A stretch of DNA of 64,000 bases from Zopfochytrium polystomum (lineage: Eukaryota > Chytridiomycota > Chytridiomycetes > Chytridiales > Chytridiaceae): the NCBI GenBank assembly GCA_025765615.1, contig JAIVFJ010000151.1, positions 62,001 through 126,000 of the forward strand, given 5' to 3'. The translations under genes and the position numbers were made by a program. Shown here piece after piece: positions 1-64,000 of the stretch. The stretch's first letter is position 1. Each line of letters starts with the position of its first letter. The notes beneath the pieces are model-generated. The model ran no database searches, was not told where the DNA came from, and was given only the letters and a program-made list of their open reading frames with translations.

Positions 1-2499
1 CAAACAAGTGCTGGTGACGAAACCAACGTGGGAGAAAGACGCTCGGAAGCAAAAGTGGCAACGGCCAACGGCGACGTGCATCTGACGCTCGTGGAACGGA
101 CCGACGGACGCACTATTGCACTCGTGCCTTTTCCGCCATCAGCACTGCGACCGGGAGGGACGAACACTGGTTCGGATTTATGGGGCTTAAGGTGGGACGA
201 AGGTGCTGAAGATCCACACGGACATGGGTTGATCGTTGGCCTTGGGCCGGGAAAAGACACCCGTGCTCTCCTTGACGGGGTGGCAGACTCTATTTTGCAG
301 TATTTGGGAGAAAGCAGTGGGGACCGTCCTCCAGCCTCTTTGCCCGAAACTGCAACCTCATTTCCCCCAAGCCAGATTTGGGACAGATTTGCGTGGTGGT
401 AAGAACGAGGCGGATGCCATCTTTGCTGTTGACCGTTTAGCTCTGACCTGATTTTCCGTATGCATCGCCTGGCAGCACATGGGATGCTTTCTACACGGAC
501 ATTAATCGCAAGAAGATAATTGACGGAGTGGACGAGTTTCGGAGATTAGGGGTCACTCCTGAAGTGGTCCTTATTGACGACGGATGGCAGCAGTATAATG
601 GCCTCCAACAACTGTATGCGATGGAACCGGTAGGAATTCTTGTGACAACACTCTCCGTTAGTCCACAGGCTCACCCTAGATTTTGCTCTTCCCATTGCAG
701 GACCCCTCCAAATTCCCAGACGGTCTCGGCGTATGCCGTGCTTTAAAAGACAAAGGCGTCAAGTATGTCGGAGTTTGGCATACACTCATCGGTTATTGGG
801 GTGGAATAGATCCGAGCGGTCCTATCGCCCAGAAGTACAAGCTCACCGAAATTGTGCGGGGTTCGTCCACCTTGCACGTTGTAGACGCTTCGGATATTGG
901 TCGGTTTTACGAGGACTATCACCAATACCTTCGTAACAGCGGAGTTGACTTCATTAAAGTGGACCACCAGGTGAGAATTCCTCTTGTCGAGCTTCCTGTT
1001 GTTTTAATTGTTTCTCGCCTCACCTCGCTCCGCTTTCTTGATGTCAGTCTTTCTTTGACGAAATTCGAATAACGGACGGCGATCGCCTCTGGAGAGCGTA
1101 CCAGGCAGCAATGATCGAACAGGCCCAAAAAATGGTGGGTGTGGTTGCCTTCATACTGGCGGTGGTCCTCACAATGAACTATTTGAGCACAGCCCGCGGT
1201 CTGGTGTATGTCGCACACCCCGCACGTGATTTTCGATTCGATTTTGGGTAAAATTGGGTCCGGTCGTGTGCCAGTGCCGTGGCAAAACGCTATTAGAAGT
1301 TCTGATGACTTCTTTCCGAGTGAGTAATCTTCCTCAACTTGATGGCCGAAGGCGATAAGCTTAAGGCATTTGTGCGTCCAAACATAGACATTCCGGAGTC
1401 CCATGCAAATCACGTATACGCAAACGCACTCAACGCGCTCCTGCTGGGCACGCTGGCGCGCGGGCGAACGCTGCTGGATTGGGACATGTTCCACTCCGAG
1501 CATCGTTTTTCATGGTTCCACGCAGCCGCCCGCGCTGTGTCTGGCGGACCTGTTTACGTGTCGGACAGGCCGGGCAGTACCGACGGAGCTGTGATACGTG
1601 CACTCACTGCGGCGGGGCGAAGCCTAAGGTGTCGTGGACTTCCGGCTGGCGGTTCAGGCGGCGGTTCATGGCCCGACGACCCGTTTACTAACCCAACGCG
1701 GGAACGTGCGCTCTTGCAAGTTCGTAACACTAACTTCGTACGGGATAACGGAAACGGAGGGCAAACAGGTGCGGAGGTTGTGGGTGTATTTAACTGCGGT
1801 GGCGGTGGAGACTCACCGCTCAGCGGGTGGGTACACCCCAGTCTTGGTGACAGCAGCGAAGGTGGTTCGCTTCTGGCAGTGTTTGGGCGATCAGGGGCGA
1901 TACAGCGGGTTCCCGCATCTACTGGCTGTGGCGCCAGAGCGGTCCCAGTGGACCTCGGATTCGGCGAGGCAGAAGTTATATCCTTTGTGCGTCTGCTCGG
2001 GGCCGAAGTTGGAATTTCTGTGGCTTGCTTGGGACTGCTTGGCAAGGTTTGTTTCAAAACTTTCTTATCCTCCTCTCTTTCTCGCTCTCCCTCCCTCTCT
2101 CTCTCCCTCCTCCCGTCCGTGTATTTCGTTTTCTAACGAGCCTTCACAACCCTTCATTCGGTGGTGAAGCTGAACGGCACCGCCGCAGTCGAGAGCTCGT
2201 CGTTCCACGTCAACGGCGACAGGGCGCAATTCTCAGCGTGGTTGTGGTCGTCCGGATTAATAGGACTGTACATTGACTTGCCGACACGGCAGCGTGCAGG
2301 AAGGGGAGCAGAAGCTGCGGCAGTTCGCGTGTCGTCCATCGAGGTGGACGGCTTCGAGTGGGTTGGGGGTGGCTCCGTTGACGGATTTGTCTGGGTGAGG
2401 TCGTCGACGACAAAGGTAGTTCCGATCGATGCCGGACCCGAGGCTGTGCGACGGGTGAATGTCGTGGTGAGCTTCAACGTCGGCAAGGTGTTGTGCTGA
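1..2499 (+). CDS. raffinose synthase / Sip1-like glycoside hydrolase family 36 protein, 5' end outside window
   Basis: Seven spliced segments keep one frame: 1-398, 476-629, 701-970, 1048-1134, 1193-1319, 1388-2046, 2170-2499 (674 codons visible, open at the left edge). The product carries the GH36 raffinose/stachyose synthase and alkaline alpha-galactosidase landmarks in order: FAWCTWDAFYTDI (codon split by intron 1), VLIDDGWQQYN, FIKVDHQ with the expected nucleophile Asp, CMSHTPHVIFDS, RSSDDFFPNIPESH with the expected acid/base Asp, then WDMFHSEH and AVSGGPVYVSD. The C-terminal exon fits the beta-rich tail. Family members hydrolyse or transfer alpha-galactosyl groups; which activity applies here cannot be read from sequence. 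Every intron is GT-AG. The last intron (2047-2169) is CT-rich and its acceptor is the least certain junction. The GNAT gene starts about 70 bp downstream on the same strand. Confidence 0.88.
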
Positions 2500-2570
2500 C
2501 GGCCACTGGTTGGGCTCTCGAAAAAAAAAACCGAAAAAAATATTTTGTTGTAAACGGTCACGTGACACGA

Positions 2571-3868
2571 ATGGCGCAATCAGCCGCCAAAACGCCGACG
2601 ACGCCGCCGACGCCGCTCCTTCCGCCGGCGTCAAGCCTCGTCATCAAGCAGGTCGACCAGACGCAGTACGGCAAAGTCTTTCAAAAGTGGGCCGCAGAGC
2701 TCCTCTGGAACCCCGTAAGTTTCGAGAGTCTTATCTCCCACTCTCTCCCTCTCTCCCTCGCTCCCTCTGTATACTTTGCATATGTTTGTGCAAACGTGTG
2801 GCAACCTGCAAGGATATCAACGCCCTTAATACACCTGCCACTGCTGAGTGATGGAATAACAGCCATCTTCCACAGAGCGTCGACGATCCCGCGGTTCTTC
2901 CCCTCGCCGACCCCTCGGGCTTTTTTGTCGCGTACCTTGCGCGGCGTTTGCTGCCAGAGTCGGTGCTTCTTCCAGACGAGCACGGCGATGACGCGAGCGA
3001 GGAGGTGCCGGTCGCGTGCATCTCTGCCGTGCGGCACGACGCGCACAACGGGTTCATAGGGTTCTACATTGTGCGCAATGACAAGCTGCGCGGTGCTGGG
3101 TACGGGATTCGCCTATTCCGCGCCGCGATGGAGTACCTTGGAGCGGACCGGAACGCGGGTCTGGATGGGGTGGTCGCGCAGCAAGGCAACTACGCGCGGT
3201 CCGGTTTCGGAAGAGTGTGGGATACTTGGAGGTTCACGCTGACGCTCGACGCGGTAGGGACTGCTGCTGCCGCAGATCCCGCCGTCCCTGCCGGGCTCCA
3301 GGCGGCCAGGGTGGCCCTGGACGGGGTTGCAAGCATCGACGGCAAAAGCACCGTCGCTACGGTCAGCTCTGGCACTGGCGCTGTGATCAGCCTGGCTGCG
3401 GTGTCTGCTTTCATTGAGCAGCACAGCGGGTTTGCGCGGCGTGAGGCGTTCGTGGCCGCTTGGCTTTCGGCGGCAGCTATCGAGTCCACTGCGCTGGTGG
3501 ATGCGGCAAGCGGGCAGATTGTCGCGTTCGGAAGCATCCGGAAGGCTATCACGGGCTATCGCATTGGGCCTGTGTTTGCCGCCGACGCGGCGGCCGCCGC
3601 GCACGTTGTCGGCGCGCTTGTGGCTGTCGTCCGACGGCGCGAGAAGCTGCCGTCTGCTTCACCAAACCCGCAGCTACCGCTGCACCAGGAAACCAAGGTG
3701 TTTGCGGACGTCTGCATGTCGAACAAGTCCGCGCGGGAGGTTTTTGCTCGTGCTGGATTCTCGGACGCTAACGCATTCGTGTGCGGCCGAATGTTCACCA
3801 AGGGTAATCCGCTTCCTGACGCGGCGATAGGCCGGGTGTTTGCTGTGATGACGCTCGAGGTGGGCTGA
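2571..3868 (+). CDS. GNAT-family N-acetyltransferase, two exons
   Basis: Exon 1 is 2571-2714 and exon 2 is 2876-3868 (GT-AG intron 2715-2875), giving about 378 residues. The N-terminal half has a GNAT core: a strand reading GFIGFYIV followed by the acetyl-CoA pyrophosphate loop RGAGYG and a helix (IRLFRAAMEYLG). After it comes QGNYARSGF, similar to the segment in YitH-type GNAT proteins, and a second Ala-rich half that includes VCMSNKSAREVFARAGF, which resembles the C-terminal half of those two-domain proteins. The acceptor substrate is unknown. The start is the first ATG downstream of an A-rich stretch at 2520-2545. The preceding GH36 gene lies in tandem with only a short gap. Confidence 0.8.
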
Positions 3869-4917
3869 ATGGACAGACGCTGGGATGTTTGGGTATGATG
3901 AGTGACAGTGTATAGGGCGCATTCTGCTCGTTATTCTACGTTTTATTTTTTTTTATTTTTTTTTTTTGTTTTGTTTCGCTCTGAGATGGGAGAGAGCCGG
4001 AAACAACGCTTCAAACTTTCGCAGTCCCAAATGTTTGCGACAACGTTGCATTCGCAGCTTTGTCACGCTCCTTTCTGAAGCATTGAGATTGGCGTCTGGC
4101 ATTACTTTTGACACTGATGTATGGCGAAGATCTGGGGAGAGCATGATGAATGAATGCTTGCGATGCTATGAGCAAGAGCAGTTGTAAATCCTTCTCTATT
4201 TGGGGTTGCCCTGATGGGCTCAACTCAGGATGCTATCTCAACTAAAGCAAGTACATTGACATTCTGGAAGAGAGACATTTGTGAGATCTTCGGTCGAATC
4301 TAGCTATAGCGTCTAGTGGCAGGGGAACACAGCGTTAGTCCGACTATCGGACTCACACATTCGCATTCACACTCCCGTTGGGCGTCTGTGAATGTGGAAT
4401 GACTCAAGTTATCTCCAAGTCACCAGCAGTCCATCTTCCCCCATCGTTGACTGTTCTGGTTACCCATGTGATTCAGTTGTCAAGCCTGCAACAGCGATGT
4501 AGGAGAGTAGTATTGTTGTTTGCACCAGAAATGTCCTTTTGCGTCGAAGTCGTGTATCTGAAGCAAGAGCCTCTGGACAGACTGTGATGCAGTCAAAAGT
4601 TTGAAAACCCAATTGCTACGTGTAGCTAGCGCAATTCAGTCACACCACAACTCATATCTCAGTTTCTGACTGTGACAAGTGCGTTTCTCTTTTCCCTAGC
4701 TCGTCACACACACACTGTACACGAGCAACAGTCTACCTCACTCATATTTCAGGCTCCAAGCGTCGTATCACAGTTGTTTAGGGCTGATTGAACAGTTCTA
4801 CAATTGTATTACCTGCTCCTGAAGTCTCAAAATTTTTCTGCCGTCTGCCACTAAATCAGGGAAATCACCGAACTTTCAAATTTCTATTCTCAAAGCTCTC
4901 ACACACTTACCTCCCAA
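3869..4917. other. non-coding stretch before retroelement debris
   Basis: AT-rich sequence beginning with the 3' flank of the acetyltransferase gene and a T/A homopolymer zone (3945-3969). Short open frames on both strands show no recognisable motif. Probably 3' UTR followed by decayed repeat. Confidence 0.4.
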
Positions 4918-6652
4918 GCATGAGCAACCATGATCAAATCTAGTATGCCTCTTGTGCATTCCCAATTCTTAAAGGTGCAGCAAATTTTGGAGATTGGTTG
5001 GATGACCTAATTTTAGAACTATCCAACAAAAGCAATTGTCTCCGCCACTGCATTGACCCAGAATGAATTAATGTATTGCGCATCGATCACAATGATCCTA
5101 GTGTCAGCCCAACATGCAGATTACGCAGGGGCCTAACTGCAGCAAGCATTATGCATTTGCACAAGACAGGCGTGAGCTGGTCAAATGCTTCCCAAGACAG
5201 AAGACCAGAACGCAAACTGTATCCTTCTCATTCAACAACACGTTGAACCAGAGATGCTACCACAGTTCCCCTGACAAGGGCAAGTTGTTGCCTACACACT
5301 CCTAGGAGAAATAGCAATTGCATGTCGAACAACAGATCAAGGATTAGCAAAGGAGATCATTGATGATTTCGAACGTATAAAAATGGAACCTGCAGAATCA
5401 TCCAAGTCATTTGCAATGCGCTTCATTACAGTTTACCACAAAGTAGAAAGTTTTGCAGAAAGCTCATCAGTGGACATTTGCAGTTGCATCACACCATTTT
5501 CCAAAGTCGTGCAAGTTTTCACATCCGCCCTGAACAACATGCTAATCAATATGGGTGTTGCCAACACGTTCATGTTTGCAGGGAATCCTATTTCTGCGAC
5601 TTCAGAGTCGTTGATTGACCCAAGAATGTCAATGTTGTGCAGAACAAATGGGTCTACAAGGTCAAGCTTCAACCAGATGGCAGCATTGAGTGCTTTTGTG
5701 CACGACTAGTGGCTAAGAGCTTTACACTCTGTCGTGGCATTGATTCTGGAATACTCTCTCTCCTGTTGTCTGCATCAATAGTCTAGATGGCTCCTTGCTA
5801 TGACAGCCTCAAACAGTTGGGACACAGCCATGGTCAACATTAGCAATACCTACCTCAACAGCAAACTTGATGTCCCCATTTAGATGGAGCAACTGGATGG
5901 CTACTGTTCTGATGACAAGGTCTGGCTTTTGCACAAAGTTGTCAACAGTATCAAGCAAGCAGGACGTTGTTGGTATCAGGAACTCATTGGTTGTCTCAAG
6001 TCTGCTGGGTACCAACAAAGCGCAGCAGATCTGTGCATCCTCTTCAAGCACACAAAGGAACGTGTTGTTTTCATTTCTACCTATGTCAATGATATTTGTC
6101 ACTTTGGGCACACAGAGGAATCACTTCTGCTATCGCTTGCTAAAATCCTTCTATAAGCTCTGCAAACTAGGCCATATCAAGACCGTGATTGTTTTGAATA
6201 TGGAAGTTCATTGAACGCCAACTGGCATTTACTTGCAGTAAAGAGCTTACACCAAGGAACTACTCCAGCGCCATGCAGGCCTCGTCGATGGAAAGACAGC
6301 CTACTCGTCCTACAGTTATGCTTTCACCTCAGCAAGTAGAATACATTGCAGTCTCGAGAACTGGAGGCCATCTCACAACAGCACAAAGCACTTATGCTCC
6401 CATCCCCGACTCCTATTCCAGTCTATACTGACAACCAAGGCGTTATCAATTTGAGCTCAAACAATCTCTACACTAACAGGTCAAAACATATTCTTGTTAA
6501 GTATCACTATATCCAGGAACTGGTTGATTGACAAGTGATTCGACTGGAATGGATTCCTGGTGGCAAGCAACCAGCAGATTATCTTACAAAATCATTACCA
6601 GCTGCTTTGGGTGCTTATCATCTTGGTCATATTGGTCTTTGTCATGTGCCTT
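4918..6652 (+). pseudogene. decayed Ty1/copia retrotransposon (gag, reverse transcriptase and RNase H fragments)
   Basis: Gag-like words appear first (around 4956-5063, GAANFGDWLDDLILELSN; around 5311-5460, LAKEIIDDFERIKMEP). From about 5630 the frame reads NVVQNKWVYKVKLQPDGSIE and ARLVAKSFT, the classical start of the copia reverse transcriptase. Around 5990-6110 comes AADLCILFK...TYVNDI, where YVND stands in for the catalytic YVDD. At 6340-6640 the RNase H end is clear: VEYIAVSR, PIPVYTDNQGVINLS, RSKHILVKYHYIQELVD, then IRLEWIPGGKQPADYLTKSL. Protease and integrase are missing between gag and RT, and stops and frameshifts separate the pieces, so this is a dead, internally deleted copy. Confidence 0.85.
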
Positions 6653-6930
6653 AAGTTTCTGTTCCCTTGCTTTATTTGTATTGCATGCTCTTCCTTTTCT
6701 CTTTCTTGTCCTTCTTCTTCTCTTGCATTGCTTTTTGTATTCCTACATTCAAGTTTCTTTGCTCTCCATCTACGTGTTTCATATGGGCATTCTTTTCTTA
6801 TTGTTCTGCCACCTGGTGGCAAGTCATGCCTGTTTATTGCTTTTCCTCAGCCAGTGTATGGTTTCCTTACGTTGCCTGTGGCATAAGGTTTTCCTCTGTG
6901 CTGGCCCTTTTTTGCTCCTGCCCACAGCTC

Positions 6931-7180
6931 AGGGGGGAGTGTAAGATTTTGGGGTTTGTGGTAAGCAGTGTGCAGAGGCAACACCTCACACTGTGGTGCA
7001 TGTGAGCACCAACTGTGACGAGGACTTGGTGCATTTTTTGTCACCTGGACTTTGTCACAATTTTGTATAAAGCCAAACAGCATACATTGTACAACAGTCT
7101 CCCACCTCAGCTTCACCATCACAACACAGTAGTCCACCAAAGTAGTTCACCACCATCCACATACAGCAGCTGTCATTTCT
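6931..7180 (+). repeat. polypurine tract and 3' LTR of the copia element
   Basis: A polypurine tract (AGGGGGGAG, 6931-6939) follows the RNase H remnant and is directly followed by TGTAAG, the expected LTR start at 6940. A TATA-like box (TATAAA) lies at 7066-7071. The LTR's right end is not clear because LINE-derived sequence begins near 7150-7190. No matching 5' LTR was seen before the gag remnant. Confidence 0.65.
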
Positions 7181-7189
7181 TTCAGGGAG

Positions 7190-8060
7190 TTCCTCAGATT
7201 GGGGGTCAGCAGGCCAGTAAATATTTCGCAGGAGGATGGAGCGTTGAGCAAAAGATAAGGTGAGGGCAATGGCACAAGTTCCAAAGTGGGAGACGTCAGT
7301 GATGTGTGGTGCCAGGGAAGATGAGATAATTAAACCAACACCAGCATGACAGGAGGGGGTGGAGGATACGAAGAAACCATTGTAATTCTTAGTGATGTGA
7401 CAAATGGAGTGGGTGGCCTCTGTGTCAGAGCAGCCAGTTTCTTGAATGGCAAGGATGCTGGCTTTGGTGTGATTGAGCCAGTGGGAGATAGATGATGCCT
7501 TGGCGGAGAGGGCATGACGGATGTTCCAAGTTGCGAAGCAAGGGAGGGGTGGTGTTGGGGGTGGTGTACTGGACACAGGGCTAGTGGACACAGCTGACTA
7601 AGGGGTGCAGGCAGTCCTGCTAACAATATCTCTGTTTTTTTTTAAGAGAAATAAGAGTGATATCAATAGCAAAGGGACTTTCACAAAAGATGAATAAGGA
7701 TATTGGTCAAGTTGAAGCGGCAGTCCTTGTTTTTGAGGCAGTTTTTGGGGTGAGAGCTGATTGAGCTGGGACAGTAGAAGAAGAAGGTTCAGTGGACTCC
7801 TTACGCTGCCTTGCACTATACCAGGGAGGCGGCCGCGATGCACTACAGCAGTGTCTGCGTTGATTGTCTTGGTGGAGGAGCAACGATGGCAAGCACGGCA
7901 GTGTGGGGCAAATCACCACGATTCCTGATAAGCTTAGCTCCTTACCATTCACATCACTGCCACTTAGTGTTGGCGGACAGCGACGGCGCCACAAGGCTAG
8001 GCAATTTGGTCAGAGTGTTACTAGGCGTACTAGGGATGCGGGCTTTCTGCTTTGAACAGA
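7190..8060 (-). pseudogene. 5' fragment of a LINE-type non-LTR retrotransposon (ORF1 tail and endonuclease)
   Basis: On the minus strand 7591 to 7190 reads CFATWNIRHALSAKASSI, then AILAIQETG and HAGVGLIIS, the N-terminal motifs (WNIR/WNVR and IQET with the metal-binding Glu) of the APE-like endonuclease that opens LINE ORF2. It ends abruptly at the copia LTR, so reverse transcriptase is absent. Upstream (7595-8060) the minus strand carries Ser/Pro-rich reading frames with CPLC-type cysteine pairs that could be the end of ORF1, in a different frame. Confidence 0.65.
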
Positions 8061-9405
8061 GGGGACAATCAGGCAACGTAATGGCGGTACCGGTTACGTC
8101 AGAGACTGGAGGTCGCATGACATCAAGTGTGTGTGAGAAAGTCGTACATGTGTGTGAACAAAAAAAAAAAAAAAACTCCCACCACTCTTGTCAACCCCAC
8201 TCCAAATAACGAAGGCGTACAGCAGCAAGCAAGCAGCGGAGGCAGCAGTGAGTTGCTGGTGAGGACGGAGCCCCGACGCCGACGGCACCTCTGCGTCGTT
8301 GGAGCGAGACAATCTGCGCATGCAGGTGAAGGCCCTGAACTGGATCGATTGCGTGTTTGGGTGCGGATCGGGCGGCAGGCGTGGATGGCGTGGTGATGGC
8401 GTCGAAGTTCGGGCGATACGCTTACATGGGGGGGGAGGGGGGGATGGTTTGCTAATGGCTTCAGGCGGGCGGCACGGTGGGGTGGTTGTTGGTCCCAGCA
8501 AGGTCGCCTTCGACGTTGGTACGCCGCCCACGGAGCCGAGCGGGCAGCTTCACGTGATTGTTCAGGCATTGCGCGCTAATTGGTGGCGACACTCCCGCCA
8601 AGCGGACAGGGACAGACATACATACACACGTGCACAGACAGACAGACCGACAGGCAAAGAGACAGGCAAAGAGACAAACCAAGCCATGCCATGCCAGATG
8701 GGGCAATCAAATTGCGGAGTAGTTGCCAATTAAAGAGCTACGCAAACAGACAGTTAGACAGACAGACAGACAGACAGACAGACACGCCGATAGACAAACC
8801 AACGAAAATGATTTGCATGCTTGATGTGATCATGCGTCTTGTTTTCGGCCGGATGCGTAGGGTCGCATGAGGCGAGCGACAGAGAGAATGGGAATAGGAG
8901 GGCACAACTTTAGAAGAGGCTTCCGACAGGCGTGAACGGACACCCACCCACCTGCGCACCCTGCGACGGCCCGACTCGACCCACCACCGACCTACCGCAC
9001 CGGCCGACTGACCCACGGGACCGCAGTGATTTTTGCCGTTCCTCCCTCCTCCTCCTCTCCCTTCCCTTCCCTTCCCTTCCCTTCCCTTCCCTTCGAGTCC
9101 TCCCTCGCCGTTCCTGTTGCTGTGTTGCTGTTCGAATCTCTTCCCTTTGCGCTGCTAACGGCGCGCGGCACAGCTCCAAGGAGGGAACGGACGGGACGGG
9201 ACAGCGCGGCACGGACGGACGCGTTAGACAAGAGCGGCTCTTTGTCGGCGGCGGCCGTGGCGGCGGCGAGCGAGGACGGACCGAGGCGGCGAAGAAAAAG
9301 AACAAAAACCGAAGACGACGACGACGACAAAGACCGAACGAACTGGAAAGAGGACACGTCGAGAGATCACCGAAGCAACCAAAGGCTACAGTCGCAGCAA
9401 GGAGA
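8061..9405. other. intergenic region with simple repeats upstream of the membrane-protein gene
   Basis: Contains an A17 tract near 8160, an AGAC tetranucleotide array (about 8757-8784) and a CCCTT pentanucleotide array (about 9058-9093). Long overlapping open frames on both strands near 8930-9400 have compositions typical of GC-rich or repeat DNA; the stretch just before 9406 is probably the 5' UTR and promoter of the next gene. Confidence 0.4.
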
Positions 9406-10024
9406 ATGCTGCCCGCACACACAACTGTTGCTGTTTTCACGGCTCTTCTTGCGCTTCTCGGGCCGGTTGACGGAATCGGATCAGAACCCCCAGCACTGGA
9501 TCGTCGTCTCGAGGCCCACGCGCTGTTTGTCAACGCTTCACGAGTCGGTAGCAGTGGTGGCGCCTCGCCCTCATCTGCATGGTGCTGTGGCAGCTCGTTT
9601 CTATCGCTGGACGAGCAAAACGCTTACGTTTCCGCCAACAACTCATGGCTTGACTTTCGCGTGACCCTGAGAGGAGATTCACCAGACCATGCGGTACTCT
9701 ATCGACTGCACTTTGCTCACACGGTTGTCGTCCCCCCAATCATTTGTAGGTTATCCCGTCGTGTTCATTCTGTCTCTTTAAACGGCGGGATGACGTCGAT
9801 TCCCCAATTCCCACGCTTTCTCCTCCTCCTCTACGCGACTGAAATTGTTGACCGCCCCCGCAGTGTACGGCGCGTACGTCATGTACATCAGAGTTGTTGT
9901 GCCAAAGTCGTGGCCGTTTCGGGTCGTGGACGGGCGCTTGCTACCGCGTGCGACAGAGTCCTGGCTTGTGTTCTTTTTGGCTTTCCTTCTTTGTGAGTAT
10001 GAGTGTTGCGTGTCTCTCTGTCTC

Positions 10025-10071
<47 letters not shown>

Positions 10072-10248
10072 CTCATCCTGGCTGGCATTGCGCTCCTTGT
10101 CTCGCGGCCTCTGCTGTGGGTTTTGTCTCTCCCCCCCCTATCGCCCAACCATGAGACGAAGAAGACACCGCAAGAAAGACAGTATGACCAAGCAAACCTT
10201 TATCAACGAAACATTCCTCCTTCTATCCATCAATCAAATCCAATCACT

Positions 10249-10307
<59 letters not shown>

Positions 10308-12243
10308 CACACTCACACTCACACACTCACTCACTCACACACTCACTCACACACTCACTCAATCACTCACCAGTGCGCTGGCTCCACATCTTGATGCTTA
10401 TCCTCGACGTCCTGCCCTTTTACCGCGTTCGGGAACTCTCTTACGACATACCCTTTGCCCTGTGCTACTATCTGTCTTTCATGTTCATCCTCGGCCTGAT
10501 CGAGGGAACGAACGGGTCGGCTGCATCATTCGCTGGCCCCGCGTACGCTGATCCGCCTTGGCTGCTTCGAGCTGTCCGCAACGCCTCCGGTCGTGTTCTC
10601 GCTTGGGGCTACATCGGTGAGTTTCAGTTCCCATCCGCGTGCTGGCAGCCCTTTCCACTAATCACGGCGGACCGAACCTCTGGTGAAAATCATCATCAGT
10701 CGCAGCACTAGTCTCGGCTATTGGCCCTGCGCTCGGCTTTGCATCGGGTGCTGCGGCAGACAAAGGCGATGACAGTCTGGCAGCCTCCCTCGTTCGAGTG
10801 CACTACCTCATCTGGGCTTTGCTGATATTCTCGAATTTAGCCACTGCATCGTATGCGGGAGTTCTTTTACGCCGCCACATTCGCGCAAGCGTACAGGAGG
10901 CCGCAAAGCAAGGTGCAGATCCTGGGACCGTCCAAATCCTGGCTGCGACTATCTCTTCGGTTACCTGGATGATGAGGCAGCATAATATTGCCACATTTGC
11001 CTTTGGGCTGACCGGTTTGATTTATTCTATATGTTAAGTATACGTCCATCCGCAATCGGTTGCTAAAACCCTTCCGTTCAAAATCTTCAGTGCGGGTCTC
11101 GCTCCACTCCATAATTCTGACGCAGTACATCATTTGCGTTGTTTGGCTCTTCTGCCTTCCCCTTGTTTGTGTCGTAACGTACGCTGCCGCTCATATAAGG
11201 TTTGCATCATTCGAAATCTCAAGCTTACATCGTGCTAACGAGTGGGCGACAGTGCAACGAAGCACTCGGGATCAACGAGGCAAACTTCAAGATCGGGGAA
11301 CTCCAGTGCATCCAACTTTGAACTTACTCAAACGCGTCTCCGAACTGGAACTACTTTTGCGTCGGGTGAAGACTCGTCCTTCAGAAAGACACCTTCCAAT
11401 GGCGCTGTCGTTCTGTATGACCCACCGACTGAGGGAGGCGAGAACTCTGTCGATGTACATCCTTCTATGCCTATCGCCAAGCCCGCATGGCTATCCCTTC
11501 CAAATCCTGTTGCTCAATCGCCTTCCGTTCAAAGGACGAATTCTCACCGCATTCAGACACATTCCTCATCATACGAAAGTCAGCGTTTACCATTAGTTGC
11601 CTCTGCCTCGCAGAGCACTTGGGATAATGTCACTTCCCCCATATCGTCCCCTCGAACTCTGGAAGGAGTGCTTCAATACTCGCCTCCACCGTCTAACTTT
11701 CCTTCGTCGTTGTCTCCGGCAACCAAACCGACAAATGTTCCAACAAAACCCTCTTGGATTTCTTCACAGAGCCCACAGTCGACCCCGTTAGCACGGAACC
11801 CATCTTCATCGTCGAAAGCAGCGATATCGACAGGCTCTCGCTCGTCGCATAGTAGCACAACGGTTAATGGAATGGGACACATGCCGCAGAATTGGTCTCA
11901 CCAGCAGGCCTATTCGCAGCGGTTTGCACCGTCAAACGGGTTAGCTTCGCCCGCAAAGACAACTTCGTCGTCTGTCAGTTCTCCGCACGAAGTGTCCGCA
12001 ACTGCAACTTCCTATTTTTCCTACCCGCCAGTGTCAGCATCATCTGTCAATGCCGTGATTCCATCCAACATGCAGGTTTCCAATGGACCTGCGACTGCCT
12101 CCCCATCGATTCCGTCTCATAAGTACTCCAATCAACCAACCTCCATGTTCTCCGGAACCGCTGTGTACTATGTGTCACCAACAACCCCGGCGGGCGCGGA
12201 GCCAACCTCACCCTCGTCGTCGTCGCGGACGCGATATTTCTAA
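9406..12243 (+). CDS. multi-pass membrane protein, seven-membrane-segment architecture with signal peptide and Ser-rich tail
   Basis: Six exons join in frame with GT-AG borders: 9406-9745, 9864-9992, 10374-10616, 10700-11032, 11091-11199, 11253-12243 (714 residues). The first four introns are all phase 1. Residues 1-25 look like a signal peptide (VAVFTALLALLG). A short extracellular part with possible N-glycosylation sites follows, then about seven hydrophobic segments (for example HTVVVPPIILYGAYVMYI, WLVFFLAFLLLRWLHILM, YYLSFMFILGLI, YLIWALLIFSNLA, YIICVVWLFCLPLVCVV). The last roughly 330 residues are a disordered Ser/Pro/Thr-rich tail. The plan (signal peptide, ectodomain, about 7 TM, Ser-rich cytosolic tail) resembles G-protein-coupled receptors, but I recognise no family motif, so receptor function is inference. 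Intron 2 is swollen by CT and CA microsatellites. Confidence 0.72.
10021..10364. repeat. (TC)n and (CA)n microsatellites inside an intron
   Basis: A TC array (10021-10068) and a CA array grading into CACACTCA units (about 10249-10364) fill most of the 381-bp intron 9993-10373. The acceptor AG at 10372-10373 directly follows the array. Confidence 0.9.
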
Positions 12244-13016
12244 GCAGATGGTGTCGTATTGTAAATTTCGAGAAGTCGTTTATAGCTGCCGATGAGGAAT
12301 CTTTGCAAGTGAGTTGGCAATCTCGCGGGTGTTTTTGGAAACATTCTTCTTGGGTCAGTGGTTGGTTCTTATTTTTCTGTTGTGAATTCGTTGGTACGTT
12401 TGGGTGAATGCACTGATGTTATTAGGCTCAGCTTTCTATAGCTCTCTGTGAATTTGGGCCACTTGGTCTGATTCTTTGTTTCATCCTGTTTTGTCCTTGC
12501 ACCCGATGGGCTTGGGAATCTTGATAAAGCCGTCATCTTTCTGCTTCATGATTTTTGCAGAGCAATGCGTGAGGCTTCTGAGAACCAGAACGGGGGAAAG
12601 ACAATACTTGGATGACCGGAAGCATTTCCTTGTGTGTGAGGGTCGTTTACTTCCACCATTTTAGCACAAGGCTCTCTGAAACGAAGCTTCCTAGTCAAAT
12701 ACGAGTTTCAAATTGAGTAACCTTGCGTTTGGATCCTTCTCATTTGACCGAAGCTACAGCATACCAACATTTTTAGCCTGAGGCTGTTGTAAGAGTGCTG
12801 TGTGTACCAGTTTCGCGGACCTCGGCATAATCAAGACTCACTCGGCCGACCGCGAGCAGCCCCAGCAAAAAAAAAAAAAAAGTGCTGATTACAGAACAAA
12901 AAAATATAGGACCGAGAGCTAAGAGCGGCGCGGAGCGACAAACTACTTTCGTAACGCACGAAAAAGCAATCAACGCACCCGAAAGCCTCTCTCTGTGAGG
13001 CACCCACGTCGCGTCA
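12244..13016. other. intergenic space between convergent genes
   Basis: Lies between the stop of the membrane-protein gene and the stop of the reverse-strand F-box gene. Contains an A15 tract near 12868-12882. No open frame has family features; it presumably holds the two 3' UTRs. Confidence 0.5.
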
Positions 13017-15605
13017 TCATTTTGGACGCAAATGGTTCTTGCACGGTGGCCTGCAACAGCGCCCACACTTGCCATTGTCACAACTCGCGCTCGCAGTTCC
13101 ACCGCACGAGCACTTTCGCGACAATTCGTTCATAGACTGCGTCCACCTTGGCATGCGGCACACCTCCTCCACCATTGTAGCCACCAGCTCCGGCAGCCGA
13201 TCTTTGACGGCGGCCTCTGCTGTCTTCCCTTTCACCGCTGCCTGGATGGATTTATACGTTGGGGTGGATCGTAACCAGAGGGGGGCCTTTGATTTATGAA
13301 TGTTGAATGGGTACGTAGTCATAAGTTTCCTGAGGAAATCGGCATCGACGGCGGTCAGACGAGTAGACGACGACGACACAGAGACAGCCGATAGCTGGTC
13401 AGCGGGATTTCCTCCGCGTTTGCCCTCGTCGTTCGCAGAGAACGCAGGTGACTCACTCTCTTGCTTTATGTTGAGCGGCTCCTGCCCTGCTTTGCCTTTG
13501 CCTTTGTCGATCCCTTCCCCAACATTTCTGCCGACGACAACACGTGGCTCCAGCTTGACCTGAGTCATTTCCCGCTCGGGAATGAAACCCATTTTATCAC
13601 GTTGGAGCGCGGCAACAGCGCTCTCGGCCTCGTGTATCATGGTCCACACAATGTCTGGTGCAATGTCGCGAGTCGCTAGGTAGAACTCTGCTGGGCCCTT
13701 AAATCGAGACGAGTTTTTGCGCGAATCTCCGATCGACCTGCTGACGAGTGCTTTCCTGCTGAGCTTGTCAACCGGCGGACCTTGCTTCAAAGACATCCGA
13801 TTTTCAGCGGTGTTCGTGATCGCAGCCAAAGCATCACGGTAAGCCTTGGACTTTCTCTCCGCGCCCTGGGGCACCCCCGCCATCACGGCGGCCAGCCGCA
13901 CAGCGGCGTCGGCGACGGTCTTTGCGTCGACGGCCATCTTGTCGGGGCCGTACCCCCTGGGCGGTTGTTCGCATCGCTTGAGGAGCTGGACCATGGCAGG
14001 GAGAGTCTCAACCAGTTCGTCAGTCCCTGCGTAGCCGCGGGCCAGCAGGGCCTCGGCAACAGCGGCGCGGGCGGAAGTAAGGCGTGCCTGTGACGCGAGC
14101 GGAGCAGCCGCGGCCGCGACGGCTGCACGCACCCGGTACAGTGTAGGCCGCCACGCGTGGTTCAAAATGTCGTAGCGAAGTTGTGCAAAAGGAACCCCAA
14201 CAGCAATAGCTTCATCCGCATGCCCCTCTAGCAATGGCGGCCATAGTCTCCGAAATAGTCGTTCAGCTTCCCTTACCCGCGCCAGCTTGTCTGCGTGTGT
14301 TGTCCGCGGCCGCGGCGCGTTCGCCGCCAGCCGGACAAACGTGGCAATCGTCTCGTCCAGCGCCGTCCGCTCTGCTACCAGCGTGGCCAACACCGCCGAT
14401 AGCGCCGCACTCGCAGCATTAGTGAGTTTGCGGTGTCGAGGGAATTGGTGCGGCGACAGCTGTTCAAGCCAACGCCGGAAGTCGTCTTTACGTAGGAGCC
14501 CATAGTGGACTTGCTCACGGCGGCTGCGATTGTAGCCAGCTACGGTCATCTGGGGCAACGCGCCCACCAAGGCGCGAGGAGGCACTCTGGCGTCGCTTAT
14601 AGCCTTGTACGATCGAACGGTGCCGGCTTTTATGCAGGCTTCGCATGCACGAATGCGCAGCGCCCAAATTACTTTGTGGATGCGCGGTCTTCCGCAATGC
14701 TGGCAGCCAACGTCCCAGGCGAGGAGAAAGGCAGAGCGCGGGGTAAGCTGGAACGGCATGGCAAAGTTCCTTGCAAGGCCCGCTTGTTCAAGGAGGGCAA
14801 AGGAGCAGGACACGTACAGTTTTCTGGAGAGGACAGCGAGGCTAACAAGCTGCTCAGGAGTCGCGTACAGCATGACCTGTGTTTGTATTTCTGCCGAAAG
14901 GAGAGAAAACGGAAACTGACTGCCTTGATGATGATTGCTGTACGCGCTTTCACGGTCGTCGCAGTCACCGTCGTAGTTGACGCCATCATCGTCGTTAAGT
15001 GGATATTCGTCGCCTTGATGGCTGACCTCGTCAATTGGGATAAGAGAGTCCTCGTCTGAATATTCATTTCCACTCTCACCCCATTCTTGTTGGCTTGGCG
15101 GTCTTTCAACGATGGGGTTGTTGTTTCCGTTGTCGTAGTTGTCGTCGTCGTCCCCGCTGAAGACGTCGTCCGAGTTGAAATCATCGTCGAAATTATCGAG
15201 ATCCTGACCATCGCGTGCAGGCGACTCGTCATGGCGCAAGCCAAAGTGATTATCGCCATCTTCGTCGTCATCATTGGCACCACGGGTGCAGCCGTCATCT
15301 TTCTTGTGAGCCTCGTCAATATCCTCGTCCTTGTCGGCGTCCTCGTCGTCGTCGGCCGCGTCGTCCTCGCCGTCGTGGTATATTGGACTATCGGCGTGTT
15401 CCCGACCACCTGCACTATCTCCTCTTCCCCATCCTCCTCCTGGGCGGGCGTAGCGGCGATTGTGCCTCGAAGATCCAGCAGCAGCAGCACCGGTGCTGCT
15501 GCCGCCGGTTGGAGCGACGGGAGGATGGCGACGGGGTCGGCGGCGGCGGGACCGCGTGCCCGAACCCGCCGGCCCGGTCGCTCTCGAGAATGCCCTCATC
15601 ATCAT
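13017..15605 (-). CDS. large acidic F-box-like protein with CxxC zinc motif and Cys-rich C-terminus
   Basis: One uninterrupted frame of 862 codons starting at the first of three consecutive ATGs (a GTG precedes it). Order of parts: basic Gly/Arg-rich N-terminus (about 1-70); a long Asp/Glu-rich disordered region (about 75-225); an F-box-like segment (FPFSLLSAEIQTQVMLYATP onward, about 230-275); a CQHC...CEAC pair of CxxC knuckles (about 300-325); an Ala/Arg-rich helical region; and an exceptional Cys-rich tail reading KCSCGGTASASC then CGRCCRPPC. F-box proteins usually recruit substrates to SCF ubiquitin ligases; here this is inferred only from the motif. The neighbouring gene upstream (bZIP) is on the same strand. 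Confidence 0.7.
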   Translation of the reverse strand: MMMRAFSRATGPAGSGTRSRRRRPRRHPPVAPTGGSSTGAAAAGSSRHNRRYARPGGGWGRGDSAGGREHADSPIYHDGEDDAADDDEDADKDEDIDEAHKKDDGCTRGANDDDEDGDNHFGLRHDESPARDGQDLDNFDDDFNSDDVFSGDDDDNYDNGNNNPIVERPPSQQEWGESGNEYSDEDSLIPIDEVSHQGDEYPLNDDDGVNYDGDCDDRESAYSNHHQGSQFPFSLLSAEIQTQVMLYATPEQLVSLAVLSRKLYVSCSFALLEQAGLARNFAMPFQLTPRSAFLLAWDVGCQHCGRPRIHKVIWALRIRACEACIKAGTVRSYKAISDARVPPRALVGALPQMTVAGYNRSRREQVHYGLLRKDDFRRWLEQLSPHQFPRHRKLTNAASAALSAVLATLVAERTALDETIATFVRLAANAPRPRTTHADKLARVREAERLFRRLWPPLLEGHADEAIAVGVPFAQLRYDILNHAWRPTLYRVRAAVAAAAAPLASQARLTSARAAVAEALLARGYAGTDELVETLPAMVQLLKRCEQPPRGYGPDKMAVDAKTVADAAVRLAAVMAGVPQGAERKSKAYRDALAAITNTAENRMSLKQGPPVDKLSRKALVSRSIGDSRKNSSRFKGPAEFYLATRDIAPDIVWTMIHEAESAVAALQRDKMGFIPEREMTQVKLEPRVVVGRNVGEGIDKGKGKAGQEPLNIKQESESPAFSANDEGKRGGNPADQLSAVSVSSSSTRLTAVDADFLRKLMTTYPFNIHKSKAPLWLRSTPTYKSIQAAVKGKTAEAAVKDRLPELVATMVEEVCRMPRWTQSMNELSRKCSCGGTASASCDNGKCGRCCRPPCKNHLRPK

Positions 15606-17042
15606 CACCGTCTACAATATGATTCCCTCCCCCTTCTTTCCACAAGCAAACACGCACGGTACTATTAATACCAGTTGTAGACCCACATATCCCCGGCGGT
15701 ATTTGAGACCACCACAGGGTCCAGCAGCGCGTACTAACAAAACACAGTCATGAGCGCACTACACACGTACATACATGTACGTATGCCCGCCTCTCCCCAC
15801 CAGCCAGCCAGCCAGCCAGCCAGCCGGCTGCCTCAACTCGTGCTTGGGCGGTGGGCTGACGGCGGTTGCTTTTTTAACCGAACACTGCACTGGTTTGGGG
15901 CGCACTAATTTCGGAGAGCTGAAAAAAGGAAAAAACGCCCTTCAATACACGCAAACTCCCACAACGATTTGGAACAAATTACCAGGCATTAAAATCAAAT
16001 GCTCACCCACACGATTCAAGACCTTGTGCCGTTGAAAAATACAAATACTCTGAGTATGGTGGAATGGAGACTTACCGTAAACGGTTTTCCTACTTCTCTG
16101 CCACGAAGAAAATCGCAGGAACGGCTTTCCACCGTACTGGTAACGCTGGTCAAGTGATTAACATATCATCCTTGTGCATCAATTATTTCTAAGGCTCAGG
16201 GGTTAGCATGTTTAAACTTTAACCTATCCCTAACCGAAATTTCCGTTTCATGTTGCTGGAGACTTTGGGCCAAAAAAATAAGTTTCAATCTTTTGTTAGC
16301 ATTGAAGGGTGGAACATTAGGTTGGCACGCGTCGAAAATGTACAGCAATGGTTTCCTTAAAAACTTTGTGTGAAGAAAAGTCTGTGAAGTCGCGTTGCAA
16401 TCTAGAAACTTCAGAAAAGCTGCTGTGAGACTACAATATACTGTGTTCGTCCGACCAAATGGCTACTAACAGTTTGTTCCCGTCGCTGGCGACGACAGAT
16501 TCCTCAGTGCCCGCGCAGTGAGGGAGGGGCGCAGGCCCGCACCCCATCCCCAAGCTGAAGGTCTCATTCTCTTTCCAAAATTTTCGCGGTTGAAATTCGT
16601 GTACTGAACCCGCGAGGGGATGGCACGTCACTTTAACAGGGAATTCCGAGACATACAACGCTTATGTTGCTACAGTGTAAGCTGTAAGAGAGGACAGGCA
16701 GAGGTGCACAGACAGACAGACGGACAGACAGACAGAGAAAGAAAGAGAGACAGACAGACAGAGGAATAGTGAACAAAGAAGCGGGAGAGAGAAAACAAAC
16801 AAAATAACGACCAAAAAACCAACATGCAGGCACCCCCTCGCTGGTCTCGAGTTTAATACGAAACAAAAAAAAAAAAAAAAACCAGAAAACAAAAACAAAA
16901 AAACACGCTCACACACACTTAACAAGTCACACTCCAAACGCAAAAAAAAAAAAAAAAAAAAAAAGAATACGCAACGGTTCTGCACCGTTTGTGGGAGCAA
17001 GGGTAACCAGCCCTTGCCTCACACACACACTCCCACATACAA
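15606..17042. other. intergenic region between two reverse-strand genes
   Basis: Holds a CCAG array (about 15803-15827), a GACA/GA-rich stretch (about 16694-16765), an A18 run (about 16863-16880) and an A23 run (16942-16964). At 16055-16142 the outer sequences TATGGTGGAA and its near complement TTCCACCGTA form a roughly 90-bp imperfect inverted repeat, possibly a small MITE. No convincing coding region. Confidence 0.5.
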
Positions 17043-20000
17043 CTACTCCTGCTCGCGGGGCCTGTCGCGGACAGTCCTGCCATCCACATCTCCTCCTCCA
17101 CCTCCTCGTGCACACTCTTTGCAAGCGAGTCCGGTATTTGCCGCCAGCCCTTTCATCCCTTCAACGATGCCTTTGAGAACCTCAATCTCCTCCTCCAAAC
17201 TCTCGTTCTCTCTCTGGATGTCTTCCACGCTCTGCTCCAGCCCTTGGACCCAAAGCTTTCGCTTCTGGCGGCACTTCGACGCCGCCCTCCTATTGCGTTC
17301 GCGGAAGTCAAGGCGCCGGAGATGCGCCTGCGTCGTTGGAGACAGCGGCAGCGGGGTTCCAGATTGCTCCCTTTTCTGTGTCTGCTGCTGCTGCTGCTGC
17401 TGCTTCGGCTTCGGTTGCTGTTCCCCTCTGCGGCGCTTGCTGCCGTTGGTGGCCACCGACATCGACGTCTCTTGCAATGCTGGCGGGAAAGCGGTCGAAT
17501 CCGCAGTGTTCTCACCAGCTGAGGTGCTTTGCGCACGTCGGAGACGTTTAAACGAGGAGGTAGAGGACGCGGACGAAGACGGTGGAGTGTTCGATGCAAT
17601 TGATTCCGGCTTGGTACTGTGCCACTGACCGTCACTCGACTGCTGTTGAGGCGGCGTCAGAGGAGGATGGGGCCGCGCTTCTTGCGAGTGGCTTGATGAA
17701 AAGTCGCTGAAACGTGTGTGGGCAGACGTAAGGTGTGGAACCCCGACCACGGACGGGGTTTCGTTGAACAGAAGGGGATTCGTGGCCGAAACATCGGCTG
17801 AAGGTTCCGTTTTCAAAGGGAGGTCATCAAAGACCTCGCCGGGCCAGACTGGGGCTCGCGCTTTTGAGCTTTCGACGGTGCTGCCTTTGCCAACACTCCT
17901 CCTTTTACCACTGCTGGCGGTCCCGTTAAATCGTTTTCGACTGCTTGCCGGTGGTGGAGTCTCTCCTTCTCCGGTTGGATTGATGTCAACGTTCATCAGC
18001 ATCGTTCCTACTCTGCTTCCCCCTTCAACAAACTCTTCTGCGACAGTCTTGCCCAAAATTCTCCCGGGTTCGCTCTTGTTCGGCATCTCCTCATCGCCTT
18101 TCCGCGAGCGTTTCGCTGGAACTTGCACCTTAGGGCTGGACTCAACCGCGAAAGCGGGTCGCGATGCGATTGCTGAAGCCGTTCTGGCCGCCGCTGCAAC
18201 AAATGCGGCATCGCTGAAGTGGGCTGTTCCGAGTTTTTCGGAAATAGCTCCGATTGACGCCGGAGGGGAGGGTTCTTGACACGCGGACCCCACTAACGCG
18301 GGCTCTCTCTCAATTAACCCGGCACCGGAGCTAGTGACTGCCGCGTCGTCAATCGGTCCACGGACTAAAGGATCCGGTTGAGGTTGGAGAATTCGGGGTG
18401 AAGGCAAAAGTCGCAGGATAGGTGGAGATCTCAAAGAGGGAAGTGCAGTCGCGCCGATGTGTGACGGCAGTGCCAGCGACAAGACGCTAGCCTGATCTGG
18501 CGCTGGTTCCTGCTTCACAACAGGCTGCGGCAGACTGGTGAAAGTTGGAGGAGGGGTCGGTCCTGCGGTTGGTGGCAATTTAATCTTCGACGCCGCTGCG
18601 CCTCTGGAGCCACTAGGAATGGGTAAAATAGGCTTTGGGCTCATACTAAAACGAAGACTCCCCAGAAGTGGTAGTAATGGGGCAGGAGAGCGCGCTCCTG
18701 ATCCACCGGCACCCTGTCCAGAGGCTCCTCCACATGGTACAGGCTGAGCGTAATTAGTGTTTGCTCCGTTACTAGCAGAAGTGCTGCACGCCGTATCGGA
18801 GACAGAGACTCCAAAACTGTCTTCAAATGGATTTGGTTCCATATCCAGTAAAACGTTGGAGCAGGAGGCGAGGAATCTGTTGGGGGTGTGTTCAACTGTC
18901 GGCAGCGGAGCCGGAGAGATCCGAGGGGGAAAACCGAGAAGAGACGACTGGCTGAAAGCTGAAGTGGAACTTTCGGATGCAGACGGGGTGGACGAATGGA
19001 CGAATGAAGGTGGCATGGAAGAGTTGGGAACGGCGAAAGTTGGCTGCTCAAACTCTGATGGTTTCAACTGAGAATTTGGCTGGGCTTGAGGATTCGGTTG
19101 GACTTTCGGGCGTATGAAGGACAGGCTGTCAAGCCGAAGGGTATTTTTTCTAGCGTCTCCGAAGGAGGTTGACGGCGTGGGAGTCGTGGGCGACGACGAG
19201 GAAACTGTCCAGAATAGTTGATTAGCAAATGACGACAGCCAATTCAATCAAAAAAAAAGGACTCACAGTTGAGCACAGTACCGCCGGCACTCCCAGATCC
19301 TTCAAGCCCGCCTCTTGTGGCAACAGCGGTGACAGGCGATGTGGATACAGACACGCCAGTATTATATACGGCAAGATCTGAAAGCATCTTGGTGGCTGGG
19401 GAAGATGATCCTACTGGGGCGGCAGGCGCTGCTGTTGGTGCAAGGGGTATAGGCAGGGGCTGGGGAAAGCCATGGCTGATGGGCGAGGGAACTGCAGGCG
19501 CGGCAGAGGAGGTCGATGGAGAGGGCGAGGCTGGTGACACGGGAAGTCGCAGAGGTGATGGGAAGAATGAGTGGTATAGCGGTGTGACCTGAGGTGCCGG
19601 CTGCACCGCGGCAGGGCGATTCACGAGCGGTTGGGGTTGAAAGTATGACTGCTGGTGGGGCTGGTTGTTCACCAGATTTGGCTGCGGTGACTGCAGTGAC
19701 AATCGGGGGGCCTGGTAGCGCGGTGGGAAGCGAGCGACCGGCTGATACAGCTGTGACTGCTGCATGATAGGCCTCCGCGAATTCGCTGGAGTTGTTGCGG
19801 GTGGATTTGTGGGCGGAGTCGAAAGTGAGGTGGACGGAGAGGATGATGGCAAAGACGCCAACCGTGGGGAAGGAGAGGCATGTCCGGGCGTTGTCTGACG
19901 CGGGGAAGAGCCAGCAGTTTCCCCCATGGTGGGAGGAAGTAAGCTAGCTGCACTGTTCATGTCCGTTTCACCGTGCTGAACGGTGGATGGCTGCGACAAT

Positions 20001-20449
20001 GGTGGGATTTGCTCCAGACCAACCTGGTAACGCTGCTGCGGCGAGGGCAGGAAACAGTGTGGCTTATCCGGCTGAGGTCCTGGAAAGGAAGTGTGGCTCG
20101 GTGGGACAGAATACGGAGACTGCTGGTGCAGCACATGTTGCTGGGATGGAGCGGGCTGCTGGAATTGGCGGAGAGGCCCGGGTGCTTGCTGATACGAGGA
20201 AAGGAATTGAGGAGCAGCAGCAAGCGAGGATCGCGGTAGGGGTTGCAGAGGCAAGGACGGGTACTGCGGCTGCTGGTACTGGTGGGGATGATGCTGGAGG
20301 GGAACCGAATGCTCGACGTGCTGGCCAACCTGAAGCTCCTGAACCTGCTGCTGCAGCTGGTGCTGTTGCGGGCTGTTGAAGCTTGTGCGAAATGGCGCGC
20401 CTTGGCTGGCGGACGCCAGGGATGGCGCGGCGGATTTCGCTGCCAGCAT
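17043..20449 (-). CDS. bZIP transcription factor with long Gln/Pro/Ser-rich N-terminus
   Basis: Two exons on the minus strand: 20449-19267 and 19204-17043, separated by a 62-bp GT-AG intron (phase 1); product 1114 residues. Near the C-terminus the basic region RERNRRAASKCRQKRK has the Nx2AAx2CR DNA-contact signature of ATF/CREB-type bZIPs and continues into a leucine zipper with heptad Leu/Val residues (VQGLEQSVEDIQ, then LEEEIEVLKGIV). A Q7 tract precedes the bZIP. The rest is disordered: Q/P-rich (1-180), then Ser/Pro-rich with acidic patches that could act as activation regions. Expected role: nuclear dimeric factor on CRE/ATF-like sites; target genes cannot be inferred. The ATG is the first in frame; the upstream sequence is GA-rich. 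Confidence 0.88.
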
Positions 20450-21678
20450 AGTCAGCCAATCCAGTGTTAGATTTCGTCTGTGGTGGGATGGGAACTATTC
20501 CTTCCTTGACAGCCGGTCAGCAGAAAGCGACGGGCGGGTGGGTGCCGGCCCAACTGCTACTGGCAGCTCTTGGTTTCTTCTTGGTAAGGTTTGGGGCGGC
20601 GGCGGCGGGCGTGCAGCGCGATCCGAGCGGAAGGAAAGATCGAAGGATAACTAATGTGCGCGGGGCCGTAGGAACGTTACAACGACTGACAGTGGACTAG
20701 AGGAGGGCAGGAAGTAGATAGATAGATGGATAGGACAGAGAGCGTGAGAAGGGGAGGGGAACTAAGGGTAGCGGAAGAGTGGGTGTGCGTGGGAACCTGC
20801 CTGGGCTGGCACGGATAGTTTGAACGAGAGAGAGAGCGAGAGAGAGAGCGAGAGAGAGGAAGCTGGGAGGAGAGAGAGAGACAGAGAGGAGAGACAGAGA
20901 GAGAGAGACAGGGGCAGGGACAGAGAGAGTCCTGGGGTGGCGAAGGGGAGGAGGAGGCGGGTGACCCCACGAGCGACAAGGGAGGCCGAGAGGCGGAGGA
21001 GACTGCGAGACAGACAAAGTGCAGCTTAATTGCGGCGGTCAGATTTTTTTTTTTTCTCTTTTCCCTTTTTTTGCCTCTTTCCTACAAATTACTGCAATTG
21101 GATGGAAAACGATCGCCGCCGCAGGCAGGTCTGTCAGGGGGTGGATGCTGGAACAAAACAGAAAAAGAAGAAGAAACAAAAAGAGGGAAAGAACAAAGAA
21201 GGCAAGCGTTCTGCGCAAACATTGAGAGAGAGAGAGCGACCAAGCACCAACCACCGAAAAAAAAAAAAAAATACAAAGTCGGTCATTCCAGAAAACCGAA
21301 AAAAAAAAAAAAATGCGCGCAGCTTTGTCCTTCCGATCGATGTCAGGAAATAAGTATGTCTTTGCATTTTTTTCATATTTTTACTCAGTCGTTGCCTCAC
21401 GTGCGCGCAAAGCCCAAAATCGCAAAAAACTGAAAAAAAGAAGAAGAAGCAGGCAACCAATATAAAAATGATCAATTTTAACTTTTTTTACCAAACTTTG
21501 CCGAAAACAATATGGCACACACAGGTTTGGCAGATCGAACCAGTCAATAGAAGCAAGATGAGATTTTGGGGTTCGGTGTCTCGTGTCCCTCACGTGCCCG
21601 CACGTTTCTTCATTTGTGCGGTCTAGCCTTGCTCGGAAATGAAAGTGGCCGTCGTCGGTTGAAGCAGCTGCCTTTCAG
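20450..21678. other. intergenic region, probable divergent promoter zone with GA repeats
   Basis: Lies upstream of both the reverse-strand bZIP gene and the forward hypothetical gene at 21679. Contains an extended GAGA/CAGAGA purine tract (about 20822-20930) and several A/T homopolymers (21043-21055, 21257-21271, 21299-21313). The open frames here are products of these repeats. Confidence 0.5.
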
Positions 21679-22188
21679 ATGGATGATTATCCCATCAAAA
21701 TTGTCGATGGCCGCACCGCCACCGCCAGCATCACCCAGGCCCCAGGTGCAGAAGTGACTGTCGGGAAAACGCACATTGCCCCTGTCTCTTGCCCATTTGC
21801 TGTGCTACGTATAGTGTTGGCGGAAAATTCGCCAAGGGTCGTGGGGTGTCGTCATGATTGTTCCAATTTTTTAGAGGTGCCGAAGGCACTGAGGCCTCTC
21901 TTTCCTCGATTTGTGGATTATTTGGTTGCTTTGGCAGCAACGAAGTCGCTGCCAAAGCAGGTTGAAATCGTGTGTCGAATGTCTGTGAGTTTTTTTCCTT
22001 TTCGTGTTTTTTCGGTTTTGTTATTGTTTTACCTGATCCGACCCCAATCCAAACCCCTGCCGAGATCCGAGGCCACCGCCACCAATCTGGCAGCCGAAGG
22101 CCGCAACCTCGTCACAGGTACAGTGGCTTCGCCACTGCCGTCATGCCCATTTCGCCATAACTCATCTTCTCACGCAGCATCTCAATGA
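21679..22188 (+). CDS. small hypothetical protein, possibly one intron
   Basis: The frame from ATG 21679 is open for 169 codons. A likely GT-AG intron starts at GTGAGT after codon 103 (about 21988) with a pyrimidine-rich body, and would rejoin near 22080 at GCCACCGCC in the same phase, giving about 120 residues. A second GTACAG...GCAG intron near the end is also possible and would give the same last residues. The product begins MDDYPIKIVDG and includes PLFPRFVDYLVALAATKSLP. I do not recognise the family; a small cytosolic protein such as a proteasome-assembly chaperone was considered but not supported. Two perfect hairpins lie inside the reading frame. Retroelement sequence begins immediately after the stop. 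Confidence 0.4.
   Translation: MDDYPIKIVDGRTATASITQAPGAEVTVGKTHIAPVSCPFAVLRIVLAENSPRVVGCRHDCSNFLEVPKALRPLFPRFVDYLVALAATKSLPKQVEIVCRMSVSFFPFRVFSVLLLFYLIRPQSKPLPRSEATATNLAAEGRNLVTGTVASPLPSCPFRHNSSSHAASQ
21877..21958. repeat. two adjacent palindromic hairpins with GAA centres
   Basis: GTGCC-GAA-GGCAC occupies 21877-21889. An 11-bp perfect inverted repeat follows, GCTTTGGCAGC (21928-21938) and its complement (21948-21958), around AACGAAGTC. Similar GAA-centred hairpins occur at 32796-32900. Confidence 0.7.
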
Positions 22189-22189
22189 G

Positions 22190-22898
22190 AGGAGCCAACA
22201 AAAGAGGGGGAACAGGATGATCCTTAATGTTCCACAGAGTGTGAGGTTTAACATGAATTTGAACTGGTGGGAAGAGCTCATCTTGAGTACGCCCAATCTC
22301 TCGTAGATGAGAAGAAAAAGCTTTGCAATAAGGTTTCAGCCGCTGTCTCTAATAGTTGTTCTCTTCCTCACCGGCAATTAGCACAGGAAGAGGTCTCCTC
22401 AAAAGGATGACCTGGAAACTGAATGGATCGTCTGTCCTTTGACCATTTCACCCAGATATCTCCAGTAGAAGCGTCAGCTCCAGGCTGGGTGCTTGCTCCC
22501 ATGAAGAAAGGTTGACCCAACAGAGCGTCTTCGCCAGGGAGATTGGGTGCACAAATATTGCTTGATGGCAAAATCCCCTTTCGGAATATCCGCTTTCGAA
22601 ATATATGCTTGGGGAATACAGCCATAAAGCCTTGATTGACCTCCAGCAGCACCCTTCATGACCAATATCGTGTGATGAGTGAAGAGCCAAGCTTGTAATT
22701 AATGGCATTGAGCTCAGAGCCTGTCAATCATGGCTTGACTAACTAGGAACTCCCCAATTACAACGTTACGAGCATGTTCAAGGAGGTTGAACATGTTTAC
22801 TGAAGCAAATGGACCATCCTCAAGGTTGCAATCTGTCCTCTCAAGGAAATTCATAATCACTGGGTCTGCCTCAATCTCTTTTCGTTGGGGTCGGATCC
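22190..22898 (-). pseudogene. retroelement protease-like region, downstream part of a split gag/protease gene
   Basis: Minus-strand frames read toward the left. The part nearest the block continues the reading frame that ends at 30527 on the other side: after removing 22899-30526 the codons run on without a stop for about 70 residues (IEADPVIMNFLERTD, FNLLEHARNVVIGEF). Further left, in other frames, LPGEDALLGQPFFMGAS and WVKWSKDRRSIQFPGHP resemble the LLGxPF region after the active site of retroelement aspartic proteases. Stops and frame changes show it is dead. No reverse transcriptase follows; the sequence stops at the hypothetical gene. Confidence 0.5.
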
Positions 22899-22983
22899 TG
22901 TGAGACGATACTCACTCCTTTAACCCTGGGATCTGGGCCCTAGAGCAAGGGAAAGCAAATAATAGGCTAAAACTAATGTGAGA

Positions 22984-24600
22984 CTGTGCTCTCTAAATCC
23001 TCACCCTGGGCTATGGGTGGCAAATAGAGCAATGGCCTAAATACCAATCCTGAAAGTGAAAAAGGGCAAAAAGGAGATGTCTAGGGGTCACTAGACAGGA
23101 CAGTGTATTTGGAGTCTTAAGAAGCCCAAGAAACACAAAGAAACTCTCTTACTACACACAAAGAGAAGACTCTCACACTCAGACCAAAGGCAACTGTGAA
23201 AAGGTGGCACACCAGCAAAGAATGTGCAGGGTTCTCTGGTCCATGACACAGAGTGGGCCTAATGGGAGGCAAAAGCCAAAGCCAAAGGGGACTGGGAAAT
23301 CCGGGTAACAATGCTGGAGGTGCAAGATGCAGCAAGCTCCAGGGAGCGGCACTAAGTGCAGCACTCCAATCCAACTGAAGAAGACAAGAGAGTGGGGAGG
23401 AAAGTGGCCAGACCCCAGTCTGTTGGAGCCACCACCATGGAGCAAGGCTCCCTCTCTGTCAAAGACAAGCCCTAAGTTGGAGGGGGTTGGACACAAAGGG
23501 CAAACACAAGGAACAGTTAGTGTGCAGAGGTGTCTGTTGAATTAAATCAGAACTGTTTTCCACTTAACAGAACCAGACACAACTTGTCTCACTCCAAGGA
23601 GAAGTTCCAACTCAATCCAAGGAGGGGGCACACAGGGGTGGGAGACAGTGGGACTCTTCTTACTTCATCCTACTAGGACACAGACATCTGCTTCACCAAG
23701 CCAGAGGAATTCCCTATCTTAGAAGCAAGGAAGGTTAACACCCACTCCCTCACCCAAATGTGGCACCATGACATCACAGGCATTAATCTGAGAGAAAGAG
23801 GGTCTGAACCCAGTGAAGACCAGGCCCACCAGAGGCCACAGGAGCCAACAACCAGGGAGGAGGGGGCATACCTGAGAGACCATTCCTGCAGCAGTACCTG
23901 ACCAGACAGCTCATTCATATCCCCTTGAGAGACCTGGATTTGACTAGATGTATTGACAGGAACCTAGAGGCACCACCACAGATTTACCCTCCATCCTTCC
24001 ATCACCAAGTGGCTCCTACCCAGTCCAACCTAAGCAGCATGCAGAATTGGTGAGGTGCACTGGGGCTTGAACCCAGCACACTGCCATCATGGCCAAGAGG
24101 ACTTCAACCTCCTGTCACACACCAGGGGACTGCCACCCCCAGCTCTACATACAGTCAGGAAGAAAGGGGCAGGCAAGGGACTTCAGGCACAGTTCTCACA
24201 GTCAACAAGATGGGGGGCAGCTGCTTAAATAGGAAAGGGTTGGAATCAGCAGGGTGAAGGAAGAAGGAAGGGAAAAGAGGGGAAAACATATACAAAAGAA
24301 CAAAACAATAAATAAAACAGCAAAGAAGAGAGAGGAGGAGTGAGTCACCAAACAATGGGGCTGAGCCATCAAACAAGGAAGACAGCTCAGAGAATCATGG
24401 GGCATTTCTTGGCATCAGCTGCCAAGAAAGATGGAGGAGATGGAGAGAGCTGGTTGGTGCAAAGAGGAAGACAGTCACTCTCAGCCACACAAGAAAGAAA
24501 AGACACAGACAGAGACAAACAAGGAATAAATAAAAGAGAAAACAGGAAAAACAGGAAAAACAGGATAAATTACTAATTGGAAAAATAAGTAAAAATCACC
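22984..24600. repeat. repeat family also present inverted at 57.6-58.8 kb
   Basis: Long stretches are near-identical to the reverse complement of the right-hand repeat region: 22980-23130 matches 58663-58813, 23130-23300 matches 56892-57070, 23455-23600 matches about 58110-58260, and 24340-24570 matches about 57680-57905. No intact ORF. The minus strand at 23180-23420 has an HIL-CxC-type word that might be the zinc-binding end of a LINE reverse transcriptase, but this is weak. Confidence 0.6.
24050..24112 (-). repeat. tRNA-like Pol III promoter boxes, SINE-type fragment
   Basis: On the minus strand a B-box GGGTTCAAGCCC (around 24063-24075) follows an A-box-like TGGCCATGATGGCAG (24081-24095) at tRNA-like spacing. 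No complete cloverleaf can be drawn, so a SINE head or tRNA relic is preferred over a tRNA gene. Confidence 0.45.
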
Positions 24601-24624
24601 AATGAATAGATAAAGAAAAACCCT

Positions 24625-24892
24625 GTGATCTCATACCCTTTTATGAGGTATTACATCATGGTAGCAGGTGGTAGGGCTTGTTAGCTCTGCCATCATCTTG
24701 TTAACTCAGTACATCTGGGCTTAGCACTCCTCCCACAGAAGTGTTTCAGTCCTAAGTCATTTCCAAAAGTGAGGGGCCATTGGCCAGGCGTAGTAGGACT
24801 TTGCATTTCTGCCCAGTCTGTCAACTAGCATGTCTCGAACTTGGCACCTTCCCAATTGAAGGGAGCACTCTAACCACTGAGCAAGAGAACCT
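24625..24892 (-). mobile_element. tRNA-derived SINE-like element, copy 1
   Basis: Minus-strand head GTTCTCTTGCTCAGTGG has a Pol III A-box (about 24869-24884) and a B-box-like AAGTTCGAGAC (24832-24842), followed by about 200 bp of unrelated body ending near GGGTATGAGATCA. The same head, body and end occur at 57370-57631 on the plus strand, which supports a dispersed SINE family rather than a tRNA gene. Confidence 0.6.
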
Positions 24893-25439
24893 TGTATCAG
24901 CAATTAGAATCAAGACTGAGTCTTTCTGTCTGCAACATCGCCAATAATAAGTAATAATAGTAGAGCTCAGAGGCAGACATACAGAGCCAGTCAAAGGCCG
25001 TATGGAAACCCAATAAATAATAAGAGAGTAGGAATCCAAGCCTAGTCACGTTTTGCCAGCAAAACGCGGGTCGAGATGGGGTGGTAATCCTCACAATTAC
25101 CAGTTAAAAAGTGGGTATACACTTAATTTATTTGAGGTCACAGGCTCGACAGCCTGTCGTCCTCACACTAACTTTATTGGGCTGTTGTCTGGAGGGTGTT
25201 TCAACCCTACTACTTGGCTAGTCCACGAAGTATCCCTACTGATCTGTCTAACAGGGGTCTCAAACACAAAGAATGAACATTCAGAGGGACAATCCTCTGA
25301 AGGATCGGTGTGGGAGCACCGATTACTCGTGTGGCTGCGGGCCAGTGCAAGGGGAATCAGAAGCGCACTCCCAGGGGTGCAACACAACTGCAGAATAAAG
25401 AGCGAGAAGAGGGAAATGGGGGTTTTTATCTCAGGAACC

Positions 25440-26780
25440 TAATCTCAAATACAACAGGAGCAGTTAATTGCAACAGGACAGACAGGGTGCGACCTAGCGC
25501 CCCTTGTTGCAGACAGTGCTGCGGGAGCCCTCGTTGTTGCCAGCGGGGGAGAGAGAAGGGAGTCAACTATGTAGGGGTCAGAAGGTCACTAGCAGGGAAC
25601 TCGCATGCGGAAACACCTGCGATCATACACGCACACCACCAGGCTGCGTCAGCGTGATCACTCGACCAACAGGCTTTTTTGCATCGCACTTGTACTCACA
25701 CATCTCACTCTCACAGCAATAGGACCGAGGCAGGCACTCATAGATTGAACTCTCAGGTGTTGGGGTCCGTGCTACCAGCCACCAACACCCTCACAAGGTC
25801 GACGATACAATCACCGTCTCCTCTGCAGGGGGTGAGCGCCTGTGATCCTCACTCCAACACAGAGCCAGCAGCGTCACATAGTCGTTGGTGGGGCCAGCTG
25901 CATTCCCCACCCACAGCCCCTTAAGAGGAGCTCCCAAAGGGATCATGTACTCACCTGGGTGTGTACCACCTCACTACCCTCACCTCTGTGAGCCAGATGG
26001 ATTTGAAGGGACTCTGTATTGGTGCCAAAGGACAGAAATCAGATTGAAGAAAAAAGGAAAAAGAGAAATGGCCCAAAAACAGAGAGAGAGAACACTGACA
26101 AGTCAACCCCCCTGACTTGGAGCATCCACCACAAATGCTCTAAGTCCCCCCAACCCTATACGTGTATGTACAAGTGCCAAAAATAAATAATAAATTAGGC
26201 AGGCTTGGGATATGGCCTGTCAGGTACCCCATCCCTAGGTGGTCAGGCAGTCTCTGTTTGTCACACCCCTCACAAGAGCCTAGCTGGGAAAGCATGGGGG
26301 GTCTCGGTATCTGTTGCTCAAGAGCCCAGGGTTCAAGTCACGACGCCAGCTGTTGAAGGCAGCAAGAAAGAGTACAGTCTTGAATCACAAGGAGTGGTAC
26401 GGTGGAGGTGCCTGACAACCCTGTAAGTCTGTAGTGCATGGGTGGGTTTGCTGAGGTGATACCTGGACGTAGCTCTTTCTCTTCCCGTCGGCCCCTTCAG
26501 GGCCAGAACAGTATACAAAAAAAAAGTCTCTGTTAGTCACCAAAAAAGAAAATATGTTGAGAAAACCCTGGTGCAACAGAAACTGTAAAGACAAAAGTAG
26601 TAAAAGCAGGCCAAATAATAAAGACGGGTTAGCCGCAAATACACTTTGATAGCACCTTGGAAACTAAAGAACCAGGAATAATAATAGGGTCCTGATCCTT
26701 GTGGTTTTATGACAGGTACGCTTGTTTTTGCGAATAAAATCCCTTGACTTTATCACTGAGACCTCGGTGTAGTCTCAGAA
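25440..26780. repeat. left arm of large imperfect inverted repeat
   Basis: Matches the reverse complement of 28735-30522 once the solo LTRs there are removed. Shared landmarks include the AATAAATAATAAATTAGGCA stretch (about 26180), the ATGGCCTGTCAGG word (about 26215), CCCTTAAGAGGAGCTCC (about 25919) and the GAGAGTTCGAT/TGAACTCTC region. The arm contains the uninterrupted target sites of two LTR insertions (25902-25906 and 25536-25540). Confidence 0.75.
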
Positions 26781-27369
26781 TCCAATCATCCATGATTGTT
26801 TGGCACTGGGTGACGGCGCTCCACCTTGGTTCTGATCAAGACTTCTTGGAGCAGCTGTGGAATTTCGATATTCGCAAGAGGCCTAGACCGTTCATACTGG
26901 TACCTGGGCCGTCTCTCCTCAACCCGGGTCCATCAGCATACTTGCCCAGCTCTGACAGACGAGCATCGCGACCATGAGGGGTTTGGTGCAGTATCAAGGT
27001 CCATAAGATCTTTCGGTATACAACCCTGCTCCAAAACTGGCCCTTTCTCTCAAGAGTGACCGGCTGGAGGAAACTCGTCGATTTCCCTTTATCTCGGGGT
27101 GCTGGAGTAGCTGCCCGAGGTACTTGAGTAACTGGAGTTGGAGGGATGGGAGTAATCGGGCGAGGGGCAGGCGGGAGAACTTCATTCGCTTTGCCTGATC
27201 ACTTGGCTCTTCCTCCTCCTCGCGACCTCACTTGGCCGCAAATACTGCTTGTTTGGCAACAAGACTGAAAGGGATGGAGTTCCCCACTGTCTCTCAAAGA
27301 TTTTGCCAAGTCTCAATCATAGTGGTAGGAGAGACTGGGGTCTTCTGAAAAAAATCTGCCATTGTTGAG

Positions 27370-27620
27370 ATTTGAGCCAAGGAAACCAGCTTCCTATCAC
27401 GATGGCGGCCTCGTTGCTGCTGCTGATGCGACTTACACAAAGTCGGGTAAGCCGAAAGGCCAAATCTGAATCCAACGAAAAGAGTTAGGTGAAGAAGGCA
27501 GTGATTCTAGCTTTGCTTTCCTAGGCTACGCCAGCAAGGACAATGCAATTAGAATCACACTCAATGGGTTCAGAAAAATATTGAACCAGGGCAGCTCACA
27601 GCAGCTCCAGGTCAGCTGAC
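27370..27620 (+). pseudogene. decayed ORF fragment of an unclassified retroelement, copy 1
   Basis: The plus strand encodes SGKPKG, a stop, KELGEEGSDSSFAFLGYAS and DNAIRITLNGFRKILNQ, then a stop. The minus-strand frame at 55072-55329 encodes nearly the same words without the internal stop, and a partial plus-strand copy lies at 55440-55590. I do not recognise the domain; its position just before LTR-like sequence suggests the 3' end of a retroelement ORF. Confidence 0.45.
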
Positions 27621-28005
27621 TGTGTCTGAACCAATGTTGAACCAGAGACTGGTTGATTTGAAATGCCCCTGATGATTTCAAATCATCGATCCTCTGTGGG
27701 AAGACTGGTCACTGCACACAGACCTCTGGACAGACTTGGTTGATTTGAAATGCTCCTGAAGATTTCAAATCACCCTCCCTCTGTGGGAAGGGGTTTACAA
27801 CACCTCCCCAGAGCAAAGTCCTGTCTGAAGCACTTTACAACTTGTTCAGATAGGCAAAACAGGAAAACTGGCCAACTCCCTGCAGGAGTATAAACTGGGC
27901 AGAGGTTTCTTATTGAAAAAAAAGACACACTCTCACTCCAATTTGCCAGTCCCTGTCTAAAGCAAGCTCTCTTTACCCACTTGCCCTTGGTCGCTTGCTA
28001 TGCTT
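27621..28005 (+). repeat. LTR-like or promoter-bearing repeat following the ORF fragment
   Basis: Has two tandem variants of a TTGATTTGAAATGC...ATTTCAAATCA palindromic unit (about 27650-27780), a TATA-like GTATAAACTGGG (about 27887) and a transition to CTCTTTACCCACTTGCCC. An inverted copy runs from about 54650 to 55070. Confidence 0.5.
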
Positions 28006-28010
28006 GCTCC

Positions 28011-28560
28011 TGTCAGGAACAGGGCAGGACAGGACAAGGCAGACAAGGAACTGAGAGGAGTGATGATTGTATTGGAAACAATAATTCACTTGAGGGATGG
28101 GACAGGTCCCCCATTCCCCTTTCTTTTAAGAGTCTTCCTTGTCAAGACTCAAAGAAAGTTCCAGAAAGAGCAATTAGTAATGTTAGGCGGAACTGACTGG
28201 TTAGCAGCAAGATGCTCAAGCAGATAATATAGGAGAGGTTTTTACCCTGTGTCAGTCACGCTTGCCTAGCAACTATTACAGCATGCATATCATCATTATG
28301 TATCAATTTCATAACAGAGTTTTTTCTCTTTCTCTCCAAGTTGGGGAGAAGGACCACCCACAAATACACATCTCCACTTCATTCACTCGTTCCACTCACT
28401 CACTCAGAGTAGACTGTTTGCAAGTAATACAATTATACCAATGATACCAATGACAACAAGAAAAGTCAAGAAAGCAAAGAAGGTTCCAGAAGGTTCCACA
28501 AGGTTCCACGAAGGAATGTTCCAGAAGGTTCCAGAGGTTTCCAGAGGGTGATTCATAACA
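28011..28560 (-). mobile_element. solo LTR of family A (copy 3), interrupted by a nested LTR
   Basis: Minus-oriented LTR TGTTATGAATCACCC...CCTGACA flanked by the 5-bp duplication GCTCC (28006-28010 and 28561-28565). Without the nested LTR and its duplication it is 303 bp. The inverted copy at 54690-54720 shows the matching uninserted junction. It carries the same GAAnnTTC-rich array (about 28460-28545) as the other copies, partly eroded; the TATA box is mutated. Confidence 0.85.
28181..28422 (+). mobile_element. solo LTR of copia family B nested in LTR A
   Basis: TGTTAGGCGGAACTG...GACTGTTTGCA, 242 bp, flanked by AGTAA on both sides (28176-28180, 28423-28427). LTR A copies 1 and 2 have a single uninterrupted AGTAA at this site (reverse complement TTACT in ATTACTAATTG). 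Compared with the 411-bp copy at 56481-56891 it lacks about 170 bp near its 5' end. Confidence 0.9.
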
Positions 28561-29380
28561 GCTCCTTTGTACAAGTTCTCAATTCAAGCCTTGGTTCCTC
28601 GACCCTTCCACCTTCTTGCGATGCTACCTCCACTCACGACGTCGCCTTCTACACTGCAATTTCAACAGCCATGACCGAATCAAGGTTCTTGGGTTTCCCC
28701 CAAATCGACTTGTGGAAATAACAATCCTATGAGGCTACACTGAGGTCTCAGTGATAAAGTTTTGGGATTTTATTCGCAAAAACAAGCATACCTGTCATAA
28801 AACCACAAGGATCAGGACCCCTATTATGATTCCCAGTTCTTTGGTTTCCAACGAGTTATCAAAATATGTTTGCAGCTAACCCGTCTTTATTGTTGGGCCA
28901 GCTTTTTTTTTTTTTACTACTTTTGTCTTGACAGTTTCTGTTGCACCAGGGTTTCTTTTGTTTTCTCAACATATTTTCTTTTTCAGTGACTAATGGAGAC
29001 TGCCTGACCGCCTAGGGATGGGGTGCCTGACAGGCCATATCCCAAGCCTGCCTAATTTATTATTTATTTTTGGCACTTGTACATACACATATAGGGTTGG
29101 GGGGACTTCAAGCATTTGTGGTGGATGCTCCAAGTCAGGGGGGTTGACTTGTCAATTTTCTCTCTCTCTGTTTTTGGGCCATTTCTCTTTTTCCTCTTTT
29201 CTTCAATCTGATTTCTGTCCTTTGGCACCAATACAGAGTCCCTTCAAATCCATCTGGCTCACAGAGGTGAGGGTAGCGAGAGATGGTACATACCCAGGTG
29301 TGTATATGGTCCCTTAGTGGGGCTCCTCTTAAGGGGCCTTGGGGGGGGAATTGTTATGAATCACCCTCTGGAAAACTCTG

Positions 29381-29478
29381 GAACCTTCTAGAACATTCCT
29401 TCATGGAACCTTCTGGAACCTTCTGGAACATTCTAGAACATTCCTTCATGGAACCTTTTGGAACCTTCTGGAACCTTC
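29381..29478 (+). promoter_or_regulatory. array of heat-shock elements in LTR A copy 1
   Basis: Alternating GAA and TTC half-sites at exact 5-bp spacing. Run 1 (29381-29398) is GAAccTTCtaGAAcaTTC, four half-sites. Run 2 (29406-29443) has eight contiguous perfect half-sites. Run 3 (29451-29478) has six with one mismatch. The heat-shock factor consensus is nGAAnnTTCn repeated at least three times. A TATA box lies about 110 bp downstream. Confidence 0.75.
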
Positions 29479-29588
29479 TTTGCTTTCCTGACTTGTCTTG
29501 TTGTCATTGGTATCATTGGTATCATTGTATTACTAATTGCTCTTTCTGGAACTTTCTTTGAGTCTTGACAAGGAAGACTCTCAAAAGG

Positions 29589-29596
29589 TATAAAAG
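29589..29596 (+). promoter_or_regulatory. TATA box of LTR A copy 1
   Basis: TATAAAAG, followed by a G-rich spacer. Copy 2 has TATAAAG at 30307-30313 in the same place. Confidence 0.65.
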
Positions 29597-30114
29597 GGGG
29601 ATGGGGGACCTGTCCCATCCCTCAAGTGAATTATTGTTTCCAATACAATCATCACTCCTCTCAGTTCCTTGTCTGCCTTGCCCTGTCCTGCCATGTTCCT
29701 GACAGGAATGCAGCTGGTCCCGCCAGCGACTGTGTGACATTGCCAGCTCTGTGTTGGAGCGACGATCCCCAGCGCTTGCCCACTGCGACAACAATGGTGG
29801 TGGTGGCGACAACAACGGCATTGTCATCCCCAACCTTCCTGTCCCTGCGAGGGTGCCGGGGGCAGCACAGAGCGCTGCCACCAACACCTGAGAGTTCGAT
29901 CTACAAGTGACTGCCTTGATCGTATTGCTGTGAGGTGAGATGTGTGAGTACGAGTGCGATGCAATAAAGCCTGTTGGGGGAGTGATTGCTCCAACGCAGC
30001 CTGGCAGGGTGTGGGTACAATTGCAGGTGTGTCTGCTTGCAAGTTCCCTGCTGGCGACCTTCCAAGCCCTTCATAGTTGGCTCCATTCTCTCTCTCCCCC
30101 TCATCGCTGGCAAC

Positions 30115-30421
30115 TGTTAGGAATCACCCTCTGGAAACCTCTGGAACCTTCTAGAACATTCCTTCATGGAACCTTGTGGAACCTTCTGGAACCTTCTTGG
30201 CTTTCCTGACCTGTCTTGTTGTCATTGCCATCATTGGTATCATTGTATTACTAATTGCTCTTTCTGGAACTTTCTTTGAGTCTTGACAAGGAAGACTCTC
30301 AAAAGGTATAAAGGGGGATGGGGGACCAGTCCCATCCCTCAAGTGAATTATTGTTTCCAATGCAATCATCACTCCTCTCAGTTCCTTGTCTGCCTTGTCC
30401 TGTCCTGCCCTGTTCCTGAGA
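30115..30421 (+). mobile_element. solo LTR of family A (copy 2)
   Basis: TGTTAGGAATCACCC...TTCCTGAGA, 307 bp, flanked by GCAAC (30110-30114, 30422-30426). The left arm keeps the empty site (25531-25545 reverse strand, CGCTGGCAACAACGA). Shorter than copy 1 by one tandem GGAACCTTCTGGAACATTC unit. Heat-shock-type half-sites: four contiguous at 30144-30161, then six with one mismatch at 30169-30196. Confidence 0.92.
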
Positions 30422-30526
30422 GCAACGACGAGGGGCACTAGGTCACGCCCTATCCGTCCTGTTGCTGTTCCCTCACTCTAGGGCCCAGATCCCGTGGTCA
30501 AAGGAGTGAGTATCGTCTCACAATCC

Positions 30527-32056
30527 CACTCGACAATTTTTCCCAGTGCCATATCTCGCAGGGAGTGAAGAGAGGCTCTGACACTAGTTCCTCGACGATG
30601 GCATTGATGGACACTTCCTTGACATCCGATTCCTCTCTGGCGGAATCTCTGTCATCAACTCTAAATGCGAAAGCTCGAATTGGTGATGTTTGAGCCACTG
30701 ACTTGCAGACGACATCCCTAGCTGCTTACCCATAAGAATAGAAAATCTTTTTCCCAGATCGAGTTGCTAGGAATTGCTTTCCTGACTCGTCTTCGCCAAT
30801 TGACACATCAAGTTCAGCATCGATATCAGCTTTGAGGCCAGGACACTTGGTAAAGTGGGTGTGGGAAACACCCTTGCCAGATAAATTACAGTAGTGACAC
30901 TTCACCGTTCCTGACAGTCTATCACACGAAGGTGAGTGCTGCTCATTACTGAGCTTCGCTTTCTTCTCGATCTCCGCATTGCACTTACCATTCATATGGA
31001 TATGCATATGAACCGCATGAGGAGAACCCCTGTAATCTCGGGGCAACCAGTCAGCACCCTTCGTCAGCAAGAGTGTAAGTTTCTGGAGTTTGTCAGCTAC
31101 CCCTCAAGAACATCGTCCTCGAGAGAGTCCTTCTTGGAGGGGAGCGGCTTCAATGGCACCTTCGAAGGGCTCGACAGGGCCGACTTTGAGAGGTGGATCG
31201 GAACTTTTTCTCTCTTTTTCCTCTTTGAGCGCCACCAGCCTCACTCGACGAGGATTCACTTTCCTCCAAATCTGAGGAACTGGAGGACTCTTCCGACTCT
31301 GACTCCTCCAACTCTGAATCAGAGTTTGCTTGAGAGCGGTGATGGCGGCGGTGCTTGCGCTTTGGAGCGCCATGCTTGATGTTTCAAATATGTTTGCGTT
31401 GCCTTTGAATACCTGCAACAAAATCCAGCAGGAAATCGTAGTCATCCGAGAGTGCTTTCATGTCCTTATCCCAAAACTCGTTATGCACGAGCTTTTGGTC
31501 TTGCTTTGTTAGTCCCTCCATGAATGTCTTTATGAGGGCACTACTGTCCCGGCGGTGAGCACGTTCCTCAGGAAGGCGGGCAACCAAGGCGTTATACTCA
31601 TACATATATGCCTCGATGGCTGGGGTACATGGCTTCCTCTTTAGTAATCTCCTGTGCTGAAGGTCGGGCCTTCCTTTTCCTCTCCAAATTGGATTGGAGT
31701 TTCTTATTCGCTTTGGTTAAGTCGTGCTTGATGCATCGAAGACCTTCTTTGTCAACGTCATACTCAACTGCATCCTCCTTTTCTTTGAGGAGGCTCTCAA
31801 CTTTGTCGCGAAGCGAATCCTCAACTGGATCCACTTTCTCTGCCTCCTCATCGTCCCTCTCCTTCTGCCTAGCTCTCCAATAGGCCTTCCACTCATGACT
31901 AACAGTGGAGGAAAGGTTTCCAAGGATTTTCCTGCCTCGTTCAGTGGAGAGATTGGCTCCTTCGCGATTAGGGAATTTCTCCATTTTCTCAAGCCATTCG
32001 GACAGACCATTCCCATTAAACTCGGGTGGTTCACAAGATCTCGTGGTCTTTGACAA
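30527..32056 (-). pseudogene. gag-like region of an LTR retrotransposon, upstream part of the split gene
   Basis: Minus-strand frames starting near 32056 read PPEFNGNGLSEWLEKMEKF, a typical opening of gypsy-type Gag (aFdGs...W), then a coiled Lys/Glu-rich stretch. A one-base frame change near 31620 leads into YNALVARLPEE and LVHNEFWDKDM, then a Ser/Glu-rich linker. Around 30880-30910 CHYCNLSGKGVSHTHFTKC forms a CxxC...HxxxxC zinc-knuckle-like motif. The last segment (to 30527) continues across the 7.6-kb block into the protease-like part at 22.2-22.9 kb. Frame changes make it a pseudogene. The 5' LTR was not found. Confidence 0.6.
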
Positions 32057-33423
32057 AAAATGCTTCGAGCTTGTTTTATGTCATGATGATGACAGGTTTG
32101 TTGTTGGTGAAGTGTAAACCAATGAACGCCAACCACAGGTCCGAAGGTAGCGACACTGTGAACAGATTTTCCTGCCACTGGTGAAACATGTGTCCTACAC
32201 AGCAAGGCCTCGCAAGGCACCCTCTTCACAGGTGAGGGGGTTGTTCTTGTTCTGTCTTTGGTCAGCTGTCCGTTCAGTCCAAGTGGAGTAGGCAGCCCTT
32301 GCTCAAGAGGGTTAAACCGCCCACCGCAGGACACACGACACACGAGGCCTCCCCTTGCACTGATTTTGCAAGTGACAAAGCTACTCCCACCTATGGCCGT
32401 TCAGCAGCGAGTAGAATGTCAGCCCTCAACAGCAATCAGTCCCACTTACACATGAAGAAAAAGGGAGGGTAGGACACGTACAAATAAGGAGAGAGAGGGA
32501 AAATGAAAAGGCAGGGTGAAAGGTTGGATCCTGATATAGAAAGAGACCATTGAGCAAGGTTTACGCTACTCCGCCCCTAGTTGGACAGCACAAACCACAG
32601 AAATGAACCAAAGGACACTGACTAATGCAGCTGAATACCCAGAACCTTAATAACCGTCATAGTAAATGTCAGGCAGGAAGACGAAGACATCCTGAATGCT
32701 GGAAAATATCTTCAAAGAAAAAAGAAGTCCTCAAAAGTTAAAAACCTCTCATAAGGATAAGGGAGAAGAGAGAGAGGGGAAGTGGTGCTGCACAAGCGGC
32801 CGAAGGCCGCGAGTGTAGCGCGCGAAATTGTCGAATAATGTCGGAGCTCCAATTGCCGGCGACGAAGTCGCGGCAATACGAAATTGCGGCCGAACGCCGC
32901 GCCGCCAACACCAGTATAAGCAATTTTACGGCGAAGTGTCAGAGTGGTGGCCAGAACCAATCGAAGGCAAAGATTGTTTCCTTCTGCGTGAATCTTGCAA
33001 ACTGCCCAAAGAGAGTAAGTCAGAGAGGATCAGTCCATTTCCGATCTTTCCTGCTACTTTGTAAGATTTCAGCAAAAAAAAAAAAAAAAAAAAACAGATC
33101 TACCAATGCCCTCACTGTTCAAAGTTTGCCAATAAAAATATGCAAAGCTGAGAAAGTTTTCGGTACTAGGCTTCTGTGAGGGATGCAGAGGTTCTTTTGG
33201 GAGTGTCGTGAAATTATTGTCCGCCTCCTTCAACCTCCCCTCCAAGGTGCGTAAATGAATCCAGGAAGAAACAAGGAGACCCATCAAGGATCGTCGAAAG
33301 TCCCACTTCGGTTATTCTATCGCGCAACCAACACTTGCGGATACTGCAGGGGGTTATACTTGCGCTCGCTCGCCCGATTTTTTGCTCCAATGTCATTTCA
33401 GATGAAAAACTGGGTGGACAAGT

Positions 33424-33460
<37 letters not shown>

Positions 33461-33872
33461 GGGTCAGACTGATTGAGTGCTCGTCGTTTTATTATAATGC
33501 GAATGTGCGCGACAACTCTCGGAAATAAACCCGCAGGGGCGGCTGCTCAAATGGAAAAAGCCGGAGGGAGAGAGAGAGAGAGAAAGAGAGAGAGTGTGTG
33601 TGTGGGTGTGGGCGTGTATGAGCGAGTCCGTTCCTTCTCGGTCTTTTTTGGGATGAAGAGAATGTGCGGAGGGGTGGCTCTTCACGCTCGGCGATTTCGC
33701 CAAAGTCCCGCAGAGCTCCAATCCCACCCTCTCGGCCACCAACCACGAACCACACAAATAAATAACACCCTCTTTCCCTCGGTTCTCTCCTCACAACAGC
33801 GAATTTCCCCGCTCGTGCAGCACCCCCAGCCCACCACCACCCGCCCACCCACAACAAACCCACCGATGACCT
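32057..33872. other. non-coding stretch with hairpins and homopolymers
   Basis: Contains three GAA-centred hairpins (32796-32900), A20 near 33072-33093, T35 at 33425-33459, and GA and GT microsatellites (about 33571-33606). Short open frames show no motif. The part next to 33872 is 3' flank of the reverse-strand gene. Confidence 0.45.
32796..32900. repeat. cluster of three GC-rich hairpins, GAA centres
   Basis: GCGGCC-GAA-GGCCGC (32796-32810); ATTGCC-g-GCGAC-GAA-GTCGC-GGCAAT (32852-32877, one bulge); GCGGC-CGAAC-GCCGC (32886-32900). All three share a GAA at or near the loop, as do the two hairpins at 21877-21958. Confidence 0.7.
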
Positions 33873-36257
33873 TCACTGCTCCGCCGACGCTCCCACCGCC
33901 GCCGCATCCCGCTCCCGCAGCGCGGCCTCGAGCGCCGCCACCCGTCGCGAGAGCCGCGCCACCGCCCGCCGCACGCGCCGGTCGACCAGCGCGCCGAGCG
34001 TGCGCGCGAGGGCATCGCCGTCGTCGTCGTCGTCGTCGCTGCCGCTGTCCAGCGAGCATGACGGCGACGGCGATGCCCGCCAGTCGTGAGGGCGGCGCTG
34101 GGCGGCGGAGGCGGCGGCGGCGGCGGTATCTCTGTCGCGACAGGTGCAGCGGCACCGACATCGACGGAGGCGGGGATCGCCGTCGCCGTCGCTATCGTCG
34201 TCGTCGTCGTCGTCTGCACGGTCGCTCCCCGCGTAACGGTCGGGGTGCGGCGTGGCGGAGCGGAGGCGGACACGCTTCGCCGGCGGCCGTCGCGCCTGCA
34301 GACGCTCGCGCGCGTCGCTGCATCGTATCAGCTGTCCGTCGCCGCCGCCGCCGGAACTGCTCGCATCACCAGCACCCACCGATGCCGACACCCTCCGCGG
34401 CCGCCGCGGGCCGCGCGCCGCCGCCGCGGCTGCCACAGACCCAGCGCCGGCGCGCGGCGGCGGCGTCGCGCACAGCACCGGCGAGAACGACGGGGCTGGA
34501 GCTGCAGCTGCAGCTGCCGCTACCAAGGCGGCGCCTGCGGCGCCGGCGGGCGCGGCGACGGTCGACAGCGAAGGCTGCAGCGGCAGCGCCGGCACGTCGT
34601 CGAAATCGAGCTCCTCCTGGCTGTCGATCGCCCCGCCGCCGACGCCGCCGGCGCACCCGTACCCCGCCGGCGGGCTCGGCAGCGCGTGGCGCGGCTGCAG
34701 TTGTGGCGGCGGCGGCGGCGGTGTGGGTGGCGCTAGGAGGCCGAGCGGGGCGAGGGGCGGGCCGCTCGTGACGGCGCCGCCGCCGCCACTCGTCGCCGTC
34801 GAAACGGTCGTCGCCGGCGCGGCCGCAGCCGAGGCGCCGGACGAAGCGCGGCGGCGCGCACCCCCCGCGGCGGCGGCGGCGGTGGTGCCTTCGAGCACGT
34901 CAAAGGCGGTCGACGTCCATCGCGGCGGCGAGCGCAGGCGGCACGCGAGCGGCGAAGACGGTCGCGGCGGTGGCGGCGGTGGCGGCCCCGGGGGCGGTGT
35001 GGGCGCGGTCTCTGTTGCTGTGCAATGAGGCGTTCGCGGCGGCAGCGTGTTGACGGGGCGGAGTTGCGGCGGCAGCCGGAGTGGTGGTGGCGGTGCGTGC
35101 GGAGGTGGCGACGGGGACGACGGCTGGCCGCGGTCTGCGTGGTGGTGGTGCGGAAGATGCTGCTGCTGCTGCTGCCGCGGTTTCGGCGGTGGATCGGCTC
35201 GTGCGGGTGGTGGTGCGCGCATTGGCGGGGTCAGCGGACGCGGCAGCTTCACGACCACTCGCCGCGGGGTCGTCGTGCCGGCCGTGGCCGTCCTGGCCGT
35301 CGTCTGTGCTGGCGTCGTCGTGGGTGCGATCGCTGTCGCCGCCGTCGCCGCCCTGGCCGTCGCAAGAGTGAGCGGCTGCACTCGCCGTTGCAGGCTGCCG
35401 GGTCTTTTTGCCGCCCTCGCGGACACCGCCGACGTCGCGACGGACACAGAGCCACGCCCCGCCCGACCGGCGCCTCGTACGCCGCCGCCGCCGACGCCGC
35501 CGCGTCTCTTGTATGTTTTAATGGCCGGCTGTCGAGGTGCGGCAAACAGCGGCAGGTTCGGGAACTCGAGGGACAAGTCGTGGAGCGGCCGCGAGGACGT
35601 CGTGTGACTTGGCCCGGTGGCGGCAGCTTGCCGCGGCGGCTCATGGCGCGGGCGTGGTTGCTGTCCGTGTCCGCTCTGCCAGTTTTCGACCTGCACTTGG
35701 AGCTGCTGGTGCGTCAAGGGTCGGGGAAGGAGGCAATCGGCGGGCTGCTGGAATCCCGAGTAGGGGCCAGCGCGGCTCGCGCGCTGCGACGGCGAGCGGA
35801 GCAAAGAGTCGGGCAGGTCGCCGTTAGGATCGTCATCGTCGTCGTCGCCGTCGACTTCCCAGCGTCGCCGTTTGCAAGAGCCGCGAGCGGTTTGGATGAC
35901 AAGCGGTCGTTCAGGGTGGATGGACGCGGCGCGCACGTCGGGGGCGGGGCGAGCCAGTGCGGGGTGAACGGTGGTGGCGGCGGCGGCACGGCCGGGTTTG
36001 GCGGTGGAGACTGGCGGCGTTACGAGAGGGTCGGCGGGACGGCGGGAGGTCATCGCGGCGGTCCGCTTTACGCTGACGGCTGGCAGCGGTGGCGGCCCGC
36101 ACGCGATGGGAGTAGTCGCAAGGGCGATCGCCGCCAGGACACCGCCGTTGATGGCGGTAGTAGCAGCGGCGGCGGCAGCGGTGGCGTCGTTGCCATCGTG
36201 GACCGCAGGGGCCACCAAGGTCGACGACGACGGCGCCCACGCTCTAGTGGGGAGCAT
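33873..36257 (-). CDS. hypothetical low-complexity Ala/Pro/Arg-rich protein with C-terminal coiled coil
   Basis: Open frame without introns; first ATG at 36257 gives 794 residues, though the frame is open upstream to 36602 without an ATG. Most of the protein is disordered (Ala, Pro, Ser, Thr and Arg-rich, with Asp tracts near the end). A conserved-looking island reads DSQEELDFDDVPALPLQPS. The last roughly 45 residues (RRVRRAVARLSRRVAALEA) form a predicted short coiled coil. No family recognised. Extreme GC content also opens long frames on the opposite strand, so coding status rests on the uninterrupted length and the C-terminal helix; moderate certainty only. Confidence 0.5.
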   Translation of the reverse strand: MLPTRAWAPSSSTLVAPAVHDGNDATAAAAAATTAINGGVLAAIALATTPIACGPPPLPAVSVKRTAAMTSRRPADPLVTPPVSTAKPGRAAAATTVHPALARPAPDVRAASIHPERPLVIQTARGSCKRRRWEVDGDDDDDDPNGDLPDSLLRSPSQRASRAGPYSGFQQPADCLLPRPLTHQQLQVQVENWQSGHGQQPRPRHEPPRQAAATGPSHTTSSRPLHDLSLEFPNLPLFAAPRQPAIKTYKRRGGVGGGGVRGAGRAGRGSVSVATSAVSARAAKRPGSLQRRVQPLTLATARAATAATAIAPTTTPAQTTARTATAGTTTPRRVVVKLPRPLTPPMRAPPPARADPPPKPRQQQQQHLPHHHHADRGQPSSPSPPPHAPPPPLRLPPQLRPVNTLPPRTPHCTATETAPTPPPGPPPPPPPRPSSPLACRLRSPPRWTSTAFDVLEGTTAAAAAGGARRRASSGASAAAAPATTVSTATSGGGGAVTSGPPLAPLGLLAPPTPPPPPPQLQPRHALPSPPAGYGCAGGVGGGAIDSQEELDFDDVPALPLQPSLSTVAAPAGAAGAALVAAAAAAAPAPSFSPVLCATPPPRAGAGSVAAAAAARGPRRPRRVSASVGAGDASSSGGGGDGQLIRCSDARERLQARRPPAKRVRLRSATPHPDRYAGSDRADDDDDDDSDGDGDPRLRRCRCRCTCRDRDTAAAAASAAQRRPHDWRASPSPSCSLDSGSDDDDDDGDALARTLGALVDRRVRRAVARLSRRVAALEAALRERDAAAVGASAEQ

Positions 36258-37826
36258 TGTGGAGCCGGGCTGTGTTGGTGCAGAGACCGCAGCAGACAGG
36301 AGGATTGTTGGCTTTAGCGAAGTGAGGCTCTTTGCGGCGAGTGCTGGCGAGCTGCTCTTGCTTGCTGGAGGGTTAGGGTGAAGGGCGAGGTTGGGGGTCG
36401 CGCCAGAGTCGCCCGCCGCCGCGTTGTTCGGGCACGAAAGCACTCGGGCAGGCAGCCAGGCAGGCAGGGTACCCGCGGGTACTACCCGCACACTCGCGCG
36501 TTCGCTATTCGCTCGGATCGTCGCTCGTTCGGATCGCTCGGATCGTTGGGATCGTTCGTTTGTTGTGTTCGATCTGGAAGGGCAATGGCCGATAACTGAC
36601 AAGGAAGAGAGGTCTGTTTCGGACGCGTCCGAACTCTAATGGGATGTATTAATAACAAGGCCGCACACACACACTCACACAGCGCGCAGTGAATTGATGA
36701 TGGTGACATTCACATCGCGTTGCTCGAAAGAACACGAAACGCCAAGAATAACAACAATTCCATTCGCGTTTTTAATGCTTATTAGTGAACGAAACGTTGA
36801 TTCTCGAAGGGGGAAGCGGGCAATTGCATCGCTCTCCCCCACCTCCTTCCTGTCTCGCTCACCAAACGGCCTTTCTCTGGTGGTCCTAACCAGCCTGGTC
36901 TGACGGTCGACGGTGGTGGTGGTGACCCCGCCTGCCCGTGCCTGCTGAATATGCTTGTTTACTGGTAGTTGGCACAACTGCTTGCTTGCTGGTTACGCCA
37001 GGCGCGAGGGGAGGAACCGACAACGTGGAGTGTCGAGGGAATAAAAAAAAGAGAAGAAAAACGAAAGAAAGAAAGAAGCTGGGCAATTCGTTGATCCACT
37101 CTCCTTTCCTTTTTTTTTTTTTTTTTTTCTTTTTTTTTTTGGTTCCCCCCCTTCCCGATTTTCTACGCGAAGTAGGATATTGGAGCTTACAGTGAATTTC
37201 ATATTCCTTGAGATTTTTGGGCTGAAAAAAAAATGTTTCAGAGGGACCAAAAAAAAGTTTTCGATTGGGGGTTGGTCGGTCTCCATTTAGGGGTGGTCCG
37301 TCTCCAATGGTGAAAAGTTTTTTTTTGCCCTCCACCAAACTTTTTTTTGCTGCCTCAAAATCTCAAGGTATATGAAATTGACAGTAATATCAATAAGTTG
37401 TATAAATATTTAGTTATGGCTCAAACCGCGGGGAGGCCGGGTTCGTTTCGTCGCTCCGGGGAGAAAATTCAACTTCCGGCGCCATTGTTCACAGAAGGCG
37501 GGGTTTTTTGTTTTGTTTTGTTTTTATTTCTCCTTTCGTTTTCTTCCAGCTGTTTTTGTTTGCTCTTTTCTTGTTTCCCAGCCGCGCGGATTTGAAAGAG
37601 AGACACAAAAGAGGAAGAAGGCTGGGACAGAGTGGGAAAGAGAGTGGGACAAACAGAGAGAGATAGACAGAAAGACAGACAGACAGACAGAACGGGGGAT
37701 ATGGCGGACAGACACAAATGTAATCGCATGCGCCAAAACGGAATGTGTGTTTGCCCACTTCGTGATTTCGCGCGTGATTCTGTGTGTGTGTTGTGTGTGT
37801 GTGTGTGTGTCTGTGTGTGGGTTCCT

Positions 37827-37877
<51 letters not shown>

Positions 37878-38941
37878 TGTACTCATTGTTTCTCCACCAA
37901 TTTTCTTTTCTTAGTAGTACCATTCAGCCTGCAAGGAACAGAAGATGGGGGGGAAAGGTGTTCAAGACATGATTATAAACTGGGAAAGTGGGAAATGCGA
38001 GGTAATTGTCGAGAGAATGGGTCTGTTAGGAGAGAGAGTGTGTGTGTGGGTACCACACATACAGAAGAGAGAGAGAGAGAGAGTCAAGCAAAGTACTGTT
38101 GTTATTGTTGTTGTTGCTGTTGTCGCATCATGCGGCTGGTAAATATCTTTCTTGAAATTAGCTTGTACTTGCTTGTTTTCCATGAATATTAATATCGCTC
38201 TGCTCCCTCAACTTTTCGCTCCATTCCGTTGTTCCTTCCATTTTCGGGTCCTGCGGGCTGACGCGCTGTCAAACAAACAAGAATTGAAAACGTTGAGCCA
38301 GTCATTTCGGGGCCTCCCGCTGTCCAAGTACTTTGTTGGAATTACATTCACAAATTAATAAAGGCGAAGGTGTTGTTTTTCGTTATGCAGTCGCTTCACT
38401 CGTTCGCTGTTTTTTTTTTTTTTTTTTCGTGTCTTGCCGACGCAACCTGCCTTTTACAGCAAGCTCAACCCTGCCCCTCTGTCTGTCTGTCAGTCTCTAG
38501 ATGCGACCAATGGTTGTCGGGCAAACCCACCCTTGTTCGCAATGGACCTCCAATTCCGGCGCCCTGTTGGTGGCAATAGGAACCGATGAAAAATGTTGAA
38601 AGTTTTATTTATTTTAGCGGGGAAAGGAAAGGAGACCCATCCGCAGAGAGATATTAATGTTAATACTTTTGTATTTGTTTAGAAGGGAGACAGAGCGCAG
38701 ACACAATATGCTGTCTCCGCCTGCTGCACCAAAAATCAAGAAAAAAAAAAAAAGTCGCGAAAGAGGGCTGAGCACCCGCCCAAACACAACCAACCAACCA
38801 ACAACATGAGCCATCGCCTCTGTCGCTGTCCCTGTCCTTCCCACACTCACACTGCTCTCTCTCTCTCTCTCTCTCTCTCTTTGCTGACTGTCGACGCATT
38901 CCATAAATACCCACGCCCTTCCCCCCAGCCAGCCCACCAGT

Positions 38942-38974
<33 letters not shown>

Positions 38975-39164
38975 ACACACACGCCGCAGGCGCAGAATCC
39001 AAAGAAAGCAAAACAAACAACAACCCTCCCCCACCAGCTGCCTCAGCCCGGCGCCCCCTCGCGCGTGGCTCCCCTCCCTCCCTCCCTCTCTCGCTCGCTC
39101 TCTCTGTCCATCAACCACACACACACTTTTCACACACTCACAAACACACACAAAGCCATCAACC
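36258..39164. other. intergenic region between divergent genes, with a MITE and microsatellites
   Basis: Includes T-rich runs (37110-37140), GACA units (about 37668-37692), a TC array (about 37831-37875), a CT array (about 38853-38881) and CA arrays (about 38942-38981). No supported gene; the final part is likely the promoter and 5' UTR of the gene at 39165. Confidence 0.5.
37190..37384. mobile_element. 195-bp MITE with TA target duplication (Tc1/mariner type)
   Basis: Terminal inverted repeats: left CAGTGAATTTCATATTCC, right (reverse complement) CTGTCAATTTCATATACC, continuing CTTGAGATTTT on both sides, about 35 bp with few mismatches. Flanked by TA at 37188-37189 and 37385-37386. The interior is itself partly palindromic and A/T-tract-rich. 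No ORF. TA duplication and short TIRs fit a non-autonomous Tc1/mariner derivative. Confidence 0.75.
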
Positions 39165-40893
39165 ATGCGATCCCCGTCCGCCCTCTCCCGCCTCCACCGC
39201 CTCGCCGTCGCCTGCCTCGCCGCAGCACTCCTCCTGGCCCTCGTCGCCGCATCCTCCGTATCGGCCGCCGCCGCAACCCCGGCCGCCCCCGCCGTCGCCC
39301 CGGCGAAGCCCGCCACCCCCGCGAAGCCCGCCGCCGCCGCCGCTGCAGCCCCCGTCGACCCGAAGAAGGCCGCAGCCGCCGTCGACCCGAAGAAGCCTGC
39401 CACCGCGTCCGCCACCGCTGCCGACAAGGACAAGGACAAGGACAAGGACAAGACGAAGGCCGCCGACAAGCCCGCGGCCGACAAGGACAAGGACGACGAG
39501 GCGGACGACCGCGCGGCGAAGCGCGCCGAGCGCAAAATGAAGCGGCTGCAGAGTATGCTGGAGAGGGAGAAGAAGAAGGCCGAGACTGTCAAGAAGCGCA
39601 AGGAGGAGCGCGCGGCGGCAAAGAAGACGACGACCGCCGCACCGGCGGCGAAGAAGGACGAGAAGAAACCGGCGACGGCGGCTGCCGTGACGGCGAAGAA
39701 GGATGTTGCGAAGAAGGACGAGAAGAAACCGGCGACGGCTGTTGCGAAGAAGGACGAGAAGAAACCGGCGACCGCTGTTGCGAAGAAGGACGAGAAGAAA
39801 CCGGCGACCGCTGCTGCGAAGAAGGACGAGAAGAAACCGGCGATCGCTGCTGCAAAGAAGGACGAAAAGAAGCCGGCGGCGACGAAGAAGGACGAAAAGA
39901 AGGACGACAAGAAGAAGGACGCCGCCAAGGGGACTAACGCGCGGTCGGCGCCCGCGCCGGCGGCGGCGGCGAAGAAGGACGACAAGAAGGCGGCTGCCCT
40001 CCCGCCGACCAAGAAGGACGCCGTCGCGCCAAAGGCCCCCGTCACCATCAAGTCGCTCGCGGACCACGTCAAAGACCGCCAGAAGCAGGTTTCGGTGGCC
40101 GGCTTCATGGGCGGCAAGGGCGGCCTGCTGGCCGGCATCAACTTGAAAAAGGCCGAGGACGACAAGAAGAAGAAGGACGAGGAGGCCAAGAAGAAGGCCG
40201 AGGCCGAAAAGAACAAGAAGCCCGCGACGCCCGCCCGCCCCGGCCAAAGCCGATGACAAGAGCCGCGCCGTGCCGACCAAGCCGGCGGCCGACGACAAGA
40301 ACAAGAAGCCCGCTGCGCCCGCCGCCGCCGCCGCGGCGAAGACGGCGGCTAAGCCCGCTACCGCATCCGACAAGGACAAGAAGAAGCCGGCCACCGTGCA
40401 CCACCGCTACAACTCGCGCGGCCGCAACGACCGCGAGGCGCGCCGCGAGAAGCTGGCAAAGGTCGCGACCGCTGCTGGTGCTGCTGGTGGTGCGGCCGAC
40501 AAGGACAAGAAGAAGGACGCCGCGGGCAAGCCTGCCGCGGCGACGACGGTGACCACGAGCCGGACCGGGGTGGTGAAGGCGGTGCCAAAGACCGCTGCCG
40601 CTGCTGCTGCTGTTACTGCTGCAGACAAGAAGGACGCCAAGAAGGACGCCAAGAAGGACGCTGCACCCGCAAAGGACGCCAAGAAGGACGGTACCGTGAA
40701 GAAGGGCGAGAAGAAGCGCAACCGTGGATGGATGTCGTTCTTGGACGAGGACGACGAGGAGGACCGCAAGAAGGGCAAGAAGGTGAGCGGCGCGGAGAGG
40801 ACGGCCAAGGGCATCCACAAGGCGCTGACTCTGATGGAGGACGACGACGAGGAGGAGGAGAAGCCCAAGCCGAAGAAGGGCAAGAAGGTGTAG
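39165..40893 (+). CDS. secreted Lys/Ala-rich repeat protein with apparent frameshift
   Basis: The N-terminus (about 1-37) is a clear signal peptide: basic start, then CLAAALLLALVAASSVSA. The mature part is Ala/Pro-rich, then has DKDKDKDK runs and a tandem 11-residue repeat of the type KKDEKKPATA (about 39650-39890), then TIKSLADHVKDRQKQVSV and GFMGGKGGLLAGINLKKAE, the only complex segment. The first frame stops at 40256; the next frame (40257-40893) continues with the same KKPA composition and ends with an acidic/Lys-rich tail (FLDEDDEEDRKKGKK). A single extra base in the C/G-rich stretch 40225-40250 would join them into about 575 residues. Function unknown; a secreted or ER polybasic protein is inferred. 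Confidence 0.65.
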
Positions 40894-41897
40894 GGAGGGA
40901 GAGAGAGAGAGAGAGAGAGGGGATAGAAGTGATAGGAGTGGGAGAAGAGATTCGATGGGGGGAAGGTGATGTGGTCCTCCTTTGCGATGGTTGGTTTAGT
41001 TTTGTTTTTTTGTTTTGTTTTGGGTAGTGTTCTGTCTCAATCCTTGTCCATTTTTTCCCGTTTCTCGTTTTTCTCGTTTTCTTGAATTTCCCCTGACATG
41101 TCCGGTTTTTGATTGTTCCATTCCCTCCATTCTCGTTGTTGTTTGGTTTCAAAGCATTTTTCATCCCCAGATCGAAGAAGAAGAGAAACAAGTCTTGTTT
41201 TTGTTCAAGAAGTTCTTTTGACACTACAAATAGAGAGAGAGAGAGAGAGGGAGAGAGAGGGAGAGAGATCCATAGTATGCGTAGGTGCCAAACTGCTGGC
41301 CTAGCGTGTCCACGCCGAGCTCAGCCAAACCGACAGGAAGTTCTTCGAGCGGGGCAACAAGAGTGTTACTTATCATCCAATGCGCTGGAAACTCAATGGC
41401 GGGGGCAACATCAAAAATCACCATTTAAGGCAAAGAAGATACATAGTCAATGGGGGGTGCCGCTCATTTTCACTGTTGAGTGCCCGCGCTGCTTAGTGCT
41501 TCATCAAAAAGCCTATTGCGCAAGAGCAAACTGTTGAAATATCTCCAATTTCACTCGTGATTGGTGATGTTACTTAAGCTTTACCATCAAATGTGCACAG
41601 CATAAAAGAAGAGTGAGGAATTCATCAAATAGAAGAGCAAGTGAAAAACATTTCAAAAAAGAACTGACAAAATATATGTGGAAACCCCCTTCTCTCAACA
41701 CTTTCTTCTTGGATGGGGTGCCACCCATCGTCGCCATCCAGATCACCACACGTGTTTTATCGTAGAAAAGTGGTGGTCCCTCTTGAGGCCCTTTGCGTCC
41801 ACAAAAAAAAAAAAATTACTGAAGATCAAACTGCACTGCCCCCTCACCGACCCCACACATCCACACACGCACGCATCGCACGAAAGAGCACGCACTC
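40894..41897. other. intergenic region
   Basis: Begins with a GA repeat (about 40898-40920) after the stop, a T/G-rich 3' flank, another GA repeat (about 41232-41270) and AT-rich sequence with no recognised features. The last 100 bp before 41898 (CA/CG-rich) probably include the TRS120-like promoter. Confidence 0.5.
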
Positions 41898-44800
41898 ATG
41901 GACCGGCAGCAGCCGCCGTTCCCGCTGCTGGGCCTCGCCCAGGCGCGCGTGTTGCTAGTACCCGTGCCGCCCATCAAGAAGATCGTCTTCCGCCGCTACG
42001 TCGATCTCTTTGCCCAATTCGCCGTCGTCGCCGTGCCAGACGTCGCGCGCGCCGTCGCCCGCGACTCCTCGTCCTCCTCGTCCTCGTCCTTTGCCTCCGC
42101 ATCCGCATCCGCACAGTTCTACGCGACCTCCTCCTCCTCTTCCTCTTCGTCCGCATCCTCGTCATCGTCTTCTTCGTCCGCGTCGCCCCCCTTTGCATCT
42201 TCGTCGCCGCTGGCAATCGCCGGCGGTGGTGGTGGTGCCGCCGGAAGCAGGCCGTCGATGCCCGGCGCTGGAGTCTTCCCCAGTTGAGCCCGCCACCAAT
42301 GCCCACGCGCAATCCATTCTGACTCGCGGGACGCTTCTCCCAAACCCCTGCCCTTCCCGATCTGCAGAATTCACAGACAGTCTCTTTCACGATGGCCACA
42401 TGTATCTCAACTTTGTCACAACCTACGACAGAGATCACCAACCTTTGGAAGACTTCCAGCTGGATCGCCAGATCATGGGGGTGCGTTTTTTTCGCGTTTC
42501 GGCGCTTGCTTTCTAGCCCAGTACCCCCCTGAGAGCCCCCCTTGTCGTTTTGCCGTCTTTTGCCCTTTGCCTTTTCGAACCCGGATCGTTCTCTTCCTGA
42601 TATTGACCGATCGCCCTCCGCGCGCTCGCTACTCCGATCTCTCGCTTTGGTCGCAGGTGATTGGTATCGGGCACTGCGAAGAGTACGATCTGTTGAGCGA
42701 GGTTCCGCGCCGCTTCCAGCAGATCGCCCAAAAGGTAGGCAGCAAGCCGCGTCAGTCCCCTGAACCCTATGCTCACACCCCTTCCCTACACAGTACCCCC
42801 ACGTCCCTTGTCAGCAGGTGCTTCGTATTCGAGCCAAACCCACGGCAGGCCATCGACGACATCCGAGGGCTTTACATCGTCCCCCAATGAGGGCCAACTT
42901 TCCTTGTACCTCTCTAATCTCATCACCAGTTTTGCGGGGCGATCTCTTGATCGCATTTGGCTCACTGGTGAGTCGGACGCGCCCTTCGTCGTTTTCCATT
43001 CGCACCACCAACGTCTTCCACGCCTTTCTGACGGCTGCCGTCTCGCGTACAGGCTTACCAAATTGAACGACGTCCATTAATCCAAGGCCCATCAATGAAC
43101 ATTGGGGTACCCACACGTGCCCAGCACGGTGAACGGCAGCTCAGCTCAGCTCACGTCGTCCCCGATCGCACAGCCGCCCGCAATACACGGGCAGTACGCC
43201 GTGCAGTCCTCCGGCTCCCAGGCCGACTCGACGAGCTCTTCGTCTTTCAGCCCGTTCGGCTCCATACTCAACACCGACCGCAACAAGAAGCGAACCCCGG
43301 CTCGCGCGCAAAAACTGATTGGAGACCTTTACCTGATGGCCGGCAGGCTGGACAAGGCAATGCATACCTACTTATCGGCGCTTGAGATTCTGAAGCAGAC
43401 GGCGGACTTTAATTGGCACGGTGCGCTGCTCGAGTCGCACTACGCCGCACTCGCTTTGACGCTGTTGAACAAAGTCGGACTCGGGGTAAGTTTCGAACGG
43501 ATCGGTGTCTTTTGATTGGCGAATATCTGTTCGGCAATTCACTTATTCTTTCGGGGGCGGGTGGATTGGAGCTAACCTTCATTCATCACCTGAATGCCGA
43601 CGGCACGAATGATTCCCAACTCTCTCTGACCCAAAGCCAAAAGCGCACGTCATAACATCACCAGTTGACTTGAACACGCCAACGCAGACGCTGTGGTCAC
43701 CGCCCACACTCGCGTCGGTGCTGTCCTCTGCCACTTCTCCAGCATTGTCGTCTGGCCCTCTTCGCGCCTTTCTATGCGATCTTCCTGACCACTATCGGGA
43801 AATTATCAGTCTTTACGACCGCGGTAGCTCCGCCGGCCCTTCTGCACCTGGATTCTGCCCGCTGCTGGCCCCGCAGGCGTGCCTCCGCATGTCCAAGCTG
43901 CTCGCGGGACTCTGCAGGTTTGGGTTCACCGGTATCATCACCAACGGAGCTGGAATCCTGCTTCAGCCGCCAGAGCCGCGCGATCGAGGCGGTCCCGGCC
44001 CTGGCGCCAACATGGTCGGTGGCATCGCCGGCAGCGCCATGGGCACCGGCGGCGATTACGGTGGGGGCTCCGGAGGGGGCGGCCCCGGTGGCGGTGGGGG
44101 AGGAGGCGGCGGCGGCAACCCGAACGACCCACCCACCCACGACCGCATCGTTCTCAACAACGGCGTCGGCGTCAATCGCATCGACGTCGCCTCTTGGCTC
44201 TCCCGCGCGCGCGCCTCGGCTTTCTTCGACTACCTGCCCCCCGCAGACCAAATGGACTGCCTCGCCCAGATGGCGGCCGTCTGCGGCTCCATTCAGCTCC
44301 GCCGGAAGCACGCCTTCTACCTCCGGCTCCTGTGCCGCAGCGTCGCTGGCACGCTGCGTGCCGGCATCGGAGCCAACGGCGGCGGAGGAACCGGCGGGCT
44401 GGCTGGCAGGCAGAACGCGGGCTCCCTCGGCGAGTGGAAGCGCGCGCTGTCCATGGCGTCGCTCGTGTCTATGGCGTCGGAGGCGGGTGATGCGAGCGAG
44501 CTCAATGAGATGCGGCTCGACAGCGAGACCGAGTCCGCCACGGGCCGACTCGATAGTCGAAGCAAAGGTCGCGCCACCAACGGCGCGCTGGAGTGCTTGA
44601 AGCGGGTGTGCGACGTTGTCGGCGTTCCTTGGAGACGTGAGTACCAGGACCGCTCCTTCGCCCTTCTCCTCACAACACAACCACCATCGAAATTCGAACC
44701 TCTCTACCAACCCACTAGCTACAGGAAAGTATGATCGCGCCCATTCGATCCACGGTGGCCACTGGTCGGACGACGAGGACGCATTTTTGGACGAATTCGA

Positions 44801-47800
44801 GGACGATCAGGACCTCGATGAGCATTCGACGTTTGGAGGGGCCGGCCTCGCTTCTTCTACCGTCGTCGTGGTGAAGCGGAAAGTCCAGATCCCGCGCGTG
44901 CGCTTTGGATGGCCCGATCTGCAGGTTGACGTACTTATGGAGTGCATTGCTGTTTCGCAAGCGGTCGACGGTTGGTTATCGCAATGTGGTTTTCTTTCTT
45001 TGCCCCTCGATCGCATTGGTGCTGCAGGAATTTACAACTGAGCAAACTCACCGATCGCGAATTCCCCCTTTTTTTTTTCAATATCGTCGAACAATTCGCT
45101 GATATCATGCCCAGATATTCGAAATACGCTCTTCTTCTTAGCCTTCTTGCTACGCCGAATGCGGCGAAACCTGCCCCGATCCGAACAACTGGAACTTGCC
45201 GACACCCTGCAGGCCGTTGTCCTGCGCTCGCGCGCAATGAGCTCGTACTCTTCGCAGCCCGATGACGTGGCGACATCCCTCAGCGGCGCGCTGGTGCGTG
45301 TCGCGCAGACCGGCGGCGTTTCTGCACTGTCAGACTCTTCCGCCAGCGCCGCCACCGGCTCCGGGCTCCCCAGCGTCCCGGTCTTGGTCCGCGGCGTGAT
45401 TGGCGGCATCGACGGCGTGCCGGTTCTTCGGCGCCTGGAGGTTGTGAGGTACAAGTATGGGGGACCGGTCGAGTTTTCGTGATCACTTTAACCCAACTCA
45501 ACCAAACCACCCCGACCGTTTTCGGCTTTTCTTCTCTCGAAACACACACACCCACACAAAAAACAACTTCAAAGACCCCCGGCTAGAAAAGCGACTCTTG
45601 AACGGCCCGCCTCGGAACTAGATGCAACCACGGTCTCCGTGTCGGCCGCCCTCGTCAAGCCAGTGTTCATCGTCGACCCCTCGGCGGCGCGTACCCAGCG
45701 CGCGGAGGCCGCCGCCCCAAAGACGAGGCCTGCGAGAAAAAGCACGCAGCCAAAAGACGCGTTCCTTGTTGCGTCGGGCGACGAAATTTTCGTCGACGTT
45801 GTACTGGCGAATCCGTTCTCGTTCGAGGTCGAGGTGCAGGGAATAGAGCTCATGTGAGTGTTTGCGAGGCCGCCTTACGGTTTCATACCGCCTCCTTGCG
45901 CCTTCCCCGGGGCACTCTGGGAAGCTGCACTGTCCGTTAAAGAGCTTAATAACTAAATGCTGATTCTATGCGTTGCATACACGACGGAATATGAACAATC
46001 ATTACTACCCTCCGACAAAAAAAAAAAAAAACGAAACCAAACACGCAAAAACGAATCAGTACAAGTGGCGTCCCATTCATCGCCTCTCCGCTCGCCTTCA
46101 CCCTTCCCGCGGAAACCCGAAACTTCCCCCTCCGACTGACTGGCATCCCTCGTCTTCCCGAAGCCGACGGCGGTTCGGCGGCGGCGGCGACCTCACCTGC
46201 GCCAGCGCTTCTCCACATCCACGGCTGCCGCGTGCGCATGTTTGGGGGCTGCGTCGAGGAGGACGTGTTTCCCGTGCAGATGGCCTTGGACGATCCCGTC
46301 CGCCGCGCGGCGCTTGGAAAGGACGGCAGGCGTCGGGCCCAGAGGGAGGCCGAGAGGTTTGGGAAGCCGCCGGCCGGGCATGTCGGAAGGACAGCAAGGA
46401 GGGATTGGTAAGTCCATACGCGGGCTTGCTTGGCTCGAAATTTTTGTTAAAACGCTTCGCTCGTCGTGCTTATCTTTCCGCGCACAGGCAGTGGTCGGTT
46501 CAGGTCAAGGTCGTTCCGCCGCAGCCACTGCTGCAGGTTACGCAGAGTGCTGAGGTGGCGCTCGGCGCACTAATGGTGTTTGAAGAAGAGCGGTTCGTGG
46601 AAAAATAACGCCTCGTCGTGATCTTCTCTCCTCCCAACGACCGGAACATTCGAAACAAAGAAACTCTCAAACCTGACCCTGTTGCGTCTCCATCAAATCC
46701 CCAACCCTCAGGTCCGCATTCACGCTAAACATTGAAAACGTCGGCACCACCCACATCAACCACCTCGTCGTCGCCTTTGTCGAACAAATGTCGCCCGACG
46801 CTCCGGCGCCCCCGCCCGCTTCCGACAGCGCCCCGCCGGAAACCCTTGAAGACGTTTACGAGCGCGACGTGCACGCGCGAAACATTCGCGCGTTCTGGCT
46901 GGACTCTCACGTCGGCGGCGGCGGCGTGGAAGCAGCGACTCTAGCAGGAACGGGCGAGGCTGCGGCGCCTTTTGTCTCTCCCGTCACGCGCGGCGTGAGG
47001 AGGTTCAACGTGCCGGTCACGCTGGCGCCGGGCGAAAAGACGCCTGTGCGGATCGGAGTTTACGGGCGCCGTTGGTGGTGAGTGTCAGGGTTGCTAGTGC
47101 ATCGAATTTGTTGCTGGGCTGTTGGACTCCGGCGTCGCCTCCCCTCGCTTTCTTCCCCTCTCGCAGTGTTTGACACATTTTCCCCCCGCACAAACCCCCC
47201 GTATACGGTTCCAGCGTCGGCTGCTCGGTTATCCTCGATTACGCGTCTGTTCCACCAACCCTTCTCGACCAATCCAGTCGGTCGGCGGAAGCCGTGTTTT
47301 TCACCCGCCGCCTCATCGTCCCCGTGGTCCTCACCGTCCACCGACCCCTGCAAGTCCTCAACTTCAACGTCGTACCGCTGCCCCCGCTCCCCACGAACTC
47401 ACGCGGCCCGGCCGCAAAAACCGCCGCCATCGGCGCAGTCGCGGTCGCCGCCGACGGACCGCCGCCGGCGTCCCTCGCCAGCGTGAACCGCGCCCTGTCG
47501 GTCGCTGACATGCTCGTCGAGACTGGCGGTGGCGATGCGGAGCACGACGCTGCAGACATTGGGAGGGCCGTTGCCGTTCCGGCGGCGGCGGCGGCGGCTT
47601 CGCTCGACCGTGCCCGTCTGGACGGGAACGAGTGGTGCCTCGTCACATTTGACGTGCGGAACCTGTGGAGCTCGCCGTTTGAAGTCACGTTCAAGTCGTT
47701 TGGTGGTGAGCGTCTGTCGTTGTCGTGTTTTCCGGGAAGGGGTGGCGTGGGGGTGACACGGCCGATTCAGGCCCTTGCCGTTTGAGCTGATATGTGTGCT

Positions 47801-49936
47801 TGATGGATTTTGCACCAGGTGAGGACGGTGGCGACCTGAGCACGAGCCTTACCACGCTGATTCAGCCGGGAATGACCAAGAGGTTCGTCGCTTCATATGC
47901 TTCTGGAAGATCGCCGAGCTAACCGTTGTTTTTTTTATTTTTTATTTTTTTTTATTTTGGCCTCTATAACAGGGTGCTTCTTCCCCTTAACCGCGTTTAC
48001 CTGCCGACGAACCTGACCGTACATCCCATACCCACGCCGATCGACCGGCAGGTTGTCATGTCGCGTCTGCAGCTGCCGTCGAGCCCGGAAGAGGACCAGC
48101 ACCGCCGCCTGGCATTTTGGCTGCGCGAGGCGCTCTTTGGCGGCGTCGGTCGCTCGCTAGCCGACACCTCGGACCCGGTCATCACGCCGTCTTGGCTGCG
48201 CGAGCACGGCGTCTTGGGAGGCGCAGGACTCTCTGGAGAGCGCGAGCGCCAGCGTGTCAAGGAGCGCGAGCGGCGCGAGGAGGAGGCGCGGATGCGCTGG
48301 ATCCGCGGTGAGACTGCCGGCACTGCCACCGACGCCGCCGGCGCTGTTCGCTGGTGCGGCGGGCGCGTCGAGGGAACGTGGACCGTCGGCCGCGGGCGCT
48401 TCGGCGGCTTGTCCGGCGCGTTCCGAGATTCCGTCGGACTTGCGACCGCCGCCGCCTCCGCGGAAGGTGTGGCCGTGCATCGAGCGGCGCTTCCCGACCC
48501 CGTGGCGCGGACGCTCCTGGACGAGGAGATGACGCAGCTGCTGCTTGCCGAGATGCTCGCGACCGAGGTCGTTGTCAGAAAGTGGCGCGGCAGGAGAAAA
48601 GGCCACTCTGCGGACACCGCGGCGGGCGGGGAGGGAGCGATCGTGCCGCCCGTCGGGACCCGCCGGTGGCGCGTCGCCGCGGGCGACTTTATCATGCTCG
48701 AGTGGATTCTGACGAATCGAACGGGTAAGCGGATGTTTTGTGCGTTCGCACAGGGGACATCTTTTTTCTGTTTCCTTTTTTTTTCTTTTTGTTTTCTTCT
48801 GTGTCTCGGCCCATTTCTTTCTGTTTTCATGCGCTTATAGTGTTTGCTTGACACCAGACGAGCCCATGTTTCTGTCGTTGCGTATGCAGCCGGTGCAAGA
48901 GCTCCACACTGGGTCGCACAGGCCGCTCGCCGCGCCACCACCGGCAACGGCAATGGCGACGGCCCACTCTGCGCCGATGGCCGGCTCTATCCTCGCTGCG
49001 GACGCCGCGGCCGCTGGCGGCGGCGGGAGCGCGTCCGGCGGCAGCCAGGTGAGCTCGCCGACGTCGGCTACCGAGCGGTCGTTCCCGTCGCCCGTCGGCG
49101 GCGCGCCGCCGCCGCTGCCGTCGGCCGTCTTGCGAGGCCCGCAGTACCAGCACTATTCCCACCGCCAGTCCTCGCCGCCTCCGCCACCGCCGCCAGCGAC
49201 GCCGCCGCCGCTGCCAACGTCGTCGTCGTCGTCTTCGTCGTCGTCGGCGCAGCACCAGTTGGCGAGGGCCGGATCGACTGTCGGCGCACTGCCGACAACG
49301 TCAGCTGCGCCGCCGCCGCACAAGCACAGGAGCAGTGGCGGGGCATCGTCGACGCCGCTGGTGCTGCACGCCGGCGCGCTCACCACGGCGGTGGTACCGC
49401 TGCCGCCGCGTCCACGAGGAGGAAATGCCGACAGCGGCGGCGACGGGGAGTCGGCGACGGCGACTGCGACGCATCGCGTGTGTCTCGGGTTCCCTGCGCG
49501 CGGCACGTTCCGGGTGGTTGCGCACGTCGAGGAGGTGTCGCCGTTGGTGGGCGGCGGCGGGTGGTGGTGGTCCAACAACGGCGTGGGGACGGTGGCGGCG
49601 GGTGCGGCGGCGGTGGGATGGGAGCAGGCGGCGATCGAATTGGAGAAGCGGCGGAGCAAAGAGGCGGGTCCGAAGGCGGGGGAAGAGGCTTGGGCCGGGT
49701 CGGTGTGGTGGTGGCGGGGCAAGGGCGACCCGCCGCGCGACTGGGTTCGCGAAGGGTGGGTGGCGCCGCGGCGGCTGCACCGGGTCGGCGGCGTGCGGTG
49801 GCTGCGGGCGGGCGCGGCGGCGGCGGCGGGAGTCGGCGGATCGGGTGTTGCGGGAGCAGCGGGTGAGGAGGCGTTGGATGGGGACGAGGGCGACGGCGAC
49901 CGCGGCGACGTTGGAATTGTGGTCGAGGTGGTGTGA
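41898..49936 (+). CDS. TRS120: TRAPPII complex subunit of the Trs120 / TRAPPC9 family
   Basis: Seventeen exons splice in frame: 41898-42282, 42368-42480, 42657-42734, 42794-42967, 43053-43106, 43174-43485, 43688-44636, 44725-44970, 45115-45448, 45575-45853, 46060-46407, 46488-46592, 46712-47077, 47215-47705, 47819-47882, 47973-48724, 48858-49936; about 2042 residues. The Trs120 pattern is clear: ARVLLVPVPPIKKIVFRRYV, YLNFVTTYD, VIGIGHCEEY, a TPR-like QKLIGDLYLMAGRLDKAMHT, FGWPDLQVDVLMECI, ANPFSFEVEVQGIEL, TSGVPFIASPLAFTLPAETR, and NIENVGTTHINHLVVAF. Role: TRAPPII is a Rab GEF complex at the late Golgi; Trs120 scaffolds it. It is longer than usual (yeast about 1290) through Ser, Gly and Pro-rich inserts (residues 60-125, the Gly tract near 44070-44130, and the last exon). 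Exon 4 reads as family sequence only with three compensating one-base shifts. Confidence 0.85.
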
Positions 49937-50446
49937 GGGAGCGAGGACACTCTTTTCTTTCCTTTTTTTTTTTTCTTTCTTTGTTTGTCCGTCTTGGCCA
50001 GCTCCCTTTTTTTGCTTCGAGGTCTTTTCCCTGTTTCGTCCGGTCAGGCGGTCGGTCTGTCGGCCAAAATCAGTCATTATTGTCCTCCCCTCTCTTTTTC
50101 TTTCCTCCTCTTGCTCTTGCTTGAATGTTTTTTAAAGAGTCTTCGCGGCTTTTGATCTTGGTGTCCGTGGCCGCCTGGGCACGCGCCTTGTTACTTTCTT
50201 ACGCGCTCACAGCGGACGGACGCTGACTGCGGTGGGGCCCCGTGTTGGCTCGTCGTTCTTGTTTCTCTACACTCCACACCACAAAAAGTTGTAATGGTTG
50301 CTGTATTTGCTTCCGTCTGTTTCGTTTTGATAACATTTCCACAGCCCGAAGCAGTAGTGTCTCCCGCTTTTCTCTCTCCCTCTCCCCCCCCTCTCTCTCT
50401 CTCTCTCCCTCTCTCTTTCTCTCTCCCTCTCTCTCTCTCTCTCCCG
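49937..50446. other. short intergenic space between convergent genes
   Basis: T-rich 3' flank of the TRS120-like gene followed by a CT array (about 50385-50444) that abuts the stop codon of the reverse-strand F-box-like gene. Confidence 0.6.
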
Positions 50447-51879
50447 CTAAAAGGGCGGCCAGGGGTGCTTTGAAAAGTACAGGACGGGCCGCGTCACGTC
50501 CGCGTCAGAGTCCGTGTCGTCGTCGTCGTCATCGTCAATGTGATCGTCGTCATCGATCTGATCGCCGCCGCGCATCGCGCCCTGTTCTTGCTGTTGTCGT
50601 TCTTGTTCTTGTCGACCGTCGCCTCCCCGCCCCACCCGCCGCCGCCACCGACCACCACCCGGCCGGCCACCAGCGACCACACCCTCGTCTCCGTCTCCGC
50701 CGTACACCTCAGCGTCCGTCACGTCGCGGTGGAACACGCCGCGGCCCCAGCAGCACCCGCGCACGACGCGGCGCGCCTCGGCGCCCAGCGCGCGCGGGAA
50801 CCGCACGACCGTGATCGCGCCTTCGCCGTCACCCGCCGCCAGGAACGCCTCGACCAGCCGCAGCGTCTGCACCGCCAGGTCGCCCTCCCGCGCCGCCCGG
50901 ACCAGCGACCGCCCCGTCAGCCCCGGGACGCCCAGAGCGGACGCGCGAACGGCGGATTGCGCGAGACGCCGCGTTGTCGGGTGCGCGAGGAGGGAGGACG
51001 TGGACGAGGACGACGACGACGACGACGAGGACGAAGATGACGACGGGAGCCGTCGCGGCGCTGTCGCACCCCTTTGCGCTGACGACGACGGCATGGTCGT
51101 CGTCGTCGTCGTCGTCGTCGACGACGATTCCACCGCCGCCGCCGCCCGCTCGTCGGCGATAAACGCAAGGTCCTCCTCCGACAGCGCAAACGCCCTGTGC
51201 ATGCGCGCCAGCACGCGCGACGCGGCCCACCGCGCGCGCGACACTGCGTCCGCGACCGCGTTGACCGTCGCCGCGTCCGTCGTCGTCGTCGTCGGCGTCG
51301 TCGTCGCTGAAGACGACGACGAGGATGATGGGAACAGGTGCGATAGAGCCAGGTCGTGCGCGGCGGGGCTCAGCGCGAGGGCGCAGGCGGAGAGGAGGAG
51401 CGCGGGGAAGCTGCCGCTGGAGCCGGCGGCGGCGGGAGCGGGAGCGGGCGGCGGAGGTGCACGTGCGGGGGGGTGATTGAAGGTGTAGTTGTAATTGAGG
51501 TGGAGCGGGGGCCGGGTCGTCGTCGTCGTCGTCGCGCGGAAGAGCAGCGGGGCGTTCGACGACGACGTCGACGGTGGAAAAGAAGAGGAAGCAAAAGACG
51601 ACGACGACGACGACAACGACGACGACAACGACGAGGACAACGACGACGCGTGGGCGAGGAACGGGTCGAGGGCGCCGCGGGCGGCGGCGAGCTCTCGGCG
51701 CAGCACGGCGGGCTGCAGGGCGGCGAGGAGCGCGGGCGACGCGTGGGCAAGGCGGACCAGGGCTGGCGCGTCGAGGAGCTGGGCGATGCGGGCGAGCAGC
51801 TCGGGCGGCAGGCGGACGAGAGGAGGAGCAGGAGGCGGTGGTGGATGCGGATGCGGGTGTGGCTGCGGATGCGTCGCAA

Positions 51880-51911
<32 letters not shown>

Positions 51912-52042
51912 AATGCGGCTAATGCTGCTGCTGGTGCTGACGCGCAACTGCTGCTGCTGGCGCTGCTGGTGCAGCTGCCCTTGCCGCCGCCCGCGTCGTC
52001 GTCGCCTTCGCCGTCGCCGTCGCGGCTGCGACTGCGGAGCAT
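50447..52042 (-). CDS. F-box-like protein with Ser and Asp tracts
   Basis: Single-exon frame of 531 codons from ATG 52042 (a TTG precedes it). After an Ala/His/Pro-rich leader, residues about 75-130 read LVRLPPELLARIAQLLDAPA then LVRLAHASPALLAAL, a good F-box core (LPxELLxxI...L..L..L). The middle alternates Ser homopolymers with helical segments (RWAASRVLARMHRAFALSE). A C-terminal island, RGVFHRDVTDAEVYG, precedes an Asp tract and the end VLYFSKHPWPPF. GAC/GTC trinucleotide arrays (about 51000-51130, 51590-51650) encode the tracts. Probable SCF adaptor by motif; substrate unknown. Long opposite-strand frames are a GC effect. Confidence 0.65.
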
Positions 52043-52101
52043 CAAGCTTTGACAAGGGACAGCGTTGTTGGAGACGAGGGCAGAGTAAATAAAACGTCCT
52101 T

Positions 52102-52102
52102 G

Positions 52103-52148
<46 letters not shown>
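52102..52148. repeat. (CA)n microsatellite
   Basis: Uninterrupted CA dinucleotide array in the 5' flank of the reverse-strand F-box-like gene. Confidence 0.95.
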
Positions 52149-52151
<3 letters not shown>

Positions 52152-52380
52152 GTTCTTCGAAGTGTAATCCGCAGCGGCGCGGAAGATGGTTTTGTCAGTT
52201 CTGCCTGCCGTTCCGCAAAGAGAGGTGTACTTCGCAAACCGCAGCATTCGGAAGACGAGAAATCCGCAACTGCAGCGACGAACAATTTGCATTTATTATG
52301 GAATATTGAATGGAGTGTTTCGAACCATTGAATTGAAACTCATCTCCCTCATCTCTCACAGATTCCTCAAATAGCGAGTA

Positions 52381-52620
52381 TCAGCTTGAAGTCGTAATGT
52401 GTCCAAGGCTGGAAAAGTTGCTTTCTACTGAAGCGCTTGTTGCTGGAATTCCACCGTAGTCACAAGCAATGATGGCAAGGACAGGAAAACCTTTTCTCAC
52501 CGATCTCACAAGCTTGGCCTTATCAGTGTTTTGGCGTGCCTGAAGGCAAACAGGAAGATGATAATCCACTACCTTCGACCATTACGGCGGGTCTGTCCTA
52601 GGTTCCTCAAGCCGTTCCTC
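52381..52620 (-). pseudogene. hAT transposase dimerisation-domain fragment
   Basis: The minus strand reads KGFPVLAIIACDYGGIP then ATSASVESNFSSLGHI, which matches the hAT C-terminal signature (fPvLa.iA.dyl.ipaTSa.sEr.FS.ag). Upstream minus-strand sequence (52570-53200) has stops; no catalytic region is recognisable. An old fragment of an hAT DNA transposon. Confidence 0.7.
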
Positions 52621-54597
52621 CAAATACAGTTCCGGCTCGGAGAGGATTTTCGCTCACACCGTAATTCGTCAAAAAACGCATTACAGTTCAGCGACATCAC
52701 ACGTACCATGCGTTCTGAGTTGATTGGAATATGGAAGACAGAATGTCTTCATCCAACTCACTTGCTCCAGATTGCTGGTGCTCTGCTTGTGAGGGACTGA
52801 TCTTATCTGTGTCGGCCAGCTGCGCTGCCTGATACATATCAAATGTTTCTCGAAGCAATGAATGCAATTTTACTCTGAAAACTCATTTCCTTGAAAAATT
52901 CGCGAGCTTCTAACGCGGATCAAGCACCTTAACAAAGGTGAAAGCTAGACTTAGAGTCACACAGTCAAAGAATCTGTACTAACTGAGTGAGAGACAGTAT
53001 GCGGGGCAACAGCTGCTGCTGTAAGTTCCAGTGTTGGATGTGTGGGATTGAATGGGCCAGCTCGTGTGTGAATAACTTTTGGCGGAAGAATCTCGTGCCC
53101 CGAAGGAATAAATCTGTCCAATGCATCATACAGCTTGCTAAACTTTTGTTAAACCAGCAAGAGTTATGGATTGCCTTCCTCAACGAGCTTGTTTGTAGTG
53201 TAAGTAGGGAGCTAGAGTGTTGTTAATCACTGCTTTCGATGATTCAGTGCTAAAATAAGTCACCTTCAAAGGCTATGAAGAGCTTTGATCGAAATCCAGT
53301 CCCTTTCGATTATGCAGGATGTTGATTGACGCACTCTGAGGTTCTGGATTTGATGAGAATGCTCTGGACAGCAATGATGTTGACCTTCCTCAGTTCCATC
53401 CATCTTGTTTCAATGGGGACCTTATGATCCTTTCTCCCAGGTCAATCCGTGAAAGGATTGGTCCAAAAGGAGCGCACTGCAGAGCCTGGATTCAGTTTGG
53501 AGAGAGCTGCTTTGATATATTCTGCTACAGCTGACCTCATTGACACTGTTGTTATTGATGTAACTCTTGTTGCAGCACTGGATGATATGTCCATTGGCAC
53601 ACCTGTTCCTGTGACATTCAGCCTATCTACAGGAAGATTTCTTGGTGCAGCAGAGATCTCAAGTGAAAAAAATACCTGGCGAAGAAACAAACAAACAAAG
53701 GATTGTGAAAAGGTAACTTCTCTCTTGTCTTCTTTCAGAGGTTCTAAGTAAAACATAGTCCTTGCAAAAATCAATTTGCCAAAGCATGGAATGCATCACA
53801 TATCTTCAAGCTCCAGATGATGGTTTTCAGCTCTTTGGTTGGAAGGAAGTTCTATTGCATATTCCTGACTTGCTCTACGAGCGGTGCAGCGAGTTCAACT
53901 TGCTCATTGAAAGCATTCCAGGAGACCCAGAAAAGCATCAACAAGTCAGTTTTGAAACTCCAGAAATCTGAGTCAGCTGCTGTTGCGACAGCTGCTCCAT
54001 CAAAGACATTGAATGTTAGAAGCCATTGACTGAAGTTGTTGGAGTCTCTGTTCAAGATTAGCCATCCAGCAAGGTTAGGATTGTCTGCACCTTTGTGGTT
54101 GAGAGATGAATGCAGAGATGTATAACAGGAGATAGTTTCAGACAGATCATTTGAGATTTGATTCAGCAGACATTTTCACTTTGGACCAGAGAGCATGGCT
54201 GCAATCACTCGTTTCAGTGTTGACCAAGGGCATTTTTGAAATTGAGGCTGCTCTGACAGATGGAGCACATCATGTACCTGTAGCGACACAGACAGCCACT
54301 CTTAATACGGGATCATCAATTTGCAGTACTCACCTGACAAGCATCTCTTTGGTTGATATGTGCCAGCAACAATTGATCCAAGTTTCAGAATTCATGGGTG
54401 CCAGAGAAATTCCTGTAACATCTTGGACAACCAATGGTGCAACTGCAAAGCTTTCTTATTTTCCATACAGGAAAGATACACCAACATCATTTCTTGCTGC
54501 TTTGAGGATGGCCCATGCTGCATATGGCAACCAATTTTGTTGAAGTTGCAGTGTAGAAGGTGACATCGTGAGTGGAGGCAGTGTCGCAAGAAGGTTG
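52621..54597. other. decayed repeat sequence, no recognisable gene
   Basis: Short frames on both strands (for example plus 53449-53751 and 54151-54543) have a protein-like composition but no motif I recognise and are broken by stops. AT-rich relative to host genes. The right edge (54541-54602) is family sequence also present, inverted, at 28576-28680. Confidence 0.35.
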
Positions 54598-54602
54598 AAG
54601 GG

Positions 54603-54641
54603 TGTTATGAATCACCCTCTGGAAATGCCCTGTTCCTGACA
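54603..54641 (+). mobile_element. 39-bp remnant of LTR A with both ends and target duplication
   Basis: TGTTATGAATCACCCTCTGG joined directly to CCTGTTCCTGACA: the two ends of LTR A with about 265-315 bp deleted between them. It is flanked by AAGGG on both sides (54598-54602, 54642-54646). The inverted paralogue near 28595-28615 has the uninterrupted site (GGAAGGGTCGAGG on the reverse strand). Confidence 0.8.
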
Positions 54642-54646
54642 AAGGG

Positions 54647-55590
54647 TCGAGGAACCGAGGCTTGAATTGAGGACTTGTACAAGGGAGTGAGCGTAGCAAG
54701 CAACCAAGGGCAAGTGGGTAAAGAGAGCTTGTTTTAGGGACTGGCAAATTGGAGTGAGAGTGTGTCTTTTTTTTCAATAAGAAACCTCTGCCCAGTTTAT
54801 ACTCCTGCAGGGAGTTGGCCAGTTTTCCTGTTTTGCCTATCTGAACAAGTTGTAAAGTGCTTCAGACAGGACTTTGCTCTGGGGAGGTGTTGTAAACCCC
54901 TTCCCACAGAGGGAGGGTGATTTGAAATCTTCAGGAGCATTTCAAATCAACCAAGTCTGTCCAGAGGTCTGTGTGCAGTGACCAGTCTTCCCACAGAGGA
55001 AAGATGATTTGAAATCATCAGGGGCATTTCAAATCAACCAGTCCCTGGTTCAACATTGGTTCAGACAACAGTCAGCTGACCTGGAGCTGCTTTGAGCTGC
55101 TCTGGTTCAACATTTTTCTGAACCCATTGAGTGTGATTCTAATTGCATTGTCCTTGCCGGCGAAGCCTAGGAAAGTAAAGCTAGAATCGCCGCCGTCTTC
55201 CCCTAACTCTTTTTGTTGGATTCGGGTTAGGCCTTTCGGCTTACCTGACTTAGTGTAAGTTGCATCAGCAGTGGCGACGAGGCCGCTGTCGACATAGGAG
55301 GCTGGCTTCCCAGGCTCAAATCTCAACAAATTTTGAAACTTCTGGAGGGTTTACCACAAGGTTGCCAAATGAAATCAATTGCCAGCATGACTCTTCAGAG
55401 CGCCCCTTCAACTCTCCAAGCCGCTGAAGAACGACCCACTCTTGAGATTTGAGCTTAGGAAACTAGCTTCCCATGTCAACTGCAACCTCGTCACTGATGC
55501 CAATGTGACTTACCCTAAGTCAGGTAAGCTGAAAGGCCTTATCTGAATCCAACAAAAAGAGTTAGGTGAAGATGGAGGTGATTCTAGCTT
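54647..55590. repeat. inverted copy of the 27.4-28.0 kb unit plus a partial second copy
   Basis: 54650-55330 is the reverse complement of about 27380-28005, including the TATA-like box and the ORF fragment (minus strand 55329-55072, KELGEDGGDSSFTFLGFAG). 55440-55590 is a partial plus-strand copy of the same ORF region, so the two form an inverted pair around 55330-55440. The plus copy is cut at 55591 by the next repeat. Confidence 0.65.
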
Positions 55591-56270
55591 TGTGAGACTA
55601 TACTCGCTCCTTTGACCCTGGGATCGACCCTAGAGTGAGGAAAAGCAAATAATAGGCTAAAACTAGCTTTATTGGGCTGTTGTCTAGGGGGTGTTCAACC
55701 CTACTACGTGCCTAGTCCACAAAGTATCCCTACTGATCTGTCTAACTGGGGTTTCAAACGCAAAGAATGAACATTCAGTGGAACAATCCTCTGAAGGATC
55801 GGTGGGGGACCACCAAGTACTCAAGTGGCCGCAGGCCAGTGTGAGGGGAAACGGAAGGGCGCTCCCAAGGGCGCAACACAACCACAGAATAAAGAGAGAG
55901 AAGAGGGAAATGGGGGTTTGTATCTCAGGAACCTCATCTCAAATACAACAGGAGTGGTTAATAACGATGTGACGGACAGGGCGCGATCTAGCACCCCTTG
56001 TTGCAGACGGTGCTGCAGGAGCCCTTGTCTCGCCAGTGACGAGGGAGAGAGAGAGAAGGGAGTCAACTATGTAGGGGTCAGAAGGTCGCCAGCAGGGAAC
56101 TCGCACATGGAAACACTTGGGATTGTACACGCACCCCACTGGGCTGTGTCAGCACAATCACTTAACCAACAGGCTTTATTGCATTGCACTTGTACTCACA
56201 CATCTCACTCTCACAGCAAGAGGACCAAGGCAGGCACTCGTAGATCGAACTCTCAGGTGTCGGGGACTGC
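55591..56270 (-). repeat. unclassified dispersed repeat ending in GTCTCACA
   Basis: Starts (plus strand) with TGTGAGACTATACTCGCTCC, the same terminus as the 7.6-kb block, interrupting an ORF copy after ATTCTAGCTT. Read on the minus strand it has two AATAAAG polyadenylation-like words and a GAGAGTTCGATC word, and corresponds to the region 25140-25770. It lacks any ORF. Probably an LTR or TRIM-like element. Confidence 0.5.
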
Positions 56271-56282
56271 GCAGGGCCCCTG

Positions 56283-56470
56283 TACGCTACATACCAACCA
56301 GCGACCAGATCACAGACATTCTCACAAAACCACTCTCGACGTCTCAGCACTAGCAACTGACCTCACTACTTGGCCTCCAACCCCGCTCTGACCTTTCGAA
56401 CACCCTTTCAGTCGAAGCCTCAGACACTTACACATGCTTTGCATAACAGGTGCTACACCCATGGCCATCG
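56283..56470 (+). pseudogene. 3' tail of copia family B pol (RNase H end)
   Basis: VRYIPTSDQITDILTKPLST is the conserved last motif of copia RNase H. After it come a stop and a short decayed tail, then a G-rich polypurine tract (56472-56480) directly before the LTR at 56481. Everything upstream of this motif is missing. Confidence 0.75.
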
Positions 56471-56480
56471 GGTGGGGGGG

Positions 56481-56891
56481 TGTTAGGCGGAACTGAATGG
56501 TTACAGCAAGAGGCACAAGACAGACCCAAACCTATTGTGACTGTCAGTTATTGTTCTCACGATGCCCATGGGAGAGTGAGCCACCGCCAATGCAGACCTG
56601 GGTGCTGGCTTGCGCTGATGACAAATACTCCGAGTATTAAGTGGGACAGAAACCTGGTGTCAACAGTTTTCCTCCTCCTCTGCTCAAGCAGATAATATAG
56701 GAGAGGTTTTTACCCTGTGCCAGTCACGCTTGCCTAGCAGCTATTACAGCGTGTAAATCATCATCATGTATCAATTATTCATAACAGAGTTTTTCTCTTT
56801 CTCTCCAAGTTGGGGAGAAGGACCATCCTCAAACACACATCTCCACTTCATTCACTCCTTCCACTCACTCACTCAGAGTAGACTGTTTACA
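56481..56891 (+). repeat. 3' LTR of copia family B
   Basis: Begins TGTTAGGCGGAACTG after the polypurine tract and ends GACTGTTTACA, 411 bp. A shorter solo copy is nested in LTR A at 28181-28422. The right flank joins the repeat matching 23130-23300. Confidence 0.8.
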
Positions 56892-58813
56892 ACCGGATTT
56901 CCCAGTCCCCTTTGGCTTTGGCTTTTGCCTCCCATTGGGCCAACACTGTGTCATGGACCAGAGCACCCTGCACATTCTTTGCTGGTGTGCCACCTTTTCA
57001 CAGTTGCCTTTGGTCTGAGTGTGAGAGTCTTCTCTTGTGTGTAGTAAGAGAGTTTCTTTGTGTTTCTTGGGCTGCGAGGACGACAGGCTGTTGAGCCTGC
57101 GACCTCAAATAAAAAGAGTATACCCTGCTTTTTTAACTGATAACTTGTGAGGATTATCAATTTGACTCGACCAAACAACTTTTCATGAAAGTGACGTAAC
57201 ATGGCTGGACCCCATTTCTTATTATTTTCATGGGTTATTATTGTTCCTGCAAGCCGAACCACTGAGATTTGGACTGTCTCTTAGCCACGGCCATGTATAT
57301 TATTCATGTTATTATTATGCACTAAGTTGCAGGCCGAATGGCTCAGGCCGCTCTGCACTACTGGCCAGAGGCCCTCTAGCTCAGTGTTGTAGAGCGCTCC
57401 CTTCAATGGGAAAGGTGCTAAGTTCGAGCATGCTGGCAGTCACTAACTGAAATGATGCAGAAATGCTAAGTTCTGCACAATGACTAAGCCTTGCCCCCCT
57501 CACTTTTGGAAATGGATTAGGATGATGTGCTTCAGTGGGTAGAAGTACAGAGTCCAGGTGTACACAGAGCTAACACAGAGCTGCTGCATAAGCTACCATG
57601 ATGAAAGGCCTCATGAAAGGGTATGAGATCATAGTGTTTTTTCTCCTGTCTTTATTGATGATTTTTACTTATTTTTCAATTAGTAGTTTATCCTGTTTTT
57701 CCTGTTTTTACTGTTTTATCTTTTATTTATCTGTTTGTTTGTTGTCTCTGTGTGTGTCTCTCTTTTCTTTTGTGGCTGTGAGTGACTGTCTTCCTCTTTG
57801 CACCAATCAGCCCTCCCCATCTCCTCCATCTTTCTTGGCAGCTGATGCCAAGAGATGCTCCATGATTTTCTGAGCTGTCTTCCTTGTTTGATGACTCAGC
57901 CCCATTGGGGTTCAGACCCTCTTCCTTTCATGCTTATACCTGTGGTTCTCTTTGGTGTCTTCCTTGTGTGTGGGAGTGGGTATTGACCTTCCTTGCTTCC
58001 AAGACAGGTTATTCTCTCTGGCCTGGTGAGGCAGAGGTCTGTCTCCTGGTAGGATGAAGCAAGAAGAGTCCCACTGTCTCCCACCCTGGTTGCACCCTCT
58101 TCCTTGGATTGAGTTGGAACACTCTCCTTGGAGTGAGACAAGTTGTGTCTGGTTCTGTTAAGTGGAAAACAGTTCTGATTTGGTTCAACAGGCACCTCTG
58201 CACACTAACTGTTCCTTGTGTTTGCCCTTTGTGTCCAACCCCCTCCAACTCAGGGTTTGACTTGTTGTTTATTTCTTTTGTTGTTTCTTTTGATGGGTTG
58301 TAGTGGCTTGTCACTCCCCTTACCAATTCAGTCGGTCTTACCGATCCAATCGGTTCTGTCTCTGGTCTAACTGGGCTTTGGCCTTGTGCCCCAGATGAAA
58401 CCCTTCTGTGTCTTGCGCCAGAGGATTATGCTTTCTTTTTGATTGTGTCTGTTTTATGCTTTGGTGTGAGAAACCCCTCTTTTGTGTTAGAGATTTATTT
58501 GTGTTTTTCTTGGGCTTTTTAAGACTCCAAATACACTTTCCTGTCTAGTGCCCCTAGACACCCTCCTTTTGCCCCTTTTCATTAGCAGGATTGGTATTTA
58601 GGTCCATGCTCTAGTTTCCACCTATAGCCCTAGGTGAGGAGTTAGAGAGCACAGTCTCACAGGGCTTCTTAAGTCTCCAAATACATTGTCCTGTCTAGTG
58701 ACCCCTAGACATCTCCTTTTGCCCTTTTTCACTTTTCAGGATTGGTATTTAGGTCATTGCTCTATTTGCCACCCATAGCCCAGGGTGAGGATTTGGAGAG
58801 CACAGTCTCACAG
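56892..58813. repeat. repeat region inverted relative to 22.98-25.15 kb
   Basis: Runs parallel to the reverse complement of the left repeat block: 56892-57070, 57074-57120 (ACGACAGGCTG...GACCTCAAATAA, as at 25130-25160), the SINE-like unit, 57680-57905 and 58110-58260. It ends with two tandem copies of a roughly 150-bp unit (58510-58662 and 58663-58813), both closing in GCACAGTCTCACA. Confidence 0.65.
57370..57631 (+). mobile_element. tRNA-derived SINE-like element, copy 2
   Basis: The head has a near-perfect Pol III A-box (TAGCTCAGTGTTGTAGAGC, 57377-57395) and a B-box-like AGTTCGAGCAT (57421-57431), followed by about 200 bp shared with the minus-strand copy at 24625-24892. It ends near GGGTATGAGATCA and is followed by T-rich sequence. 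Confidence 0.6.
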
Positions 58814-59881
58814 GCGTAAATCAGACAGGTGCGACAGCGAGGTTTGCTCCCATAAACGGAACGAGGGGAGCACTGCAGGCATGGGGACCAGGGGACGGAC
58901 CGTGGGCTGGCAGTGGTGGAGCAGGCAGTACGACTGTACCTTTGGTAGCGGACGTCTGAGTGTCAAAGGTCGAGGCATGGTATCCACAAAGTAGGAGGAC
59001 GCAGCCAGAGGGGCTGGCTGAGCTACCCAGCTGGGGGCTGCGGAGGCAGAAGTCAACTGCGTGGTGGGGGCAGTCAGTGACATGGTCATAGCCGTGGGGG
59101 CCGAAAAAGCAGAGCGTGAGGAAGCGCCAACGTGGGGGTTGGTGGCCTCTGGAAGTCGGTACGAGCAAGAGATTCCTGAAGCGACAAATTAGACAACCTT
59201 CTATGTGGGAAAAGGCTTGTGAGGAACTTTCTGAAGCTGGAGTGAAGTGACAAGCAGATTAACAAGCAGACAAAATCAATGCGATATAGTCCATACTAGA
59301 TGCCAACTCCAACACCTCAAAGCATTGGAAAGGCACGAGGAAAAGCTGCTGAATTGACTGCAATTCCAGTAACGAGGAGCAGACTGGGAAAAAAATTCCC
59401 CAGTTTGCGCCTCTGCATCTGACCCAGCAGAACACTCAGACAGCATGGTATATGAATTGATGGAAGCCAGGGAGGAAGTGCAAATTCTTCCACACTGAGC
59501 AGCTTTGCGTGATGTAACAAATGTTCAACATTTTGTGTTCATCAATAAATTATTTCGAATCTGTGGGTGGTGTGCTGTGTGTAGGTGGCGTGGATGTGGT
59601 AGTTTCAGCTTCATTCATTTCTCTAAAATAAACCTCACTAATGGGAGCTCATTTCAAGTATTGTGCTCTTCAGAGCGGTGGCAGTGGTGACAGTGAGCCA
59701 CACATAACAGAGGGCGCACTTCTACTGCAGAGGTTAGCAACAGCAGCAGCGCAGCACCGCAACACTAAGAAGTGGTGCATCCAGCAGGTTCGTCGACAGG
59801 CAACGTGGAGCAGGCCTTTTTGTTGAAGCAAGGGCACTCCCATCGCGGTCGTTGTTTTCTCGTCCAAGACAGATACACGAA
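58814..59881. other. intergenic stretch without recognised genes
   Basis: Minus-strand frames at 58821-59168 are Pro/Ser/Leu-rich without motif. The AT-rich portion 59170-59640 shows nothing definite. The last 200 bp before 59882 may be promoter/5' UTR. Confidence 0.4.
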
Positions 59882-60304
59882 ATGGGCGCCGCCGCTTCCA
59901 GGTCCGCCGTGTGGTCCACAATCGCATTCGACGTCGCCCTCAATGCCGCCGGCTTCGCGTGCTCGGCTTACTACCAGACGGAGCACTACTTCGACATGGT
60001 CGGCACGTCGTCGTTCATCAACTGCTCGGTAGGCTCTGTTCCTTTAAATTCCCCCACACGTCTCTCGAGCCTTTGCGCGGTTGACACCCCAGGCGTCGCG
60101 CTCCACAGCCGCCAGATCTTCCTCCTGGCCACGACGTCTCTCTGGGCCGGTCGTCTCTTCCAGTTCCCGACGGCTCGCGTCAAGCGGCTCGGCGGCGACG
60201 GCCGGTTCGACGCCATCAAGACCAAGCCCGCCCGCCGCGGGGGACGAAGGGAAAAAAAAAAATTATTTTTTTCTCAGTTCTTGCTGAAACCCGCGCCCGG
60301 ATGA
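59882..60304 (+). CDS. truncated DUF1295 / steroid-reductase-like membrane protein fragment
   Basis: ATG 59882 opens a frame of 140 codons. The segment HYFDMVGTSSFINC and then FLLATTSLWAGRLFQFPTAR...GDGRFDAIKTKP match the first conserved blocks of the DUF1295 family (yfDltGs, WalRLg.fLf, DkRFdei). Family members are multi-pass membrane proteins of about 250-300 residues. Here the frame runs into a basic stretch and stops, and no later DUF1295 block is found before the GAGA repeats, so this looks truncated. A possible intron at 60029-60092 (GTAGGC...CCAG) would not keep the frame, so I read through. Confidence 0.55.
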   Translation: MGAAASRSAVWSTIAFDVALNAAGFACSAYYQTEHYFDMVGTSSFINCSVGSVPLNSPTRLSSLCAVDTPGVALHSRQIFLLATTSLWAGRLFQFPTARVKRLGGDGRFDAIKTKPARRGGRREKKKLFFSQFLLKPAPG

Positions 60305-60396
60305 AACAGAGTTTGCTTTGCGGCCCCCACGCGCACGAGCCAGACGGCCGTCGGAGTGCTTCGGCTCCCGACGCAGTGCTTGTTTTGGGAGGGGTG

Positions 60397-60990
60397 TTTG
60401 TTCAGTCTCTGTCTGTCTCTCTGTCTCTCTGTCTCTCTGTCTCTCTCTCTCACGCTTCTTCACACAGACACATGCACACACACACACACACACACTCTCT
60501 CTCTCTCTTTTCTCTCTTTTTCTTTTCCTCAGGGCTGAGCACGCTTGCATCCGCGCAATGTTTGGCGAGGTTTGGGCGAAGACCCCACATGCCCGCCGGC
60601 ACTGCGGCATGGAAAAAAGGAGGGGTGAAAAAAAAGAGAAAGAGACAGAGAGCGAGAGAGAGACAGAGACAGAGACGAGAGAGGGAGAGAGAGCGAGAGT
60701 GAGAGTGAGAGAGAGGAGAGACAGAGGAGAGACAGAGAGAGAGAGAGTGAGAAGGAGAGAGACAGGGAGAGCAAGAAAAGGAAAATATTACTCCCGCCAG
60801 GAAAAATCGAATTCGGACGCGTCAGCCAGACAAATTTTTTACGTTTTGTTGGATTTCTCGTTGGACGTTCAACAAGGAAAGAAAACGAGAAATGTTTCCG
60901 TGTCCGCAATTCGTCCGAGAGAGAGAGAGAGAGACAGACACAGACGGAGACAGAGAGAAAAAAAAAGGTGGAGGAATTAAATTCACAAAC
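60397..60990. repeat. TCTCTG, CA and GAGA simple-repeat cluster
   Basis: CT/TG-rich array 60403-60452, CA array 60472-60494, CT 60495-60530, then GA-rich repeats 60640-60770 and 60916-60960. These lie between the DUF1295 fragment and the ATG of the next gene. Confidence 0.85.
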
Positions 60991-61032
60991 AAAAAAAAAG
61001 GAGAGAAAGGAAAGAGGAAACAAAAAAGAAAA

Positions 61033-64000
61033 ATGCCTCAGCCGCGGCCGCAGCCGACGCACCGCTCGGGGTCCCTGCGCCGCCGCCGTCGTCGGAATCT
61101 CCGCGGCGACGGCGACGGCAGCTGCAGCAGTAGCAGCGACTTTGTCGGCGACGACGACCGCGAGCTCGACGACGACGACGACGACGACGGCCGAGGGGCG
61201 CGGCCGTCGCGGCCGGAGGATGGCCGGCGGCGACGGCCAGGGCGGCGGCGCGCAACGGGGCGGGCGGCGAGCTCCGCCACCACGCGGACGGGCGTCCGCG
61301 GCGGCATCCGCAACTCGCTGGCGCTGCTGCTGCTCGTGGCCGTCCTCCTCGTCGTCGTCGTCGTCGTTGCAACGTTCGCACCGCACGCGGCGGTCCAGGC
61401 GCTGCCGGCAAAGGGCGACGGCGGCGGCGGCGGCGGCGATCCGCCCGCGACGCGGTGGGAAATTGCAAAGGACGCCGGGAGGAAGGTAGAGCGTGTGTGG
61501 GGCTTTGTGTGTGTGGGACTGAGCAGCCGTGCGTTCCGTTCAGGTTGTGCCGCACGCGTGTGGAAGACACAATTGCATTCGATCACAACAAACTAAAAAA
61601 AAAAAAAAAATAACCAAAAACAAAAATTCTCGCATGTACACAAAAAATGCAACAAAAAAAAAAAAACGAAAAAAAAAAACATACACACTCTCCCTCACAC
61701 AGGTCGCGACGACGGCGGCCAAGAACGGCCTGACGATCGCAAAGGGCGCGGCGCAGACGGCCGTGCACGGCGCAGTCGCAGTCGTCGCGGGCGAGCCAGG
61801 TGATTAATTACACTGATATGTGTGACATTCATTCCCCATTTCCATTCATACCGACGCCAATCACCAAAATAACCCAGCGGCCACGGTCGCCAAGCTCGGG
61901 ACGGGCGCCGTGCTCGGCGCCGTCGAGGAGACTGCAAGGAGCGCGTACAAGGGCAAGCCGCTCAAGGGTTCGTTCGGGTCATTCGCTTCTGTTCTTCTTC
62001 TCACGCGCAACTCTCCCTCCCCCTTTCACTCAACGATCACCATTCAACCGTCACACTGAATCATCCCCGCAACGACCAACAACAACAGAGATTGGCCCGG
62101 CGGTTTTGGGTAACGCCGTGACGAGCGCGGGCGCAGCGTGGCCCGTCACGAGTTGAGTACATAGCTGTTTCTATTTATTTTTCGTTTTCTATTTTTTTTC
62201 TTTCAATTTTACTCACACACGCACACACGTACATATGCACACACGCACGCACGCACACTCACACTCACTCACACACACACACACTCTCTCTCTCACTGTC
62301 TGTCTGTCTCTTTCTCGTTCTTTAACAACAACAACAACAACACGCACCAAGATCCTGTCCGCATCGGCCTGTCGACGCTCGGTGGCAATCTTAAAGGCGG
62401 CGGCGGGCCAAGGGCAATGCTGCGCGCTGTGAGTGTCCGTCCCTGTCTGTCATCTCTCGTCGTTTTTGGATTTTGTTCTCACGCCAATCTTGTCCTTCCC
62501 ACGAAAACAACAACACGCATTAAAATAAAATAAAAAAAACAAACAAACCCAAAAAAAAACAAAAAAATAGGCCGGCTCCGCGGCGGTCGCTGTCGCAAAC
62601 AAGATGGTTCCTGCGGCGGCCGCGCGCGCCGCGGCGAATGTAGGAGGGCCGGCCGGTGCGTGTTTGACCACGTCATGCTGTTCTACTTGCTAATAGTCGT
62701 ATTGCATTGTTTTCTTTTCTTTTACTCAACACACTGCACAAAAAAACAAAAAAACAAAAAAACAAAAAAAAAAAACAACCAAAACCTAACACATAACAAA
62801 AACTATACTTTTTTTTTAAGCCGGCCTGACCGCCGGCCTGGGCACCGCCATCGCCATGGGCGCCGCACAGGGCGCGTACAACGGCTACAAGAACAACAAG
62901 CCGCGCAACGGTGAGAGAGAGAGAGAGAGTGTGTGTGTGTGTGTGTGCATGTGCCCGTTAGCGAGCGAGCGAGTCAGCAAACGGGATCGCATATCAGCAG
63001 CAGAACAGCTGATTCCCCTCTCTCTCTCTCTCTCTCTCATTTCCTTTCCTCGTTCACAACAAAACAAAACAAAACCAAAAAAACACAAACGATTCAAAAA
63101 ATATAATAAACAATAGAGGTGCTCCGGCAGGCTGTGGCAACCGCCGGCTCGGTCTCGGCGGGGATTGTGCCCGGCGGTGGTGAGTGGGAGTGCGAGTGGG
63201 AGTGAGCGGAAAAAGGGAACAAGCGGGAAGAGGCGCACGAGAGAGGAAGAGAGAGCATTGAGGGGGAGAGCGGGGAGCGAGGGGTAGTGAGTGAGTGAGT
63301 GACTGAGTAAGAGAGAGAGAGAGAAAGACTGAAGGGTGGGGTGTTTCTTGTCTGTGAATCACTCTTTCCCTTCTTGCGACTAAACAAACACACCACACGC
63401 ACACATGCACGCACACACACTCATCACTCATCACACACTCAGAAATGGTCAAGCGCGGCATCAAGGCTGCGGCGTCCGCCGTCAAGAGCGGGAGCCCGCC
63501 GTCCAGTTGAGTGCCTGCGTGTGCGATCGTGTGCGGCGTCGATCGCGTCCGATTCCACAAAGAAACAAGCACTGACAAAAACAAACTATTTCTTCCCCCT
63601 GCTGTGCCAAAAACATATCTTTAAAGAAATCGCGCAGGACGCGGCCCTGCATGCCGCAGGCGGCGCCGCCAGCCAGCACCTGAAAAAGAGCGGCGTCTTG
63701 CCAGGTATTATACACCCCCTTGTTCTTTTCTGTTCTTGTCGCCAATTTTTTTATGTCGTCCCTCTCTGACAGATTCACGCACACACACACACACACACAC
63801 ACTCACACTCACACCCGTAACACACACAAAAAACACAACAAAAAAAAATAAGGCAAGCAAGCCAAAGCCGTCGGCAACGCCGTCACAAACATCCTCACGG
63901 GCGCCCGCGACGTCATCGCCGGCCCACGCAAGCTGCCCTACGCCGCTCGCCAGGCGAAAAAGGCCTGGCGCGACGACGACAAGGCTGGCGGCAGCAACCC
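61033..64000 (+). CDS. novel membrane-anchored Ala/Gly-rich protein made of many tiny exons, 3' end outside window
   Basis: Eleven exons splice in one frame: 61033-61485, 61703-61799, 61878-61967, 62089-62151, 62352-62428, 62571-62655, 62821-62910, 63117-63179, 63443-63505, 63627-63704, 63853-64000 (open at the edge). Exon 1 encodes a basic head, an Asp tract and a transmembrane segment (SLALLLLVAVLLVVVVVV). Exons 2 onward encode Ala/Gly-rich amphipathic modules of 20-32 residues. Exons 3 and 7 are both 90 nt and similar (LGTGAVLGAVEETARSAYKG; LGTAIAMGAAQGAYNGYKN); exons 4, 8 and 9 are all 63 nt, and 8 and 9 begin with a Glu codon split in phase 1, as does 4. Nearly all introns are phase 1 and stuffed with CA, GA or A-rich tracts. 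No known family recognised. An alternative in-frame ATG lies at 60892 in GA-repeat DNA. Confidence 0.68.

What the first reader, a model, noticed from the sequence alone, without database searches (positions are those of the whole stretch)
61033..64000. Gene assembled from repeated micro-exons of identical length and phase
Exons 3 and 7 are both 90 nt and encode similar Ala/Gly amphipathic modules; exons 4, 8 and 9 are each exactly 63 nt and mostly start with a phase-1-split Glu. Nearly all modules are symmetric 1-1 exons, so any number can be duplicated without frame loss. Introns between them are filled with microsatellites that could promote unequal exchange. With a membrane anchor and an Asp tract in exon 1, this looks like a lineage-specific, length-variable protein family.
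Basis: partly seen in the sequence, partly recalled or inferred. Interest (0 to 1): 0.75.

Follow-up and report, generated by a model that had tools for sequence, protein, structure and literature searches.

The report
Chytrid gene family with duplicated exon block
A chytrid fungus carries a small family of otherwise unknown genes whose many short exons look like two copies of one ancient four-exon block, and sister copies show that parts of this exon array have since been lost; what the proteins do is not known.

Summary
The exon model holds up; the evolutionary story changes. The window lies in the chytrid Zopfochytrium polystomum. Gene A has 11 exons and ends 280 nt past the window. A tandem paralog starting 8.2 kb downstream has the same 11 exons: exons 2-10 have identical lengths and 84-98% identity, while introns are 52-67% identical. 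At least nine loci of this family were found in the genome; subfamilies are about 40% identical, yet many exon lengths are kept to the base. Three capped protein searches returned only this species' proteins, or nothing. Exons 3 and 7 are homologous, and so is the whole run: exons 2-3-4-5 align with 6-7-8-9 (hhalign P 9e-8). This indicates one ancient four-exon block duplication; exons 4, 8 and 9 are not shown to be three copies of one exon. The array does vary between copies: extra exons 5b/5c in some, and one copy lost exons 7-9 at a 9-nt exonic microhomology. Microsatellites are abundant only in introns of A and B among six copies measured. Proposed product: a secretory-pathway protein with an Ala/Gly-rich, probably helical core and Lys-rich tail. 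Splicing and function are untested.

The parts
61033..61485 (+). Exon 1 (453 nt): Arg-rich start, Asp tract (A only), hydrophobic segment, TRWEIAK motif shared with other copies as TRWDILK
61703..61799 (+). Exon 2 (97 nt, phase 0-1), first exon of block copy 1
   Evidence: 97 nt in 8 of 8 modelled loci
61878..61967 (+). Exon 3 (90 nt, 1-1), counterpart of exon 7
62089..62151 (+). Exon 4 (63 nt, 1-1), counterpart of exon 8; weak donor GTTGAG
62352..62428 (+). Exon 5 (77 nt, 1-0), counterpart of exon 9; corresponds to exons 5, 5b and 5c of copies C, D and G
62571..62655 (+). Exon 6 (85 nt, 0-1), first exon of block copy 2, counterpart of exon 2
62821..62910 (+). Exon 7 (90 nt, 1-1), counterpart of exon 3
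63117..63179 (+). Exon 8 (63 nt, 1-1), counterpart of exon 4
63443..63505 (+). Exon 9 (63 nt, 1-1), counterpart of exon 5
63627..63704 (+). Exon 10 (78 nt, 1-1)
63853..64000 (+). Exon 11, window part; continues to the equivalent of 64280 (428 nt in all), low-complexity Lys/Gln/Gly-rich tail ending KKTKKRR

Best explanation
The window holds one member of a multicopy protein family of Zopfochytrium polystomum. Its core arose when a run of four exons (now 2-3-4-5) was duplicated once, with intron phases kept, to give exons 6-7-8-9. The gene was then copied around the genome, and the array changed in frame because most of its junctions share phase 1: exons 5b and 5c stand between the halves in one subfamily and are missing or fused in others, and one copy lost exons 7-9 in a single deletion. 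Functional proposal, inferred only (about one chance in four): the hydrophobic segment near the N-terminus sends the protein into the secretory pathway; the Ala/Gly-rich core forms helices, roughly one per exon, that pack on each other or on a membrane; the Lys-rich tail binds an acidic partner such as wall polymer. Shown: exon boundaries conserved between paralogs, exon homology, several loci, one deletion junction. Inferred: transcription, splicing, secretion, helices, function. The confidence given is for the gene architecture and its origin, not for the function.
For: Paralog B keeps all 11 exons, with exons 2-10 equal in length. Core dN 0.046-0.054, dS 0.17-0.22 between A and B over 262 codons; C-D core 0.022 and 0.080 by NG86. 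Exon 2 is 97 nt in 8 of 8 modelled loci, exon 7 90 nt and exon 8 63 nt in 7 of 7 that have them. Half 1 against half 2: hhalign probability 94%, P 9.3e-8 over 101 columns with one one-residue gap. In-register total of four exon pairs z 8.0, and z 5.4 without 3-7 (0 of 5000 shuffles each); colinear pairing ranks 1 of 120. Deletion junction in F.
Against: No RNA evidence. Pair 4-8 is weak (109 of 5000 shuffles reach it) and 5b-10 is not significant (920 of 5000). The 2-6 pair was scored end-aligned, so one search is not fully independent. The profiles are shallow and Ala/Gly-rich. On a 158-codon subset A-B dN/dS is higher (0.060/0.126). Copies E, F and I show broken or slipped frames, so F's deletion is in a copy that may be decaying. 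The fold model had pLDDT 36.
Confidence: 0.7

Rival explanations
1. One reading: single micro-exons (3/7 and 4/8/9) were duplicated repeatedly by unequal exchange promoted by intron microsatellites, giving a rapidly length-variable protein.
For: Equal exon lengths and shared phase 1; exons 8 and 9 show some similarity (90 of 10000 shuffles in gene A; z 1.9); A's introns are 17% microsatellite, more than 40 of 41 window bins.
Against: Similarity is colinear over four exons; in C, D, E, F and G exon 4 is 66 nt; microsatellites are 0-7% in C, D, G and H; A and B do not differ in exon number.
Confidence: 0.1
2. The exon-to-exon likeness is only shared Ala/Gly composition, without common descent.
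For: The core is about 40% Ala+Gly and most of the 55 module pairs are not significant.
Against: Shuffles that keep composition are exceeded for 3-7 and 5-9 in register, and by the whole block.
Confidence: 0.07
3. Gene A is a decaying or untranslated copy and the family is mostly pseudogenes.
For: E has a stop in exon 4, F a broken frame in exon 1 and I a slip in exon 6; A and B were not among the proteins returned by the searches.
Against: A and B are open through 11 exons with dN/dS about 0.25-0.28 over 262 core codons.
Confidence: 0.1

Closest known systems
Micro-exon genes (MEGs) of schistosomes (PMC4350168, passages read)
   Same: Short symmetric exons behind an N-terminal signal-like exon; skipping keeps frame; lineage-specific family.
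   Different: Per that paper MEGs have most of the coding region in very small symmetric exons and appear restricted to platyhelminths. Here internal exons are 63-97 nt in A and make up 706 of 1587 coding nt; the symmetric ones 447 of 1587.
Tropoelastin (PMC7947355, passages read)
   Same: One module per exon, low-complexity Ala/Gly/Lys-containing protein.
   Different: No alternation of hydrophobic and Lys cross-linking domains was established here, no Pfam match, and no isoform evidence.
SP7-like effectors of arbuscular mycorrhizal fungi (PMC11333574, passages read)
   Same: Fungal, lineage-specific, N-terminal signal, repeat region that follows a conserved intron.
   Different: [quoted passage not shown] here the modules are Ala/Gly-rich, on separate exons, with a two-fold block repeat.

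Membership tests
Schistosome micro-exon genes | Most of the coding region in very small symmetric exons | tested here: not met
   Symmetric exons are 6 of 9 internal exons and 447 of 1587 coding nt in gene A
Schistosome micro-exon genes | Isoforms by alternative splicing | not testable with these tools
   No RNA data; exon 4 is absent from 5 of 5 NCBI models, whose basis is unknown to me
Schistosome micro-exon genes | Sequence relationship to MEG families | not tested
   No MEG protein was compared
Tropoelastin | One domain per exon | tested here: met
   Exon-bounded modules; met in form only
Tropoelastin | Recognisable sequence relationship | tested here: not met
   No significant Pfam match in 4 of 4 members scanned (best E 0.014, Vac7, 1 member); no PDB sequence match. 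Elastin itself was not compared directly
SP7-like effectors | Tandem hydrophilic repeats with conserved end island | tested here: inconclusive
   Mean hydropathy of modules lies between -0.79 and 1.00, so not uniformly hydrophilic; no SP7 sequence was compared

The most novel reading that the evidence does not exclude
A chytrid-specific secreted structural protein family whose isoforms are made by in-frame exon skipping, with exon 4 a conserved cassette exon (donor GTTGAG in A, B, C and D; exon 4 absent from 5 of 5 annotated models): an elastin-like, splice-tuned matrix protein that arose separately in an early-branching fungus.
Probability: 0.1. Interest if true: 0.65.

Novelty: new member of a known kind. 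Interest (0 to 1): 0.4.

Why it matters
It is a readable case, in an early-branching fungus, of a protein core built by duplicating a block of exons and then changing the array in frame, with about nine loci of different ages in one genome and one preserved deletion junction. Exon lengths are often kept to the base while protein identity falls to about 40%, so exon structure marks the family better than sequence does. If isoforms are made by exon skipping, it would also bear on splicing-based protein variety in fungi.

Tried and rejected
Fold prediction from the five annotated proteins: mean pLDDT 36.4, pTM 0.24; no fold search was made with it. PDB sequence search with the core profile: 0 matches. 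Pfam on 4 members: nothing significant, best E 0.014 for Vac7 in 1 member. Protein search with gene A: 0 of 7995 scored candidates. That is a sensitivity limit, since C-type queries found this species' own proteins: 5 hits among 7996 scored and 3 among 7996. Exons 4/8/9 as one repeated exon: not supported. Pairing 5b with exon 10: not significant. Dilysine ER-retrieval reading of A and B's KKRR end: dropped, since C and D end KSKK and P0004 ends KTKK; the rule itself is recalled. Locating annotated protein P0001 (NCBI contig of 220467 bases) in the held assembly: a 35-base exon-8 pattern with up to 2 mismatches matched only C and D. Papers: the species name is in 2 papers of the library (listing only); a search for symmetric exons, exon duplication and fungi together returned 1 paper, which I judged unrelated from its listing. 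I make no wider claim about what is in print.

Full report
Where it is. The window is part of an 80.2 Mb genome. Annotated proteins found by similarity belong to Zopfochytrium polystomum (Chytridiomycota), and three of their contig lengths (534328, 181824 and 562279) equal those of held contigs C19, C135 and C16; a fourth (220467) was not located. A bZIP gene with an Aft1_OSA domain in the window fits a fungus.

The gene. I read exons and introns from the sequence and tested them against a tandem paralog, B, that starts 8.2 kb downstream on the same contig. Both have 11 exons and GT-AG introns. Exons 2-10 have equal lengths and 84-98% identity. Exons 1 and 11, low in complexity, are 66-67% identical and differ in length. 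Introns are 52-67% identical in aligned columns, and 9 of 10 differ in length. Over 262 core codons dN is 0.046-0.054 and dS 0.17-0.22 by three methods; on a 158-codon subset NG86 gives 0.060 and 0.126. The reading frame is under selection and the splice model is sound, though no RNA was seen.

The family. Searches of the same genome found further copies: C (C110), D and F (C19), E (C135), G (C16), H and I (C130); nine loci with A and B. A degraded partial copy lies beside G, and isolated exon-9-like pieces lie on C84 and C303. C and D have 13 exons: A's exon 5 corresponds to exons 5, 5b and 5c there. In G all 11 exons after exon 1 that I placed have the same lengths as in C; its last exon was not modelled. 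H lacks 5b and 5c and has a 99-nt exon 6 of phase 1-1. Exon 2 is 97 nt in 8 of 8 modelled loci and exon 3 is 90 nt in 8 of 8 (F's length inferred from its flanks); I was not modelled. Exon 7 is 90 nt and exon 8 is 63 nt in 7 of 7 that have them. Exon 9 is 63 nt in 6 of 7; E has a 78-nt exon there that seems to fuse parts of 9 and 10. Core identity between A and C is 42%. E has a stop in exon 4, F a 293-nt exon 1 against 315 in D that breaks the frame as I modelled it, and I an apparent slip in exon 6.

Internal homology. Of 55 module pairs, 3-7 stands out (z 7.2, 0 of 1000 column shuffles, offset 0 over all 30 residues); next is 5-9 (z 3.2, 4 of 1000, offset 0). Together they suggest a block: 2-6, 3-7, 4-8, 5-9. 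Profile comparison of exons 2-5b with 6-10, six sequences on each side, aligns 101 columns at P 9.3e-8 with a single one-residue gap, and the exon junctions fall opposite each other. Scored in register, the pairs give z 3.1 (2-6), 6.1 (3-7), 2.2 (4-8), 4.1 (5-9) and 0.9 (5b-10). The four-pair total has z 8.0, and z 5.4 without 3-7 (0 of 5000 each), and the colinear pairing is the best of 120. The end-alignment of 2 with 6 was chosen. Intron phases repeat: 0-1, 1-1, 1-1, then a phase-1 start. I conclude that one block was duplicated. In A the shared 63-nt length of exons 4, 8 and 9 mixes two different pairs (4 with 8, 5 with 9).

How the array changes. Copy F matches D on both sides of a 477-nt gap that removes exons 7, 8 and 9; the join lies in CCAGTTGGT, which is shared by the end of exon 6 and the end of exon 9. 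The joined exon (88 nt) ends in phase 1, so the downstream frame is kept. F's exon 1 is broken, so this shows how the array can be cut, not that the shorter protein works. It is the only junction resolved. Microsatellites make up 17% and 20% of intron bases in A and B, and 1.1%, 0%, 6.6% and 0% in C, D, G and H, so they are probably a late feature of the A/B pair.

Splicing hints. Exon 4 has the weakest donors of 12 exon positions (mean 2.5 of 6 matches to GTRAGT; GTTGAG in A, B, C and D; exon 9 of A and B has the same donor). In 5 of 5 NCBI models exon 4 is left out. Against reading much into this: those models also leave out other exons (P0002 lacks 5c, 6 and 7; P0003 lacks 5c to 9; P0004 lacks 9 and 10), and I do not know whether they rest on RNA. 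Each other exon from 2 to 11 appears in at least one model.

Function. A strong hydrophobic segment lies near the N-terminus in A, B, C, G and H (Kyte-Doolittle 2.45-3.42); B, C, G and H also have weaker core peaks of 1.4-1.64, so membrane contact by the core is not excluded. Gene A's core is 40% Ala+Gly. By eye a Pro lies within the last four residues of 8 of 9 internal exons in A, and of 6 of 11 in C. The tail is rich in Lys in A-D. AlphaFold gave mostly helices at very low confidence. A secretory-pathway protein with a self-packing helical core and a cationic tail is my proposal, at about one chance in four.

Known relatives. No significant Pfam match and no PDB sequence match. Three protein searches, each scoring about 8000 candidates out of 5.8 billion sequences, returned only this species' proteins or nothing. 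Because one search missed copies now known, restriction to this species is provisional. In kind the gene resembles schistosome micro-exon genes (PMC4350168) and tropoelastin (PMC7947355), but it fails the micro-exon definition by the share of coding sequence in symmetric exons (447 of 1587 nt).

Noticed in passing
L009:3033-6280 against L011:1214-4330: A-B introns (52-67% identity) look far more diverged than the exons' dS of 0.17-0.22 predicts, whereas C-D introns (968 of 1054 identical) match their dS. Exon gene conversion, fast microsatellite turnover or misalignment could explain it.
   Followed up: partly
L037 and L038 (C130): Copies H and I are 98.5% identical over 4352 aligned bases in opposite orientation on one contig: a recent inverted segmental duplication.
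   Followed up: partly
L036 (reverse strand about 911-1350) and L039:3901, L040:3514: Degraded partial copy beside G and isolated exon-9-like pieces on C84 and C303, probably relics of lost copies.
   Followed up: no
window 59882-60255 +: Just upstream of the gene, a short DUF1295-like exon (E 0.0029, below Pfam's cut-off) that runs into low-complexity sequence; it may be a truncated gene.
   Followed up: partly
window 60635-60771 and 58512-58814: A 137-base AG microsatellite and a 151-base unit in two tandem copies upstream of the gene.
   Followed up: no
L009:6830-7900 and L011:4920-5480: By eye, similar non-coding stretches follow both A and B; a dispersed repeat or part of the duplicated unit.
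   Followed up: no
window 17043-19247 -: bZIP transcription factor with an Aft1_OSA domain.
   Followed up: no
window 2948-3868 +: GNAT acetyltransferase (Acetyltransf_18, E 1.3e-12).
   Followed up: no
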